Source: Histomonas meleagridis (Eukaryota; Parabasalia; Tritrichomonadida; Dientamoebidae). Taken from it: DNA of 64,000 bases. The notes below the pieces were generated by a model. It made no database searches and was not told where the DNA came from. It saw only the letters and a program-made list of their open reading frames with translations. Shown piece after piece: positions 1-64,000 of this stretch. Where the stretch lies: positions 186,001 to 250,000 of the forward strand of contig WSYJ01000036.1 of assembly GCA_020186115.1 (NCBI GenBank). The letters are read 5' to 3'. The first letter of the stretch is position 1. Every line of letters begins with the position of its first letter. A program made the translations under genes and the position numbers.

Positions 1-410
1 TGTGCTGATTTCAAAAATATTTTATTTGGATTTTTCCTTTTTTTAGAATTCTAAAAAAACGTGTGTAAATAACTTTTCGATAATTTATGCGAAAATGAAT
101 CAAATTATAATGTTAATATTAAAAATATTAAATTTTTGTAATTAATGTTTATTTTAATAATATATTATTCCTATAAAAGGAATTTATTAAAGTTATTTGA
201 AACACCTCTTATAATTGCATCAAAAAATAGGAATACTGAAGTTGTTAAATTACTTCTTGAACGAAATGATATTGATGTTAATGCGCAAAATAGGAAGGCA
301 AAACAGCAATTTTTGTTGCATCCATATAGAATAATAAAGAAATAGTTGAATTACTTAAAAGGAAAGAAGGAATTAAATATGAAGAAAGTCATTTGAAGTA
401 AGCATTTCAG
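1..410 (+). pseudogene. 3' end of an ankyrin-repeat array
   Basis: This is the end of an ankyrin gene whose 5' part lies outside the window. From about 199 a unit reads ETPLIIASKNRNTEVVKLLLE and on to DVNAQN. It is preceded by an AT-rich spacer of the kind seen in the other arrays. A second unit (TAIFVAS, then EIVELLKRKEGIKYE) follows from about 300 in another frame, and an in-frame stop lies inside it. The anchor base of the two units is at 206 and 307, only 101 bases apart, so the usual spacer is missing here. The family is clear. Whether the locus is expressed is not. Confidence 0.6.
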
Positions 411-808
411 AGGCCGAGTGAAAATAAATCTTCGCTTCGATCCTTATTGATATTAGCTGCACAACTTGATAAAAATAGTGGTAAAGGAATAAATTTATTA
501 CGAAATTTCTCCAACAGCAACAAATAGAAAACACAAAGTAAATGTTTAATAGAAAAGCAAACACAAATCTAGATAATAAACATAAAAATAAACAAGAATT
601 TCATATTTATTTAAATTTTTTATTTTAATTTTGTTTGTTTAAAAAAAATTGTAAGGGTCTTTGGAGAAGGGGAAAATTTGGAAATTTCTAACTTATGATA
701 TTCTCCAACAATTATGAATTTGATCTTTATATTTTTTGATTTCTTGTTCTATTGCATTTGAAACGAACGTTAATTCTCTTGGAAATTTTTTTAAAAAGAA
801 AAAAAAAA
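411..808. other. Intergenic, no gene seen
   Basis: AT-rich sequence with no reading frame I can support on either strand. A short minus-strand open stretch near 373-564 has no recognisable content. Confidence 0.6.
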
Positions 809-1690
809 ATGAATTCTTCTTATGAAAGAATGCAATATAGAATATATGATTCTCTTCAATTTATATGTAACCGTGAAATTAATCTTCGTGATGATGAGAT
901 AGCAAGACTTAAAGAAGAACTAACAAAATTAAAATCAGAAATTGAAACTTATGATGAAAATTTACTGATGAAAGAGTTATATACAAAAAGAGCTAAACAA
1001 TTTAAAAAACAAACTTATAAGTTTAAAAAATAATCATCAAATTCAAGTTTCTCAACTTTCAATAGAACATCAAAACCAACTTCAAAAATTGTCACAATTA
1101 CAACAAGAACATATTAATCAAAGTTCCAAATCAGAAACATTTTACCGAATCATTTTCAAATTTAATATCCAATTCATCTTCTGAAGAAAATGAACTCCAA
1201 AACAAAATTACTGAACTAAAGAGATCCATACAAATTGAGAAATCAAAAATACGTCAATTAACATCAATGGTCAAGCAATCAGTAAACCCTATACAATCAA
1301 TTCATAACACCTGAACTCCTTATGAGTATTTTCCAAAAGATCAAAAATTATATATTGTTAAATCACTTCAATCTCAAAACAAAGCGTTAAAACGTGAAAT
1401 ATGTCGACTTGACTCAATGATATATGGAAGACATGGAAAATACCAAAAATGGAAAAACATTTAATTGAAATGAAATCATTAAATTAAAACAAAGGAAAGA
1501 ACACAAGGCATAACAAAGCTCAAGAAAGAAATTGTAATTAAATTATTAAAAGAACAATATAATACATCCGAAAATCCGAAACTTGAATTAGACGAATCAT
1601 TGATATGCCAATTTTGTAGATCTTTAAGCGATGTCATTCATCTGAAGTACATAAGATTCGAAGATATCTAGAAACTTCTTCATAAGAAAT
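809..1690 (+). pseudogene. Decayed coiled-coil protein gene
   Basis: An ATG at 809 opens a 74-codon frame, MNSSYERMQYRIYDSLQF and onward, rich in Lys, Glu and Leu with heptad spacing. It stops at 1033. The same kind of sequence continues after a frame change, with SQLSIEHQNQLQKLSQLQQE, then ENELQNKITELKRSIQIEKS, then SLQSQNKALKREICRLDSM, each in a different frame and separated by stops. This is what a long coiled-coil gene looks like after several indels. The 3' limit is uncertain. No specific family is recognised; long coiled-coil proteins are common in trichomonads. Confidence 0.6.
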
Positions 1691-1797
1691 TATATCATTG
1701 AACCCTCGTTTGAAAAATGTAATGATTTCTTTTTGTTTACGAAAAGAACATAGGTAAAAAAAATACTAAAAGAAATCCAAAAGCCAAATTTTTGAAA

Positions 1798-1869
1798 TTC
1801 ACCGTGGAACAATGGTAGTTCGTGAGATCCATTATCTCAAAGTTGGAAGTTCGATTCTTCCCGGTGATA
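1798..1869 (+). tRNA. tRNA-like gene, apparent anticodon CAT (Met)
   Basis: It folds as a cloverleaf: acceptor TTCACCG/CGGTGAT (first pair T.T mismatched), D stem GAAC/GTTC with a 7-base loop AATGGTA, anticodon stem TGAGA/TCTCA with loop TCCATTA, a 5-base variable loop, and T stem GGAAG/CTTCC with loop TTCGATT. A run of eight T follows at once, as expected for RNA polymerase III termination. The loop places CAT at positions 34-36, but position 33 is C instead of the near-universal T, and the T loop is of elongator type. It may be an unusual elongator tRNA-Met or a tRNA pseudogene. Confidence 0.55.
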
Positions 1870-1870
1870 C

Positions 1871-1878
1871 TTTTTTTT
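1871..1878 (+). terminator. Pol III T-run terminator
   Basis: Eight consecutive T residues directly downstream of the tRNA-like gene. Confidence 0.6.
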
Positions 1879-1879
1879 C

Positions 1880-2420
1880 GTAAAAATTAAACGTGCACTT
1901 TTTTACAAAAATATTTTAAAAAGAATTTAAAATGATCTTTAAATCAATTTAAATCTATGAAATCAGTGATTGCAACCAAGGTTTTTTTTGTTAAAATTTA
2001 TTAGAAAATTTACATAAATAATTTAAAATTCAAGATATAAATTTCAAATTAATGCTGACGTATTTATAATTTCATCAACAATTGTCATTCCTTTTTCCTA
2101 TAAAAATTTTATTTACATTAAGATGGAATTTAATTACAGTTTCATTTCCTGATAAATGATTTTGTTCACAAACAACTATTTATGAGATGACCAAAGCATT
2201 ATTTAGAACACTGTCAGCTCTATTTTAATAAAGCTAAAAAATTAATGACAAAAAATTCCATAGCATTTGCATATCATCTCTGTAATCATAAATACAAATG
2301 AATAGAAGTAAATAAAATCTACAAAATGATTTACTAAACAACATATATCATAGTTATCATGGTTTTAATTCATCACAAATCCATTTAATAAAAAGAAAAT
2401 ATATTGAAATATCAAATTTT
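1880..2420. other. Intergenic, nothing recognised
   Basis: AT-rich spacer with stops in all frames. No repeat or RNA gene was seen. Confidence 0.6.
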
Positions 2421-2690
2421 TTAACAATTTTCAACTTTTTGTTTCCTTTCTTTCCTTTTATTTTTCTCTTTGCTGCTAACATACCATTTCACAACAAGGA
2501 ATTTCCCTTCAACAAACTTGCCGTGCATTAATTGCTGCAACTGCGCTTTTGTGGTCCGCCATATTGCAAAGTCCGGCTCCAAACTTCAAGAGGAGGGGAA
2601 ATTTAACAGTACCAAATTGTGAGAACATATTGCCAAGATCTTCATTTGATACTTGATGGATTCAGCTAAATGGATGAATTTTTAAACGGT
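2421..2690 (-). pseudogene. RRM-domain RNA-binding protein relic
   Basis: On the minus strand, after a TGA at the left edge of the homology, one frame reads VSNEDLGNMFSQFGTVKFPL, then FGAGLCNMADHKSAVAAINA. This matches the RNP2/helix and RNP1/helix-2 pattern of an RNA recognition motif. The end of the domain, GKFVEGKFLVVKWYVSSKEK with a lysine-rich tail and its own TAA at 2421, lies in another frame. At least one nonsense change and one frameshift therefore separate it from an intact gene. The 5' end is not preserved. The RRM identification is from motif pattern only. Confidence 0.6.
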
Positions 2691-2744
2691 CTCTGTGCAC
2701 TTAGTATAATGTAATGAAAATCATTTAAGAATCCAAATGAACTT

Positions 2745-2822
2745 TCTGGAAAAAAAAATTAAATTAATAGATTATGCAGCATTTTTCGCTCAATTCAAAG
2801 TTTTAAATATTTATTACTAAAT
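2745..2822 (+). pseudogene. Small DUF3447 fragment
   Basis: The stretch reads KLIDYAAFFAQFKVLNIYY, which matches the conserved DUF3447 segment NVTLIDYAAFFGSIKCFKYL found in the other loci of this window, with one frame change at its end. It is an isolated relic of about 25 codons. Confidence 0.6.
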
Positions 2823-2987
2823 CATACCGATGAAAAAACCTGTACAGGTAAGTCCGAATCAAATTTAAAACTTTTGGTATTATATAAAGAATACACAAAC
2901 ATTATCAGATCTAAAGTTACAAGAATGAAATAAATTCTATTATTTTATATTAATGCAAATATGGATTAGATGATAGATAATTTTTAT

Positions 2988-4454
2988 TTATATTTCTTCG
3001 CTTGAATCCGATTTTCCTTCGTCTTCCTCCTCATTATTATTATTCTCATTTTCTTCTTCTTCATTTTCGTTATTATTTCCATGTCTTTTCATTAATTCCT
3101 CTTTGATTTCGTCGAACTTTTCTCTATTAATTTTTCCCAAAAATGCGAAAATCATTGAGCACAAAAAGAAAATTCCTGGTACAACACCAATCACAACTCG
3201 TATAGCCATCAATGCCTTATCCGGTTGTTTTATAACACTTCCATCAGTTGATTCCACATAACCAAATGCGCCTAAAATCGCCGAAACTATTGCCATTACA
3301 ATTCCGGATGAAATTTTATATAAGCATTGGAATATGCCATATATTACACCTTCTCTTCTTACACCATATTTATATTCATCGATTTCGACTACATCTGGAA
3401 TCGAAGCATAAGGTATAATTTGTATTGCAGAAAGTCCTAAACCTGCAAGAACTACTAAAATTACAGTGGTTGCTATGTTATTCTTCGGAACAACCATTGC
3501 AAAGATTAATATAACAAACATATAAATAGATGCTACTGCATATACACATGTTTTGTTAAATCGCTCACTAATACATACCCAAAACATAGCAGAAAGAATC
3601 GCACAGACTAATGGAATGGCAACAAAGACCATGGCCATTATGCCACCTGCAAACCCGAGTGAGTCATTGATGAAGAACATGAACGTCCCCATGATCACAT
3701 CGAATCCAACCATACTTAGTAAATAATTCAATAGGATATTCCGGAACTCGCGAAGACTAAAAAGTTCTTTGATCGTTAGACAAAAGCTTTTGAAGTTTTC
3801 GGGTGCCGTTTCTGTACGTTCTTTAACAACATAACCACATAAAAAAATTACAATACATGCAACAACTGAAAATAACCCACTCGTTAATAAATAGGCTTTA
3901 GACTGTGTGCCAAAAACAGGATAAAATAAACTTTCTTTTCCATCAGCTAATAAGGCAAATAATGCAGCGCCACAAATAATTCCAATATTTGCAAGGGCAA
4001 TTCTAATACCATTAATACTTGTTCGTTCGTCATAATCTTTAGTCATGTTTGCTGTTAATGTGTTGTAAGGAATATAAACAACATTTAATGCTGTATTAAA
4101 TAACATGTAAAAAATTACGTAATATACAACTCTTGCGCCTTCTGAACCGCCGGGGAAAATCCAAATTAAAATAAATGCAATTCCTACTGGTAAAGCTCCA
4201 AATAATAAATAAACTCTTTTTTTTCCCCATCTTGAATGAGTCTTATCAACAATTACACCCATCAAATAATTTGAAATACCATCCCAAACTTTACCAATAA
4301 TTGTAACAACTGAGGCTAAATAAGACCTTAATCCACCAACATTGATTAAATAATATAAGAAATAAAATGAAATCGCACTTAACAAAATATTAACAGCTAA
4401 GTCGCCACATCCATATAAAATTTTTTCTTTTGCTGGTAATTTTTCTCGAACCAT
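2988..4454 (-). CDS. GPH-type sugar:cation symporter (MFS)
   Basis: A 488-residue multi-pass membrane transporter of the glycoside-pentoside-hexuronide:cation symporter branch of the major facilitator superfamily (MelB-like, MFS_2). The family signature is clear: EKILYGCGDLAVN near the start, then KVWDGISNYLMGVIVDKTHS RWGKKR in the loop after helix 2 (WDG, MG..VD.T..RWGKKR). About twelve hydrophobic helices follow. The cytosolic C-terminus is a low-complexity tail of Glu, Asn and Asp, which is unusual. The frame runs further upstream but its first codon is GTG; the first ATG is at 4454 and gives a normal N-terminus. It probably imports a sugar or sugar-like substrate across the plasma membrane; the substrate cannot be read from sequence. 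Confidence 0.85.
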   Translation of the reverse strand: MVREKLPAKEKILYGCGDLAVNILLSAISFYFLYYLINVGGLRSYLASVVTIIGKVWDGISNYLMGVIVDKTHSRWGKKRVYLLFGALPVGIAFILIWIFPGGSEGARVVYYVIFYMLFNTALNVVYIPYNTLTANMTKDYDERTSINGIRIALANIGIICGAALFALLADGKESLFYPVFGTQSKAYLLTSGLFSVVACIVIFLCGYVVKERTETAPENFKSFCLTIKELFSLREFRNILLNYLLSMVGFDVIMGTFMFFINDSLGFAGGIMAMVFVAIPLVCAILSAMFWVCISERFNKTCVYAVASIYMFVILIFAMVVPKNNIATTVILVVLAGLGLSAIQIIPYASIPDVVEIDEYKYGVRREGVIYGIFQCLYKISSGIVMAIVSAILGAFGYVESTDGSVIKQPDKALMAIRVVIGVVPGIFFLCSMIFAFLGKINREKFDEIKEELMKRHGNNNENEEEENENNNNEEEDEGKSDSSEEI

Positions 4455-4769
4455 GAATTCGACTGAGCGCACATTGGCTTCAAACCACTTTTTGATAATT
4501 TATGCACACAAACTTTGAATGCTCATCTGCAATTTTTTCAATGTAACCGCTTCACCGTTAGGTAAACCAGAAGCGATTACATTGAAAAAGATGAGCACTC
4601 AAATTTTTAGCAACAACTGGCTGATCAATAAAAAATAACTTTATATCTGATTGAACAAAAAATAATTGAATTATTTCAAATAAAAAACCTCTATATTTTG
4701 TAAATTATAATACAGGAAAAACAAATAATATGGAATATGATATGGATGATTTTGATGACAAATATATAA

Positions 4770-5559
4770 AAATATTTTGGGAATTTCTAGAAATATTAAA
4801 AAAAGAATGATTGGGAACTTCATAAGAAATTAATTAAAGGAGGAGTTAATCCAAATGAAATTGAATGATCTAAAATAATTTAAAATGATGAAATCTAAAA
4901 ACTTCAAGAAATTCATCACAAACGAATTTTGATTTTAATCAAACAATTAAACCATCACTTTATGAAAGATGTGATTTTATTAATAAAAAAAATGTTACAT
5001 TAATTGATTATGCAGCATTTTTTTCTTCTGTTAAATGTTTTAAATATTTACTTATGAATGGTTCTAAAATAGAAAATGCAGGTAAATATGCAATTGCAGG
5101 TGGAAATGAAAAATCATTTATTTATGTTAACAAAATCATTCATCATTTAAAGATGCATATGAAGTTGCAATTGAATATCATCGAAATAATCTTTTCCATT
5201 ATCTATATGAAAATAAAATTATTGAAATCAATAGTTTAGATGAATTAGAAAAAGTTTGTGTTCATATCATAACTATGAAACTTTATCATTTTTATTAGAA
5301 AATGGAATGAAATAAATGATGCAATTATATATGAATGTGCAAAAATTCGAAATATATTTCTACTCAATTATTTACTTATAGGAAAAAAATTCCAAAATTT
5401 TTATTACATTATGCAATTGAATCTGGAAACTCTGATCTTGTTAATTTCATTTATTTAAAAACTAATCTAAATGAGAAAGGTGTTAACTTATTTTGTATTC
5501 TGTTTATTTTAATTTTATTTTTATTTGACCGGTCGTCAACATCCCTTGTTAAACAATAA
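4770..5559 (+). pseudogene. Decayed DUF3447/ankyrin gene
   Basis: The order of conserved segments is that of the intact DUF3447 genes at 19.9, 45.8 and 49.3 kb: DWELHKKLIKGGVNPNEIE, then KLQEIHHKRILILIKQ in a shifted frame, PSLYERCDFINKKNVTLIDY, AAFFSSVKCFKYLLMNGSKI, NAGKYAIAGGNE, then ankyrin-like LLHYAIESGNSDLVNFIYLK near 5400. Several frameshifts and stops break it, and the N-terminal part is missing. Clearly a pseudogene. Confidence 0.8.
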
Positions 5560-5667
5560 ACAATTTCAAAATATAACATGATACAAAGCACACTGTTGAA
5601 CACAAACACGAGGGAACTTATTATTTAAATATGAAACAAAGTAATGTAATTCAATTGAATTCAATCT

Positions 5668-6855
5668 TTACTGAATTGCCTTTGCAATAGCATCAGCAAC
5701 GAATTCAATATTTTCACTATTAAGAGCTGGGATTGTGACTCTTCCACTGTTAGGGATGAATACTCCCTCATTTGCTAATTTACCAACCTGTTCTGGTGTA
5801 AGGAATGTGAATGCGAACATTCCATGTTGCTCACAGATAAACTTCCAGTCCTTGCCAGTCTTTTCTTCAAGGAGTTGACAAAGTTTTTTCCTGAGTTCAA
5901 TTACTCTCATTGAAATTTCATGGAGTTCTTCAAGCCATTCCTTATGGAGTTCTGGGTTAGAGAGAACCTCGTGAGCAATATAAGCTCCGTTCTCTGGTGG
6001 AACGCTCCATGACATTCTGCCAATACGAGCAAGTTGACCTGAGACTGCTGCTGCTTCTTCTTTGGTGGAGCATACAGCATGGCAACAGCCAATACGTTCA
6101 CCGTAAAGACCCATGCATTTTGAAAATGAAAATGCAACAAAGAATTGTCTTCCCATTTTGGCATATTCACGAACTATTTGGCAGTCAGTTTCAGCATCGC
6201 CGCTTGCAAATCCCATGTAAGCAAAATCGAAGAGGATTATATGATGTTTCTCATTGACAATATCAAAGATTTGATGCCATTCAGATGTTGTAGGATCAGT
6301 ACCTGTTGGATTGTTGGCAACAACTTGAAGAACAACAAGACAGCCTTCAGGGAACTCACGAAGTGATTGAACAATACCTTCAATATCAAGACGATTGCCC
6401 TTAAGCCATGGGAAGAAACCAAGCTCATGTCCGAATTCACCGAAGATTTGCTTGTAGTTTGGCCAGGATGGATTTGCAAGAAGAACTTTAGGAATATTAA
6501 GATGCATCTTGCAGAATTTGGAAGTAAGGAAAAGAGCGCCAGTACCTGCACAGCTTTGAACTGATGCAATTTGTGGACCATACTTGGATAAAACTTCTTC
6601 TCCCCATAATACCTTTCGAGCTTCTTCAACAAAAGGTGCATAGCCTTTCATTGGAAGATAGTCTTTGCTGTACTTGTGAAGAATTATGTCTTCTGCCTTT
6701 GCTACTGCTGGGAATGTATATGGCTTTCCTTCTTCAGTTCTATAGACACCGACTGTAAGAGAGTACTTTCTAGTAAGAGGCGAAGCATTAAACTTCTCAC
6801 TAACACCAAAAATTGGATCTGGTGGTGGAGCTTGAACACTTCCAAAAACACTCAT
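5668..6855 (-). CDS. Aspartate aminotransferase (class I PLP enzyme)
   Basis: A 395-residue enzyme that moves the amino group between aspartate and 2-oxoglutarate, linking amino-acid and oxaloacetate metabolism. Family features are all present: APPDPIFGVSEKFNA at the N-terminus, LTVGVYRTEEGKPY, the GTGALF segment, the NPTGTDPT substrate/PLP motif, the DFAYMGFASGD aspartate that binds the pyridine nitrogen, and the PLP-binding lysine in FSFSKCMGLYGERIG. Length is close to the family norm of about 400. There is no targeting extension, so it is likely cytosolic. An initiator-like TCATTT lies just before the ATG and supports this start. Confidence 0.95.
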   Translation of the reverse strand: MSVFGSVQAPPPDPIFGVSEKFNASPLTRKYSLTVGVYRTEEGKPYTFPAVAKAEDIILHKYSKDYLPMKGYAPFVEEARKVLWGEEVLSKYGPQIASVQSCAGTGALFLTSKFCKMHLNIPKVLLANPSWPNYKQIFGEFGHELGFFPWLKGNRLDIEGIVQSLREFPEGCLVVLQVVANNPTGTDPTTSEWHQIFDIVNEKHHIILFDFAYMGFASGDAETDCQIVREYAKMGRQFFVAFSFSKCMGLYGERIGCCHAVCSTKEEAAAVSGQLARIGRMSWSVPPENGAYIAHEVLSNPELHKEWLEELHEISMRVIELRKKLCQLLEEKTGKDWKFICEQHGMFAFTFLTPEQVGKLANEGVFIPNSGRVTIPALNSENIEFVADAIAKAIQ

Positions 6856-6863
6856 TAAAATGA
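6856..6863 (-). promoter_or_regulatory. Initiator-like element of the aminotransferase gene
   Basis: Read on the minus strand, TCATTTTA lies immediately before the ATG, with the putative +1 A at 6861. This fits the trichomonad Inr pattern TCA+1YTW and implies a leader of under ten bases. AACGAT, resembling a Myb-type recognition site known from T. vaginalis promoters, lies directly upstream. Confidence 0.55.
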
Positions 6864-7381
6864 CATCGTTTCACTTTTTAAAATTTGAAAGCAAAATGAT
6901 TGAAAACCGTCGGAAATGGACAAACGATGAAAGAACAATGATGGAAAATTCAATGATTTACTTGGTCGAAGCATAGAATTTCTTTCAAATCCCCCACAAC
7001 AATAAAAAATTTGTAACCTCGAAAAAGTTTTTTTAAAATCGGCATTTTATCCTCTTTTTTCTTTTGTAGAAACGATCTTAAATGATTGTTTTACTATAAA
7101 AATAATAATTCCTTTATGTTTTAAAAAAATCATGAGATATGAATTTAGATCTATTTCTTTATTTGAAGTTTGATTTTATCAAACATCTCATGATGTACTT
7201 TAAGCACTATAAAAAGCATCAATTTACTCACACAATAAAATTTTTAAAACATTCGAAAATACTTTAAAAAACCGTAAATAGTTCTGAGGAAAAAATGACA
7301 ATTTACTTTCATTGAATATTTTATGCCACTTAATAAGGTTCTGTGCAAACAAAGTCTGTCAAATGCTTTGACTTACTTTGT
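6864..7381. other. Divergent intergenic region
   Basis: About 500 AT-rich bases between the divergent aminotransferase and LSm1-like genes. Apart from the elements at each end, nothing stands out. Confidence 0.5.
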
Positions 7382-7387
7382 TCATTA
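7382..7387 (+). promoter_or_regulatory. Initiator-like element of the LSm1-like gene
   Basis: TCATTA, with the putative +1 A at 7384, lies 11 bases before the ATG at 7395. It matches the TCA+1YTW trichomonad Inr and indicates that the upstream in-frame ATG at 7323 is not the start. Confidence 0.6.
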
Positions 7388-7394
7388 CATTTTA

Positions 7395-7754
7395 ATGGCT
7401 GATCCTAAAAAAAAAGAAACTGCACTTATGTTCCAAGCACTGAGAACAAAGTTTAAGGATAACATCAATCCAGAAGAATATCCTGGCACAATGTCTCTCG
7501 TGTACGAACTTGATTCTCCAGTATATCTTTTGACAACTGATAACGAACCTTTTGTTGGTGAATTAAATTCATTCGATGCATTTGGTGGCGTTGTACTATC
7601 AAAAGTGAAATCAGTTATTGGAAATATGACATATGGAACATGTTATTTTCGTTCCGAACAGATTCTATTTATTGGCCATATTAACAAAGATATGGAAGCA
7701 GAGCTGATCCAAAAATATGATACAATGGACATTAGTCCTATTTCTCCACAATAA
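7395..7754 (+). CDS. LSm1-like Sm-fold protein
   Basis: A 119-residue Sm-like protein. After MADPKKKE comes the Sm1 motif (PGTMSLVYELDSPVYLLTTD, then EPFVGELNSFDAFGGVVLSK) and the Sm2-type strand (YFRSEQILFIGHINKD). The PGT.SL..EL opening, the GEL.SFD.F..VVL core and the extension after Sm2 are most like LSm1, the subunit that marks the cytoplasmic LSm1-7 ring acting in mRNA decapping and decay. The frame starts 24 codons earlier, but an initiator element lies between the two ATGs, so Met25 is taken as the start. The alternative is another LSm paralogue. Confidence 0.8.
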   Translation: MADPKKKETALMFQALRTKFKDNINPEEYPGTMSLVYELDSPVYLLTTDNEPFVGELNSFDAFGGVVLSKVKSVIGNMTYGTCYFRSEQILFIGHINKDMEAELIQKYDTMDISPISPQ

Positions 7755-8150
7755 ATTGTCTTTTGTGAATATATATTAATGATCTTTAATATTGCTGGTA
7801 ATTAAAAATCTCATGAAATTCATTTATATAAATTATACTGTTTTTAATTATTTTAACAAAAAGAAATTTGTAAATTGGTGTACACGCTTTTAATTTATAA
7901 GAAATTCTCCAGTTTCATTATAAATTGCACCTAATGAACTAATTACGAATATATGAAATTCGTCATCTATGGAGGAAAAGAGGGGTTTCTTGATTGACTG
8001 TCTCATAGATATATCTGATATTCAGAAAATCTTAAAGTTTCTCTACCAAAATTTATTGGTGCATTGCCTGTGCTTTGATCTATACTGCGTTCCATTTGCA
8101 GCTCTCGAACTCTTCGAGAAAAAAAAATTTGCGTCGATGAGCAAAAAAAT
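7755..8150. other. Intergenic, no gene seen
   Basis: AT-rich 3' flank of the LSm1-like gene. A short imperfect palindrome (TCTCGAACTCTTCGAGA) near 8101-8118 is the only local structure noted. Confidence 0.5.
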
Positions 8151-8222
8151 TGGAAGTATGGGGGATTGAACCCCAGGCCTCCACTATGCTAAAGTGGCGC
8201 TCTCCCACTGAGCTATACTCCC
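8151..8222 (-). tRNA. tRNA-Ala (AGC), copy 1
   Basis: Complete cloverleaf on the minus strand: acceptor GGGAGTA/TACTTCC with one G.T pair, D stem GCTC/GAGC, anticodon stem CCACT/AGTGG with loop TTAGCAT (anticodon AGC), T stem TGGGG/CCCCA with loop TTCAATC, discriminator A. No intron and no encoded CCA. A run of seven T follows its 3' end. It is identical over all 72 bases to the copy at 10161. Confidence 0.97.
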
Positions 8223-8357
8223 TTCGATATTTTTTTTATGATAATAAATTTGATATTAATTTTTTCAAATGATTTGATTTAAAAATTTACATTGTATTAT
8301 TTTTACAAAAAATACCTAAAGAAAATGATTTTTAAATTAAATATAAAAGTAAATTTT

Positions 8358-9915
8358 TTATATTTGATCCATTTCCAACAAACTTGGAACCAGTGCCGGA
8401 TCATTTATGTAATTATATACAAAATCATCAGCTTTAAATGGGAATATAAAATCAGATTTCATGCAGCTGTACAAGTTCCATTTTTTCCATTTATTTCTCA
8501 TAAACACTGCGATTATTATCACTGAATCTTTTTCAGGTGGCGTACAATTGAACAGTTCGAATTGATCTATTTCATCCAAAATTTTTAAAGATAAACCACG
8601 CACGCATCCAAGCAAATGTATGGAATTATTACTTATATATGTTTTAGCAAATATTGGGATTACATCAACATTATCTGGTATATTTTCCAAATCGAATGAA
8701 ATCTTTTGATTACCGAATCCAGAATAACCAGTAAAAACAATTGATTTATTTTGATTTTTCTTATGATCTTGAGAAACGTAATCATTAAAATAAAATTTTC
8801 CATCTTCTTGATGATATAATGTACAACACAAAAAAGCCGTGAATTTTTCGTAAAACAACTCCAATTTTTTTCGGTACATCAATATGATGAATTTTACATG
8901 CTTTAAATAAAGTAATTGGATTGTTGGCTGAAAGTTCTATTCGTAACGAATGTCGTGTATTAGATGAATAATATGTACAAACTTGATGAAGAAGTTGTTC
9001 AATGTTTTGTGATGGTTGAAAATCGATTTATTCAAATTGCCTTATCTTATTTAAATAATGGATACAAAGCGGGAAAATTCGATGTTGATTTGCATCGACA
9101 TGCATTGTTGAAGTGTTTATGAGTTTATATAGTTCGGGATTTTTAAGTTTCCTACATAAATTATCATCGCGTCTTTCATGTGGCGCTCCAAGAAGATTAA
9201 GTGTAACTTCCCCAGTATAATTTTGAGTTGTCGCAACAAAAAATATAATAAAATCATTTGTGTAATTATGTGTTCCGAATTTCTTTGTATCGAGGTAAAA
9301 AACATCTGTTAAACCGGTGGGGCCAATATGCATATGTTGTCTGGATTTAGATGACATATAAAATCCTCTGCCTTTTGACAATGAATAACACGTGGTAGAA
9401 CTTGAAAATTCTAAAGCATATGCATCAAGAAAAATGGAAGGATTGGTTGGATTAGATGGTGAATATGTAATATATGCATATATGTTTCTGTAGTTATTAT
9501 AATTTAGATCAATAGGGAAGTTTGTGGTTGGAGGACAATATTTGATCGTAATTGTAGGTGGTCCTTTAGTTGCTTTGGAAACTTCTATCGGCAATGTGAA
9601 AACCTTATTACAACATTCAGGAGTAATTTTAATCTTGGCATAACCAAGATAATCATCAAATAGTGTATCATGATCATAAAGTTTGAATCCTAAATAACTG
9701 GCTAAAACAAAAGGTATTCGAAAGGGATTGGAAAAGTTTGCATCCCAAACTGGATCTAAGGTTTTTTTTATAATTTGAGTTTTGCCCAAATTTGTCATGC
9801 GACCTAAGATGAAGGTCCATGTTTCATCAAACCATACCTCTGCATATGGATCAGAGAATCCATTTCGATCAGCACTTGGAAGATTGCATGCAGAAGAAAC
9901 ATAAACTTCAATCAT
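8358..9915 (-). pseudogene. C2-domain protein gene, broken by a stop and a frameshift
   Basis: The first part, 9915 to 9028, encodes 295 residues. An N-terminal C2 domain has both calcium-loop signatures (LPSADRNGFSDPYAEVWF and KLYDHDTLFDDYLGYAKI), so it should bind phospholipid in a calcium-dependent way. It is followed by a beta-rich region of unknown fold. An in-frame TAA then occurs, yet the frame stays open and protein-like beyond it (PSQNIEQLLHQVCTYYSS, then RIELSANNPITLFKACKI). After a frame change near 8882 it continues to 8358 (YRKKLELFYEKFTAFLC, then SIVFTGYSGFGNQKISFDLE). I read this as one gene of about 510 codons with two lesions. The alternative is a shorter functional C2 protein ending at 9028. 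Sequencing error cannot be excluded. Confidence 0.7.
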
Positions 9916-10160
9916 TTGACACTACTCAAAATTTACCATTGAATTCAAAATTTGAAAGATTTTCCCCACTTTTATTTCATTTTTGAATATTCATGTCATA
10001 AACTCATTTTTGTGCAAAAATGGAAATTGAGTAAAAAGGGGTAAATTCCGAATAAGGATAGGTCGAACAGAACATTATTATCTCCAAGTAAAGGCAAAAT
10101 AAACCTTAATTTATCTATATTAATATTTTTAATGAATTGAATCAATAAATTTAAAAAAAT

Positions 10161-10232
10161 TGGAAGTATGGGGGATTGAACCCCAGGCCTCCACTATGCT
10201 AAAGTGGCGCTCTCCCACTGAGCTATACTCCC
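10161..10232 (-). tRNA. tRNA-Ala (AGC), copy 2
   Basis: Identical in all 72 bases to the copy at 8151-8222, with the same anticodon loop TTAGCAT and a T-run terminator on its 3' side. About ten bases of the 3' flank (AAAAAAATT on the plus strand) are also shared. The 5' flanks differ. Confidence 0.97.
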
Positions 10233-10443
10233 TATCGATAAAAAATTTTCTTTTTTATATTTATACATCAAATAAAAAATGTTAAATCTAGATTAAATTA
10301 AAAAGACAAAAATGCAATTATAAACTCATAAATATTTTTGGAAAACAACAATTAAATAACATCTATCGTTTATATAAACACAAAAATCAAAGTCAATTCT
10401 ATTTTTTGGTTAAACCAAAATTGTTCTTGCAAGCATAATAACC

Positions 10444-11376
10444 TTATTCCTTAAGAAGAGATAAGGGCACACTTATTGTTATCATTGCATCCACATTTGA
10501 TAATATGACAATAAGAGCCTTTTGGTCCTTTGAAGGAAATATGAAAATATTGTTATACTTCATGTTTTGATCTGGCCTTTGTTTGAGAGAAACAACGAGT
10601 TGCTTCATGTTATAGGTGTTAACAAAAACGAGTTTAGCACCTTTGCATAATCCGCAGAAATATCCTTTTTGAAAATCATAGATTGAACACCCTTTAACAC
10701 CAAAAGAAATTCCTCCGATGACGTGGAATCCAAAATTATTTCTAATTTTTTTAACGATTAAAACTTTTTCATCATCAACCAAAAATGAATAAATGTTCTG
10801 ATTGCTGTCGAAATCGTTTACAGACTCATATTGGTTAAAAAAGAGATTTCCTTTGGAAAGAAGTAAGAATCCATCGTGGTACTGCTGGATTTTCGATACA
10901 CTTATTTGTGCTTTTGAGATTATTTCTGGATTTAAACCTAGCCTGCAATGGATAATTTGGGATTTTGTTATTACGGAAAATTCTCCAGGTATTGAAGAGC
11001 CAATTATATCAACAACGTTAGAAATACCTGATATTTTGAAAATTTGAACAACAAATCCTAGAGAAAGGGAGATCAGTGTGAAGGCCCCACTTTCATCAAG
11101 AACAAGTAAATGTTCTTCGACAATATCTGAATTCTCAAATGAATTCTCAACGTTATCTGAATCATACATTGGCGAAAGAAAAACAAAACAAACGTTTTGT
11201 ATTGTATAGCTGCATGCAAATTTATGGTAAAAGATTCCAGAAAATGGCCGATTTGAAGAAAAAGGAGAACTGCAAAAAACCAGATTATCCTTGGCGAATA
11301 CAATTTCCTTACCAATCCGCTTGACAAGTGAAGCCCTACCTTGGAATTCCACGCAGTCTGTCAAGCATGGCTTCAT
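10444..11376 (-). CDS. Hypothetical protein, beta-propeller-like composition
   Basis: A 310-residue protein of unrecognised family. The frame extends upstream only to a TTG codon, so the first ATG (MKPCLTDCVEF) is taken as the start. The sequence is a succession of short hydrophobic strands with turns, such as HLLVLDESGAFTLISLSL, SVITKSQIIHCRLG and AKLVFVNTYNMKQLVVSL. The spacing is reminiscent of WD40 or other beta-propeller blades, but there are no clear GH...WD signatures. No signal peptide or membrane segment is evident. The propeller idea is an inference from the strand pattern. Confidence 0.65.
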   Translation of the reverse strand: MKPCLTDCVEFQGRASLVKRIGKEIVFAKDNLVFCSSPFSSNRPFSGIFYHKFACSYTIQNVCFVFLSPMYDSDNVENSFENSDIVEEHLLVLDESGAFTLISLSLGFVVQIFKISGISNVVDIIGSSIPGEFSVITKSQIIHCRLGLNPEIISKAQISVSKIQQYHDGFLLLSKGNLFFNQYESVNDFDSNQNIYSFLVDDEKVLIVKKIRNNFGFHVIGGISFGVKGCSIYDFQKGYFCGLCKGAKLVFVNTYNMKQLVVSLKQRPDQNMKYNNIFIFPSKDQKALIVILSNVDAMITISVPLSLLKE

Positions 11377-11409
11377 CTGATTGCAAGAAACTTTCAATTG
11401 AAAATTCAA

Positions 11410-12229
11410 TCGAAATTTCAGTTATAAATTTTGCCAATTTTATTGGGATTTGGCAAAACTTAAAACGAATGTGTTGGAAAATATAAGGAAAACTATTATG
11501 ATATTTTTTTCGAAATAGACTTTGAAGTATGAGGATATTTTAGGCCAAGAAATTAAGGAAGTTTTTGTTTTTATGAAATCAGGTCAATGATTAATACAAA
11601 AAATTATTATTGGATAAATTGATTTGTTTTTGACATAAATTTGTCCTGCAAAAGAAAAGTAGTTGTATTTTTGTAACTTTCTTTTTTTGGGTTAAATGCA
11701 TTGATTTTTTTAGAGAATATATAACATCATTTATGAATGTTTTCAAAAATAAATTGGAACGAAGGACAATTTTATGTCATAAATGCTCATTGTAACAATG
11801 AGCACCTTTCTGGTTCGAAAAATTACGAGAAAATAAATCAGGAAACTTTCAAAAAACGATCACATTTGACCGCATATTTGGACAGACGGTTTTCATTTCA
11901 AAGCAAATTTTGTCAAACATGTTTTCAGTAGTTTACTTTGAAATGGGAAGCTATGGCATTTTTCCAAAGAACCATTTTACTGTACTCAATGATCATTACT
12001 TATAATAAATTATAATATATGTAACATATACTTGAATTTTTCAAAAAAATTTCGGAAGAATTTTTCTAATTTATCTTATCCAAATTGATCAAAAACATTT
12101 AATTTTAATATAAAAATTAGTATGTTGGCAATATTGTATATAAAATCATAAGGTGTGTCCAATGAAAAAAGTTAAAATATATAATAGTGATATGAAATGT
12201 TGATTTATTCGATGGGGTTCCAAATTCAA
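11410..12229. other. Intergenic, nothing recognised
   Basis: About 800 AT-rich bases between the 5' end of the propeller-like gene and the 3' end of the next gene. A 64-codon open stretch at 11737-11931 has no protein-like features. Confidence 0.5.
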
Positions 12230-12709
12230 TTATTCATCTTTTACAACTGACCACTTCGGGAACCAAAAAACTGGTGTAATTTCATCCTCAAGAAATGAGC
12301 AAAAAATAACTGTTTGGGTTTGATCACCAGGTGGACGGAAGAAATGAAAGTCACGGAATTTAGCTGAAACCCATCTCACGAGATGAGAAAATGATAAGAC
12401 AAATGGATTTGATTGTTCGATTGTGTTTAATTGGTGCTGTTGTTTAATTAATTGAACATAATCTTTTGCCCATAAGATAAGCTTATCTTTTGTCCAATTA
12501 ATTTCCTCTAAGCCAAAGTCACGAACAAGATTGATTACGACTTCTACTGAATTTGGATTTTCAGGTGGCAATTCTTCATTGAATATTGCTTTGAACTTCC
12601 CTCTTACAACATATACACCTTTCTCTTGGTCTTCCTGAAAGGGATAGCGTTCATCAAGGAAAACATGATTTGTAAAGATATCCTTATATTTTACTTTTCC
12701 TTCAGACAT
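12230..12709 (-). CDS. Hypothetical 159-aa protein
   Basis: I do not recognise the family. The protein starts MSEGKVKYKDIFTNHVFLDE and has a mixed, globular composition with several tryptophans and aromatic clusters (FRDFHFFRPPGD, VFWFPKWSVV). It is not low-complexity and carries no signal peptide or membrane span. A TCAATTT, weakly like the initiator, lies about a dozen bases upstream of the ATG on the minus strand. Codon use and composition look like those of a real gene. Confidence 0.7.
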   Translation of the reverse strand: MSEGKVKYKDIFTNHVFLDERYPFQEDQEKGVYVVRGKFKAIFNEELPPENPNSVEVVINLVRDFGLEEINWTKDKLILWAKDYVQLIKQQHQLNTIEQSNPFVLSFSHLVRWVSAKFRDFHFFRPPGDQTQTVIFCSFLEDEITPVFWFPKWSVVKDE

Positions 12710-12712
12710 TTT

Positions 12713-13403
12713 TTAAAATTGACTATGTTTGTTCAAACATCCAAAAAATCGAATTTCAAGATACTTGGAAACAATCTCATTTTAAATTTTCGGGCATACT
12801 GTGTGAAGGCCCAAAAAAATAATAAATTTCCAGTAAATTTTTAATACAAAATGTTGTATTCCTATTTTGTAAAATTACAATTATTTGCTTAATATAAAAA
12901 AAAATCTATAGATTTAACAACTTTCTTTTTAGAAATTATAAGCAAAGAATATATATTATAAGCAGGAAGCAGAAAGAATGTTCAACAAAAAAATTGTCAA
13001 CGGTTATTGTATTCAATTTTCGGCCATTTCCTATCTAATTCGTTGGGTTTAGTTCGTACAAAAACTTCACAAAAGTTAGGGACACTTGATCAGATCTGTA
13101 ATCCTTGTGCTAAATTATTCATAAGGGAAAGAGATGACCAAAATTTTAATGTAATTAATTATGATTAAATGTTGAGAATTTTTAAAAAAAAAAACATATG
13201 TTTTTAAGCAAGAAAGTGTGAAGATATTTGTAGTGTCTTCGATTGAGATGGATATTAGAGTAAAAATGAGAATGAGAATCAATCAAATGTATATTTTTGA
13301 TTAGTACTAACAAAAATTTCCTAACACCAAGTTCGTGTATCTTGTGGACAATATCACCCGAATCATTTGAGGCGAGGAATTTTCTTGAATGGATATATAA
13401 AAG
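12713..13403. other. Intergenic, nothing recognised
   Basis: AT-rich sequence between divergent genes. No supported reading frame. Confidence 0.5.
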
Positions 13404-13421
13404 ACGTTTAAAAGAACGTTA
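13404..13421 (+). promoter_or_regulatory. Tandem ACGTTTA / ACGTTA elements before the ATG
   Basis: ACGTTTA at 13404-13410 and ACGTTA at 13416-13421 lie directly before the ATG at 13425. The same ACGTTTA/ACGTTAA core recurs shortly before several other start codons in this window. A role as a core promoter element is inferred from position and recurrence. Confidence 0.4.
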
Positions 13422-13424
13422 TAA

Positions 13425-14021
13425 ATGCGAAGGTCTTCTCGCATCCAAAGCAGCAGAACCAAAGCGAATTCACCCCAACCATTGACACTTGAAGAAAAAA
13501 GAAAACTTTTGAGAGAAACAAGAGTTTCTGACTCTGTTATTGAGCAACAATTATTAAATATTGATCAAGACATTGGAACAATTTCTGTTGAAACATCTCA
13601 AAAACAAAAAAACACAGATATGTTAATTGATGAAATTCAAAATGATTTAGCACAGAGTGAGGAAGTTGTATCGAAAATAACATCTTATCATTTTTCAACT
13701 CAACATGAATACGAACAGAAACTGAACAGCCTAAAAGATAGAATAGCAGGGCTTGAAAGCCAGCTTCGTGATGCAGAAGCTGAATTAGCAAATCTTAAAT
13801 CAGAAAAGAAAAGAGTTATGGCAGAAAAAGATTCTATCATTGAGAATCAAAAAAGAGAAATGAAAGAAATGGCATATCAGTTTAGTGATATGCTTATGAA
13901 AACATTAATCACAATTACAGAAGATTTTGAAACACAAATTGATTTAGATCAAGATGAGATCTCATCTTTGCCACATAAAGAGCGTCTAAAAGAATTCAAT
14001 CTTGATCGAATTCGTATTTAA
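13425..14021 (+). CDS. Coiled-coil protein, possibly DRC12/CCDC153-like
   Basis: A 198-residue protein with a basic, Ser/Arg-rich N-terminus (MRRSSRIQSSRTKANSP) and one long coiled coil from about residue 30 to 150 (EQKLNSLKDRIAGLESQL, DAEAELANLKSEKKRVMAEK). After it comes EMKEMAYQFSDMLMKTLITI and a conserved-looking end, HKERLKEFNLDRI. The size, the coiled coil and the short C-terminal segment resemble small axonemal regulatory-complex proteins such as DRC12/CCDC153, which would suit a flagellate. That assignment is tentative, since coiled coils mislead. The gene itself is convincing. Confidence 0.6.
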   Translation: MRRSSRIQSSRTKANSPQPLTLEEKRKLLRETRVSDSVIEQQLLNIDQDIGTISVETSQKQKNTDMLIDEIQNDLAQSEEVVSKITSYHFSTQHEYEQKLNSLKDRIAGLESQLRDAEAELANLKSEKKRVMAEKDSIIENQKREMKEMAYQFSDMLMKTLITITEDFETQIDLDQDEISSLPHKERLKEFNLDRIRI

Positions 14022-14678
14022 TTAAATGTTTTCAATCTCTAATTTTTTTTTTATTTCTAATCATTTACTATTAGCTGTAGGTAAGATGTGAACAAAACAT
14101 AATTAGTTAATTAAATTTTAAATTGGAGATATTTTTAAATTAATTGTCCATACAATTTAGCCATATAATGAGGTGTCTTTGATCGATTAAGTCAAATTTT
14201 CATATGATTTTCTTCCATATATCCTCCCATTTGTTTATGATAATAAATAATTTATCAGAAATTAATCATAAAATTGGACATCAATTTTGTTGTTATGCTC
14301 TTTCCGGGAAGATTACATAAAAACACATTCATTTAAAATTAATTTTTTTAATGTATACATTCATTTTAATAATTATTATCATATTCTAGCTGATGGTGCA
14401 CATCTAATATTTTCTTTAAATAATTATAGATGACTTGAAAATTGCAAAATAATGATTTTTATTGGGTTGTATTCACATAAAGATTCGAATTCACAATATG
14501 CCCCCTCAAAAAATAAAATAATTACTATCAAATTGATTGTGTTATGTTTATGACACTTGACAAAACCGCCTTTTTACGGTCAATTGCGATCAAAAATAAT
14601 TCAATCAATGCCTCTTTCACAGTTTCGGTTATTTTGAATTCAGGTTTTTCAATGATGCGGTATGGTTCCCCAATTTTA
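14022..14678. other. Intergenic, nothing recognised
   Basis: AT-rich. A 60-codon frame at 14544-14726 overlaps the RapGAP start and looks spurious. Confidence 0.5.
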
Positions 14679-14686
14679 ACGTACGT
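14679..14686 (+). promoter_or_regulatory. ACGTACGT element before the RapGAP gene
   Basis: A perfect palindrome ACGTACGT ends six bases before the ATG at 14693 and shares the ACGT core of the promoter-proximal motif seen at other genes. Confidence 0.35.
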
Positions 14687-14692
14687 GAGAAA

Positions 14693-17600
14693 ATGGAAAA
14701 AGAAGGAAAAAAGCATGAAAAAATGAAAACTCCAGGAATTACGAAGCAGCTAAATAAATACCATAAAAACATACAAAAGAGGGTATCAACAAGAGATATA
14801 AATGAAATTTCAGAATATCTTTTCCCAATTGTTCCTGTAATGGCTGAATTAATAGCAAAGCATATCGAAAGTGGTCAATCTGACTCAAAGTTCCAAAAGG
14901 CTATGACTTCAAATTTAACTTTAATCATTCAAATTCTAAAGTCAAAACAATTTTCACAAACAATAAATTCTTGTGAATACATTCTATTTATCACAGGACT
15001 TGCTAAAATTATGAGTGTTGTTTCAAAACTAAATGATCAAAAATTTGAAAAGAAGATGTGGATCAAAACTGTTGAAATAGTTTCTCACTTAACAAACATA
15101 CCAACTATTGACTTTTGGGAAGAACCCATACATAAAGTCTTTTTAATGAATCGAAGAAAAGGGCCAATTTCATCAGATTCCATTTCCATTTTCACCAAAA
15201 AAGTACGTTATCTACGTGACTATATACTCCAATCACAGACGGAAGAATATATATTCATTTGGTGGCCATTAATTTCCAAAGTTATTCTTCCAATTTTTAT
15301 TCAGATCAATCCATTTGAAAGTTATTGTGTATTTTCACAATGTCCCAGTTCTGTTTTCCTTGACATTTCAAAGATTACTCAACATCCAAGCTTTCGTGAA
15401 TATTTTAAGATCAATAGCAAGACATCATTTGAAGTCATATCACTTGTCAAACTTTTATTTATCTCATATACGGACTTTCCAGATAATGTTGATATTAATA
15501 CAGTCCAATGGATATTTGATGAACTTTGTTCCAAGACGTCTGAAATTGATTCTTTTTTTGAAACAATTGGGAAAAGTTATGTTGAAAACTTTTTATTAAT
15601 ATTTAAATTTTTAGCTATTTCATCAATCCGAAGAGAAGAACCAACAACTCATTTTCTAACATTATTTAATTTATGTACATATATATTACCGAAATATCCG
15701 GAACATATCAAAAAAGTATTAATGATAATTGATAATGAAACATGGAAATTTTCTAAGATTTTATCGACATATTTTTATTTACATTTTACATTTTACTTTC
15801 AAATTACTGATTCTGGTGTTTGGGATTATTTAAAAACAAAAGTAACAAATTCAAACAATCTTTATTCAGTTTATTTCGGATTTATATCAATCGTTTCTAT
15901 TTTGTTTTATCCTATTTTATATAAAATTTCAAATGAATCCATAAGTAATTATTTAAATCAATTATTCGATAAAAATCAACGAATTCAAGACGAAGATAAT
16001 AATAATAATAACGTCGATCAAATTCATTTTGATCAAGTTGATTTATTATTTAATCATCCATATGAATTTGAAAACATTTTAACAGAAAAGAGAAAATGGA
16101 AAGTTAACATTATAAATAGTAAAAATTATTCATTACCAAATTTAACGTTAAGTCGGAATGATTGGAAATATAAAAAAGCTTTAGAATATACAAATTGTTT
16201 ATTAAGACTTTGTCCGAATGAAGAAGAAATTTATAACGTTTATGGTATATTTATCGAGAATTTTGTTTTAATTAATGAAATTATTCCGCCACGATTTTTA
16301 TTTAATGCAACAAAAATTGTACAAAATTTGTTTTATGATTTAGTAATTTTTTCTTTAAACAAAAAACCTAATTTAGAAATTGCTAAATTTTTGAATTTTT
16401 TACTTTATAACGTTGCAGCAATTGACTTCGAAAATGATTTTGTCGAAAAATATATCGAAATGTTAGTGAAATTATTATGTGATATAACAAAAGAAAATAT
16501 CATCGAAATGTTTCCAATATATTTGGCAGCATTGTTTAAACTCTCCCCAACTTCTCATATAATAATTCCATTTTTTTCAACGCAAATTAAAGAATTATCA
16601 CCAATATCATTCGATGATAAACAATTTTGGATGTTTATATTAACTTCTTTTAGTATATGTACATCGAATCAACAAATTAATTTGAAATCCGATTTTATAA
16701 ATAAATTATATTTTTGGGATAATAACAAAAGTTTAATTTCATGTACTAAAAGTTTTATTGAATCAAAAGATTCATCGAAAGTTATACCTATTTTACAAGA
16801 AATCATTAAAAACGATTTCGAAAATGTAACTTTTAATATGTTTATCTCAATTTTATTAATTGTTTTATATAATTCAAATAAATCGATTGATTTAATTTGG
16901 TTGAAAATCATTTTCCAAAATATTATTAATTCAAAAGATTTAATTAAAAATTATATAAGAGCTTTTCAAACATTTCCTGAGATTTTTTCTTTAATTCATG
17001 AGAAAATTGATGGTTTTCTCGATTTGCTTTTAGAAAATTTTGAGAATTTCATTGATTTCGATGATTTAAATTCGTTTTGGATCATTTTCTTTTCATATTT
17101 TGATATGTATAGAAATATTCCCGAATTTCTTCCAGAGTTATTTGAAACCCTGAAACGAATTTCGAAGAAAATTCCAACAAATTTCCAAAAACAATATTCC
17201 CAAATCATTAATTCATTACCATTTTCATTTTATGAAGAATGTACATTTAATACCAAAGTTAAAGATTCGACTGTTTTTCTTTTATTAAGACAAAATCATG
17301 CGATATTCACATTTAATAATATTAATGATCGAACATTTTCATTAAATTCTCGTGTCCCGAATTCATTATTTAAATGTAATGTTACATTTCTTAAGACGAA
17401 TACTAAAAATTATATTTTAAGTGATAAACCAAAACTTCCATATGTAGAATATAAAAATAAAAACGAAGAAGAAAAATTTGATTTTTATTTTGAAGAAGAA
17501 CTTAAAAATGTTTTCCCCGAAGTTATTAATGAAGATGAATTATTCTTTAGTGATCTTATCGAATTAACAGTTCCGGAACCAATTAATGAAGTAACAATTG

Positions 17601-18412
17601 ATATAAATAATAATGAAAATGAAAACGAAAATGAAAACTATCGAAATTCAAGTGATCAAAATTTATTTAATATTCGAACATTACAAAAAGATCCGAAATT
17701 TTTTGATTTTACTTTACTTTTTTATAACATGAATGATATTCTTAAATGTTATGAATCAGAAGCACATATAAATCGAAAAATTTCACAAGTATTAACTTAT
17801 CGACCATTCGAATGTCTCAAAATTGGAATTGTTTATGTTAAAAAAGGACAATTTGATCAAAATGAAATCCTTTCAAACACGACAAAAGATACAACGCAAT
17901 TATACAATGATTTTCTTTTAAGTTTAGGCAAACTAATTGAACTTAATAAACATGAAAAATATGATGGAATACTTGACACTAAAAATTGTTCGACAGGTAA
18001 ATATTCATTGTTTTATAAGAACAATCGAATGGAAGTAATGTTCCATGTTTCGACTTTAATGCCGAATAAAGAAAATGATGAACAAAGAATTGTTAAGAAA
18101 AGACATATCGGTAATGATAACGTTACTATAGTATGGTGTGAAAACCCTTATGGTTATGACCCTAAAACAATTTCTTCGCATTTTAATGACGCACATATTG
18201 TTGTGTATCCTTATGATGATAAAACTTTTGGTGTGTTGACTTATAAGAAAAATAAAAATTGGAATATTTTCCCATTGCCAAAATGTTCGATTTTGACCGC
18301 TGGTCCAATTGGCGCTTTGGTAAGATGGACTGCTATTATAGCTGATAGATTAATAAGAGAAGAAAATGAAGTTCCGTTAAATGGTTATAATTTACTATAT
18401 GAACAAATATAA
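14693..18412 (+). CDS. Large RapGAP/tuberin-type GTPase-activating protein
   Basis: A 1239-residue protein. Residues 1 to about 950 are alpha-helical, HEAT-like and family-poor, with Asn/Glu runs (near residues 435 and 970). The C-terminal 200 or so residues are a Rap/Ran-GAP domain: ECLKIGIVYVKKGQFDQNEI, then LSLGKLIEL, YSLFYKNNRMEVMFHVSTLM, and the catalytic signature VKKRHIGNDNVTIVWCEN near residues 1134-1151. The Asn of HIGND is the asparagine thumb that drives GTP hydrolysis in Rap1GAP, tuberin and RalGAP. A big helical N-terminal region with a terminal GAP domain matches tuberin or RalGAP-alpha architecture. The likely target is a Rap, Ral or Rheb-like small GTPase; which one cannot be told. 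Confidence 0.88.
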   Translation: MEKEGKKHEKMKTPGITKQLNKYHKNIQKRVSTRDINEISEYLFPIVPVMAELIAKHIESGQSDSKFQKAMTSNLTLIIQILKSKQFSQTINSCEYILFITGLAKIMSVVSKLNDQKFEKKMWIKTVEIVSHLTNIPTIDFWEEPIHKVFLMNRRKGPISSDSISIFTKKVRYLRDYILQSQTEEYIFIWWPLISKVILPIFIQINPFESYCVFSQCPSSVFLDISKITQHPSFREYFKINSKTSFEVISLVKLLFISYTDFPDNVDINTVQWIFDELCSKTSEIDSFFETIGKSYVENFLLIFKFLAISSIRREEPTTHFLTLFNLCTYILPKYPEHIKKVLMIIDNETWKFSKILSTYFYLHFTFYFQITDSGVWDYLKTKVTNSNNLYSVYFGFISIVSILFYPILYKISNESISNYLNQLFDKNQRIQDEDNNNNNVDQIHFDQVDLLFNHPYEFENILTEKRKWKVNIINSKNYSLPNLTLSRNDWKYKKALEYTNCLLRLCPNEEEIYNVYGIFIENFVLINEIIPPRFLFNATKIVQNLFYDLVIFSLNKKPNLEIAKFLNFLLYNVAAIDFENDFVEKYIEMLVKLLCDITKENIIEMFPIYLAALFKLSPTSHIIIPFFSTQIKELSPISFDDKQFWMFILTSFSICTSNQQINLKSDFINKLYFWDNNKSLISCTKSFIESKDSSKVIPILQEIIKNDFENVTFNMFISILLIVLYNSNKSIDLIWLKIIFQNIINSKDLIKNYIRAFQTFPEIFSLIHEKIDGFLDLLLENFENFIDFDDLNSFWIIFFSYFDMYRNIPEFLPELFETLKRISKKIPTNFQKQYSQIINSLPFSFYEECTFNTKVKDSTVFLLLRQNHAIFTFNNINDRTFSLNSRVPNSLFKCNVTFLKTNTKNYILSDKPKLPYVEYKNKNEEEKFDFYFEEELKNVFPEVINEDELFFSDLIELTVPEPINEVTIDINNNENENENENYRNSSDQNLFNIRTLQKDPKFFDFTLLFYNMNDILKCYESEAHINRKISQVLTYRPFECLKIGIVYVKKGQFDQNEILSNTTKDTTQLYNDFLLSLGKLIELNKHEKYDGILDTKNCSTGKYSLFYKNNRMEVMFHVSTLMPNKENDEQRIVKKRHIGNDNVTIVWCENPYGYDPKTISSHFNDAHIVVYPYDDKTFGVLTYKKNKNWNIFPLPKCSILTAGPIGALVRWTAIIADRLIREENEVPLNGYNLLYEQI

Positions 18413-18639
18413 TAAATGTTTTATTATTTTTATTTTTGGTTTTCATATAAACTAAATGATCATCGTGTTTTTTGTATTATTTTTATTGGTATTGAGAACC
18501 AATAATTAATTTGTGGTCATTTTATTTGATATGTGTCTAATCTAGTGATCAACAGAAGATAAAATTTTTTTTCGAAAAAAAAAAACGCATTTTAATAACT
18601 TTTACTAAGTTGTTTTAGACATATGTCTAAGAGAAATAA
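18413..18639. other. 3' flank of the RapGAP gene
   Basis: AT-rich; nothing supported. Confidence 0.5.
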
Positions 18640-19670
18640 ATATCTTTTGCATTAGCATCAATTCCTTCTAAGTAACTGAGCTATTTCTGTATGACCTTTT
18701 GAAGATGCATAAATAAGTGCTGTATTAAATAATTTAAATAATTTTCAAATATAATTTTGAAATAATAAATTATTATAATAAATACAAAATAAAACAAATA
18801 AATATCTTTAGCATTAATATCAATTCCTTCTTGTTCAAGAAGTAATTTGACAATTTCTATATGACCATTTGATGATGCCAAAATAAGTGCTGTATTAAAT
18901 AATTTAAATAATTTCCAAATATTATTTTGAAATATAAAATTATTAAAATAAATTTTAATTAAAACAAATAAATATCTTTAGCATTAATATCAATTCCTTC
19001 TTGTTCAAGAAGTAATTTAACTATTTCTATTCGGCCATTTGAAGATGCTAAAATTATTAATGTTTTAAATAATTTCCAAATATTATTATAAAATTATTAA
19101 AATAAATTTCAAATAAAACAAATAAATATCTTTTATATTAATAACAATTCCTTTTTGTCCAAGTAAAAAGTTAAATATATTAACTTTTATAAAATAATCA
19201 ATTGATTTGTTAAAAACGATTCAACAAACTTCATAATAGTTATCGAAATTATTGTCATAAAGATATTTAAAGATATCATTTCGATGGAATTCAATTGCTG
19301 TCTCATATGCATCTTCAAATGATGAATGGTTTTGTTCACATAAATGAATAATTTCTTCATTTCCACCTGCAATTGCATATTTACCTGCATTATATACTTT
19401 TGCATTATTCATAAGTAAATATTTAAAACATTTAATTGATCCAAAAAATGTTGCATAATCATTTAACGTGACATTTTCTTTATTAATAAATGAGCATCTT
19501 TCATTAAGTGATGGTTCAATTTCTTGATTATAATCAAAATTACTTTGTGATGACATTTCTTGAAGTTTTTCGATTTCATCATTTCGCATTATTTGTGCAA
19601 TCTCATTAGGATTAACTCCTTCTTTAATTAATTTTTTATGAAGTTCCCAATCATTTTGTGAAAGCTACGA
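18640..19670 (-). pseudogene. DUF3447 and ankyrin array, 5' truncated
   Basis: Read right to left, the locus begins abruptly at about 19665 with QNDWELHKKLIKEGVNPNEI. It continues through the DUF3447 core as a 122-codon frame, 19589 to 19221 (KLQEMSSQSNFDYNQ, ERCSFINKENVTLNDYA, NAGKYAIAGGNEEIIHLCEQ), then enters ankyrin units in different frames separated by AT spacers. Anchor bases of three successive units lie at 19059, 18889 and 18719, exactly 170 apart. The N-terminal half of DUF3447 is missing. The adjoining plus-strand gene begins just beyond the break. At least the 5' end is dead; the array itself keeps open units. Confidence 0.75.
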
Positions 19671-19842
19671 AGATATTTATAAGATTTGTACAGTAGTATT
19701 TTTTTAATAAGTCATTTGGAAAATGATGTGCATAATAAAATTGATCCACTTTTTGATAAAAAAGTGCGTTGCGAACTTGATGACCTTCTTTTCAACCCGA
19801 TTCGATCGTCTTTACGGTTTATTAGAAAAATTAACTCAGTAA

Positions 19843-19852
19843 AACGGCCGTT
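19843..19852 (+). promoter_or_regulatory. Palindromic Myb-like site AACGGCCGTT
   Basis: Two inverted AACGG half-sites form a perfect 10-base palindrome 26 bases before the ATG at 19878. AACGG is a Myb-type core, and Myb-family factors are the known regulators of trichomonad core promoters. The function is inferred. Confidence 0.4.
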
Positions 19853-19877
19853 AAAATTGGTAGTTATTTTATTCCAA

Positions 19878-20993
19878 ATGGGGAACGAAAATAGCAAGCA
19901 TTCAAGCGAAGATTCAACTTCTATGAAAACACCAGCTGAAATACAAGCATGTTTCCGAAATATACAAACATTTGAAAAAATAATTTTTGATTTAAAAAAG
20001 GACAATATATCAACATCAGTAAATACGATCATGAGTTTACATGACTTTAGTTATCCACATACTTTTAATATACTCTTAAGTCAATTAATTTATTCTTCAT
20101 ATATTAGCCGAAAGGACGTTTCTTTTGAAGTTTATTTTCAATTCATCTATGAAATCACACAAAGAGAAGAAGCGATTCAAAATTATTGCCGCCTTATTGA
20201 TGTATTCACACAATTCATTATTAATGTTAATACCACAGAGTCATATCCTATTATTAACATGTTAATTGAGCAAAATTATTTAACACCAAAAACATTTACA
20301 AAAAGATCTCTTTACTTTGCACATTATTTAGGAGATAATTTTTCTATGTTCATTAAAGAATCAAATTTACCATACTGTGTATATATGAACCAACATCTTA
20401 AAGAAATATCAAATAATGATTGGGAACTTCATAAGAAATATATTAAAAAAGGATGTAATCAAAGTAAAATCACAAAAATAATTCGAAAAGATAAAGTTGA
20501 AAAACTTCAAGAAATTGCATCTATCGAAAACTTTGATCCCAAACAAAAAATCATTCCATCATTATATGAATACCATTCTTTTGTTAATAAAGAGAATGTT
20601 ACATTAATTGATTATGCTGCATTTTTCGGATCTGTAAAATGTTTTAAGTTTTTACTTTCTTATGATATTCCTATATATAGTGCATTTGTATTTGCACTTG
20701 CTGGTGGTAGTGATGAAATAATACATATGTGTGAACAATATAATGCTTCATTTGAAGGCACATTAGAAATAATAATACAATTCCATCGAAATGCTTTGTT
20801 TCATTATCTATTTGATAATAAACTTGTTCGATTTAATAATTTGGAAAATTTGGGTAAAAAATGTGTTATGTTTAATAACTATGAAATATTTACATTGTTA
20901 CTTCAAAATGGTATGAAAATTAATGATGATATTATAAATGAATTTGCGAAAAATGGAAATTTATATATTATTAAAGATTTAATTCCAAGTTAA
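19878..20993 (+). CDS. DUF3447/ankyrin protein, possible N-myristoylation
   Basis: A 371-residue protein. The frame is open further upstream but only from a TTG, and the first ATG gives MGNENSKHSSEDST, a good N-myristoylation signal (Gly2, Ser6), which suggests membrane attachment. Then come the trichomonad DUF3447 N-terminal helical domain (FEKIIFDLKKDN, YPHTFNILLSQLIYSSY) and the conserved core (DWELHKKYIKKG, KLQEIASIENFD, NKENVTLIDYAAFFGSVKCF, ALAGGSDEIIHMCEQ). The frame ends at a TAA, after IKDLIPS, that sits inside what looks like an ankyrin unit: the same frame continues LGNVELANYIKQQ after it. The annotated protein may therefore be a truncated form of a longer ankyrin gene that includes the downstream array. 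Confidence 0.75.
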   Translation: MGNENSKHSSEDSTSMKTPAEIQACFRNIQTFEKIIFDLKKDNISTSVNTIMSLHDFSYPHTFNILLSQLIYSSYISRKDVSFEVYFQFIYEITQREEAIQNYCRLIDVFTQFIINVNTTESYPIINMLIEQNYLTPKTFTKRSLYFAHYLGDNFSMFIKESNLPYCVYMNQHLKEISNNDWELHKKYIKKGCNQSKITKIIRKDKVEKLQEIASIENFDPKQKIIPSLYEYHSFVNKENVTLIDYAAFFGSVKCFKFLLSYDIPIYSAFVFALAGGSDEIIHMCEQYNASFEGTLEIIIQFHRNALFHYLFDNKLVRFNNLENLGKKCVMFNNYEIFTLLLQNGMKINDDIINEFAKNGNLYIIKDLIPS

Positions 20994-22262
20994 CTAGGAA
21001 ATGTTGAACTTGCAAATTATATAAAACAACAAACGAAAATTAATATTAATGAGAAAATAATATTTTTGTTTTGTTTAATGTTTCATTTTAAGTTTTGGAG
21101 TTAATTCAATTTTTTTAAAACTGCACTTATTTGGGCAGCTAAAAGTGGAAACTTAGGATTAGTTAAATTCCTTCTTGAACAAAATGGAATTGATGTTAAC
21201 CTTAGAAACATTTATTTGTTTTATTTTTTATTTATTATAATATTTTAATATTTCATAATAACATTTGAAAATTATTTAAATTATTTCCATCTGCACTTAT
21301 GTGTGCTTCTAAATCAGGTTCTACAGAAATTGTTAAATTACTTCTTTCGCATTATGAAATCGATGTTAATTGTAATGTTGTTTATATTTTTTATTTAATA
21401 TTTCAAGATAATATTTGGAAATTTTTAAAATTATTTGAAACAGCTCTTATATTGGCAGTTAAAAATGGTCACAAAGAAATTGTTAAATTACTTGTTGAAC
21501 ATGATGGAATTAATATTAATTATGGTGATATTTCTTTATTTTATTTTATGTTTAATTTAATAATTTGATATTTCATAATAAAATAAAATATTTACATAAA
21601 ATATTTAAAACTGCACTTATTTGGGCAATTGAAAAAGGTTATGTAGAAATAGTTAAATTACTTCTTTCACAATATCAAATCGATGTTAATGTTAGGAATA
21701 TTTATTTGTTTTATTTAAAATTTATTAGTTTTATTTAAAATTTGTTTTAATAATTCCAAATTTCATAATAATATTTGGAAATTATTTATATTATTTTATA
21801 CACCACTTATATTAGCATCTGAAAAAGGTAATAGTGAAATTGTTCAAATGCTTCTTGAGCATGAAGGAATTGATGTTAATTCTAAAAATATTTAAAATTT
21901 TTATTAAATGATAATTTTAATTTCTTGACATTCCAAAACAATTATTGGAAATTAGTTAAATTGTTTGAAACAGCACTTATGAAAGCAACGGCAGTCGGTA
22001 TCGATGCATATATAACAAATTTACTTCTTGAGCATAAAGGAATTGATGTTAATGCTGTTGATGTTTATATTTTTAATTTAAAAATTATTTTATTATTTTA
22101 ATATTTCAAAATAATTTTTGGAATATATTTATATTATACAAAACTGCACTTACAAAAGCGCATTTAGTTCACCGTAAAGAAATTATTCAATTTCTTCTCG
22201 AGTCTGGTGCAACTGATCCACAAGAAGAGAAAAAATATTTATTCATTTCATTTAGAATTTTA
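20994..22262 (+). other. Ankyrin-unit array with AT-rich spacers
   Basis: After the DUF3447 frame come single ankyrin units, each open in its own frame: KTALIWAAKSGNLGLVKFLL, SALMCASKSGSTEIVKLLL, ETALILAVKNGHKEIVKLLV, KTALIWAIEKGYVEIVKLLL, TPLILASEKGNSEIVQMLLE, ETALMKATAVGIDAYITNLL, KTALTKAHLVHRKEIIQFLL. The last unit runs into its own end (ESGATDPQEEKKY). Anchor bases are at 21124, 21294, 21444, 21614, 21804, 21974 and 22147, so the steps are 170, 150, 170, 190, 170 and 173. The spacers contain stops and shift frame. Confidence 0.8.
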
Positions 22263-22339
22263 TTTATATTTTTCGAAAAATATAAATGCATCTAAAAATA
22301 AATAAAAAAACGCATTGAACATAATAAAATTTTTTTTAA

Positions 22340-25027
22340 TTATAATAAATTGCAACATGGGATAAAAGCAGAAATTGTTGCAATTGCTACAAAAACTAAT
22401 ACCACCACTACTATGCCAGCTATTTCTCCAGTTGTTAACCCTCCATCATCATTTTCTATGTTATAATCTTTAAATTCATCAACTAAAGCCTCGGGGGCCG
22501 TTAATTCTATATCGTCGATAAACCATTCAACTTTTTCTTTAGCGTTTGAATTGAAGACGATGGACTCCACTTTTGACCATTCTTTATTTGTTATATTAAA
22601 ATTATTAATTGAACCAGATTTTGATCCTTGTGTTGCTTTAATAGCGAACGACATATTTAACAAGCTTCCTATCCAAGTAGTCATTTCGATTTTGACCCAT
22701 TGATTCTTATCCAAATCTGTCAAAATCCTTTTACCATTAGTTGAATATACTTCGCTCTCAGTAACATAAACAATTGGACCTGCTTTGTTATTCGTCCTCA
22801 TGTCAGCACTCATTGAAGCTCCAGTTCCCATTTTTAGCCAAAAGCTTAATTTGATTTCGCCTTCATAATACTTCGGACTGATAATGAAATAAGGTATGTA
22901 ACTTGCTTGGTTATTATTCGCGTCGACGATTTTTAATGAATATTTTCCCGAATGCGCAGCTTCATTACTTAATGCAATTGAACCTGATCCAACATTCTTA
23001 GAGAACGACTTAAGAAATTCCGTTTCCCCATTTTCCATGTTCTCGTGATAATTTAATTGGTTATAAGGTAACACAGTAATAAATTCATGATATTGATAAT
23101 CTTTCGCTTTGTTCTTCCATGAGTCTGTTCCTTGAACTCCAATTAGACTAAGATCAAATGGCTTGAAATTGATTTTGGTTAACGATTCATTTGATTTAAA
23201 GCGGAAATCGCGTCGTTCAACACTTTCAAATAATGGATCAATTTCAAATGAATTTTGATCTTGTCCTTTACTTTGACGTGTTGCTAATGAATCGCCATTA
23301 AATGATACATTAACGTTATCGATTCTCCAATAGATGTTATTATCGAAATCAAATTTAGTGGAGTAATCGATTGTGGATGATAATAAATCACCAGAATCAT
23401 AAACAACAATGTTATTTTTAAATGTCATTATTTTCGGTTTTTCGATTTGTCGTGTTAATGCAATTTGTCGCTTCGAGGCCATAGCAAAAATATTGTTTTG
23501 AATAACAAAGCTATGGCCGTAATGTAAATGAAATGAGCCGTCTAATACATCATGTACAATGTTATCTTCGATTAGGGCACCCCATGCGCCTTCGTCTGGA
23601 TAAATGCCTTGCGCGCCATAAGAAGATGCGCCAATGTCATGCACCCAATTGTTGCGGATGATTGTTCCGGTGGACATTCCACCCCAATAAATACAACCCA
23701 TGTCACTCATTATATTATAACCTAAATGATGAACATGATTTTTTTCAACTAAAAAATTGATCGGCTCAACTTGACAATCAATGCCATTACAAACTCCAAA
23801 GCCTATGCCTGTGTATAAAAAATCAGATATGTCATTATTAAGTATCTTAATGTTATCAAAACTTCCTTGGCCCCAACAACTTAAGCCATTACCTTTGTGG
23901 TTTACTCGACCACCACCTCTAATGATATTATTTTGAACAGTGACATTAAATCCATTAAATGAAATTCCAGTTTGGCCTAAATCATAAATATAATTATCGC
24001 TTATAACGCTATCATCGGATCTAAAGTTAATAGCGCTCATACCAAAATGTTCAAATGAACAACCTGTAATAATTATATTTTTGGAATTGTATATAGTACA
24101 GCCGAAATATGAGCTTCCGGGAGCTTCCTCATCATTTACTGGCTTTGCTGCATAGGCAAATCGGATATTTTCGATCTTAACATTATTGACTTGATTTATT
24201 GATAAAAGTGAACTCGTCGTGGAATAGATTACATTGGAGCTCTCGAAAATTTCTGTGGGAAGAGGATAGTATGAAAGGACTCCTGATCGAGAAAGGAACC
24301 ATTCACCAGGATTATCAAGTCCTGTTCTTAAGTTTTGTAAATAATACATATCATTTGTTTGCATTTCGCATGAAGGAGTTGCAACTCCATATGTGATTAT
24401 TTGGCGTTTTGAGAGATCATATTCTGATATTCGTTCAATATTTTGACACCACTTTCGTGTGTCAACTATAATTACATCTAACATTTCTTCGTGGCTAAGA
24501 TCATGAAGATATTTGACGCCTGCTTCTGATATAGTAAATACATGTTTTTTTGTATTTTCATCGCTAGTATTATATTGTGCGAAGCCAAGAGTACGAGCAA
24601 ACTTCCATTCATCAGGAGAACGTGCAAGAACTGCACGCTTACCATTTACCCATAAAGTATCAAATCGCCAATTTTCAACAGAGGTATTGAGTTGAGTACG
24701 CCATATTTCACCTTCCTTTGTCCACTGTGTGGTAACTTTTGTTCCTCCTGTAATTGTAACTTGACCATCTCCAATAACATTAATTATTTTATTACGACAT
24801 CCATTCCAGTAACTCATTGTAATTTGATCATTGTATTCACCAGCTTTATAAATAATTGTTGCTGTGGTATTTTCAGGTTGAGATTTGATAGCTTTAAGTG
24901 ATGATGACCAGCAATCAAATGGTTTGTCAACAGTTCCGTCTCCTTCAGGTGAGCCGTTTTTGGCAATATAATATGTGTATTCGGTTGAAAAAGAATTTCG
25001 AAGTAAAAGAGTTACGAGAAACACCAC
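22340..25027 (-). CDS. Secreted/membrane-anchored right-handed beta-helix protein
   Basis: About 895 residues. A hydrophobic N-terminus (VFLVTLLLRNSFS) looks like a signal peptide, then YYIAKNGSPEGDGTVDKPF, typical of bacterial-type parallel beta-helix carbohydrate-active proteins. PbH1-like rungs run through the middle (GCSFEHFGMSAINFRSDDSV, NYIYDLGQTGISFNGFNVTV, NHVHHLGYNIMSDMGCIYWG). A C-terminal beta-sandwich, CBM-like, follows, then one transmembrane helix (IAGIVVVVLVFVAIATISAF) and a short tail with two cysteines. It probably binds or cleaves polysaccharide at the cell surface; a bacterial origin of the catalytic part is plausible. There is no ATG: the frame opens after a TGA with GTG as its first listed codon, and the first Met is residue 72. 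Confidence 0.8.
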   Translation of the reverse strand: MVFLVTLLLRNSFSTEYTYYIAKNGSPEGDGTVDKPFDCWSSSLKAIKSQPENTTATIIYKAGEYNDQITMSYWNGCRNKIINVIGDGQVTITGGTKVTTQWTKEGEIWRTQLNTSVENWRFDTLWVNGKRAVLARSPDEWKFARTLGFAQYNTSDENTKKHVFTISEAGVKYLHDLSHEEMLDVIIVDTRKWCQNIERISEYDLSKRQIITYGVATPSCEMQTNDMYYLQNLRTGLDNPGEWFLSRSGVLSYYPLPTEIFESSNVIYSTTSSLLSINQVNNVKIENIRFAYAAKPVNDEEAPGSSYFGCTIYNSKNIIITGCSFEHFGMSAINFRSDDSVISDNYIYDLGQTGISFNGFNVTVQNNIIRGGGRVNHKGNGLSCWGQGSFDNIKILNNDISDFLYTGIGFGVCNGIDCQVEPINFLVEKNHVHHLGYNIMSDMGCIYWGGMSTGTIIRNNWVHDIGASSYGAQGIYPDEGAWGALIEDNIVHDVLDGSFHLHYGHSFVIQNNIFAMASKRQIALTRQIEKPKIMTFKNNIVVYDSGDLLSSTIDYSTKFDFDNNIYWRIDNVNVSFNGDSLATRQSKGQDQNSFEIDPLFESVERRDFRFKSNESLTKINFKPFDLSLIGVQGTDSWKNKAKDYQYHEFITVLPYNQLNYHENMENGETEFLKSFSKNVGSGSIALSNEAAHSGKYSLKIVDANNNQASYIPYFIISPKYYEGEIKLSFWLKMGTGASMSADMRTNNKAGPIVYVTESEVYSTNGKRILTDLDKNQWVKIEMTTWIGSLLNMSFAIKATQGSKSGSINNFNITNKEWSKVESIVFNSNAKEKVEWFIDDIELTAPEALVDEFKDYNIENDDGGLTTGEIAGIVVVVLVFVAIATISAFIPCCNLL

Positions 25028-25704
25028 TTGACAATTGACAAGCAGTTTTCAAAACTTATAAAAGTTTACAGTGAAAACTGGCGTTTCAAAAAGTTGTTTA
25101 TTTTTTTGTTGGTTCATTTAAAGTCAATTCTGAAAATATTATGCAAAATAATTTTACAGAGGTTAATTTAAATTAAAAAAATGTTTTATTTAAATAGTGA
25201 ATTTATATTTAAATAATTTTTATTTGAACTCAGTAAAGCTAAATACAAAAAATTACTTGTCAGTAGATATCCATTTTAAAATACATTTTATTTCACAAAA
25301 TCACAAATCGTAACAATTTCATTGTGCAGCAAACATTAGTCATAAGCTTATTTATCACTAGTGAAATTGAACTTGATTACCAACGATAAAAAAAATTTGA
25401 TGGAATTTAATTGATACTTCAAAAAAAAAAAGCTAAAAAAGCTAAAAAAGCTAAAAAAGCTCAAGAATAATTTAATAATTTATTACTAATAACTCAAGAT
25501 GTAATTTTAAAGACTTGATAAAAATTTGCATTTTTAATGCAAAATGTAGCAAATACTGGATTTTATCTCCAAATCACATATAAAAAACATGTACAAAATT
25601 ATAAATTTTATAATCGCAAACATATTATATTATTCAGATCGATGCAAAAAAGGATGATGTTTGCTTATTTGAAAAGTGACATAGAAGTAAAATTGACACT
25701 TTTT
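25028..25704. other. Intergenic with a small AKK-repeat relic
   Basis: AT-rich. Apart from the GCTAAAAAA repeat described separately, no gene is seen. Confidence 0.5.
25421..25470 (+). repeat. GCTAAAAAA tandem repeat (Ala-Lys-Lys coding)
   Basis: Four 9-base GCTAAAAAA-type units, followed by GCTCAAGAATAA. In frame this gives a run of Ala-Lys-Lys ending AQE and a stop, as in the basic C-terminal tails of some ribosomal proteins or histone H1. No gene body is seen upstream, so it may be the 3' relic of a lost gene. Confidence 0.5.
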
Positions 25705-25721
25705 AAACGGTTATGGCCTTT
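25705..25721 (+). promoter_or_regulatory. Myb-like AACGGTT plus M5-like CCTTT start element
   Basis: AAACGGTTA at 25705-25713 is followed by CCTTT at 25717-25721, nine bases before the eL27 ATG. CCTTT matches the M5 core element that overlaps transcription starts in T. vaginalis, and AACGG is a Myb-type core like its partner element. Assignment is by similarity to those published elements as I recall them. Confidence 0.5.
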
Positions 25722-25729
25722 CTTTTGGA

Positions 25730-26164
25730 ATGTCTGCACCAAACAAGACACTTCTTCAACCAGGTCGTTTTGTCATCCTTCTCAATGGCCGCCATGCAGG
25801 AAAGAAGGCAATAGTTTTACAAGCATATCCAGAACCAACTGAAGCACGTAAATATCCACACGCAGTTGTTTTAGGAATCCAAAAATCACCAAAGAAGCTT
25901 ACAAAGGATATGCCACAAAAGACCCTTGTCAAGCGTACTCAAATCAAAGTTTTTGTCAAGACTGTTAACTTCAACCATCTTCTTCTTACACGTCATATGA
26001 TGAAAGATGAAGACTTCTGGAACAAGGTCAAACCAGACCAAGTCATCAAGTCTATGGAAGACACTGAACAAAAGAAGGCTGAACTTCAAGCAATCACAAA
26101 AGTTCTTCGCCAGAAGTATCTCAATGGCAAGATGCCATGGTTGTTCAAGCCACTCAAATTTTAA
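25730..26164 (+). CDS. RPL27: 60S ribosomal protein eL27
   Basis: A 144-residue protein of the large ribosomal subunit. The family pattern is clear: LLQPGRFVILLNGRHAGKKA (KOW-type N-terminus), AVVLGIQKSPKKLTKDM, VKRTQIKVFVKTVNFNHLL, TRH, and the end YLNGKMPWLFKPLKF, matching the eL27 terminus ...W.F..L.F. Length fits eukaryotic eL27 (about 136-146). Codon use is richer in C-ending codons than in its neighbours, as expected for a highly expressed gene. An ATG 16 bases upstream is out of frame; the M5-like CCTTT lies between it and the true start. Confidence 0.95.
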   Translation: MSAPNKTLLQPGRFVILLNGRHAGKKAIVLQAYPEPTEARKYPHAVVLGIQKSPKKLTKDMPQKTLVKRTQIKVFVKTVNFNHLLLTRHMMKDEDFWNKVKPDQVIKSMEDTEQKKAELQAITKVLRQKYLNGKMPWLFKPLKF

Positions 26165-26343
26165 ATAAACAATTTAATTTATAATAAGAAATCATGTTGG
26201 TATATTAAACTAATTACAATTTAATGAATTCGATAGAAAAATGTGTTTTCATCACATTTGAATCTTCTCTCATATGAAATTTGTTTTGTGATTTAACTTC
26301 AAGATGAAATTAATTTTTCAATCCTTAATGTTGTTGTAAATTA

Positions 26344-26379
26344 CCCTGGTGTCGCTCCAATTCGCCGTATTCAAATTTT
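26344..26379. repeat. Left terminal inverted repeat
   Basis: 36 bases, inverse of 28111-28146 with a single C/T difference. Confidence 0.93.
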
Positions 26380-26902
26380 TGCCACTGGAATTTGAGAATA
26401 AAACCGTTTTCAGTCAGACACAAGGGATTCCATTTCCATGATGCTCATGATATACAAGAGCTTTGGTCAATGCAAATGAAATACTTCCAACTCTAGTTCT
26501 CTCTACATGAATCTTATTTCTTTATCTTATAATTTTAATAATCAATTTGAAATTTCTCTACATATAATCAAATTAAACTAAAAAAGTAGCATCATTTAGA
26601 ATACTCATTACAAGTAAAGTACAAAAAGATATCGAAACAAACTAATTTAATTATTCATATAAATAAATATTGTGATTATTCCGGAATTTTTTTACCGAAT
26701 AAACTCAAAAACATTAAATTAATAGGTTATTAGGATTACTGATTTAAGCGTTAGCAATACATTGCAATTCTCAATATAAAAAATTGAATATTTGAACAAA
26801 AATTTTTAAATATGTTAATTGTTATTAGGTCATATATTTAGCTCTATTCACGTCTAAACATTTGAAATTTCATGCAATTAAAAAAATCAATGAAATAATT
26901 AT

Positions 26903-28060
26903 TTATTCATAAATTTCCCATGATTCAGTAATTGTGTTCTCACTTAGATGTTCCCAAGCAACTAGTAAATATTGAATTGCTGTTTCTTCGTTGGATTTAG
27001 TATTGGGATCATTTTGATATGATTTTTTGAACAATCTTCTTGCTGTGGCCTTTAGGCTCCCAAACACCAATCGATCCAATGGCTGTAACTCATCTGTTAA
27101 GCCTGCAGGGATGAATAATAATTCAATATTCAAATTATCAGCACACTCATGGATCTTTTGAGTTTGATGAGCCTTAAATTGATCAACAATCAAATATATC
27201 TTTTTGTCGTCATTAAAATTGTTTCGGAGAAACTTTAAATATTGCTCAAATGTTGATTCTGTTGTCCAACCATTGCTTGATTAAGTGGAATTGTAATATG
27301 AAATATCTCCTTAATTTTTTTCACTTCGCTCAGTTGTACCCTTAGCAATAATGATAAGAGGTAGCTTTTTTCCATCAGCTTTTATACTTGCCATTACACT
27401 GATACTTTGTTTGGAATTAGCATTGACATAGGCTTTAACATTGTTAGATCCTGTTTCAGACCAAGTCAAAATTCCTACAGGAATACTATTCCAACATGTT
27501 TCATCAGAATTAATAACTCTAGATCTATCAATTGTTGATAAAAGTTTCTGAATTTTTTGGATGAATTCATTTTTTTCTTCATCAGATATTGTTGGTCTTC
27601 TTTTCGCGTGAGGTTTCCTCGATGAAATTATATTTCGTTTCTTGAAGTCATTGATAAATCCTCTGCTAATTGGAAAATCTTTTTTGATCATTTCTTCATT
27701 AGTATATTTTTCGAGATAGGCTTGGTATGCAATGTCAATAAAATCTTCGTCATTTAAATATATACCTTGAGATAAGAAATTAGCAACGATATAATCTTTA
27801 ATTGCAGTTTCTTCTTCATTGGTGAATATCCGATGACTGATACCATGGTTGTTGTCCCATGGTCTCCATTTGTTGTTTAACTCCATTTTCTTTCTCCAAT
27901 ATTTTAACGTTGATTCTGGAATTTCTGATTTTTGAGATAATTTGTAAATTGATTCTGAACTACTTAGAATTTTGTCAATAACTATTTGTATTTTCTTTCT
28001 GACGTCTCGACGTGTGTAATCATTGTGTGGTTTTCCACTGAATACAGGTCTTACTTGCAT
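26903..28060 (-). pseudogene. DDE-superfamily transposase, two frameshifts
   Basis: The N-terminal part (28060 to 27311, 249 codons) has a helix-turn-helix region (KLSQKSEIPESTLKYWRKKM), a second DNA-binding segment (KPHAKRRPTISDEEKNEF) and the first catalytic Asp in VINSDETCWN. The C-terminal part (27193 to 26903) carries LIVDQFKAHQT, the second Asp, and FIPAGLTDELQPLDRLVFGS with the third. Together they form a pogo/CENP-B-like DDE endonuclease. The parts are separated by frame changes near an A7 run at about 27315 and again near 27285, with homologous sequence (STFEQYLKFLRNNFNDD) readable in between. The enzyme is therefore inactive as it stands. Confidence 0.88.
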
Positions 28061-28110
28061 CTTTCAGATGTCTGTTCAATGCCGTTTATTAATTATTTTG
28101 ACTAGCATTT

Positions 28111-28146
28111 AAAATTTGAATACGGCGAATTGAAGCGACACCAGGG
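28111..28146. repeat. Right terminal inverted repeat
   Basis: 36 bases, inverse of 26344-26379 with a single difference. Confidence 0.93.
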
Positions 28147-28439
28147 TATTTTAATTATAAAAATTTGAAATAAATTAATTCTTAAAGATTGATAGTGAAT
28201 GATTTTGTGTTCTTGGATATGAGAAACACATCTTTTGATAACAGCAATTATTATTATTTGTTGATTCATCAAAGACAATTATTTTGGATTTTTTAACAAA
28301 TATTAGATTTTTGTGAGCTCACGAAAGACAAATTGATTTAACACATATAACAAATAAATTTCCCATACCGGTGATCTTTCACTTTGATTTTTGTTTTGAA
28401 ACAATACATTAATACGAATGGGGTGGCCCAATAAGCCTT

Positions 28440-29570
28440 ATGCAGTTTCCTGTTCTCCCTGTTATGAACCCAGATTTCTGGGTTTACAAAGCAGAAGGAT
28501 TTGACTCAGTGATTCTTTCTTTTGTCGGGCCAGAAGACTCTGAATTTCATGGTAAAGTTCTTAGATTATATAAAAATCAAGAACCTCAATTTCGAAGGGG
28601 TAATGAACCAGAAATCGAAGACTTCACATCTAGGGTTATCCTACATCAGAACTATATCAAAAATTTCATAAAACCATTTTTAGATTACATTGATGCTGGA
28701 ACACCATACGCTATTGCACCTGAATTTGTTCAAGCCTTATCTAACAAAATTCAATCTAATCGTCCACCACGTCGAATCAACGAATCACATATTTGTACCA
28801 CGTCTAAAGTCTGCTTAATCCATGAAGATCATATTCCAACTCAAGGCATTTCCATCGAAATTAAACCTAAGTGGGGATTTCTTCCTGATTGTCCATTAAT
28901 TCCATCTGATTCTATCAAACGACGTGTATCAAGATTTCAACTCATGCAACGATACAAGTTCAAACTTGGACAAATCAAGTCCATTACATCCTATGACCCT
29001 TTAGACCTATTTAGTGGCGAACGTTCATCCATAAGCAAAGCGATAACAGATATTACTACCAATCCACAAAGTAATCTCAAAGTTATTCGCGATGGAAAAA
29101 CATCAGAACTTACACCAAATGAAAGGGAAACACTTGTTGAATCACTTTATACGCATGACGTTCTATCTAAAATTCTTAAACTTCAGCGTCTTGATAAATT
29201 CGACGTCGAATGTATTGTTCCGATTTTGGAAAAGGCGAACTCTCCGACGTGGGAAGAAATGGTTAATGATGAAAATATCATTAATGGTATATGTAAGATG
29301 ATGAATAACGAATTTGTTTTACCTAACGATGTGGAAAAAGTTAAGGAATTGATTGAGAATATGAGTGAGAGCGAGGCAAGAATAAACATCGCCGCGTTTT
29401 TAATTGCTCAAGCAGCAAAAGATTGCAGCGTGATGATAAGCGGTCAGGGAAATGATGTTCGATTCGACGTGATCGATTTTGATCTGAAAATGCCTCAGCA
29501 TATAATTTCGCAATACCTGAAATTGGATAAGAAAATTATTGATGCATATAAAGAAATGGAAAATAAATAA
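28440..29570 (+). CDS. IPK1: Inositol-pentakisphosphate 2-kinase
   Basis: A 376-residue kinase that phosphorylates the 2-position of inositol pentakisphosphate to make phytate (InsP6), a soluble signalling and structural cofactor. Family motifs: DFWVYKAEGFDSVILSF at the N-terminus (the W.Y..EG..N/D.VL pattern), the signature SIEIKPKWGFLPDCPLIPSD near residues 138-157, RFQLMQRYKFKLG, SGERSSISKAITDI followed by NPQSNLKV, and DVIDFDLKMPQHI near the C-terminus with the metal-binding Asp residues. Either the first ATG or the one at 28464 (MNPDFW) could be used. An ATG a little upstream is in another frame and reads only 28 codons. Confidence 0.9.
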   Translation: MQFPVLPVMNPDFWVYKAEGFDSVILSFVGPEDSEFHGKVLRLYKNQEPQFRRGNEPEIEDFTSRVILHQNYIKNFIKPFLDYIDAGTPYAIAPEFVQALSNKIQSNRPPRRINESHICTTSKVCLIHEDHIPTQGISIEIKPKWGFLPDCPLIPSDSIKRRVSRFQLMQRYKFKLGQIKSITSYDPLDLFSGERSSISKAITDITTNPQSNLKVIRDGKTSELTPNERETLVESLYTHDVLSKILKLQRLDKFDVECIVPILEKANSPTWEEMVNDENIINGICKMMNNEFVLPNDVEKVKELIENMSESEARINIAAFLIAQAAKDCSVMISGQGNDVRFDVIDFDLKMPQHIISQYLKLDKKIIDAYKEMENK

Positions 29571-29813
29571 AGAAAAAAATGTACTTAGTTTTGCAATGTT
29601 GGAAATATTTTTGTCTTATTGTTTTTGATTCATCAATTGTTATGTTATTTTTAAAATATTTTTTTGTGAATTCAAACCTTAAAAACGTTATTCTTTCATG
29701 AAGTGTTGATATATTTCTTAACATTAGTAGTAACATTTTTGAATTGTCAATTAATCTCATTCTGATCAAAAACTCATAAACATATTAATTTAAATCAATC
29801 AAAAAGATATAGA
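29571..29813. other. Intergenic
   Basis: AT-rich; a 77-codon minus-strand frame here has no protein-like content. Confidence 0.5.
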
Positions 29814-31070
29814 ATGTTTGATATTAAAAATCTCTTTTATGCGTGCTTTCAAGCGATAAAATGTTGGGTTGTGGCAATTGGCAGAAATTCGTTAAAGTGC
29901 CAAATAAAAATGCTCTCAAAAGACCAACTTGACTTCTACTTTGAACATTTAGTTGACGATTTCTGGATTACCATTAAAGGTAAGAAATATGGGGTGAACA
30001 GGTCGTTAGCTTCATCATTATCAAAATATATTTCAGAAATTGATCCATCAAGTAGCGAAATTACCTTGGATATTGATGATCCACATGACTGCTTCCCATT
30101 AGTCATTGACTTTTTGCATGGAAAGAAAATCGAAATTACGACATTAAATGATTACTCAATTCAACAAATTGCCGAATTTTTACAAATAGAATCACTTTTA
30201 AACCTAACAAGGCAGTCACTTGAAGAGCCACTTACTCCTAAAAACGTCCGTGATCGCCTTTATCAAAATCCGAATAATGAAACTTATTTAAATTATCTCT
30301 ATGAGAATATCGAATCAATTCGTAACGAAAACTCACTTACTCAGTTTGAACCAGACATTTTACTTAAGGTCAAGAACTTTACCAAGAGTAATTTTACTTC
30401 TGTTAAATCTCGATACACATTTTATTTTGATTGTTGTATCTCATTTCCAACACTTGTAACACAGTTCCTCACCAACGACGACATTCGACAGATCCCAGAA
30501 GAAGTTCTTTCTCTTCTTGTTTCCGACGAAAAATATTCGACATTAGACGACATAATTCCATTTTATCCGATTGCGCAAAATTTGTATCATCAAGTTGAAG
30601 ATAACAAACACCAATACCAAAACTTATTAGTTCAATGTGAAGAGAGTATGAAAGAGAAAGAAGACATCATTTCGAAGAGAGACAAATACAAAGAACTTGC
30701 CGAAATGAAAGAAAAGAACGAAAAACTTTATAATGACATCAAAGAGTTTTCGAATGACTTCCAAGAGAACTCTCGAATTAATGTTTTAAATGACTACAAA
30801 GTATCGCAAAACACTTTGGACGAAATCCAAAACAACATAAAAGAAATCGAAGAACAAATTAGTATGAAAAAAAGTAATTGCAAACAAGAGAACTTGAGGA
30901 ACTCTTGCGCAGAAGCGGAAGATACTTTGGAAGATTTGGCAATGTGCTTAAACAAGTTGCTGCCAAATGACACAGACATCGAAATGATTTTGGAGGAAAC
31001 CGAAAAAATCGCAAAAAATTTGGGAAATTTGGCACAAGAAGCGTTCAATGTTTTGGAGCCGAATTCTTAA
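29814..31070 (+). CDS. BTB/POZ-like and coiled-coil protein
   Basis: 418 residues. From about residue 40 the sequence has the layout of a trichomonad BTB-type domain: DFWITIKGKKYGVNRSLASSLSKYI, SSEITLDIDDPHDCFPLVID FLHG, then SIQQIAEFLQIESLLN (the strand, helix and F..L..YLYTG-like order of BTB/POZ). A helical middle part follows, then a coiled coil from about 265 to 400 (QCEESMKEKEDIISKRDKYK, LAEMKEKNEKLYNDIKEF). Such proteins usually act as adaptors that dimerise, some for ubiquitin ligases. Met33 (MLSKDQLDFYF) may be the true start, since the stretch before it is atypical. The domain call is by pattern and the function is unproven. Confidence 0.72.
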   Translation: MFDIKNLFYACFQAIKCWVVAIGRNSLKCQIKMLSKDQLDFYFEHLVDDFWITIKGKKYGVNRSLASSLSKYISEIDPSSSEITLDIDDPHDCFPLVIDFLHGKKIEITTLNDYSIQQIAEFLQIESLLNLTRQSLEEPLTPKNVRDRLYQNPNNETYLNYLYENIESIRNENSLTQFEPDILLKVKNFTKSNFTSVKSRYTFYFDCCISFPTLVTQFLTNDDIRQIPEEVLSLLVSDEKYSTLDDIIPFYPIAQNLYHQVEDNKHQYQNLLVQCEESMKEKEDIISKRDKYKELAEMKEKNEKLYNDIKEFSNDFQENSRINVLNDYKVSQNTLDEIQNNIKEIEEQISMKKSNCKQENLRNSCAEAEDTLEDLAMCLNKLLPNDTDIEMILEETEKIAKNLGNLAQEAFNVLEPNS

Positions 31071-31162
31071 TGAAATTATTAATAAAACATTTTCTGCATA
31101 TTTTATTTATTAAGTAATTTGTTTAAAATTTTTATGCAAATCTCAAAACATTAAATTAGAAA

Positions 31163-31850
31163 TTATTCTGTGACACCGTGATCATGAAGTAATGTAATTA
31201 TTTCATTATATTCATTTTTTATTGCAAACATATGCGCTGACATAAATAATTCAAATATTTTCCAAATTTTATTTTGAAATATAATATTATTAAAATGATT
31301 GATATTTGAAACAAAAAAAATATTTTTCGCATTAAGATCAATTCCTTCTTGTTCGAGAAGCAATTTAACTATTTCTATATGACCATTTTCAGATGCTTTA
31401 ATAAGTGGTGTTTCAAATGTTTTAAACAATTTCCAAATATTATTTTGAAATATTATAAAATTATTGAAACAAAATTTAAATAAAATAAATAAATATTTTT
31501 AGTATTAATATCATTTCCTTTTTGTTCAAGAAGTAGTTTCACTATTTCTGTATGACCATTTGAAGATGCTTCCATAAGTGCTGTATTAAATATTTAAAAT
31601 AATTTTTAAATATTATCTTGAAATATAAAATTATTAAAATAGATTATAAATAAAACAAATAAATATCTTTAGCATTAATATCAATTACTTCTTGAACAAG
31701 AAGTAATTAAACTATTTCTATTCGATTTTTAAAAGATGCTTTAATAAGTGCTGTATATAATAATTAAAATAATTTCCAAATATTATTTTGAAATAAAAAA
31801 TTATTAAAATATAGTCTATTAAATAAAACAAATAAATATCTTCAGCACAA
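31163..31850 (-). pseudogene. Ankyrin-unit array relic without its DUF3447 part
   Basis: On the minus strand, ankyrin units sit at anchors 31750, 31580, 31407 and 31236 (steps 170, 173, 171). The last two are in one frame because the step happens to be 171, and the final unit (MFAIKNEYNEIITLLHDHGVTE) ends in its own stop. The array stops abruptly at about 31850 at a short GC-richer sequence, CAACTCCCGGTACGATCAGA, not seen in any other array. No DUF3447 domain lies upstream, so the locus is truncated. Confidence 0.75.
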
Positions 31851-31915
31851 CTCCCGGTACGATCAGATTCCACTTTTTGAATTAAACATAAAAATGAAAA
31901 AAATTTTTTATTCAT

Positions 31916-32072
31916 ATTTTAATATTTAAATATAATATTCAAGAAATACTTATATAATTTTTATTACAACAATGTGTTCTTTTCTTGTCGTATAGGTTTA
32001 TTATAAATGATTGATTATTCATCGATGTATAAATTATTCAATTTTATTTTTTTCCAAAGATTTTGTTTTATT
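31916..32072. other. Intergenic
   Basis: AT-rich spacer between the ankyrin relic and the next relic. Confidence 0.5.
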
Positions 32073-32797
32073 ACTCAGTAGGTGATGGAGGATGAGATTG
32101 TGGTTGAGGTTGCGCAAAACCTTGAGGCTTGTTCAGTCTGCTTATAAGAAGTTTTTAATATGACACGATCAGTTGATATAAACTTCGTTCCCATGTGTCC
32201 TTTTAAATCTAATTTATGACTTCGCTTCATTGTACCAAAATTTTTAAGATTTCATCAAGTTAACCATGAACATTATAATCTGTGTAACTTTCGCTTTCAC
32301 TAAGGTCACTGCATTGATTTTTTTCTTGGTAGAAAAAAGTGAACTTTGGGAATCATCAATTTGTTGAAAGGTTTCATTTTCAATTGGAATGTTAAAATAT
32401 AAACGCGTAGACAAAATAAGGCGGATAAGGGTTCATTGATTTCAAATGATTCTATCTGATCTAACTCATTTTCTTCAAGATAATTTAAAAAAGAATAATT
32501 TAATTTTTTCTTCTTCCCTAAAACTGAAACAATTACGAATGAGAATGCAAGAAGTGGATAATGCAATCAAAGCTTTTCTTCATAGAAAAAATATGCTTGA
32601 ATAAATTGAAGATCTGGGCAAATTCTTTTAAAGTTTGTTTGTTGATCACAAAAAATGCAATTGTATAGTTTATCAAACCAAAATCTTCGGTTATTGTATT
32701 CAAAAATCATGTGATAATTGGCCGAGCACTTAAGGCTACTTTGGAAAGATGGAAGGAAATAATATTTCTGAAGTAATGCCAAAATACTTTGAAACAC
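32073..32797 (-). pseudogene. Decayed gene of unknown family
   Basis: From 32797 a frame runs for 76 codons (YNNRRFWFDKLYNCIFCDQQ, then RICPDLQFIQAYFFYEEKL), meets one TGA at 32567, and continues in the same frame for 86 more (LNYLEENELDQIESFEINEP). Further left, protein-like pieces in other frames appear (KRSHKLDLKGHMGTKFISTD; and a proline-rich end, GFAQPQPQSHPPSPTE, with a stop). This looks like one decayed gene. It overlaps the start of the divergent IBD gene by about 50 bases. The family is not recognised. Confidence 0.4.
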
Positions 32798-33447
32798 TTT
32801 CTCCAGAAGACCAGGAAGAATACAAAAAACTTAGAGCAATCCTTTCGTCAAAAGATTGTAGAAATAATCGTGGTCAAAGATTAACCAAATTCTCTGAAAT
32901 GTTATCTGCAATCCAGAAATTTTGCATCAGAAACGACCAAAATGATTCTAATAGATGTCTTGTCTGTGGTATTTGCTGGTTACCTAACGGCATAGCAATT
33001 AACACAAGACAATTAAGATTACTAATTGACAAGTGCAAATCTTCAATTAATGGGTCTCTTCAAAGGATTGGGTTTTCAGCAGTTTCCATGAAAGATGATT
33101 CATACAATAAGCTTTATGCTGTTATCCCTCAACTAAAAAATAACTACAAAGAAACCAGAGAATGGTCAATCAGACAGACAACCTTTTCCACACCACAAGC
33201 AGAAATACCAGTATTTACGCCTGATCAAAAGTACATGTTTCCAACACCAGCTCCAACATTTCCACAAGTACAAACACCTCAACCGAACATGGCACAACTT
33301 GGAATGAGCAATAATTCATTCGATCCAGATTATCAAAATGAGACCATTCCTCCAGAAGTTGATGATTGGAATGATCCCTTTTGTCTTACTCCTTCGTTTG
33401 TATTCGATGATAGTCAAGGATATAATGATGACGATCAATTTATGTGA
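32749..33447 (+). CDS. Initiator-binding protein, IBD domain (IBP39-like)
   Basis: A 232-residue nuclear DNA-binding protein. Residues 1 to about 130 match the trichomonad initiator-binding domain: YFETLSPEDQEEYKKLRAIL, SSKDCRNNRGQRLTKFSEML, then the hallmark RCLVCGICWLPNGIAINTRQ followed by LRLLIDKCKSSINGSLQRIG. In T. vaginalis, IBP39 uses this winged-helix domain to recognise the TCA+1YTW initiator and place RNA polymerase II. The rest here is a Pro/Gln/Asn-rich linker with an acidic end (DDSQGYNDDDQF), without the second folded domain of IBP39, so this is a shorter paralogue. The tail could act as an activation region. Confidence 0.9.
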   Translation: MEGNNISEVMPKYFETLSPEDQEEYKKLRAILSSKDCRNNRGQRLTKFSEMLSAIQKFCIRNDQNDSNRCLVCGICWLPNGIAINTRQLRLLIDKCKSSINGSLQRIGFSAVSMKDDSYNKLYAVIPQLKNNYKETREWSIRQTTFSTPQAEIPVFTPDQKYMFPTPAPTFPQVQTPQPNMAQLGMSNNSFDPDYQNETIPPEVDDWNDPFCLTPSFVFDDSQGYNDDDQFM

Positions 33448-33627
33448 TTAATTTATAATAAATATTTGAAAAATAAAATGTATTTTAATAATAAATGTCA
33501 ACGCTTTGTTAGTAATACTTAACCATCTACAAAACTTTTATTTCTTGTGATCAAATTTGTGCAAAATCTGCCTCTGTGAAAATAATAACAACAGCTGTTA
33601 ATATATTGACTCAAAATTCAATTAAAA

Positions 33628-33634
33628 ACGTTTA
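33628..33634 (+). promoter_or_regulatory. ACGTTTA element before the Rho-like gene
   Basis: ACGTTTA ends eight bases before the ATG at 33643 and is followed by CTCAAAA, a weak initiator-like sequence. It is one of several ATG-proximal ACGTTTA/ACGTTAA sites in the window. Confidence 0.4.
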
Positions 33635-33642
33635 CCTCAAAA

Positions 33643-34392
33643 ATGGTTGAATCTGTCAAGTGCACCGTCGTTGGTGATAGCCAAATAGGGAAAACAAGCC
33701 TTATTGTGACGTTCTGTAGTGGGTGGTTCCCAAAGGATTACATTCCGACTGAGACCAATAATTTTTCAAAAACAATCCTTTTCGATGATAACCCAATTGA
33801 TATAAGGCCATTTGATACTATGTCACAAGAAGAATACGAAGAAATCCGTTCTATTACTTATGAAGGAACTGATGTTTTCATTATTTGCTTTTCTTTGATT
33901 GAACCTAAAACGTTGGAAAGTGTAGAATCAAAATGGATCAAAGAGGCACATGACTTTAGTGAAGAAGCTCCGATTGTCCTTGTAGGCCTAAAGAAAGACC
34001 TTCGTGATTCATTTGTTGAAGATCCAAATAACACTGAATTAAAGCCAATTCCAATAAAAGATGGACAAGCAATGAAAGAGAAAATAGGGGCTTATGACTA
34101 TATCGAATGCTCGTGTCTTACCAAATCTAACATTGACAAAGTTTTCGAAACTGCTCTGAAGGCTGTTACCCACCAATCACAACAAGACGAAGGCGAAGAA
34201 TCAGAGCCAAGCGAAAAACCAGCGCCAGTTGAACAACCAACTCCAATTGAAAAACCATCTCAAGTTGTACAACAACCTGCACCTGTACAGCAACCAACAA
34301 AAGAAACTGAGGAAAAAAAGACAACCGAAGAGCGTCCAAGCGCAAAAACAAGCGAAGAACAACATCACCAAGAGCCATGCAATCTTTTATAA
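33643..34392 (+). CDS. Atypical Rho-family small GTPase with long C-terminal extension
   Basis: 249 residues. The G domain (1 to about 175) is Rho/Rac-like: VKCTVVGDSQIGKTSLIVTF, WFPKDYIPTETNNF, an IVLVGLKKDLRD guanine motif and YIECSCLT. Two normally invariant glycines are changed: the P-loop position equal to Rac Gly12 is Ser13, and in the DxxG motif the sequence is FDTMSQ, so Rac Gly60 is Ser61. Gln61 is kept. These changes should weaken nucleotide cycling. A Pro/Glu/Gln-rich tail of about 75 residues follows, ending CNLL, a CAAX box predicted for geranylgeranylation. The likely role is a constitutive or slow-cycling membrane scaffold for actin regulation. Confidence 0.85.
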   Translation: MVESVKCTVVGDSQIGKTSLIVTFCSGWFPKDYIPTETNNFSKTILFDDNPIDIRPFDTMSQEEYEEIRSITYEGTDVFIICFSLIEPKTLESVESKWIKEAHDFSEEAPIVLVGLKKDLRDSFVEDPNNTELKPIPIKDGQAMKEKIGAYDYIECSCLTKSNIDKVFETALKAVTHQSQQDEGEESEPSEKPAPVEQPTPIEKPSQVVQQPAPVQQPTKETEEKKTTEERPSAKTSEEQHHQEPCNLL

Positions 34393-34692
34393 ACATTTGT
34401 TTCCCTCAAATATTGGTATACCATCCAATAAACTTTTTTTGTTTTTTTGTAATTTTAGATAACAAAAAATATGTTAACCAACTTTTTATGATAATAAATT
34501 ATCAGATAAAAAGTTGGAATTAGTTTGTAAGAATATTTTCTAAAAACAGTTGTTTTGTCGTTTCAAGTGTTCTAACAAAAATATCTTAAAAAATATTAAA
34601 GAAAGGCTTTGGAAGATGAACCCGCCTCATTGTATAACGTTCATATATCGTCAAACAGACCCCTCAAAATTAACGCGGTACCGCGCAAATTA

Positions 34693-34707
34693 TTGTACGT
34701 TAAATCC
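34693..34707 (+). promoter_or_regulatory. TGTACGTTAAA element
   Basis: TTGTACGTTAAATCC lies just before the ATG at 34713. TGTACGTTAA also occurs at 43756-43765 and, inverted, at 60873-60882. Confidence 0.4.
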
Positions 34708-34712
34708 AAAAA

Positions 34713-37679
34713 ATGATCTCCACATCTAGCATCGAAGCTATGATGAAAAAGATCAATGACTTAAATTTCAGTTCTATTTCAGATACATCTTTTCTTGAAG
34801 AAGAAGATAATTTCAGTATTCCAGAATCTCAAAATAATGAAAAAAATTATTCGAATGACACAGATACTTCACCTGTATTATCCGATTTTGATAAGCCAAG
34901 TTATGATGAATTCGAAAATGAAAAGTCAAAATTTCTTAATAAATTTAGAGCAATTTCAGGAAAAAATGTTAGTTCTTTTGATGATGTCATTAATGAATAC
35001 AAAAAACTACAGAAAAGTAACAGTAAACAGGAATTTTATGACAGGTTTAATGAAAGGTATAAAACTCAAATTTCCTCATTTTCAGGATTAACAAATTTCA
35101 TAGATTCCTTAAATCAAAGAAAGAGCGGTAATAATTCATCAGCAAATGAATATGAATCTCTTAAAGAACAAGTCGAATCCTTAAAGAAATCCAAAAAATC
35201 ATATGAATTTGCTTTAACAAATCTCGAAGAACTTCTTGAATCTCAAATAAACGAAATAAAAAGTTTATCTGAACAACGAAATGAACTTGTTCAACAACTT
35301 CAAAAACTTGATAATTTATGTCATCAAATTGATGATGCTGGACATAATCTCGAATTACAACTAAAGAACCAACAAATAGCCATTACTGAGTCCAAAGAAG
35401 AACCAGTAAAACAAATTCAAAACGAAATAAATGATAATTATGAATTACTTGCAAAAATGATAAAAACAGTTAATAATATTGAAGATGATTCCATAACTGA
35501 GAAAATAAATGAAATAAAAGAAAATACTAATCTAACAGTTGAAGATAGAATTATCAATATAATCACATGTATAATTAAAAAGTTTAATAAAATAGTTACA
35601 GAAACAAACATTATTTCACAAAATATTAAAAACAAAGAATCAGAGAACAAAAAACTTAAAAATAAATGTGTTGATATATTACATTCATTTGAAGAAGAGT
35701 TAAGATTTTTACAAAAGTTAGTAAATTCCAAAGAATTACAAAATATTATTTTTTATAGAACTTCAATTGGATCTCCTTTAGCATTTGAAAAAGATGAAAA
35801 AGAAGAATTAATTCGAAGATGCTCATCAATTGGCGCATTTATAGATGAGAAAATAGGAGAAATAACACAAGAAAATGTTTTATCAATTGTAGGAGATATA
35901 GAAAACATCGATTCAAATCAAATATTTGAACTTTTACAACCAACAAATATTGAAAAAAAGATTGAAAAAATTTTTAATGAACTAAGTGAAACCGATTCAG
36001 TTTCAACAAGACATTTAGTTGATTTATTTGTTGCTCAAATAATAATGAATGAAATTCTGAAATCATATGTATGTGATTTAAGAGATCATTTATCTGATTC
36101 ACAACAAGATGTATATAACTTTGAAAAACTTACCAAAGAAAATGAAAAACTTTCAAAAGATAATCAAAAGGTTAATAAAGAAAATCAACAATTAATAAGA
36201 AGTCTTAAGAAATTATTACATAGACAAAAGAAAGCACAAAGACAAATTGCTAAAGTTTATCCAATTGATCAAAACTTAGATTTTTGTACGAATATTTTAA
36301 ATTTATTAAAAATTCTTCATAAACAATCAAATGAAATAATTAGCACTAGTTCTTCTTCACAATCAGAATATGTAAATGAAGATTTGTTAAAACAAATTGA
36401 AGATGCACATCAACAAATAGAAGAACTTCAGAAAATAGTTAATGAACAAACACAAAATGTTGAAAATCAAATCAAGTCATATGAAGAAAAGATCAAAGAG
36501 TTAACAGAAAATATTGATAATAATAAAAAGGAAATTGAAGAATTAAGTAATGATAAAGAAAATTTAACATCATCACTTGAAATTTCGATTCAAAAATTAA
36601 AAGAAGCCAATGAACATATCAAAGAAATCGAGAATAAAAACAATTCAATTATAAATGAAAAACAACAACTTGAAAAAGAGAAACAAAATCTTGAAAACAA
36701 AAACATAAAATTCAAATCAATAAAAGTTCAATATGAAGAAGCTATTAAAGAACTTCAAAAAATAAGGAAACAAAAGGAAGAAATTGTTGAAGAAAATCAA
36801 ACTTTAAAGAAACAAAATGATAATATTTTAAGTGAAAATGCTAATTTAAAGAATGAAAACAAATCTCTTTCACTTAAAAATAAATCAATTGAAGAGAAAT
36901 TCACAGTCGAAAAGAACACATTATTATCACAAATTAAAGCAAGCACAACAATGGCTAAATCAGATATTGATCGAATTCAGAAACAATATGAACAGAAACT
37001 TACAGACATTTTTAACAAAACTAAAGCAATTTTAATGAACATCAAAATCAATGAAATTCCTAATGATGTAAATGATGCATTTGATCTTTTAATCATTCAA
37101 ATCAAAAACATGAAATCATATATTTCACATAATTTATCAAAGAATGAAGAAATTCAAAAGATTCAAAAGCTCTTAAAAGTCCAAGCAGGTTCACCATTAT
37201 TACCAAAGATTCAAAAATTAATCGAAACAAATCAAAGCATTCAATCTGAATATGAAAAAATCAAAGAAGATAATGAATCAATAATAAAAGCACATGAAAA
37301 GATACAAAGAGATTTTTCAAAGGTTCAATCACAGATTATAGCTCTTGCTCAATGGGAAGCTTGGGCCAAAAGAATGATACGTATTATACGTGAAACTCCA
37401 TGTAAGAATTTTAATCATGAACAACTCCGTTTAACTATTGAAGAAACCCTTTTATCATCAGTATCAAACAGAACAATGTTTTTCAGAATTGAAATGTTAA
37501 GAGAAGAAAAGAAATTATTGCAAATGCATCAAAGACAAATAATGGAAAAGAACAATCACAAAAAGCCTCATTTTAATTCTGTTTTAATTGTATTGTTAGC
37601 TGTAAGAAAAATCCAAAAAACTTCTGGATATGTTCCAATAAAATTAAGTACTCCTTCAATACATAATCGGAAAAAATAA
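34713..37679 (+). CDS. Large coiled-coil protein
   Basis: 988 residues, unrecognised at family level. An acidic, Ser/Asn-rich N-terminus (about 1-90) leads into nearly continuous heptad coiled coil from about 150 to 900 (LKKSKKSYEFALTNLEELLE, LKEANEHIKEIENKNNSI, KENQQLIRSLKKLLHRQKKA). A more globular C-terminus with ALAQWEAWAKRMIRIIRETP and a basic end follows. The length and heptads suggest a filamentous or tethering protein of the cytoskeleton, basal bodies or Golgi, all prominent in trichomonads. No motor or membrane segment is seen. The gene abuts the AIR9-like gene on the same strand. Confidence 0.85.
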   Translation: MISTSSIEAMMKKINDLNFSSISDTSFLEEEDNFSIPESQNNEKNYSNDTDTSPVLSDFDKPSYDEFENEKSKFLNKFRAISGKNVSSFDDVINEYKKLQKSNSKQEFYDRFNERYKTQISSFSGLTNFIDSLNQRKSGNNSSANEYESLKEQVESLKKSKKSYEFALTNLEELLESQINEIKSLSEQRNELVQQLQKLDNLCHQIDDAGHNLELQLKNQQIAITESKEEPVKQIQNEINDNYELLAKMIKTVNNIEDDSITEKINEIKENTNLTVEDRIINIITCIIKKFNKIVTETNIISQNIKNKESENKKLKNKCVDILHSFEEELRFLQKLVNSKELQNIIFYRTSIGSPLAFEKDEKEELIRRCSSIGAFIDEKIGEITQENVLSIVGDIENIDSNQIFELLQPTNIEKKIEKIFNELSETDSVSTRHLVDLFVAQIIMNEILKSYVCDLRDHLSDSQQDVYNFEKLTKENEKLSKDNQKVNKENQQLIRSLKKLLHRQKKAQRQIAKVYPIDQNLDFCTNILNLLKILHKQSNEIISTSSSSQSEYVNEDLLKQIEDAHQQIEELQKIVNEQTQNVENQIKSYEEKIKELTENIDNNKKEIEELSNDKENLTSSLEISIQKLKEANEHIKEIENKNNSIINEKQQLEKEKQNLENKNIKFKSIKVQYEEAIKELQKIRKQKEEIVEENQTLKKQNDNILSENANLKNENKSLSLKNKSIEEKFTVEKNTLLSQIKASTTMAKSDIDRIQKQYEQKLTDIFNKTKAILMNIKINEIPNDVNDAFDLLIIQIKNMKSYISHNLSKNEEIQKIQKLLKVQAGSPLLPKIQKLIETNQSIQSEYEKIKEDNESIIKAHEKIQRDFSKVQSQIIALAQWEAWAKRMIRIIRETPCKNFNHEQLRLTIEETLLSSVSNRTMFFRIEMLREEKKLLQMHQRQIMEKNNHKKPHFNSVLIVLLAVRKIQKTSGYVPIKLSTPSIHNRKK

Positions 37680-37778
37680 TGTGTGTGTGTGTATGTTTTG
37701 TTTTTAATAAATTATGTTTTAAAATTCTTGTTTTTTTGGATTTTATTAAAAAAGTGAACACAAAAAGTGTAAAAATAA

Positions 37779-37784
37779 ACGTTT
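37779..37784 (+). promoter_or_regulatory. ACGTTT element before the AIR9-like gene
   Basis: ACGTTT eight bases before the ATG at 37793. It supports that ATG over the one at 37679, which overlaps the previous stop codon and a TG repeat. Confidence 0.35.
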
Positions 37785-37792
37785 CCGCAAGA

Positions 37793-40700
37793 ATGCAAAG
37801 CAGCAAAACAAAGTCACCTAACAGAAATAAGTTATCTAATCAGAAGCGTTTCGTCGCAAGTGGAAATCTTGGTTCACCTTTAAGACAGAAAAAAACAGAT
37901 AATTCATTTTCTGATAATATGTCTGAAACATCAGAAAATTCATTTACTTTACAAGCTGAACAATCCGGGGAGCAAAGAGCTAAAAAAGCTCTCTCTTCTG
38001 TTGTCAATGAAGTACCAAGAGCTCAACGTGAATTATCATATTCAAATCTTACCTATCTTGATTTATCATATTCACCGCTTAAAACGCCCAATTTTTCTAC
38101 TCTTTCACAAAATCTTTCAGTATTAAAATTATCAGGTGTACCAATAAATCAAAAAATTCCAACTTTACAATCACTTAGAACACTTTTTGCTGACAATTGC
38201 AAACTAAATAATTTTGATTATATTCAAAGTCTTCCAAATCTTCGATACTTATCTCTTTCCAACAATAATCTTACAACATTTAAAGGATTACCAAGTTTTC
38301 CTCTCTTAAAATCCATTGATCTTAGTTCCAACAAAACCAGTTTCCCCACCGTTGACATTATTTCAGCCATTGGCTCCTTATATCTAGAAACGGTTAATCG
38401 CAATTCGATCACATCAAATGATTTCCAAACAGCGTTTTCACGCTCGCCACTTGTTGGTTATTCATTACGCCAAGGGAAACCATTAAATTCATCGGAAGAT
38501 TCCATTACATATCTTACTCAAGATCTCAAGAAATCACTTGGCAAGCAATTCAAAACTGGTGAATTATTAATCGAGAACAATAAAATAATAACAATTCCCT
38601 ATACCAATGCCACAAACATCCGATGGTATATGTCGAAATATCCTACTTCCCAAGAGAACGAAGAGTGGATCATCATCAAAGAATTCAAGACGCGAAAACT
38701 TGTTATTAATCAAAGTATGCAACAACGTCTTATTAAAGCTGAATTCCAACTCAAGAATATACCTAAGACCAAATTTTCGATGTACACTTCGAATATCATT
38801 TGCATCGAAGAAGAAGACAAACTTACGATGCCATTTCCAATCGCCATCAATGTAAAAGGTGAATTTACGGAAGGCAATTTAATAACATTTTATCCATTAC
38901 AAATCCCATATACATATAAATGGTATTTATATCATCAGATATATAAACAAGGAAAACAAGTTTCGGAAGAAAACACTTTTGTTATTGATAAGTCATTAAT
39001 TGGGGAGAAATTAGTATTAACAATTGAACCATTTATTAACAAATTCCCCGAATTAAAATTCCAAAAGATTCATTACGTTACTGACACAATAAAACGACAA
39101 ATACCAATTGTTAAAGGAATCAAATTTCCTGATGAATTATTCGAAGGAAAAGAGATCAAATTTAATCATCAAATCATACCACAACGCGAAGGATTTTCCG
39201 AAATATATATTGAGAAATCAACATCATTAACAAGTAATTGGAAAGTTATTTGTCAATTAGATAAAGATAACTTGAAATATATACCGACAAAAGATGACGT
39301 TGATTATTATTTACGTGTTTCTTATTTACCTATACTTGATGATGAATCAACAACTATTAATGAAATCCCTTATTACTTTTATAGTAATAATTCAGTAAAA
39401 CCAACTTTGCCAACATTTAAAAACGTTGAAATTATAGGTAAATTAGAAACTGGTCAATCAATAGTTGTTAATGGTACTTATGAAGGAGGTCGAAAAGGAA
39501 AATGTTTATACAAGTGGTACTTTTCGAATAAATCATTCATCAGGAATAAGCCAATTGAAGCACAATCAATTAATTTTATAGTGAATAATGAAAATGGGAT
39601 ATTACGACTTAAAAAAAAATATCTGAATTTATATATAGCAGTAGAAATAATTCCTGTTAGAGATGATAATTGTAATGGTAAATCGATTTTTGTTTTTGGA
39701 GATAAACAAATTACTGAAGGTAAGAAAACAAATGAATTAATTAAAGGTAACAAAACATTTGAAATATATCAACAAATTTCATTTCTATATGAATTTAAAT
39801 GGTATCGAATTCATTCCAAATCGAATTTAGAATTAATTAATAAAGGAAAAAAATATACACCGAACATAAATGACTCAGGAAAATATATAAAATTAGAATC
39901 AAATGATGGTAAACATGATGAAATTATATACATTAATGAAAACATATCATTAGAAATCAAAGACTTTAAGATTTCATATGACTCATGTAAAATTGGCTCC
40001 GAAATATATTTACCCGAAACATTTTATTATGAAAACTCGATCGAAATCCAATCGAATTCGAACACTGAAATCGATTGGGTACGAATAAACCCGAAAAATA
40101 ATCAACAACAAGTCATTGCTATTAATATTAATCCATATGTATTACATGAGAATGATATTGGCCATAAAATCAAAGCGATATATTATATATTAGATTCGGA
40201 TGATTCTATTATTAAATATAAAGAATCATCAAATATTACTGATGTAATATATCGTACAGAAGCGGATAATTTCATATGTAATATAAAAGGAGAATTAAAA
40301 GTCGGCGAAGAATTATCTGTTGAACATGAAAACCCAATTTATTCAATCAAATGGTTGAAAAAGAATTATTATGATAAGTTCGATTTAATAATAGAATATG
40401 TTTTCGATCATATCGATGATGAAAATAATATTATATATTATAAAAATAATAAAAATGATTCGATCGCAGATAATTTAAGATTAAAATTATCTGACGCTGA
40501 ATGCGATTGTTTCATTAAAGCTGAAGTTATATTCGCTGAACTTGATGATAATATTTTGATTCCGTTAAACGAGAAAAATCCTTTGGTGGTTAACGCTGTT
40601 AAAGAAAGAGTGAAACCAATAGATTTCGCAATCGTTTTACCAAATAATTATCAAAACTTTTTATCAGAAGGAACAACACTTAAACTCGAAACGATAGGAA

Positions 40701-42247
40701 AATTGACTACTTACAAAAAACCAAAAATTGTGTGGGAAATGTTAAGTGAAAAACGATGGATAGAAAGAGGTAACGGTTTCTCATACACTTTTGTTAAGTC
40801 TGATATAGGAAATGAATTTAGGATAAAATGTAATGAACCTAAAACATTAATTAAATTACCTAAGATAACACCAATGGTTCCAACAGTTACTAATGTCGAA
40901 ATCTCACAAAATGAAAAAGGTAAAATTATTGTTAGCGGAAAATATAATGGAGGAAAAGAAGGAAAATCGAAAATTATTGTTTCATATATCTCTGATAATG
41001 ATGAAGTTACATTAGAGAACACAGTCGTTCAGAATCTGGTATACAAAAAATCATATCAATTTTCTCCATCGAAAAAACTTTTTGGAAAAATGATTGATGT
41101 AGGTTATATACCTATACGTTCTGATGGGATTGAAGGTAAATGCACATGGTCCAAAAACGGAATCGTTGTTAAGCCAATTCCATCGATTTTATTAGCAAAG
41201 TTCGAATTAAGCGAAGATTTTCCAATGGTTAAATCTTCCATGAAATGTATTATAACAAGAGCTATTTTAGCGGATTCGTTTTCTTATAAATGGTCGAGAA
41301 TACCACTTAACGAAGACCATAAGTTCTTCAAAGAATCGCAAAACAACAAATCACAGGTTTACATCCTCACCTCACACGACGATAACTGCATTTTGAGGTG
41401 TCAAATCCGCGCCATCGGCAAAAACGGTTATATATCTGAGTCATTCTCAATTGAAAAAGAGATTCACATTCAATACAATTCAATGAAGTTCCCAACTTCA
41501 CTCAGCATTGAAATTAAACGTCCTCCGAATCCGAATAAGAAGAAAGAGATAACAGCGCAAAGCTCAATGATATCAATATCATCTATCACATCTATGCAAT
41601 CCATAGTATCCAAAGCGAGTGAAATCTTATCATTACCAAATAGTAGTAGTAATAATCCAAATAACAAAATTCGTAAAGTTGAAACAGGTTACATCTTAAA
41701 TGCAATTGCTGAACCACTTGGGGAGTTTAATATGAATTTAATCATCTGGCAATATAAATTTGAAGATTCTTGGATCGACATTAGTGAAGGAGAAAGTTAT
41801 CTTTTAACGATTGATGACTTCGACAAAATCATTCGTTGCATCTTCACAATGAATGGGAAGTCCATATTTTCGGAAGAAGTCTTTTGTATCATTGATCAAA
41901 AAACTAATGCATTAGCGGCAAGTGCTGCACGCGCTGGGACATTTATATTTAAAGCGGATTACGTTGTCGGAAGTGATTCGTTTTGTACCATTTCATTTGC
42001 GAACGGAGGAATTCGCGTGAAAAACGAAAATGGTAAAGAAGCGAGTTGCAAATGGAAAGACGCAGAGGCAAATGCGATCAAAGGAACAAAGGACAAAATG
42101 GAAATTGTACTGGGAAATGAAACAAAATTCGAAATAATACCAACAAAAATCGAGTCGTATACGTCGGGAATGGTTTCGGTGACGTCGCTGAGGGATTTGT
42201 GCGTGTCGGCATTGAGACAGTTTAGGAAAAGATTCGAAAAAAACTGA
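37793..42247 (+). CDS. AIR9-like LRR and A9-repeat cytoskeletal protein
   Basis: 1484 residues. A basic, Ser-rich N-terminus (MQSSKTKSPNRNKLSNQKRF) suits microtubule binding. Leucine-rich repeats follow (SNLTYLDLSYSPLKT, LSVLKLSGVPINQK, LRTLFADNCKLNNF, LRYLSLSNNNLTTF). The remainder is a chain of about ten Ig-like A9 domains with the hallmark PTLPTFKNVEIIGKLETGQS and VNGTYEGGRKGKCLYKWYFS, repeated as TPMVPTVTNVEIS with VSGKYNGGKEGKS. This order is that of AIR9, found in plants and in trypanosomatids, where it associates with cortical microtubules. A TG dinucleotide run lies just upstream; the frame extends through it but the start at 37793 is preferred. Confidence 0.88.
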   Translation: MQSSKTKSPNRNKLSNQKRFVASGNLGSPLRQKKTDNSFSDNMSETSENSFTLQAEQSGEQRAKKALSSVVNEVPRAQRELSYSNLTYLDLSYSPLKTPNFSTLSQNLSVLKLSGVPINQKIPTLQSLRTLFADNCKLNNFDYIQSLPNLRYLSLSNNNLTTFKGLPSFPLLKSIDLSSNKTSFPTVDIISAIGSLYLETVNRNSITSNDFQTAFSRSPLVGYSLRQGKPLNSSEDSITYLTQDLKKSLGKQFKTGELLIENNKIITIPYTNATNIRWYMSKYPTSQENEEWIIIKEFKTRKLVINQSMQQRLIKAEFQLKNIPKTKFSMYTSNIICIEEEDKLTMPFPIAINVKGEFTEGNLITFYPLQIPYTYKWYLYHQIYKQGKQVSEENTFVIDKSLIGEKLVLTIEPFINKFPELKFQKIHYVTDTIKRQIPIVKGIKFPDELFEGKEIKFNHQIIPQREGFSEIYIEKSTSLTSNWKVICQLDKDNLKYIPTKDDVDYYLRVSYLPILDDESTTINEIPYYFYSNNSVKPTLPTFKNVEIIGKLETGQSIVVNGTYEGGRKGKCLYKWYFSNKSFIRNKPIEAQSINFIVNNENGILRLKKKYLNLYIAVEIIPVRDDNCNGKSIFVFGDKQITEGKKTNELIKGNKTFEIYQQISFLYEFKWYRIHSKSNLELINKGKKYTPNINDSGKYIKLESNDGKHDEIIYINENISLEIKDFKISYDSCKIGSEIYLPETFYYENSIEIQSNSNTEIDWVRINPKNNQQQVIAININPYVLHENDIGHKIKAIYYILDSDDSIIKYKESSNITDVIYRTEADNFICNIKGELKVGEELSVEHENPIYSIKWLKKNYYDKFDLIIEYVFDHIDDENNIIYYKNNKNDSIADNLRLKLSDAECDCFIKAEVIFAELDDNILIPLNEKNPLVVNAVKERVKPIDFAIVLPNNYQNFLSEGTTLKLETIGKLTTYKKPKIVWEMLSEKRWIERGNGFSYTFVKSDIGNEFRIKCNEPKTLIKLPKITPMVPTVTNVEISQNEKGKIIVSGKYNGGKEGKSKIIVSYISDNDEVTLENTVVQNLVYKKSYQFSPSKKLFGKMIDVGYIPIRSDGIEGKCTWSKNGIVVKPIPSILLAKFELSEDFPMVKSSMKCIITRAILADSFSYKWSRIPLNEDHKFFKESQNNKSQVYILTSHDDNCILRCQIRAIGKNGYISESFSIEKEIHIQYNSMKFPTSLSIEIKRPPNPNKKKEITAQSSMISISSITSMQSIVSKASEILSLPNSSSNNPNNKIRKVETGYILNAIAEPLGEFNMNLIIWQYKFEDSWIDISEGESYLLTIDDFDKIIRCIFTMNGKSIFSEEVFCIIDQKTNALAASAARAGTFIFKADYVVGSDSFCTISFANGGIRVKNENGKEASCKWKDAEANAIKGTKDKMEIVLGNETKFEIIPTKIESYTSGMVSVTSLRDLCVSALRQFRKRFEKN

Positions 42248-43348
42248 AATAAAAATGTTATATTATAAAATTTTAAATAGAATTAAACGGAAAATCCAAT
42301 TTTTTTTTTATATTTTAATGTTATAGTAAATATTCTTTAAAACACTTATTTTTATGGTTTTTGGAAATTAATTTGTTAGTGAGTAAAATGCAAAAAATTT
42401 ACCTAAATAAAGAAACAAAGGTTCAGTCTTATCATTGTAATGAGGATTGCTAAAAATCTTAAATATTATGTCCAAATAGTTCAAAAATATTGAAATAAAT
42501 ATCATGCATAAGGCAAACAAATTTATAGAAACGATTACATTTTTAATCTTTGATAAGTAATTTAACTATTTTTATACGTCCATATTCAAATGCAATCATA
42601 AATACTCCGATAAATGATTCCAATAATTTTCAAATATTATTTTGAAAAATAAATATCAAACAAAACATAAAAATATCTTGCTCAAGAAGAATCCTAACAA
42701 CATCTAATATATGAATATCTTTCATGAGATGATGGTTTAATTGTTTGATAAAATAAATGGTATTAATGTAATACCGACGTTCTTGATGTTATAACATTCA
42801 ATCTTGATTCGGCTTTATCGTTAAATAAATTGATTACTGTATTATTCTGTGTCTCTTATTGAGAGATTATATCAGCAGAAAAATATTATTAGAGTTCAAA
42901 CTTTCTAATTTGTATCAATGCACATAAATAATAAAAAATCAATAAATAATATGTAACGATCAAAAAAATTATAATTCTTATAATCGTTAAATTTAAAATT
43001 GTGTTTAAGAAATAAAATAATAATGGTTTACTGATGTGAAACTTTTATTTGCTTCCGAAAAAAGTGACATCATCACCACGTCGTAAAGAGTAAAAAGTAA
43101 AATAAACAAAAGTAATATAAAGCAATCAAAAAAATTAATTCAATTTTTCGATGTAACCCCTATGCAATGACTTAATTTGTGTTGAAACTGCGCGGACAAA
43201 GCGGAATTGTAAACACGCTCGAAAAGAATGAAAAAAGAAAAATATCTCCAAACCCAATTAAATATTCCTTTATAATCTTCAGAAGATTAAAATAAAAACT
43301 CATATAAACTCTTCTTTTAGAGATTGAAAAAAATGAACATTGAATGTT
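42248..43348. other. Intergenic, about 1.1 kb, with a small ankyrin relic
   Basis: AT-rich, no gene apart from the ankyrin relic at 42540-42740. Confidence 0.55.
42540..42740 (-). pseudogene. Ankyrin unit relic
   Basis: On the minus strand a unit reads GVFMIAFEYGRIKIVKLLIK after spacer-like sequence (TCCAATAATTTTCAAATATT on the plus strand). A further piece, VVRILLEQDIFM, lies upstream in another frame. It is too decayed for a gene. Confidence 0.55.
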
Positions 43349-43681
43349 TTAAGAATATGAATCATAATCAGTTGTTGTATATTCTGCATATGTTGTGTAG
43401 TCATCAGTGTAACCACTATATTCATCATCACTTCCACTTTTAGGTGGTTGAGAATCTTGAACTTGTGCTGGTGGAGGATTTTGAGCTGGGGGTGGAGAAG
43501 CTGAAGGTTTAGCTTCTGATGATTTCTTTGAGCTTGAAGAAGAGGATGTAGATTCGTCTTTGGTTGGTGGTGGAGGTGGCTTTGATTCAACAGGCTTTGG
43601 TTCTGGTGGTTTTTCGGCTGGCTTCTCTGGCTTTTTCTCCTTTGTTTCCTTTGGCTTTTCGTCATCAACTTCTTTACACAT
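43349..43681 (-). CDS. Small Pro/Lys/Ser-rich protein with Tyr-rich tail
   Basis: 110 residues of unknown family. It begins MCKEVDDEKPKETKEKKPEK, continues as a low-complexity Pro/Lys/Glu then Ser/Pro/Gln-rich region (PPPPPTKDESTSSSSSSKK), and ends in an acidic tyrosine-rich tail (DDEYSGYTDDYTTYAEYTTT). It is intrinsically disordered throughout, with no signal peptide. A good initiator (TCACTT) sits a few bases upstream of the ATG, which is the main reason to believe the gene. A longer overlapping frame on the same strand (43300-43707) is its shadow. The tail could be a phosphorylation or protein-binding segment. Confidence 0.65.
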   Translation of the reverse strand: MCKEVDDEKPKETKEKKPEKPAEKPPEPKPVESKPPPPPTKDESTSSSSSSKKSSEAKPSASPPPAQNPPPAQVQDSQPPKSGSDDEYSGYTDDYTTYAEYTTTDYDSYS

Positions 43682-43685
43682 TTGG

Positions 43686-43691
43686 AAGTGA
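43686..43691 (-). promoter_or_regulatory. Initiator-like TCACTT
   Basis: Minus-strand TCACTT with the putative +1 A at 43689, about eight bases before the ATG at 43681. Confidence 0.5.
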
Positions 43692-43889
43692 TGTTATTAA
43701 TTACCAACTCTCAGAAAAATTCACAATCAATTGAAAAAGCTTTTGTTTCTTAAATTGTACGTTAAAGAGCTGATTTGTAAACTAAGGAAAACGGTGAGGT
43801 TTTTAAATGGACGATTGGTGTTTTTTGCTTTTGCTTATGGGGACCGAAAGGGTACCAAAATAAAATTTTGTCTCTATTCAAATCCAAGA

Positions 43890-44474
43890 ATGCATTCTTT
43901 GAAAGTTGTGTTTTTGGGAAATTCACAAGTAGGTAAAACATGTATAATTAACAGATATATCACGGGTGAATTCCCAGATTCAACAAAGCCAACAATTGGA
44001 ATGGCTTTTTCAACAAAAATAACATCTTTTAATGTAGGAAAAGAAACAGTCGAACTCCAAATTTGGGATACAGCAGGACAAGAAATATATCGTGGGTTGT
44101 CACCAATGTATTATCGAAATTCTTCAATAATTATTGTTGTTTATGATGTGACAAAACCAGAAAGTTTTGACTCAGTTCCACAATGGATTAAAGATTTTGA
44201 ACAAAATGCTGTGGATCGAAATACCGTTGTTATTGGAGTTTGCGGAAATAAAATTGATTTGGATTCTCAAATATCAAGTTTTAAGGCAAAAACAACATTT
44301 CCCGATCTTGAAAATGTTGACTATTTCCAAGTAAGTGCTCTTACTGGTGTCGGAATCGAAAACATGTTTCAGAATCTTATTCAAAAATACCTTGATACAA
44401 AACCTCATTCAAACACTTTTACCCAAAAGAGCGTTGAGCGCGTTCAGGAAAAAACGGAGCCATCATGTTGCTAA
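43890..44474 (+). CDS. Rab-family small GTPase
   Basis: 194 residues. All G motifs are canonical: VVFLGNSQVGKTCIINRYIT (P-loop), PTIGMAFSTK (switch I), LQIWDTAGQEIYRGLSPMYY (switch II with RabF-type residues), VCGNKIDL and QVSALTG. The C-terminus ends in a double cysteine (PSCC) for twin geranylgeranylation, as in Rabs acting in vesicle traffic. The frame is open for 53 codons further upstream, but that segment does not look Rab-like and the family begins near this Met; TTCAAATCC just before it may serve as a weak initiator. Subfamily is uncertain (Rab5/21-like switch region). Confidence 0.92.
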   Translation: MHSLKVVFLGNSQVGKTCIINRYITGEFPDSTKPTIGMAFSTKITSFNVGKETVELQIWDTAGQEIYRGLSPMYYRNSSIIIVVYDVTKPESFDSVPQWIKDFEQNAVDRNTVVIGVCGNKIDLDSQISSFKAKTTFPDLENVDYFQVSALTGVGIENMFQNLIQKYLDTKPHSNTFTQKSVERVQEKTEPSCC

Positions 44475-45006
44475 CGGATTACAACTTGTTGTGTAAATTT
44501 TAGCTGAAAAAAAATTATATGACTTTTTGTGTGGTTTATTTAGGTAAAAAGCTTTTTTGTAAATTTCACAATTAATTTACAATTCCAACAAAACGTTTTG
44601 TAAAATTTGTTTCGATAAATACAACAAGTATTATGAAGGAAAAAAGTTACGATAACGGATTATCAAACAAGATGAGCCACTTGTTTCACTTTAACGAATA
44701 ATATTTAATTTAAATAACTGAAAAAAATATTGATATCAATATCGAAAGAACAATGGAATTTTTTGATATAAATTATGAAATAGCCAAGTCACTTGGTGCA
44801 CAAATAGATAAATAATGTTTCAGTCATAATTAATATTATTTTTGTACAATTACAATTTGGGTTTTAATATTTTGTGAAAATATTAGCCGCAATGATTTTT
44901 ATAATGAAAATGTTCATGAGCTTCCTTTAATCTGTTCAATCATATATTTAGTACTAAATATTCATATTAAGTTTACTAACAATTCGAAAATTTACCCTAT
45001 AAACAT
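44475..45006. other. Intergenic, nothing recognised
   Basis: AT-rich with stops in all frames. Confidence 0.5.
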
Positions 45007-45500
45007 GTCAAGGAGAAAAGATCTTCAATTGATTTCTGATGCATTTGATAATGATAAGGATGCACAGTACAAGTGCATGTACTTTTATGCAACATTTCCA
45101 CAAAAAGTAATTTGCGAACAATACATCCTTCCTAATTAATTGACTTCCAATAAATGATTATTGTGTCTTGTTGCTAATCCGATTATTGAAATTGATCCTT
45201 TACCAGAACTCATTGAAGCTTTTTTAGCAAGCGAAGACACTGAAGTTGTTAACACTACAATTGAATCCTTTGGAACTATTGACAACATAATTCTCAATAT
45301 ATCAAAATCCGAATATGATAAAGTCCGTGCTTATTGCCTTAAATTCCCTCAATTGTCAGCAAGCTAAGAAAAAGCCCATCTTCTCACAGACCCTGATTGG
45401 GGCGTCCGTTCTTCACTTGCTACATATCTTATTCAAGCCAATGATCCTGTTAAATCCTGTGAATTGCCATCAAATTAATTTCATATTCAATTTGGCAAGT
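45007..45500 (+). pseudogene. HEAT-repeat gene fragment (PP2A regulatory A-subunit-like)
   Basis: Pieces in changing frames read MSRRKDLQLISDAFDNDKDA, LPELIEAFLASEDTEVVNTT, and, after further lesions, DPDWGVRSSLATYLIQAND. The helix pairs and the W.VR..LA..I pattern are those of HEAT repeats, closest to the scaffold A subunit of protein phosphatase 2A. There are stops at about 45137 and 45365. The fragment ends before the next ankyrin locus. Family assignment within HEAT proteins is uncertain. Confidence 0.55.
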
Positions 45501-45745
45501 TAAGTGCACTCCGTTCACTTACAGCTTTTATCAACACCTTTCCCAAGAGGACATTTGTTGTTTTGTAAATTCTTTCAAAACTAAATTCATCACCCAACTC
45601 CCTAGCAATCTGTTCTTCCTCTTGATGACTGACACAGTGATCTTGACCCCATCCGCAATCACAAAGAACAATTTGAAACGTATTGCAATAAGAAGTTTCC
45701 AATTTTCTGAAGTTTATTAAGCACTTAATAAAAGTAACTTTATAA

Positions 45746-46993
45746 AACACTCTGATTTCGCCAAAGTACATTCTTAATGATGTTAGTACTACAATATACA
45801 CAGGAGATAAAAATTTGAATAATCCATCAGCCGACTTGAAATTCCTAATTGAGCTTGAGAAAACTATATTCAGTTTAACTGAAGAAAACTTCCAGCCGTC
45901 CATCAAAAAAATATTGGAATTATTCGATTCAAATTATCCATACACATTTAATACTATTATAAGTAACATCGTTTATAATGCATTTTCATCACCAAAGTGT
46001 GTATTTGATGTTTACTTAAATTTTTTAGAGACACTTCAATCTAAAGAAGAAGAAATTAATCAAAATATTGTTAGACTAACATCAATTTTTATCAAACTTA
46101 TATCTAAAATGAACACACAAGAATCTTATTATTTAATTGAGAAAATGATTATACAGAATTTGATTGATAAAAATATTACTAGAAATATTAATTCAAAATA
46201 TTTTGCACACTACAAAACAGAAATAGAAAACAAAAAGAGAAATTATTATCCATTTGAAAAATACTTTTTTGATAATTATGAAGAACTATCAAAGAATGAT
46301 TTTGAACTTCATAAGAAATTAATTAAAGAAGGACATAATCCAAATGAAATTGCAAAGATAATTCGAAATGATGAAATAGAAAAACTTCAAGAAATATCAT
46401 CACAAACAAATTTTAATTTTGATCAAATAATTGAACCATCACTTTATGAAAGATGTTCATTCATTAATCAAAAAAATGTTACACTAACTGATTATGCAGC
46501 ATTTTTTTCTTCTATTAAATGTTTTAAATATTTACTTATGAATGGTGCAAAAGTAGAAAATACAGGTAAATATGCAGTTGCAAGTGGAAATGAAGAAATC
46601 ATTCATTTGTGTGAGCAAAATCATTCATCATTTGAAGGTGCATATGAAACAGCAATTATGTTCCATCGAAATGATATTTTCAAATATCTTTATGAAAGCA
46701 AATTAGAAAAAACACAGCCATATTATTTGGTAAGTTTTTGTATTAAAAAAGATAATTATAATATTCTAAAATATTTTGAAGAAGAAGGAATGAATGTTGA
46801 TGATGATAATATAAATGAATCATCAAGAAATGGAAATTTATATCTTGTTAAATATTTCATTCAAAATAATCAAATTCCTAAAAATATTTTGCCATTTGCT
46901 TCAGAATCAGGAAATGTTGAACTTGTGAAATATATTTTAGATAAAGAAGGAATTGATGTTAATGCAAAAAATATTCATTTTAATAATTTGTAA
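45746..46993 (+). CDS. DUF3447/ankyrin protein lacking an ATG
   Basis: A frame of about 415 codons with the full DUF3447 order: FLIELEKTIFSLTEENFQPS, YPYTFNTIISNIVYNAFSS, DFELHKKLIKEGHNPNEIAK, KLQEISSQTNFNFDQ, RCSFINQKNVTLTDYAAFF, NTGKYAVASGNEEIIHLCEQ, then DIFKYLYESKLE and an ankyrin unit (LPFASESGNVELVKYILDKE, GIDVNAKNIH) before a stop in the spacer. No ATG precedes the domain: the frame opens after a TAA at 45743-45745, and the first Met comes about 100 residues into the domain. The 5' end was probably lost or replaced, perhaps at a junction with the HEAT fragment. It may be a pseudogene. Confidence 0.65.
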   Translation, partial: NTLISPKYILNDVSTTIYTGDKNLNNPSADLKFLIELEKTIFSLTEENFQPSIKKILELFDSNYPYTFNTIISNIVYNAFSSPKCVFDVYLNFLETLQSKEEEINQNIVRLTSIFIKLISKMNTQESYYLIEKMIIQNLIDKNITRNINSKYFAHYKTEIENKKRNYYPFEKYFFDNYEELSKNDFELHKKLIKEGHNPNEIAKIIRNDEIEKLQEISSQTNFNFDQIIEPSLYERCSFINQKNVTLTDYAAFFSSIKCFKYLLMNGAKVENTGKYAVASGNEEIIHLCEQNHSSFEGAYETAIMFHRNDIFKYLYESKLEKTQPYYLVSFCIKKDNYNILKYFEEEGMNVDDDNINESSRNGNLYLVKYFIQNNQIPKNILPFASESGNVELVKYILDKEGIDVNAKNIHFNNL

Positions 46994-48507
46994 TATGTTA
47001 TAATAATTTGAAATATGTTTTAATAATTTATAATATGTTTTAATAATTTTATATATGTTTTAATAATTTGAAATATGTTTTAATAATTTGAAACAGCACT
47101 TCATATAGCAGTTAGAAATAATAATATAGAAATAGTAAAATTACTTTTAGATAAAGAAGGAATTGATGTTAATGCAAAAACTATTCATTTGAATAATTTG
47201 TAATATGTTTTAATAATTTGGAATATGTTTTAATAATTTGGAATATGTTTTAATAATTTAAAATATGTTTTAATAATTTAGAATATATTTTAATAATTTT
47301 ATATATGTTTTAATAATTTGGAATATGTTTTAATAATTTGGAATATGTTTTAAAAATTCGGAATATGTTTTAATAATTTGAAATATGGTTTAATAATTTT
47401 ATATATGTTTTAATAATTTGAAACAGCACTTCATATAGCAGTTAGAAATAATAATATTGAAATCGTAAAATTACTTTTAGATAAAGAAGGAATTGATGTT
47501 AATGTAAAAGATATTTTGAATAATTTTATATATGTTTTAATAATTTTATATATGTTTTAATAATTTGAAACAGCACTTCATATAGCAGTTAGAAATAATA
47601 ATATAGAAATAGTAAAATTACTTTTAGATAAAGGAATTGATGTTCATGTAAAAACTATTCATTTAAATAATTTAGAATGTGTTTTAATAATTTTATATAT
47701 GTTTTAATAATTTTATATATGTTTTAATAAGTTAGAATATGTTTTAATAATTTTATATATGTTTTAATAATTTAGAATATGTTTTAATAATTTAAAATAT
47801 ATTTTAATAATTTTATATATGTTTTAATAATTTATAATATGTTTTAATAATTTAAAATATGTTTTAATAATTTTATATATGTTTTAATAATTTGAAACAG
47901 CACTTCATATAGCTGTTAGAAATATTAATATAGAAATAGTAAAATTACTTTTAGATAAAGGAATTAATATTAATGCTAAAACTATTCATTTGAATAATTT
48001 TATATATGTTTTAATAATTTGAAATATGTTTTAATAATTTGGAATATGTTTTAATAATTTGAAATATGTTTTAATAATTTGAAACAGCACTTCATATAGC
48101 AGTTAGAAATAATAATATAGAAATAGTAAAATTACTTTTAGATAAAGGAATTAATATTAATGCAAAAACTATTCATTTGAATAATTTGTAATATGTTTTA
48201 ATAATATAGAATATGTTTTAATAATTTATAATATGTTTTAATAATTTGGAATATGTTTTAATAATTTAGAATATGTTTTAATAATTTAGAATATGTTTTA
48301 ATAATTTGGAATATGTTTTAATAATTTAAAATATATTTTAATAATTTTATATATGTTTTAATAATTTGGAATATGTTTTAATAATTTAAAATATATTTTA
48401 ATAATTTTATATATGTTTTAATAATTTGGAATATGTTTTAATAATTTAGAATATGTTTTAATAATTTAGAATATGTTTTAATAATTTGGAATATGTTTTA
48501 ATAAATT
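46976..48507. repeat. 20-bp minisatellite TTTTAATAATTTGGAATATG, six blocks
   Basis: Blocks at about 46976-47089, 47193-47419, 47511-47566, 47664-47893, 47990-48080 and 48177-48507, each placed exactly between ankyrin units. Copies differ mainly at the two bases after TTT (GG, GA, AA, TA). Any frame meets a stop within three copies. The last copy of each block merges into TTTGAAACAGCACTT, the start of the next unit. Confidence 0.95.
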
Positions 48508-48595
48508 GAAACAGCAAAACAAATTGCACAACAAAAAGGCTACACAGAAATAGTAAATTTATTTGGTGAAAAAAGTACGAACCAATCGATATAAT
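46994..48595 (+). other. Ankyrin-unit array separated by 20-bp minisatellites
   Basis: Five near-identical units (ETALHIAVRNNNIEIVKLLL DKEGIDVNAKT) begin at 47090, 47420, 47567, 47894 and 48081, and a distinct last unit (ETAKQIAQQKGYTEIVNLFG) begins at 48508 and ends with its own stop after TNQSI. Steps are 330, 147, 327, 187 and 427. Units with a one-codon deletion account for the 3-base offsets, so each step is 170 + 20k (k = 8, -1, 8, 1, 13). All intervening DNA is made of a 20-mer. Confidence 0.85.
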
Positions 48596-48793
48596 ATGAA
48601 CAAGTAACAATGAATAAAAAGAGATATTTCTATAAATTTATACTTCGAAAGATTAATTAAGCAAAGAAAATCAAAATCTGGAAATAATTTATTAATTACC
48701 ATCTTTTATAATAATGTATTTTCTTCTTATAAAACATTTTTTTCATTGAATCAAAAAAACCTTTATGTTTTTATTATTATTATTAGACATATT

Positions 48794-49228
48794 CTACTTA
48801 ACGACAAGTTCCTTGAATCCTGTGTTTGGATCTTGTTCTCGAGTGAAAAAAATTCCAGAACATTGATATATATCAATTAAAACAATTTCTGCTGTTGTGT
48901 CAACTAGAGAACCTGGCATAAGGTGTCCACCCTTAGTATTTCCTTCTGAGTCAGCAACAGAAATATGAACATGAATTCCAACATCTGTAACAGTACCAAC
49001 TAATGAAACAATTTCAAGCGGCCCGGGTATTGTAACAATTTTTTCATTTGTAGGCGTTGCACCAGCCAAACGAATAACGCAATTTTTAAGTGATCCAACA
49101 CATGTTGAGATTGAGAGGGAACACTTACCATAAAGATTTTTCACCGATAAAGCAATCTCATTTTTTATTGTTTCGTATAAATCATTTCCTGGGAGAATTC
49201 TTTTTACTATAATTTTTGGTGGGTCCAT
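48794..49228 (-). CDS. PPC/DUF296 domain protein
   Basis: 144 residues, essentially a single plants-and-prokaryotes-conserved (PPC, DUF296) domain: RILPGNDLYETIKNEIALSV, LSISTCVGSLKNCVIRLAGA, PLEIVSLVGTVTDVGIHVHI, SVADSEGNTKGGHLMPGSLV, TAEIVLIDI. The HxH and GGHL residues of the trimeric fold are present. In plants the domain follows AT-hooks in nuclear proteins; stand-alone forms are typical of bacteria and archaea, and no AT-hook is present here. Origin by transfer from a prokaryote is possible. The gene is divergent from the DUF3447 gene with only 31 bases between the two start codons. Confidence 0.9.
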   Translation of the reverse strand: MDPPKIIVKRILPGNDLYETIKNEIALSVKNLYGKCSLSISTCVGSLKNCVIRLAGATPTNEKIVTIPGPLEIVSLVGTVTDVGIHVHISVADSEGNTKGGHLMPGSLVDTTAEIVLIDIYQCSGIFFTREQDPNTGFKELVVK

Positions 49229-49259
49229 CTGGAAAATACGTTTAGGTTATTTCTTAGAA
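49229..49259. promoter_or_regulatory. 31-bp bidirectional promoter region
   Basis: The whole space between two divergent ATGs. It contains GAAAATACGTTTA (ACGTTTA at 49238-49244); the same 13-mer occurs at 54982-54994 upstream of the serine palmitoyltransferase gene. Confidence 0.45.
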
Positions 49260-50609
49260 ATGCAAGGAAAACCCACTTTGAGTTCTCGAAGAACATCAAC
49301 ATCAAGACAAGAAAATTTAATCAGGAGAACCCAAAATCCTTCACTTACCAATACAAAAAACACGAATATGAATACAAAAAAAAATTCAGCTCCATTGCAA
49401 TCATTAGAAAAAATTATATTTGAGTTAAAAAATGATCACATTGAAACATCTTCCAAATCTGCAATGAAGTATTTTGATAATAAATTTCCATATTCTTTTA
49501 ATCTTTTCATTAGTAGTTTAATATATACAGCTTTTTTATCTCAAAGAAATGATGCAATTTTATATTTGAATTTTATGAAATCTATTGAAACATTAGAAAA
49601 AGGCGTTCAATGTAACTCAATAATAAATGTTTTTAAGAATTATTTATTAAGATTAAAATCACAAGAATCAAATCATTTACTTACAAAAATGATCGAATAT
49701 GAACTAATTCAACCTGATTTTGTTCAGAATAAGAGATCATTATGTTATGCAAATTATTATTCAGATGAAGAAATTCATAGTTATAATTATAAATTTCAAG
49801 AACAGTTTCTTATAGATCTTGAAGAACTATCAAAGAATGATTGGGAACTTCATAAGCAATTAATAAAAGAAGGAGTTAATCCAAATGAAATATTAAAAAT
49901 AATTCGAAATGATGAAATTGAAAAACTTCAAGAAATTTCATCACAAACAAACTTCGATTTTAATCAACATGTTAAACCATCACTTTATGAAAGATATTCA
50001 TTTATTAATGAAAAGAATGTTTCAATAATTGATTTTGCAGCCTTTTTCGGAGCAATTAAATGTTTTCGATTTTTACTTATGAATGGTTCTACAATCGAAA
50101 ACACATTAAAATATGCAATTGCTGGTGGAAATTTAGAGATTACATATTTATGTGAACAAAACATTTTATCAATTGAAGAAGTATATAAAACAGCAATTGA
50201 ATTTCATCGGAATGAAATTTTTCAATATTTTTACGAAAAGAAAAAAATACCAAATAAAGATTTAACAAAATATGGAATGCATTGCTTAAGATATTGTAAT
50301 TTCAAAATGTTTATGTTTTTAAAATCAGTTGGTATGAAAATAAACAAAGAAATTTTAGAAGAAGCAATATTAAATGGTAATACATTCTTTATCAAACGAT
50401 ATATAACAGATAAAAAATATTTTCCAATCATTTCAAATTGTCCAAATGCGTCAAGAAATTATGAGTTAATTAAAATGATTCTTGAACAAGGCGACTTTAA
50501 TAAAATTACACTAAATATTGGTTTAACTTGTTTAAAATTTGTTTTAATTGATTTATGTTTTCTATTTCAATTTAAATTTTCTTTAATTTGTTTAATGCAC
50601 AACTTTTAA
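49260..50609 (+). CDS. DUF3447/ankyrin protein
   Basis: 449 residues with a proper ATG. A basic, Ser/Thr-rich N-terminus (MQGKPTLSSRRTSTSRQENL) precedes the DUF3447 helical domain (LEKIIFELKNDH, FPYSFNLFISSLIYTAFLS) and core (DWELHKQLIKEGVNPNEILK, EKLQEISSQTNFDFNQ, ERYSFINEKNVSIIDFAAFF, AIAGGNLEITYLCEQ, NGNTFFIKRYITDKKYF). The last ankyrin unit (NASRNYELIKMILEQGDFNK) runs into hydrophobic spacer-coded sequence before a stop. This is the best candidate for an expressed DUF3447 gene here; the long array follows directly. DUF3447 proteins are abundant in trichomonads and of unknown function. Confidence 0.85.
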   Translation: MQGKPTLSSRRTSTSRQENLIRRTQNPSLTNTKNTNMNTKKNSAPLQSLEKIIFELKNDHIETSSKSAMKYFDNKFPYSFNLFISSLIYTAFLSQRNDAILYLNFMKSIETLEKGVQCNSIINVFKNYLLRLKSQESNHLLTKMIEYELIQPDFVQNKRSLCYANYYSDEEIHSYNYKFQEQFLIDLEELSKNDWELHKQLIKEGVNPNEILKIIRNDEIEKLQEISSQTNFDFNQHVKPSLYERYSFINEKNVSIIDFAAFFGAIKCFRFLLMNGSTIENTLKYAIAGGNLEITYLCEQNILSIEEVYKTAIEFHRNEIFQYFYEKKKIPNKDLTKYGMHCLRYCNFKMFMFLKSVGMKINKEILEEAILNGNTFFIKRYITDKKYFPIISNCPNASRNYELIKMILEQGDFNKITLNIGLTCLKFVLIDLCFLFQFKFSLICLMHNF

Positions 50610-53224
50610 TAGCTGCAGAAAATGGTTATTATGAAACAATACAATGGCTTTCTCAACAAACTGGGTTTGATGTTAATTATAGTGGTATATTTTTGTTTTA
50701 TTTGAAATTAATTTTAATAATTTGATATATAAAAATAATAATCGGAACTTACTTCTATTATTTGAAACTTTATTAATGTTAGCAATTAAAAATTATCAGA
50801 TGGAAGTAATTAGATTTCTTCTTAAACATAAAAAAATTGATATTAACGCGAAAGACATTTATTTATTTTATATAGAATTTATTTTATTAATTTTATATTT
50901 CAATGTTATATTTGAAAATTGTTCTAAATATTTAAAACAGCGCTAATGAAAGCATGTCAAAATGGTTATACAGAAATAGTTAAGTTACTTCTTAAACAAA
51001 AAGGAATTGATGTTGCTGCTAAAAATACTTGTTTGTTTTGTTTAGGGTTTATTTTTATATTTTTGGATTTGCAAATGGTTTTTGGAAATTATTCGAATCA
51101 TTTGAAACAGCACTTACTTATGCATCGCAAAAAGGTTGTATTGAAATAGTTAAAATACTTCTTAAACAAGAAGGAATTAATAGCAATACTAAGAATAATT
51201 GTTTTAAATGTTTCATATTTATTCTAATAATTTGATAATTAAAAATATTATTTAAAATTTATCAAGACCTTTTGAAAAGGCACTTTTTTTTGCTGTTGAA
51301 AAAAATTATATTGAAATAGTTAAATTACTTCTTGAACAAAAAGGGATTGCTCTTAATACTAGTAATATTTACTTATATTGTTTTGGATTTATTTTATTAA
51401 TTTAATGTTTCAAAGTAATAATAGGAAATCGTTTAAGCTATTTGATACAGTCCTTATTTATGCATCTCATCGTGGTTATTTATATACCGTTAAAATACTT
51501 CTTGAACAAGAAGGAATTGATATTAATGCTAAAAATATTTATTTGCTTTATTTGGTATTTATTGTAATAATTTTTAATTTTAAAATAATATTTGGAAATT
51601 ATTTAAATTATTTTATACAGCACTTATGTCTGCATCTTATAATTGTCATACAGAAATAGTTAAATTACTTCTTGAACAAGAAGGAATTGATATTAATGAT
51701 AAAAATAATATTTATTTTAATAATCTGATATTTCAAAATAATATTTGGAAATTATTTAAATTATTTTATACAGCACTTATGTTAGCATCTTCAAATGGCC
51801 GAATAGAAATAGTTAAATTACTTCTTGAACAAGAAGGAATTGATATTAATGCTAAAGATATTTATTTGTTTTATTTAATGTTTGTTTTAATAATTTTGTA
51901 TTTAAAAATAAAATTTGGAAATTATTTTAAACATTTAAAACAGCACTTATGCATGCATCTGAAAAAGGTCATACAGAAATCGTTAAATTACTTCTTGAAC
52001 AAGAAGGTATTAATATTAATGCTAAAGACATTTATTTGTTTTATTTAAAATTTATTTGATTGATTTGATATTTAAAAGTAATATTTGGAAATTATTTATA
52101 TTATTTAAAACAGCACTTATATTAGCATCTGAAAAAGGTCATACAGAAATCGTTAAATTACTTCTTGAACAAGAAGGTATTAATATTAATGCTAAAGATA
52201 TTTATTTATTTTATTTAAAATTTATTTAAATAATTTGATATTTCAAAATAATATTTGGAAATTATTTTAAAAATTTGAAACAGCACTTATGCATGCATCT
52301 GAAAAAGGTCATACAGAAATCGTTAAATTACTTCTTGAACAAGAAGGTATTGACATTAATGATAAAGACATTTATTTGTTTTACTTAAAATTTATTATAT
52401 TAATTTGATATTTCAAAATAATATTTGGAAATTTATTAAATTATTTTGGACAGCACTTTTTATATCATATTATTGTACACGTCAAAAAGATGTTTTTAAA
52501 TTACTTATTAAGGATGAAAGAACAAATCTTAACTTTCAATATATTTGCACAAACAATTTCAAATTTGTATAAATTATTTGATATTTACTTAAATAATTTA
52601 AAATTTTAACTAAAAATATGGAATTTATTTTGGTTGTTTGAAACTATTTTTACGCTTGCAATAAAAGATCTTCCTATTGAAATGATTAAATTTCTTCTTG
52701 AACAAAAACAAATTGATATCAATAAGAAAAATTTTCATTTCTTCATTTTGCAATTTATTTCGAATATTTCATGTTTATAATGAATGTATGGAATTTATTT
52801 AAATCATTTGACACACCGCTTATGGTTGCAATTCAAAATGGTAAACTTGAAGTTGTTAAATTATTATGTAAACAAGAAGGAATTAATATCAATGCAAAAA
52901 ATATTTATATTTTTTATTTGCAATTTTATTTTGGAATTTGATTTTTCAAAAAAATATATGGAGTTTGCTCTATATTTTTGATACAGCACTTATGATTGCA
53001 GCTTCAAAGGATAATGCTGATATTGTTAAATTACTCTTGAAACAAAAAGAAATCAATGTTGATGCAAAAAATATTTCTTTGTTAATTCTAAAATGGTATA
53101 TATTCATCGTATTTATCATTTCTTTTTTTGGAATTTATTAAAATTATATCATACTGCACTTGTAATAGCAAATAATAGGGGCCACACGCAAGTTGTTGAA
53201 ATTCTTCATAATAAATCTCATTGA
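50594..53224 (+). other. Long ankyrin-unit array with 170-bp period
   Basis: Sixteen units, each open through its ankyrin part (for example ETLLMLAIKNYQMEVIRFLL, KTALMKACQNGYTEIVKLLL, YTALMLASSNGRIEIVKLLL, DTALMIAASKDNADIVKLLL) and each in a frame different from its neighbour. The final unit, HTALVIANNRGHTQVVEILH, ends with its own stop after NKSH. Anchor bases: 50601, 50771, 50941, 51111, 51281, 51451, 51621, 51774, 51944, 52114, 52284, 52454, 52647, 52817, 52987, 53157. Thirteen of fifteen steps are exactly 170; the others are 153 and 193. Confidence 0.9.
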
Positions 53225-53473
53225 TAAGAATAAACGAATCTTTAACTATTCTTTTCGCTTCAAAATATCATCTAAACAAAGTTTTCTAATGTAAATTCCA
53301 CTTTCTATCAATGGTTGATTAATATTAAAATGCATCATTTTGTAAATCTAAATTTTTATATTTTAGATGTATTTGATTTATGGAATAATTTCTTTTTATA
53401 ATTTATATCGATGCACATAACATTTGTAATCTATTTCTCGTTAAACACATTACATTTTATGGAAAGCGTTTAT

Positions 53474-54886
53474 TCAAATTGATTTCGCAGCATTTTTTAT
53501 AACCGAAATTGCGGTTCTTATTTGGTCCTCAGAGTGTGCCTGTGAGATGAAGATTTTAATTGTTGGGCGCCCAGCCTTCAAGTCCCTCATTCTCACGAAT
53601 TTTGCTTTAGCGATTGCGACCGGGTTTTCATCCTCAGCGCATTTATCGCAAATTCTTTGTAGGATCTCATCCTCCTCTTTAATCGTTGCCTTAGCTTCCT
53701 TTAAACGCAAGTGTATAAGAGGAGAAATTTCGTCGCCTAAAATGTCAAAACCGTCGATGCCGTTAAGCTCATTTCGAGCGAGCTGAATGTTGGAACGGAG
53801 CTTCCTGATCCTTTCTTCGCCATCTTGCTCGACTATCTCAATTGCCTTGGTTGCTGCAACGACATTAAAGCAGGGAGGAGATGCAGAAAAGATATACGCA
53901 TGTGATGCAAGTCTTTGATGTGCACAAATTTCTTTGGTACCAACAGAAAAACCACCAAGAGATGCAAAGGCAGGGCCATATGAACCAATTGAAACTTCGA
54001 TTAAATCTCGTGGAATATCATAATGTTCACAAAGTCCTTTTCCAGTCTTACCAACACAGCCAAAAGAGTATGTCTCATCAATGATTAACCGGAGACAAAA
54101 CTCTTTGCGTAATTGAATTAATGTAGGAAGATCTAAAAGTGAGCCATCATTTGTAAATAAGCCTTCAGTAACAACCCAACGATTGCATTTATCCCACCTA
54201 GCAAATGTCTTTTTGTTAGACGCAACTTTTTCGCGCAAATCGTCCATGTCATTATGCTTATATGGAATAACTTTGCAACGTGTGAGTTCGCTTCCAAGTT
54301 GGCATGCAAACCATGCGCCATCATCAACAAATAAAATATCTGAGTTTTTGATGAGTGATTGTATAATTGATGTTGTAGTTGCAAATGGATAACAATAATT
54401 AACTGTCTCTTCAGAACCAAGGAATTTAGCCATTTCTTCTTCTACTTTAAGATGTACATCCATTGTACCATAAAATTGACGTGGTCCACAAGCACCAACA
54501 GCATATTTGTCGATGGCAGCAAGTGAGGCATCTATGATTTCTTGGTTCATGTTAAGTCCGTAAAAGTTTGGTACACCAAGATTTATCATTTTCTTTCCAT
54601 CAATTTCGATTGTATCACTAGGTCCTGACGTTATTGTCTTATCTCTAAATATTGATTTATCAATTACAGCATCATCTAAATCTGGAATTAGAGGCTTTGG
54701 TTTCCAATCAGCAATGATTTCATCTTCTTCGGCTTCAGTAATATCGTCAGTTGGATCATGAATTGGTTCTGGACTTCTCAACAAAAGCAAAACAATGAAA
54801 ACAATCAGACCGATCTCAACAAAAAGATGGATAGGTGATTGATTCCATAAGAAGGACACTAGTTTCTCGAGAAGTGGTACAATCAT
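53474..54886 (-). CDS. SPTLC1: Serine palmitoyltransferase subunit 1 (LCB1-type)
   Basis: 470 residues. One N-terminal membrane helix (LFVEIGLIVFIVLLLL) anchors it in the ER, as in other LCB1 proteins. The body is an alpha-oxoamine synthase fold: MINLGVPNFYGLNMNQEIID, VGACGPRQFYGTMDVHLKVE, DILFVDDGAWFACQLGSELT, CKVIPYKHNDMDDL, LIIDETYSFGCVGKTGKGLC EHY. Where catalytic subunits have the PLP-binding lysine this protein reads VSIGSYGPAFASLGGFSVG, with none, as expected for the non-catalytic partner. It would pair with an LCB2 subunit, not in this window, for the first step of sphingolipid synthesis (serine plus palmitoyl-CoA). Confidence 0.93.
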   Translation of the reverse strand: MIVPLLEKLVSFLWNQSPIHLFVEIGLIVFIVLLLLRSPEPIHDPTDDITEAEEDEIIADWKPKPLIPDLDDAVIDKSIFRDKTITSGPSDTIEIDGKKMINLGVPNFYGLNMNQEIIDASLAAIDKYAVGACGPRQFYGTMDVHLKVEEEMAKFLGSEETVNYCYPFATTTSIIQSLIKNSDILFVDDGAWFACQLGSELTRCKVIPYKHNDMDDLREKVASNKKTFARWDKCNRWVVTEGLFTNDGSLLDLPTLIQLRKEFCLRLIIDETYSFGCVGKTGKGLCEHYDIPRDLIEVSIGSYGPAFASLGGFSVGTKEICAHQRLASHAYIFSASPPCFNVVAATKAIEIVEQDGEERIRKLRSNIQLARNELNGIDGFDILGDEISPLIHLRLKEAKATIKEEDEILQRICDKCAEDENPVAIAKAKFVRMRDLKAGRPTIKIFISQAHSEDQIRTAISVIKNAAKSI

Positions 54887-55096
54887 TTGTGGCCAAAAGA
54901 GAACATTTTTCTGAACTTTATATCCTTTTTCAAAACCGCCTCCGTTTGTTTTTTGAATAGTTTATATCATGATATCATTTTGAAAATACGTTTAAAAAAA
55001 AACTTTTTCAACAAGTTTCAATTTGCAAGATGATGAACATTTTTATATACTATCAAAAATGATAGGTCTATTTAATAATTTTCATGAGATTTTTAT
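54887..55096. other. 5' flank of the SPT1 gene
   Basis: AT-rich; GAAAATACGTTTA at 54982-54994 is the only motif noted. Confidence 0.45.
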
Positions 55097-55575
55097 TTAA
55101 TGATATGTAAATTTTGTTAGAAAATAGGAATATAATGAACCAAGCATAGAAAGAGTAATAGTATTAGTAAAAATAGATTTGGATATAATTGTTCTTGTAA
55201 CAGATCGTGTATGAATATATGTAACAACAAATTGCTTTGACTTTGTAAATGTATTAGATTTTGTAAATGCTTTTGAAGCTGTAAGCGTGTGCGTTGGCCA
55301 TTGATATTGATTGCACTTATCAATTGGTATTCCTTTAGACACATTAAGTGATCCAAACGTTGTACCATCACTTATAAATTCTAGAATTTTTGTGATTTTA
55401 CTGGTTGTCCTTCCCCAGTTTTTGTTGATTTACTTGTTTGTTTATTTTGATTTCTCGGGGTTAATATTTGGCTTATTGTCATTTATTTTTTCTACTTTGT
55501 TTACATTTGTTTTTGGTTGCGTTTTCTGAGGATTTTCTTTTTGTTCTTATGTTTTTGTAGTGGTTTGCTCCATAA
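55097..55575 (-). pseudogene. Relic of a surface-protein-like gene
   Basis: On the minus strand pieces read MEQTTTKT, then ENPQKTQPKTNVNK, KINDNKPNINPEKSK with stops between, and a final Ser/Thr-rich frame (THTLTASKAFTKSNTFTKSK, VTRTIISKSIFTNTITLSML) ending in a hydrophobic stretch, YSYFLTKF. Ser/Thr-rich composition suggests an extracellular linker, but the identity is unknown and the locus is broken. Confidence 0.35.
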
Positions 55576-55662
55576 AATGAAATAACAAAATTCATTAAAT
55601 TTAAAACTTATCAATTTTCGATGGCAGCTTTAATATTTGAAAAGTTTTAAAAAAAGAAAAAA

Positions 55663-56991
55663 ATGGAAAATGACCAACAGATCACAGTAAAGATAAATGA
55701 CGATGAAACCATTCGAATTTTAGCAAGTTTTGGACGTGAAAATCTTTGTGGCGTGTATCTATTAGGAATTTCATGTCTTGCAAGGATTTATGGTCTTTCA
55801 AAGCCTAAGGAAGAATATGCCTTTTTCAATAGCAAGGAAGAACTCAAAAAATTTATCCAAACATATCTCAACAATGAATATAGTGAAATTTTGGTTGATC
55901 CCAAAGATGGTGCTTATTTATGTTCTATTGGCGAAAGCCCAGCATATCTTTTTGTTAGTGCTGAGCGAGCCAATTACACTTCAACTCCAATAGAAGGCAT
56001 TTATTTAGATGTCCGAGATCTTTCTATACAAAATATCCAAAGTTTTTCACGTTATTTAAATTCAAAAACCATTACAATGTCAGATTTATTTCGTAATCCA
56101 GTTTGTTTTTGGTCGTCACTTAAAGTACTTAGTTATCTCCCAACAGATTTTCATTTACAAGAATATCCAGATGAAGCAATCCCACTAATTACTGGATCTG
56201 CACCAGGGACTCTTCTTGACCGTACAGCAAAAAGTCAAAAGATTTCCTATGGAGCTCGAGTCATCACTGATACGCTTGTGGATATACTTCAAAATTATAA
56301 TTTCCCTTACTACGAGATAGAACGTATCTACGAAGATCTTCTCCTTACATCCATTTTCCCAAACTTCACGTACAGCCACCTTGGAAACTTCCCGAGTCTT
56401 TTGTCGAACGTTACGATCAACTCTCAAACGGTCTCCATCCCAAACATAGGGATTCCAAGATTTGCTGGTTTCATTATGCCACTCTATATGTATGCACATG
56501 AGACAAAAATAAGTGAAGATGATTTCTTTATCCAATCTAGATCTTCTAATTTCAACGATTTTTGCAAACTTCAGGAAACAATGGTTACAATCGATAAATC
56601 GCCATTTGTAGCTTGGTTTTGCTTTGACAAACATTGCTTCCCATCTTGGCTAGTTCTACCTGCGATCGATATATGCGCAGCTCTCGTTGATTTGGAAAAT
56701 GCAGAAGATTTAGGCGAATGGGTATTTAACAATTCCTTAACAATGTGGAAAGAAGCAATTTGTTTACTGGAACCAGATTTGTGTCTGGACTGTCTCGAGA
56801 AAATTAAGGATAGTGGAGTCTTGGAAATGCTTGAAAGCCCATTATTTTCTTTGAATAATAAGGAAACACAGAAAATTTTCGGATACAAAGCAATGTATAC
56901 GAAAAATCCAAGAGCAGATATATATGCTTTCTTAAAGACAAATCCAAAAGGAACTGTTCAAGAGTTTAGAAAATATTTCCAGAATAAGTAG
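55663..56991 (+). CDS. Hypothetical 442-aa protein
   Basis: A complete, well-formed frame beginning MENDQQITVKINDDETIRIL. It has mixed globular composition, no low-complexity segments, no signal peptide or membrane span, and about nine cysteines mostly in the C-terminal third (WFCFDKHCFPSWLVLPAIDI, EAICLLEPDLCLDCLEKI). I recognise no domain. It ends TKNPRADIYAFLKTNPKGTV followed by a basic tail. The purine-rich run GTTTTAAAAAAAGAAAAAAATGG precedes the ATG. Confidence 0.8.
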   Translation: MENDQQITVKINDDETIRILASFGRENLCGVYLLGISCLARIYGLSKPKEEYAFFNSKEELKKFIQTYLNNEYSEILVDPKDGAYLCSIGESPAYLFVSAERANYTSTPIEGIYLDVRDLSIQNIQSFSRYLNSKTITMSDLFRNPVCFWSSLKVLSYLPTDFHLQEYPDEAIPLITGSAPGTLLDRTAKSQKISYGARVITDTLVDILQNYNFPYYEIERIYEDLLLTSIFPNFTYSHLGNFPSLLSNVTINSQTVSIPNIGIPRFAGFIMPLYMYAHETKISEDDFFIQSRSSNFNDFCKLQETMVTIDKSPFVAWFCFDKHCFPSWLVLPAIDICAALVDLENAEDLGEWVFNNSLTMWKEAICLLEPDLCLDCLEKIKDSGVLEMLESPLFSLNNKETQKIFGYKAMYTKNPRADIYAFLKTNPKGTVQEFRKYFQNK

Positions 56992-57019
56992 ATATAAATA
57001 AAGAAAATAGAGATATTAT

Positions 57020-57894
57020 AATATTGGATCTTTAGGATCATTCATTAAAACATTATTTGGATGTACAAATGTTTCATTATATGATTCATAATCGAAAATT
57101 AAGTTTTCAACTAATAAATTATTTGATATATTGTTTACATTTATAATATTTAAGTTTTAAAATTTCATGTTTGTATTATTTCATCACCAAATTGAAGATC
57201 TGAATCATTAATAATTAAATCATAACCATTTGGATTAGTTGAAAATGGATCTTTTAACTTAATATTATGTTTTGTACCTTCTTTATTATGTAATTCTAAA
57301 ATAAATTTAAGCTGATTGATTAATATAAAATATTTTATCATTAACATAATTATGAATTCCATCTAATGAATTCATTGATGAATAAATATTAACGGGAATT
57401 CTCATTGGATTTCTTGCTAATGCAGGAATATAATGATCATTTGAATCCATTTCCCAAAAAAGTGAATAAATATTATCCGGTTGATAACCATATAAAGTTA
57501 TAATTAAATTTTCTCTCCAGAATTACGGTTTGGTTTTCCTTTTACACATTTTCCATATTCAGATGTTATACATTCCTTTGTATTTGTCATTTCAATGAAT
57601 TTTGGATTTGAATTAATATCATTTTGTGTAAATGGTCCAACTGCTGTTATTACATAAGTCACATCTAAATTTTCTTTTATAGCTATATTTATAACTACAT
57701 GAATTTGATATTCTCCGATTTCTAATTGTGATTGAGGGATTATAACTTTTATTTATAGTTAAATGTTCTGTGTTTTGTGTTCGCTTATTTCCAACATAAA
57801 TTTTATTTGAAGGTGATATTACTATTAAATCTAAATCATAATATATTGGAAGTAATGTGTCTGAACTAAGAGGAATATCATGTGAACATAACAC
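57020..57894 (-). pseudogene. Decayed gene, surface-protein-like
   Basis: From 57894 pieces read MLCSHDIPLSSDTLLPIYYD LDLIVISPSNKIYVGNKR, then in shifted frames IPQSQLEIGEYQIHVVINIA, YVITAVGPFTQNDINSNPKF, CITSEYGKCVKGKPNRNSGE, SLFWEMDSNDHYIPALARNP, KFILELHNKEGTKHNIKLKD and NLIFDYESYNETFVHPNNVL. The short beta strands and the Cys pair look extracellular. At least four lesions. The family is not recognised, and the 5' end may be missing. Confidence 0.6.
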
Positions 57895-58087
57895 AATTCA
57901 ATGATTGCATTTTAAAATTTCAACCAAAAATTTGTTGATAAACAAATCTAATCACATTTCATGTTTAAATAATAGTTCCAACAAAGTTTATATTTTACTT
58001 AATATTTAATTTTTTTAATGATAACTTAAAGAAAGAAGTTATATTTTTACACTAAACTAAGATTTATTTCGTATTACATCATATTTA
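57895..58087. other. Intergenic
   Basis: AT-rich, nothing supported. Confidence 0.5.
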
Positions 58088-60841
58088 TTAGAAATAATTA
58101 GGATCAATTTCATTACAAAACTTCATGTAATTAACTTCGTCTAATGAAGTACATCTGAATTTCTTTGATAAAAGATCAAGTTCATTTTGATCATATGATA
58201 ATCCAAGTCTTGCAATACATTGTTTAAATTGTTGTTTTGATATATAACTTTTCCTTGGCCTTGTATCAAAGTCATAAAACTGATCACGGATATTCATTCT
58301 TCTTGTTAGAACGAGATTCTTCATTCTTAATAAAATTGATCTGACTTTCATTTCTTCATTTTGTGATAGAGTTTGAACAACCTTTGAAGGTTCAGGGTTT
58401 ATTGTATATTTTGTTTTTCCGCTTTTAAGTGGTTTCTTTTCCATTTCAGTTTTTCCGAATATTTTATTTATTTTCTTGCAGAACTTTTTGTAATCAAACA
58501 TGTCATTTGTTGATTGAGCTCGATATTTCTCAATGATAAGAGTTATTTGTTGTGGATTTAATGGTAAATTAACTTGCCCACAAACAGTTCGAAACTTTTG
58601 TATTGGTACAATTCCATGTCGAAGGTTATCAAAACTTTCAAAAAACTCTTCTAATCGAATTCGTCTTCGCCATACAAATGATTGAATGTTTTTAATGATT
58701 TCTTTAACTTTAAAATCATTTTCATTTGATCTGTGTTCTGTTAAATACATATTTTCTGTGTTCCCATATTCAGGGAATGGATTAGCAACATATGTCGTAT
58801 TTTTTGTGTTATCAAATATTTGTCCAACTTCATTATTAACATCATCAACAAAATTTACATAATCGACAAAATTTGTTTTTATATTTGTATAATAATTACA
58901 TAATTTTTCGATTTGATCTTTTGTTAAATGCATTCCAATTAGTTGTATAACTTGTGCAAATGCATTTCTACTTATGGCTTTATGATGATATCTATCTTTA
59001 TCTTTAAATTGTTCAATTAAAGGTAATCTATGCATTTTTACATATCTAGAAATTAAATTTATAATGTTTTGAATATCTTTACTTTCATTAGGTATATCAC
59101 GTGATTTACTCATTGTTAATTCTTTCGGTGATAATGGTTGAGTTAAAGGTTTAGTTTCTAAATCTTTAGGAGCAATAAATTGAAGAATATCATCTGCAAA
59201 ATCTCTCCATCTAATATACCCTACTCTTGTTTTAGATTTATAATTATTTTTTATAAGTTTATATTGCTTATCTGATAATTTATATGATGACATTTCAATT
59301 CCTCTCCGAAATTGTGTATCTGTAATTTCTCCTATATTTAAAGGATCAAAATCTTTAAGAAATTCATGAAAATGTACCGAATTAATATAACACCATTTTT
59401 GTAATGATTCTATTAATGATGTGATATCAGTTGGTTCATCAAGTTTTGGTATTAATCCTTTATGTGATTTATAAATTAATTTGTCCGCTTGCTCACTTGT
59501 AATAAATTTGTCACCAGTAGGAGTTTTCCCATAAATTTCTTCAATTGATTCTTTCGTTGTTCCTAATGGATTATATACTCTTCGTTGTTGATTATGTGAT
59601 GGATCAACATCTTCAATAAAACTAAAATAATCCACACCAACATCATTTGAATAATGTTGAATAAGTTCTTTTACCTCAAATTCATTCAGATTAACTTTAT
59701 TAAGTGTATAAAGTGAACGTTGGAATTGTTGTGGTGTAATATAACCACGATTAAATCGATCAAAATCTTGAAATGTTGGTAAAATATTCATTCGATATTG
59801 ACTTATTGCTTGTCTGATTTTATCGATAGCTTGTTTGTAACCTCGTGAAATATATGCCATGTCTCGTGTTTTAGTTGTAAAAAGATTATTCTTCATATCT
59901 TCAATATCATTACAAAAATCTTTATATTTAATATAGTTTGTAAAATTAACATTTGTCTTATATTCTTCAGATAAATTTTGGATTTCTTCATTAGTAAGAT
60001 TAAGTCCAATCATTTTTAATGCACTACCAAAATTATCAACTAGAATTAATCCGTTATTATGTCGATCAAATTGTTGAAAAAACTCTTGGATACGAATTTG
60101 TTTTTGTCGAACAAATTTTGCAATTTCTTGCATAACAGAATGATAGTCATGATTTGTAGGTTTTAATCGAATTGAGTCTCTTTGATGAGGTAATAATTCT
60201 AATGGAGTAAATGTTGCTGTAGTATTAGTTCTAGAATTAGATTGAATTACACTATTGACTTCATTAATAAATTTTTTATAATTAACATCATGAAGAACTG
60301 GATCTGAATATCTTTGAACAAGAATATCAATTTCAGAATTATTTAGATTGGTAAAAGGAAATGCTCTTAAAAATTGTGTTTTGGTAACATTACCATTATT
60401 GTGGCGATCGAAATCTTCGTAGCATTCGCGAATATATATTCCTCTTGTTTTAACTTGATAAGCACATTTTTGGAGAATTGAGTTTAATTTCGGATCTGCA
60501 TTAGCATCAAACTTATTTAAAGTTCTATCTATAATTTTTTGTGAATTTTTCAGCTTTCCTAAAGGTGTTTTTTCTAGAGTTTTGTTAGAATAAATGTTCA
60601 TTATGTCATCGCAAAATTTCCTATAGTTAATTGAACCATTTGAATTAACATAATTTCTTACAATTGTTTCATATTCATGATCTCTAAAAGGGTATTTAAT
60701 AAATTCGAAGCTCCTTCTAAATTGATCTTGTGTGATAGTTCCAAGATTGAGTTTATCAAAATCTTCAAACCATTCATAAGGGTACACGTCGTGTACATAA
60801 ATGTATGTTCTAAATCTATCTAGAACATTTTTTAAGTTCAT
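58088..60841 (-). CDS. EF-hand-like repeat protein (non-canonical)
   Basis: 917 residues built from about eight units of 110-120 residues. Each unit has an EF-hand-like motif: DFDKLNLGTITQDQF, DFDRHNNGNVTKTQF, QFDRHNNGLILVDNF, DFDRFNRGYITPQQF, DFDPLNIGEITDTQF, DKDRYHHKAISRNAF, SFDNLRHGIVPIQKF and DFDTRPRKSYISKQQF. Each is followed by a second half ending Y..FC.DI. In every one the loop's twelfth position is not Glu and position 3 or 5 is often non-acidic, so calcium binding is doubtful. The layout resembles EFCAB6-type or axonemal/cytoskeletal calmodulin-fold proteins. The frame extends three codons to a TTG; the ATG at 60841 (MNLKNVLDRFRTYIYV) is used. Confidence 0.85.
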   Translation of the reverse strand: MNLKNVLDRFRTYIYVHDVYPYEWFEDFDKLNLGTITQDQFRRSFEFIKYPFRDHEYETIVRNYVNSNGSINYRKFCDDIMNIYSNKTLEKTPLGKLKNSQKIIDRTLNKFDANADPKLNSILQKCAYQVKTRGIYIRECYEDFDRHNNGNVTKTQFLRAFPFTNLNNSEIDILVQRYSDPVLHDVNYKKFINEVNSVIQSNSRTNTTATFTPLELLPHQRDSIRLKPTNHDYHSVMQEIAKFVRQKQIRIQEFFQQFDRHNNGLILVDNFGSALKMIGLNLTNEEIQNLSEEYKTNVNFTNYIKYKDFCNDIEDMKNNLFTTKTRDMAYISRGYKQAIDKIRQAISQYRMNILPTFQDFDRFNRGYITPQQFQRSLYTLNKVNLNEFEVKELIQHYSNDVGVDYFSFIEDVDPSHNQQRRVYNPLGTTKESIEEIYGKTPTGDKFITSEQADKLIYKSHKGLIPKLDEPTDITSLIESLQKWCYINSVHFHEFLKDFDPLNIGEITDTQFRRGIEMSSYKLSDKQYKLIKNNYKSKTRVGYIRWRDFADDILQFIAPKDLETKPLTQPLSPKELTMSKSRDIPNESKDIQNIINLISRYVKMHRLPLIEQFKDKDRYHHKAISRNAFAQVIQLIGMHLTKDQIEKLCNYYTNIKTNFVDYVNFVDDVNNEVGQIFDNTKNTTYVANPFPEYGNTENMYLTEHRSNENDFKVKEIIKNIQSFVWRRRIRLEEFFESFDNLRHGIVPIQKFRTVCGQVNLPLNPQQITLIIEKYRAQSTNDMFDYKKFCKKINKIFGKTEMEKKPLKSGKTKYTINPEPSKVVQTLSQNEEMKVRSILLRMKNLVLTRRMNIRDQFYDFDTRPRKSYISKQQFKQCIARLGLSYDQNELDLLSKKFRCTSLDEVNYMKFCNEIDPNYF

Positions 60842-61148
60842 TGGAAACAATTTTTAAGGATTTGCTTGATCTTAACGTACATTTACCATAAAAACGTTTT
60901 TTTCGGTGACATGTTATATGAAAACTTTCTTCATTATGGATTTAAATATACAAGTTTCCTGAGTAAAATGAATTCGATCAACCATAGATTGTCTTATATT
61001 GATATACGACGTGTTAAAGTTCAAATTGCAAACAAAAGAAGATATAATTCCATTAATGTTCAAATCAAATTAAATTTAATTGATTTTATGCATAATCTCA
61101 TTTCCACTGAATTTAACAATCTAAAATGACGAGAATTAATTTTTTACT
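60842..61148. other. Intergenic with TGTACGTTAA element
   Basis: About 300 bases upstream of the EF-hand gene. TGTACGTTAA on the minus strand (60873-60882) lies about 32 bases before its ATG. A plus-strand frame of 87 codons (60866-61129) starts at TTG, runs through this element and looks spurious. Confidence 0.45.
60873..60882 (-). promoter_or_regulatory. TGTACGTTAA element
   Basis: Same 10-mer as at 34694-34703 and 43756-43765. Confidence 0.4.
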
Positions 61149-63998
61149 TCATCCATACCTAATGAAGTTCATGAATCTTTCTTGCTCTTCTCTTCTTTCC
61201 CTTTTAAGTCTTTCTTGTTCTTCTCTTCTTTCCTCTTCGAATTGTAATCTCAATGATTCTTCATTAATTTGATTTCTATATGATTCATGAGCAGAAATCA
61301 AAGCTCTAATCAAATTGTGCATATTACCTTTCACTATTTTCACGTTATTATAATTTACGTCTTCCACGGGTAATTTGACAGTTACCATTATAGCTTTTAG
61401 TTTGAGTAAATCTTTTCCATATATTTCATCTCCATAACGAATCGTTGGTCTTTCCTTTATCATTTTTGCGTATAAACCAAATGGATATAAATGCGATTGA
61501 TAATTATTTTGATCTTTGTTACTTCCGCAATCGAATCCAATGTTCATGAAGTCATCTGTGGATCGATCGTAATAAGTAATCTTATAAATTCCAGATCCAC
61601 TTTCAGATCGTAATATTATAGAATATTCATCAGGATTAACTTCGAAAGAATATTCTTCATTCGATATTGTTACAGTTCCACCTTCGATCATTGGTTGAAT
61701 TATTTGTTCTTTAATAACTTTAAGTCTTTCTTGATAATCTCTTTCTAACTTTTGATAATATTCGTCAATTAATTTTTGGATTTTAACATTATTCTCTGCT
61801 GCGATTTCTTTAATTTTCTTTTCTAATTCAAAGAGTTTTTCATGGTATTCCTTCGGGAACTTTTGTATATGTTTCGTAAATGCTAAGAAACTATTTAATG
61901 ATTGTTTCTCAGGCTTAATTATCGAATAATTTTGGAAGTTATCAAACCATATCTTAAAGATCCTTAATCCAGCAGCAGAAATCTTTTCAATATAACCTTC
62001 AAATAATGGTTTTAATCGAGTGAATGATGAAAATCTATTTTCATCAGAACGAATATATTGAATAACTTTGTTTAACGTGAAATATAATTCATAACCTGTA
62101 TGTAATGAAAATGTATCTGATGTACTAAATCCATCAATGAAAAATTCGAAATCTTTGCCTTTGCCAAATATCCGACATGCACAACTTTGTTGGCCTTGAA
62201 GAATTTCATTTAATCGAGGCCATGGTGGGACATCAAATATGTCATATTTCTCAATTTCTTCTTGTAATTTATCTTGTAAAGCACTGAACACTCCAAACCC
62301 TCTTGATAAATTATTAACTATTTTGACATAATTCCCTCTTTTGCCAAGGCGTTCGTATTCTTCTAATTGTTCATAATCTTTAATAAGTCGAATAAGTTGA
62401 CTACCAAATTTACAACGAACGTCACTACAAAGTTCTTCATAAGGAACCTCATTCGCAAGTATTTCTTTGCATTCATTACAGTCAATTAATGGAACAAAAT
62501 CACGACACGCGCGATCGATTTTATATGGTGCATCACGTTTCCATTCAAATGAGACTTGTTTGGAAAGACTACTTTTGACTTTCTTGTCGATTAAACTTTG
62601 TACATATTTGTCAATTTCAAATGCAATCTTGTTGAAATATTCGGCATCTTTAAGCCACGTCTTCAGCGCATATTGTGACTTCGGTGGAAGCTTGTTCATA
62701 AGTGGTATCGGAACAGTAAATACTGTGCATGGCTGCCAGACATCTGGTGGCGCTGTCCTTATTATCTTTGCCTTTGGTGCTGCTGGCTTTGCATCTTGTG
62801 CAGGCGCTTGTGCTTGCGCAGGAGCATCTTGTTTAGGTTCTGGCGCTGATGTTGGTGCAGGTGCAGGCTCTGGTTTTGGCGATGGTTGCGATGGCGCTGG
62901 TGTGGGCGCAGGTGCGGGTTCGGGTTCGCTGAGAGATCCATTGCGCTTTTGACGCTGTATATTTTCGATGTCGTTAATGCGATTTTCGAGCTGCTCAATG
63001 TCTTGTAAGATTGACGGCAGTTGCTCTTTAGCCGCATCGCAGTTTAGTGACTTAAGGTCTTCTGCCATATACCTTGCATTCTCTAGTTCGCTTCTTGCGT
63101 CCTCAACGTTATCATTATGTAAATGCCTTTCAACTTTGACAATTGTTTCCATTAAATTATCCTTTTCTTCATTCCATTTAATTTGATCGTAAACCATTGG
63201 AATTACTTCGTCTTCACATTTCTGTATTAAATCATTTAATAAATCGCATTCTTCCAAACTCATTGCCTTTTCTTTCGCTCTATTTAATGGGTTCTCTATG
63301 TCAGCGAACATTATTTTACTTGTGATATTCTTTGATAATTGCATAGCTCTTTCTAAATCATTTACTGCTTCTTTTTCTTCCAAACTTATGTTAGCTTTTC
63401 GTTTAGCTGTATCAATTTCAAATTTATAATTGTCATGATTTGCGACAATTTCATTCCATTCATCAATTAATTCCTTACAGCCATATTCGGTATCATTTTG
63501 GAAGTCAAGAAATACGCCGCTGTCGCCTTCCCAATAAAGAATTTCACGTCCTCCATTCTCATTCATAAAGTTTTCGCCTTGTTCAATACATCGATCAATT
63601 AAATAACTTGTTTCTTCTTTACGTTGGAAGTCACGATATTCATTAATTAAGTCTTGCATTCCATTCCTGAACTTACTAATTTTTGAGTTCTTCCATACAT
63701 TAATATCGTTTTCATATTGTATCTTCTTTAGTTCTTCAAACTCATCCAACAATGGCTTAAGGACTTCATGCTCCATAACTTTCGGTTTTTCTGATTTGTA
63801 TTGATCAATCGCTTCTTGAAGATCATCACGATAATTGCTGGCACGATAATCTTTGACATAGTTTCGATAGATGTTAAGTTTCATACCAAGAAAATCTTTG
63901 ATGCTTTTGGCTTGATCTGCTAAATCAAACCCTTCAATAGCACCATCTTCAACTAATATCTTGAAATACGATTTGTATTTGTCCATGTATGGAGCCAT
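61149..63998 (-). CDS. Large coiled-coil protein with Pro/Ala-rich hinge, possibly 5' incomplete
   Basis: 949 residues from the ATG at 63998, two bases from the window edge, so the real start may lie outside. Residues 1 to about 350 are charged helices (EYRDFQRKEETSYLIDRCIE, RSELENARYMAEDLKSL). A hinge of about 65 residues rich in Pro, Ala, Glu and Gln follows (EPEPAPAPTPAPSQPSPKPE). Then comes a second, more globular half with helices and a beta-rich part near 770-870 (GGTVTISNEEYSFEVNPDEY, SGSGIYKITYYDRSTDDFMN), and an Arg/Glu-rich end (RREEQERLKRERREEQERF). No family is recognised; a structural cytoskeletal role is a guess. The hinge DNA is much more GC-rich than its surroundings. Confidence 0.82.
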   Translation of the reverse strand: MAPYMDKYKSYFKILVEDGAIEGFDLADQAKSIKDFLGMKLNIYRNYVKDYRASNYRDDLQEAIDQYKSEKPKVMEHEVLKPLLDEFEELKKIQYENDINVWKNSKISKFRNGMQDLINEYRDFQRKEETSYLIDRCIEQGENFMNENGGREILYWEGDSGVFLDFQNDTEYGCKELIDEWNEIVANHDNYKFEIDTAKRKANISLEEKEAVNDLERAMQLSKNITSKIMFADIENPLNRAKEKAMSLEECDLLNDLIQKCEDEVIPMVYDQIKWNEEKDNLMETIVKVERHLHNDNVEDARSELENARYMAEDLKSLNCDAAKEQLPSILQDIEQLENRINDIENIQRQKRNGSLSEPEPAPAPTPAPSQPSPKPEPAPAPTSAPEPKQDAPAQAQAPAQDAKPAAPKAKIIRTAPPDVWQPCTVFTVPIPLMNKLPPKSQYALKTWLKDAEYFNKIAFEIDKYVQSLIDKKVKSSLSKQVSFEWKRDAPYKIDRACRDFVPLIDCNECKEILANEVPYEELCSDVRCKFGSQLIRLIKDYEQLEEYERLGKRGNYVKIVNNLSRGFGVFSALQDKLQEEIEKYDIFDVPPWPRLNEILQGQQSCACRIFGKGKDFEFFIDGFSTSDTFSLHTGYELYFTLNKVIQYIRSDENRFSSFTRLKPLFEGYIEKISAAGLRIFKIWFDNFQNYSIIKPEKQSLNSFLAFTKHIQKFPKEYHEKLFELEKKIKEIAAENNVKIQKLIDEYYQKLERDYQERLKVIKEQIIQPMIEGGTVTISNEEYSFEVNPDEYSIILRSESGSGIYKITYYDRSTDDFMNIGFDCGSNKDQNNYQSHLYPFGLYAKMIKERPTIRYGDEIYGKDLLKLKAIMVTVKLPVEDVNYNNVKIVKGNMHNLIRALISAHESYRNQINEESLRLQFEEERREEQERLKRERREEQERFMNFIRYG

Positions 63999-64000
63999 AT

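What the first reader, a model, noticed from the sequence alone, without database searches (positions are those of the whole stretch)
50594..53224. Ankyrin units locked to an exact 170-bp register, with spacers that cannot be read through
Sixteen ankyrin units follow the DUF3447 gene. The second base of the conserved TAL alanine codon (or its equivalent) recurs every 170 bases in thirteen of fifteen steps, including the last four units, whose spacers have diverged widely. 170 is not a multiple of three, so adjacent units are always in different frames, and the spacers carry stops. Yet every unit keeps an open frame with an ankyrin pattern. A plain pseudogene should gather indels; a plain gene should keep frame. 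One explanation is that the spacers are removed as a non-canonical intron: a 33-residue repeat would need 99 coding bases, leaving 71 to excise. No GT...ACTAACACACAG signal is present. The alternative is a satellite of cassettes homogenised by gene conversion.
Basis: partly seen in the sequence, partly recalled or inferred. Interest (0 to 1): 0.88.

Follow-up and report, generated by a model that had tools for sequence, protein, structure and literature searches.

The report
Codons separated by 17-base DNA inserts
In a bird-gut parasite's ankyrin genes, single codons are separated by inserts of exactly 17 bases that the cell must somehow skip to make the protein, a gene layout for which I found no published match.

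Summary
One unit is 34 codons (102 bases) plus four AT-rich inserts of 17 bases. The "spacer" is not one 71-base block: it holds four single codons, each set apart by an insert: Asp-[17]-x-[17]-x-[17]-Gly-[17]-x-Thr-Ala-Leu. These codons are the D-x-x-G-x-T turn of an ankyrin repeat. In 179 units the 716 isolated codons, though highly variable, contain no stop; the third is Gly in 156. Steps of 153, 173 and 190 are mostly an insert lost, a codon gained, or a codon with an insert gained. Two patterns of two inserts around one triplet occur 1,992 and 1,016 times in the genome (Histomonas meleagridis); the triplet is TAA/TGA in 3 and 0 of them. With the first pattern a 4-5 base gap occurs twice, a 1-2 or 6 base gap never. 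The gene starts in an open DUF3447 frame and ends with an in-phase stop. So the inserts are very probably skipped between gene and protein. How is not shown: no GT-AG ends, no trichomonad splice motif, almost no take-off/landing match. I favour fixed-length excision from RNA; ribosomal bypass is the main rival. No RNA data were available.

The parts
49260..50516 (+). insert-free N-terminal coding part (DUF3447 domain); the open frame runs on to a stop ending at 50609
   Evidence: the ORF listing; Pfam DUF3447 E=1.3e-9; homologues P0001-P0013
50427..50516 (+). ankyrin-like unit 0, in frame with the N-terminal ORF
50517..50596 (+). spacer: 4 inserts of 17 (50517-50533, 50537-50553, 50557-50573, 50577-50593) and 4 single codons K,Y,K,N
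50597..50686 (+). ankyrin unit 1
50687..50766 (+). spacer: 4 x 17 + codons E,D,G,E
50767..50856 (+). ankyrin unit 2
50857..50936 (+). spacer: 4 x 17 + codons R,Y,E,K
50937..51026 (+). ankyrin unit 3
51027..51106 (+). spacer: 4 x 17 + codons R,W,G,E
   Evidence: the free-length program preferred a parse with inserts of 16 and 18 here
51107..51196 (+). ankyrin unit 4
51197..51276 (+). spacer: 4 x 17 + codons H,D,K,E
51277..51366 (+). ankyrin unit 5
51367..51446 (+). spacer: 4 x 17 + codons W,N,G,D
   Evidence: preferred another parse of the second half
51447..51536 (+). ankyrin unit 6
51537..51616 (+). spacer: 4 x 17 + codons G,L,G,Y
51617..51706 (+). ankyrin unit 7
51707..51769 (+). spacer of the 153 step: first insert absent; codon N then 3 x 17 (51710-51726, 51730-51746, 51750-51766) with codons D,G,Y
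51770..51859 (+). ankyrin unit 8
51860..51939 (+). spacer: 4 x 17 + codons N,C,G,K
51940..52029 (+). ankyrin unit 9
52030..52109 (+). spacer: 4 x 17 + codons K,D,G,K
52110..52199 (+). ankyrin unit 10
52200..52279 (+). spacer: 4 x 17 + codons K,D,G,E
52280..52369 (+). ankyrin unit 11
52370..52449 (+). spacer: 4 x 17 + codons K,D,G,W
52450..52542 (+). ankyrin unit 12 (one extra codon)
52543..52642 (+). spacer of the 193 step: 5 x 17 + codons Q,D,K,G,E
52643..52732 (+). ankyrin unit 13 (diverged)
52733..52812 (+). spacer: 4 x 17 + codons A,H,G,D
   Evidence: preferred inserts of 16 and 18 in the first half
52813..52902 (+). ankyrin unit 14 (diverged)
52903..52982 (+). spacer: 4 x 17 + codons A,D,G,D
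52983..53072 (+). ankyrin unit 15 (diverged)
53073..53152 (+). spacer: 4 x 17 + codons K,Y,G,H (inserts diverged)
   Evidence: preferred another parse here
53153..53224 (+). last (C-terminal) unit ending in an in-phase stop

Best explanation
The array is the 3' part of one ankyrin gene. Its coding sequence is broken, between codons, by 17-base AT-rich inserts; 64 lie in this gene when all spacers are cut as 17 + 3. They sit in the loop of each ankyrin repeat, so that single codons stand alone between inserts. Between gene and protein every insert is skipped and the codons are joined. Shown by sequence: the anatomy, the near-fixed length, the phase and the selection on the isolated codons. Inferred: that the protein is made now. 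Inferred with less certainty: that the skipping is excision from the RNA by a machinery that measures a fixed length and reads weak ends (A/G-T-T-T ... A-T-T-T), as ultra-short introns of other protists are removed at 15-17 bases, but without GT and AG.
For: Isolated triplets in 179 exact 170-base units (the full-length ones of the held sample except locus L010): 0 of 716 are stops, with 14, 16, 5 and 13 amino acids seen in the four slots. Slot 1 is mostly K/N/E/D, slot 2 D/Y/G/N, slot 3 G in 156 of 179, slot 4 N/E/K/R/D/Y/Q/W: the D-x-x-G-x-T turn; in fused repeats of the same genome Gly is there in 9 of 13. Where the second base is A or G, T as first base occurs 72 times with a pyrimidine third base and 0 times where it makes a stop (counting each codon once per array and slot, 33 and 0, Fisher p=1.4e-10, arrays being related). 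Genome-wide: 3 TAA/TGA of 1,992 and 0 of 1,016, against TAT/TGT 341 in the first. Gap between two inserts of that type: 3 bases 1,992 times, 4-5 bases twice, 6 and 1-2 bases never. With lengths free from 11 to 23, 909 of 1,018 inserts are 17 long. In 21 spacers of the 153 step, 8 have a stop if read through and none in skip phase. Core codons: non-synonymous changes 0.62 of expected, synonymous 1.05; recognition codons 1.88. Of 28 arrays, 12 have an ATG 96-383 codons upstream in the open frame of the first unit found, and in 14 the last unit meets a stop within its 90 bases, against 4 stops in 258 indel-free units overall.
Against: No RNA or peptide was seen. No known machinery fits: 0 of 716 inserts have GT...AG even with boundaries shifted by up to 3 bases. 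One failure among some 64 skips would spoil the product, so near-perfect fidelity is needed. Zero stops alone is not unique: three other offsets within the 20-mers also have 0 of 716, being nearly invariant. Whole-unit Ka/Ks is 1.11 in the coding frame and lower, 0.67, in a wrong frame. Some arrays carry defects: 4 of 258 indel-free units have a stop and 12 of 276 full units have an indel that is not a multiple of three, 7 of them in locus L010. A frame-blind count with a strict insert model, L010 included, finds only 45 of 69 non-170 steps on the 17+3 lattice. The free-length program used end weights learnt from 17-mers and still chose other lengths in 4 of 15 window spacers. No 17-base inserts were detected outside ankyrin arrays in about 256 kb, so the process is not seen elsewhere.
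Confidence: 0.6

Rival explanations
1. Ribosomal bypass: the mRNA keeps the inserts and the ribosome hops 17 bases at each one, as in the mitochondrial byp elements or T4 gene 60.
For: Inserts lie between codons, which suits a process that knows the codon phase; length is nearly constant; no splice signal.
Against: Known bypass wants a take-off codon matched at the landing site (not strictly in M. capitatus) and a stop or unused codon in the A site. The codon before the insert equals the insert's last triplet in only 6 of 716 cases. The first triplet is ATT (485) or AAT (178) of 716, both ordinary codons of the units (410 and 342 of 5,370). Common phase may just be inherited from one ancestral unit.
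Confidence: 0.2
2. Relic or satellite: the arrays are no longer translated; only the N-terminal ORF is made, and the repeats are kept alike by unequal exchange and gene conversion.
For: Arrays are alike genome-wide; some carry frameshifts and stops; whole-unit Ka/Ks is about 1; 6 of 13 predicted homologues end one residue after the first Asp of the turn.
Against: Isolated codons change more than the inserts do (means 27, 16 and 17 against 6.6 changes per site) yet make almost no stops; conversion cannot know where the codons are. Diverged units at the 3' end of the window array still cut into 17 + sense codon.
Confidence: 0.1
3. DNA-level removal: an expressed copy without inserts is made or kept elsewhere in the cell.
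For: Would also give isolated codons under selection. Fused ankyrin genes exist in the genome.
Against: The five fused loci that I read are other, diverged genes; no insert-free twin of an array was sought exhaustively. No such process is known to me in trichomonads (recalled).
Confidence: 0.05
4. One non-canonical intron of about 71 bases per repeat.
For: Excising 71 or 68 bases in one piece restores frame (arithmetic).
Against: The codons inside the spacer would be lost, but they are stop-free and ankyrin-like as codons, and the unit without them lacks the xxGx of the ankyrin turn.
Confidence: 0.02
5. The spacers are translated, with frameshifts at each 17-mer or straight through where three inserts keep the frame.
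For: Three inserts are 51 bases, so 153-step arrays can be open over some length; 13 of 21 three-insert spacers have no read-through stop.
Against: The third insert has TAA in its own frame in 92% of the 179 units (position 140). Of 21 three-insert spacers 8 have read-through stops, none in skip phase.
Confidence: 0.03

Closest known systems
Ultra-short spliceosomal introns of mikrocytids (16-17 bases, PMC10245619, abstract and passages) and Stentor (15-16 bases, PMC9505925, passages)
   Same: Nearly fixed length at the same extreme; AU-rich (Stentor 75.6% AU).
   Different: Most Stentor introns start GU and end AG; mikrocytid introns share conserved sequences and lie in 179 genes of M. mackini. 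Here there is no GT-AG, sequence is loose, the inserts were seen only in ankyrin arrays, and the pieces between them are single codons.
Trichomonad spliceosomal introns, types A and B (PMC12316389, passages; 56-196 and 23-28 bases)
   Same: Related organisms; type B is very short.
   Different: GT...AG with an extended branch/3' motif; [quoted passage not shown] stableri. Those motifs were not found here.
Mitochondrial byp elements of Magnusiomyces capitatus and T4 gene 60 bypass (PMC5009743, PMC8211752, passages)
   Same: Insert blocks that break frames and are skipped without splicing.
   Different: 81 positions in one mitochondrial genome, or one phage gene; unused codon or stop at take-off, usually matched codons. 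Here thousands of inserts of one length in nuclear genes, ordinary codons on both sides.
Ankyrin repeat proteins with DUF3447
   Same: Unit sequence, turn motif and variable positions.
   Different: Repeat coding sequence split codon by codon.

Membership tests
Ankyrin repeat protein | repeat of about 33 residues with GXTPLHLA-type motif (PMC4687027, passages) and xxGx turn | tested here: met
   34 codons per unit when inserts are left out of the count; T-A-L-x-x-A-S...; isolated codons give x-x-G-x. N-terminal ORF is DUF3447.
Spliceosomal intron (trichomonad) | GT start and AG end | tested here: not met
   0 of 716 inserts, also with shifts of -3 to +3
Spliceosomal intron (trichomonad) | branch/3' motif RCTAACACAYAG | tested here: not met
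   0 in the window; CTAACACAYAG 0 in the 36 loci held then; the type B motif was not searched
Ultra-short fixed-length intron (mikrocytid, Stentor) | one narrow length of 15-17 bases | tested here: met
   909 of 1,018 freely segmented inserts are 17 long; spacing of consecutive inserts
Ultra-short fixed-length intron (mikrocytid, Stentor) | GT-AG ends or conserved intron sequence | tested here: not met
   0 of 716 GT...AG; loose ATTT...ATTT, information about 8 bits over 178 distinct inserts
Ultra-short fixed-length intron (mikrocytid, Stentor) | removed from the RNA | not testable with these tools
   no RNA data held
Translational bypass element | take-off codon matches landing triplet | tested here: not met
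   6 of 716; not strict in M. capitatus (PMC5009743, passages)
Translational bypass element | stop or unused codon next to the take-off codon | tested here: not met
   ATT 485, AAT 178 of 716, both ordinary codons
Translational bypass element | insert retained in mRNA | not testable with these tools
   no RNA data held
Satellite DNA | tandem arrays homogenised without coding constraint | tested here: not met
   arrays are alike but isolated codons avoid stops and core codons change less than expected

The most novel reading that the evidence does not exclude
A eukaryote carries thousands of 17-base AT-rich inserts between single codons of nuclear genes and skips all of them accurately by a mechanism that is neither GT-AG splicing nor any known ribosomal bypass, one that recognises fixed length more than sequence.
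Probability: 0.5. Interest if true: 0.97.

Novelty: categorically new. Interest (0 to 1): 0.94.

Why it matters
If the inserts are skipped, a nuclear gene is read codon by codon through dozens of interruptions, by a process without known signals. That would be either the most extreme splicing that I know of (3-base exons between 17-base introns) or large-scale ribosomal hopping in a eukaryotic cytosol. It is directly testable with RNA reads. It would also mean that a large family of ankyrin genes in this parasite is missed or cut short by ordinary gene prediction (three N-terminal ORFs of the family are listed by NCBI as 'caskin' proteins of 398-428 residues).

Tried and rejected
Plain frame count of a single 71-base intron: rejected, see rivals. 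GT...AG within or near the inserts: none. Trichomonad 3' splice motif: none. Whole-unit Ka/Ks: 1.11 between arrays and 1.04 within arrays in the coding frame, 0.67 and 1.46 in the two wrong frames between arrays, 0.48 within L010; taken alone this is no evidence for selection. Split by codon class the ratio is 0.59 for core and 2.05 for variable codons (seven codons were set aside as variable after looking at the conservation, five of them tested, two left out because their column consensus read as a stop; expected rates at G and C sites were assumed from A and T sites because the inserts hold too few). Inserts in other genes: a search for AT-rich pieces joining two long frames gave 5 cases of length 17 and 3-7 for each of ten other lengths, no excess. 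Phage collection: no match. Free-length segmentation chose other lengths in 4 of 15 spacers of the window array (51027, 51367, 52733, 53073) and cannot place adjacent inserts (47513); these rows were kept in the count of 1,018. One search imposed the 17 + 3 cut and so tests only the codons. Strict frame-blind counting missed diverged inserts, including 13 of 27 steps on the window + strand. Locus L010 (40 units) was left out, of the main rows and of the codon part; it has six +1 and one -1 shifted units, perhaps homopolymer errors in the assembly or a spread frameshift. Literature: ten searches listed no title or abstract start describing such inserts; only open-access PMC was searched, and searches listed 8 of 28, 10 of 29 and 8 of 833 papers. 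A proteomics paper (PMC10063853, one passage) names one ankyrin protein, not from these arrays as far as can be told.
Full report
Where it is. The window lies in a 43.3 Mb, 121-contig genome. It is very probably Histomonas meleagridis: three homologues of the window ORF are named so by NCBI, two of them on a contig of 3,384,422 bases, the length of contig C120 here and of the largest contig of the published virulent strain, which has 43.4 Mb and 28.7% GC (PMC8529796, passages). That paper reports 573 introns and at most one intron per gene.

The observation. The units, the 170-base register and its two exceptions are as described. The register reaches back one unit further, into the DUF3447 open frame. 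DNA of the array matches at least 221 places in the genome, spacers included, at 79-91% identity in the listed matches apart from itself (only 40 of 1,954 candidates of the first look were scored).

The anatomy. I stacked 179 full units with an exact 170 step from the window and 20 loci (200 with L010, which I left out). Conservation is high except at the ankyrin recognition codons and at triplets 108-110, 128-130 and 168-170 of the unit. These, with 148-150, are 20 bases apart. They read mostly K/N/E/D, D/Y/G/N, G (156 of 179) and N/E/K/R/D/Y/Q/W, with no stop in 716 triplets. Between them lie four 17-base stretches: ATTTATTTGTTTTATTT, ATTTATTTTAATAATTT, ATTTCAAAATAATATTT and AATTATTTAAATTATTT in their commonest forms (101, 116, 85 and 94 of 179). 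So 170 = 102 + 4 x 17, and the four isolated codons complete the D-x-x-G-x-T-A-L turn that the unit alone lacks. Fused ankyrin genes of the same genome have such a turn (13 repeats caught in five loci, Gly in 9).

The exceptions fit the rule. In 153-base steps one 17-mer is missing and two codons stand side by side; in most 173 steps a codon is added; in the two 190 steps a codon with an insert is added. Cut as 17 + 3, the 16 spacers of the window array give 65 codons without a stop: 14 spacers with four inserts, one with three, one with five; 13 of 16 have Gly before the last codon. Spacers as low as 64% identical to the commonest form obey the cut. When lengths from 11 to 23 were allowed, 909 of 1,018 inserts in 258 spacers came out at 17 (its end weights were learnt from 17-mers, and it chose other lengths in 4 of 15 window spacers). 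A stricter frame-blind count placed 201 of 221 steps of 170 and 45 of 69 other steps on the lattice (L010 included); chance would give a third.

A second array in the window, 46883-48594, shows the principle in pure form: runs of mostly ATATGTTTTAATAATTT plus one codon, 54 isolated codons (TAT 12, GAA 11, GGA 11, AGA 9, AAA 5, ATA 3, GTA 3) and no stop. It also ends in a unit with an in-phase stop.

Genome-wide counts. Two inserts of this second type around one triplet occur 1,992 times; the reversed control pattern 3 times. Two of the first type, with GGA in the next slot, occur 1,016 times, control 0. In the 1,992 the triplet is TAA or TGA 3 times, TAT or TGT 341 times, VAA or VGA 1,219 times and VAT or VGT 66 times. 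If first and third bases were independent within these classes one would expect about 258 stops. In the 1,016 there is no TAA or TGA. TAG was not counted. With another distance between inserts of the second type: 4-5 bases 2 times, 6 bases 0, 1-2 bases 0. Copies are related, so these are not independent events; but amplification alone does not create the contrast between stops and TAT.

Selection. Counting each change once per array (24 arrays), inserts have 6.6 changes per site. Core codon positions have 5.7, 3.4 and 5.9; isolated codons 27, 16 and 17 on average, the Gly slot far fewer. Against the insert spectrum, non-synonymous changes in core codons are 0.62 of expectation, synonymous 1.05, changes to stop 0.34 (8 seen, 23.8 expected). 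Variable codons have 1.88. So the core looks conserved as protein, and the recognition residues, including those in isolated codons, look diversified. Against this, the ratio over the whole unit is near 1 and a wrong frame gives a lower one, and stops or frameshifts in some units show that some copies are damaged.

Gene structure. Of 28 arrays, 12 have an ATG 96-383 codons upstream in the open frame of the first unit found, and in 14 the last unit meets a stop within its 90 bases, some of these by frameshift. Other first units, the window's among them, have only a short open stretch because inserts lie before them. Of 13 unnamed homologues of the window's N-terminal ORF (P0001-P0013, 39-51% identical), 6 end one residue after the Asp of the turn, where an insert would begin; P0003 is shorter, and the others run on for some residues or, P0013, through a three-insert spacer. 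In a further set of fragments with their own unit consensus (IVKILVEQEGIDINAK), the stretch between turn and TAL is 21 residues in 50 of 59 cases that my pattern (17-25 residues) caught, in 50 of 120 listed proteins; 21 residues are 63 bases = 3 x 17 + 12. Variable residues sit at columns 1, 7-8 and 21. Predicted proteins are biased to open frames. This looks like a second lineage with the same layout; it is not proven a different species, because I compared it with only part of the Histomonas genome (best identities 42-59% for P0001-P0013).

Mechanism. That the inserts are skipped is the simplest reading of selection on codons in the skip phase; I put it at about 0.85. For how, the ends are weak (A or G, T, T, T at the start; A, T, T, T at the end; about 8 bits in all). 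Length is the firmest feature. No GT...AG, no trichomonad 3' motif, a landing match in 6 of 716 and no rare first codon. Fixed-length ultra-short introns are known (16-17 bases in mikrocytids, PMC10245619, abstract and passages; 15-16 in Stentor, PMC9505925, passages), so length-constrained excision has a precedent; removal without GT-AG and with 3-base exons has none that I found. Bypass of insert blocks is known in M. capitatus mitochondria at 81 positions (PMC5009743, passages), with features that are not met here. Three-insert spacers, which keep the frame, allow a check: 8 of 21 have stops when read through and none in skip phase, so straight translation is not what is selected.

Limits. 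No RNA, no peptides. rest on 20 fetched loci and the window, chosen by similarity to this array. Ten literature searches listed no description of the phenomenon, in an open-access library only.

Noticed in passing
window 45815-48594: A second gene of the same kind: DUF3447/ankyrin ORF, then units separated by runs of up to 17 inserts with one codon each; isolated codons are low in complexity (TAT, GAA, GGA, AGA) but never stops. One spacer (47513-47569) has a 17-mer without a codon or a 14-mer with one.
   Followed up: partly
window 18683-19163 (-), 31243-31847 (-), 21120-22292 (+): Three more insert-bearing ankyrin arrays in the same window; two units on the minus strand carry a stop or frameshift.
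   Followed up: partly
L010 (G000:C72:127500-137499): Forty units, six with a +1 shift and one with a -1 shift, and many 171 steps: a spread frameshift or homopolymer errors of the long-read assembly.
   Followed up: no
P0024-P0143: Among these listed proteins, many fragments on short contigs show three-insert ankyrin units of another consensus, perhaps a second parabasalid with the same layout.
   Followed up: partly
window 50597-53152 and the array family: Recognition codons of the units, and the isolated codons, change more than the inserts do, which suggests rapidly evolving binding surfaces.
   Followed up: partly
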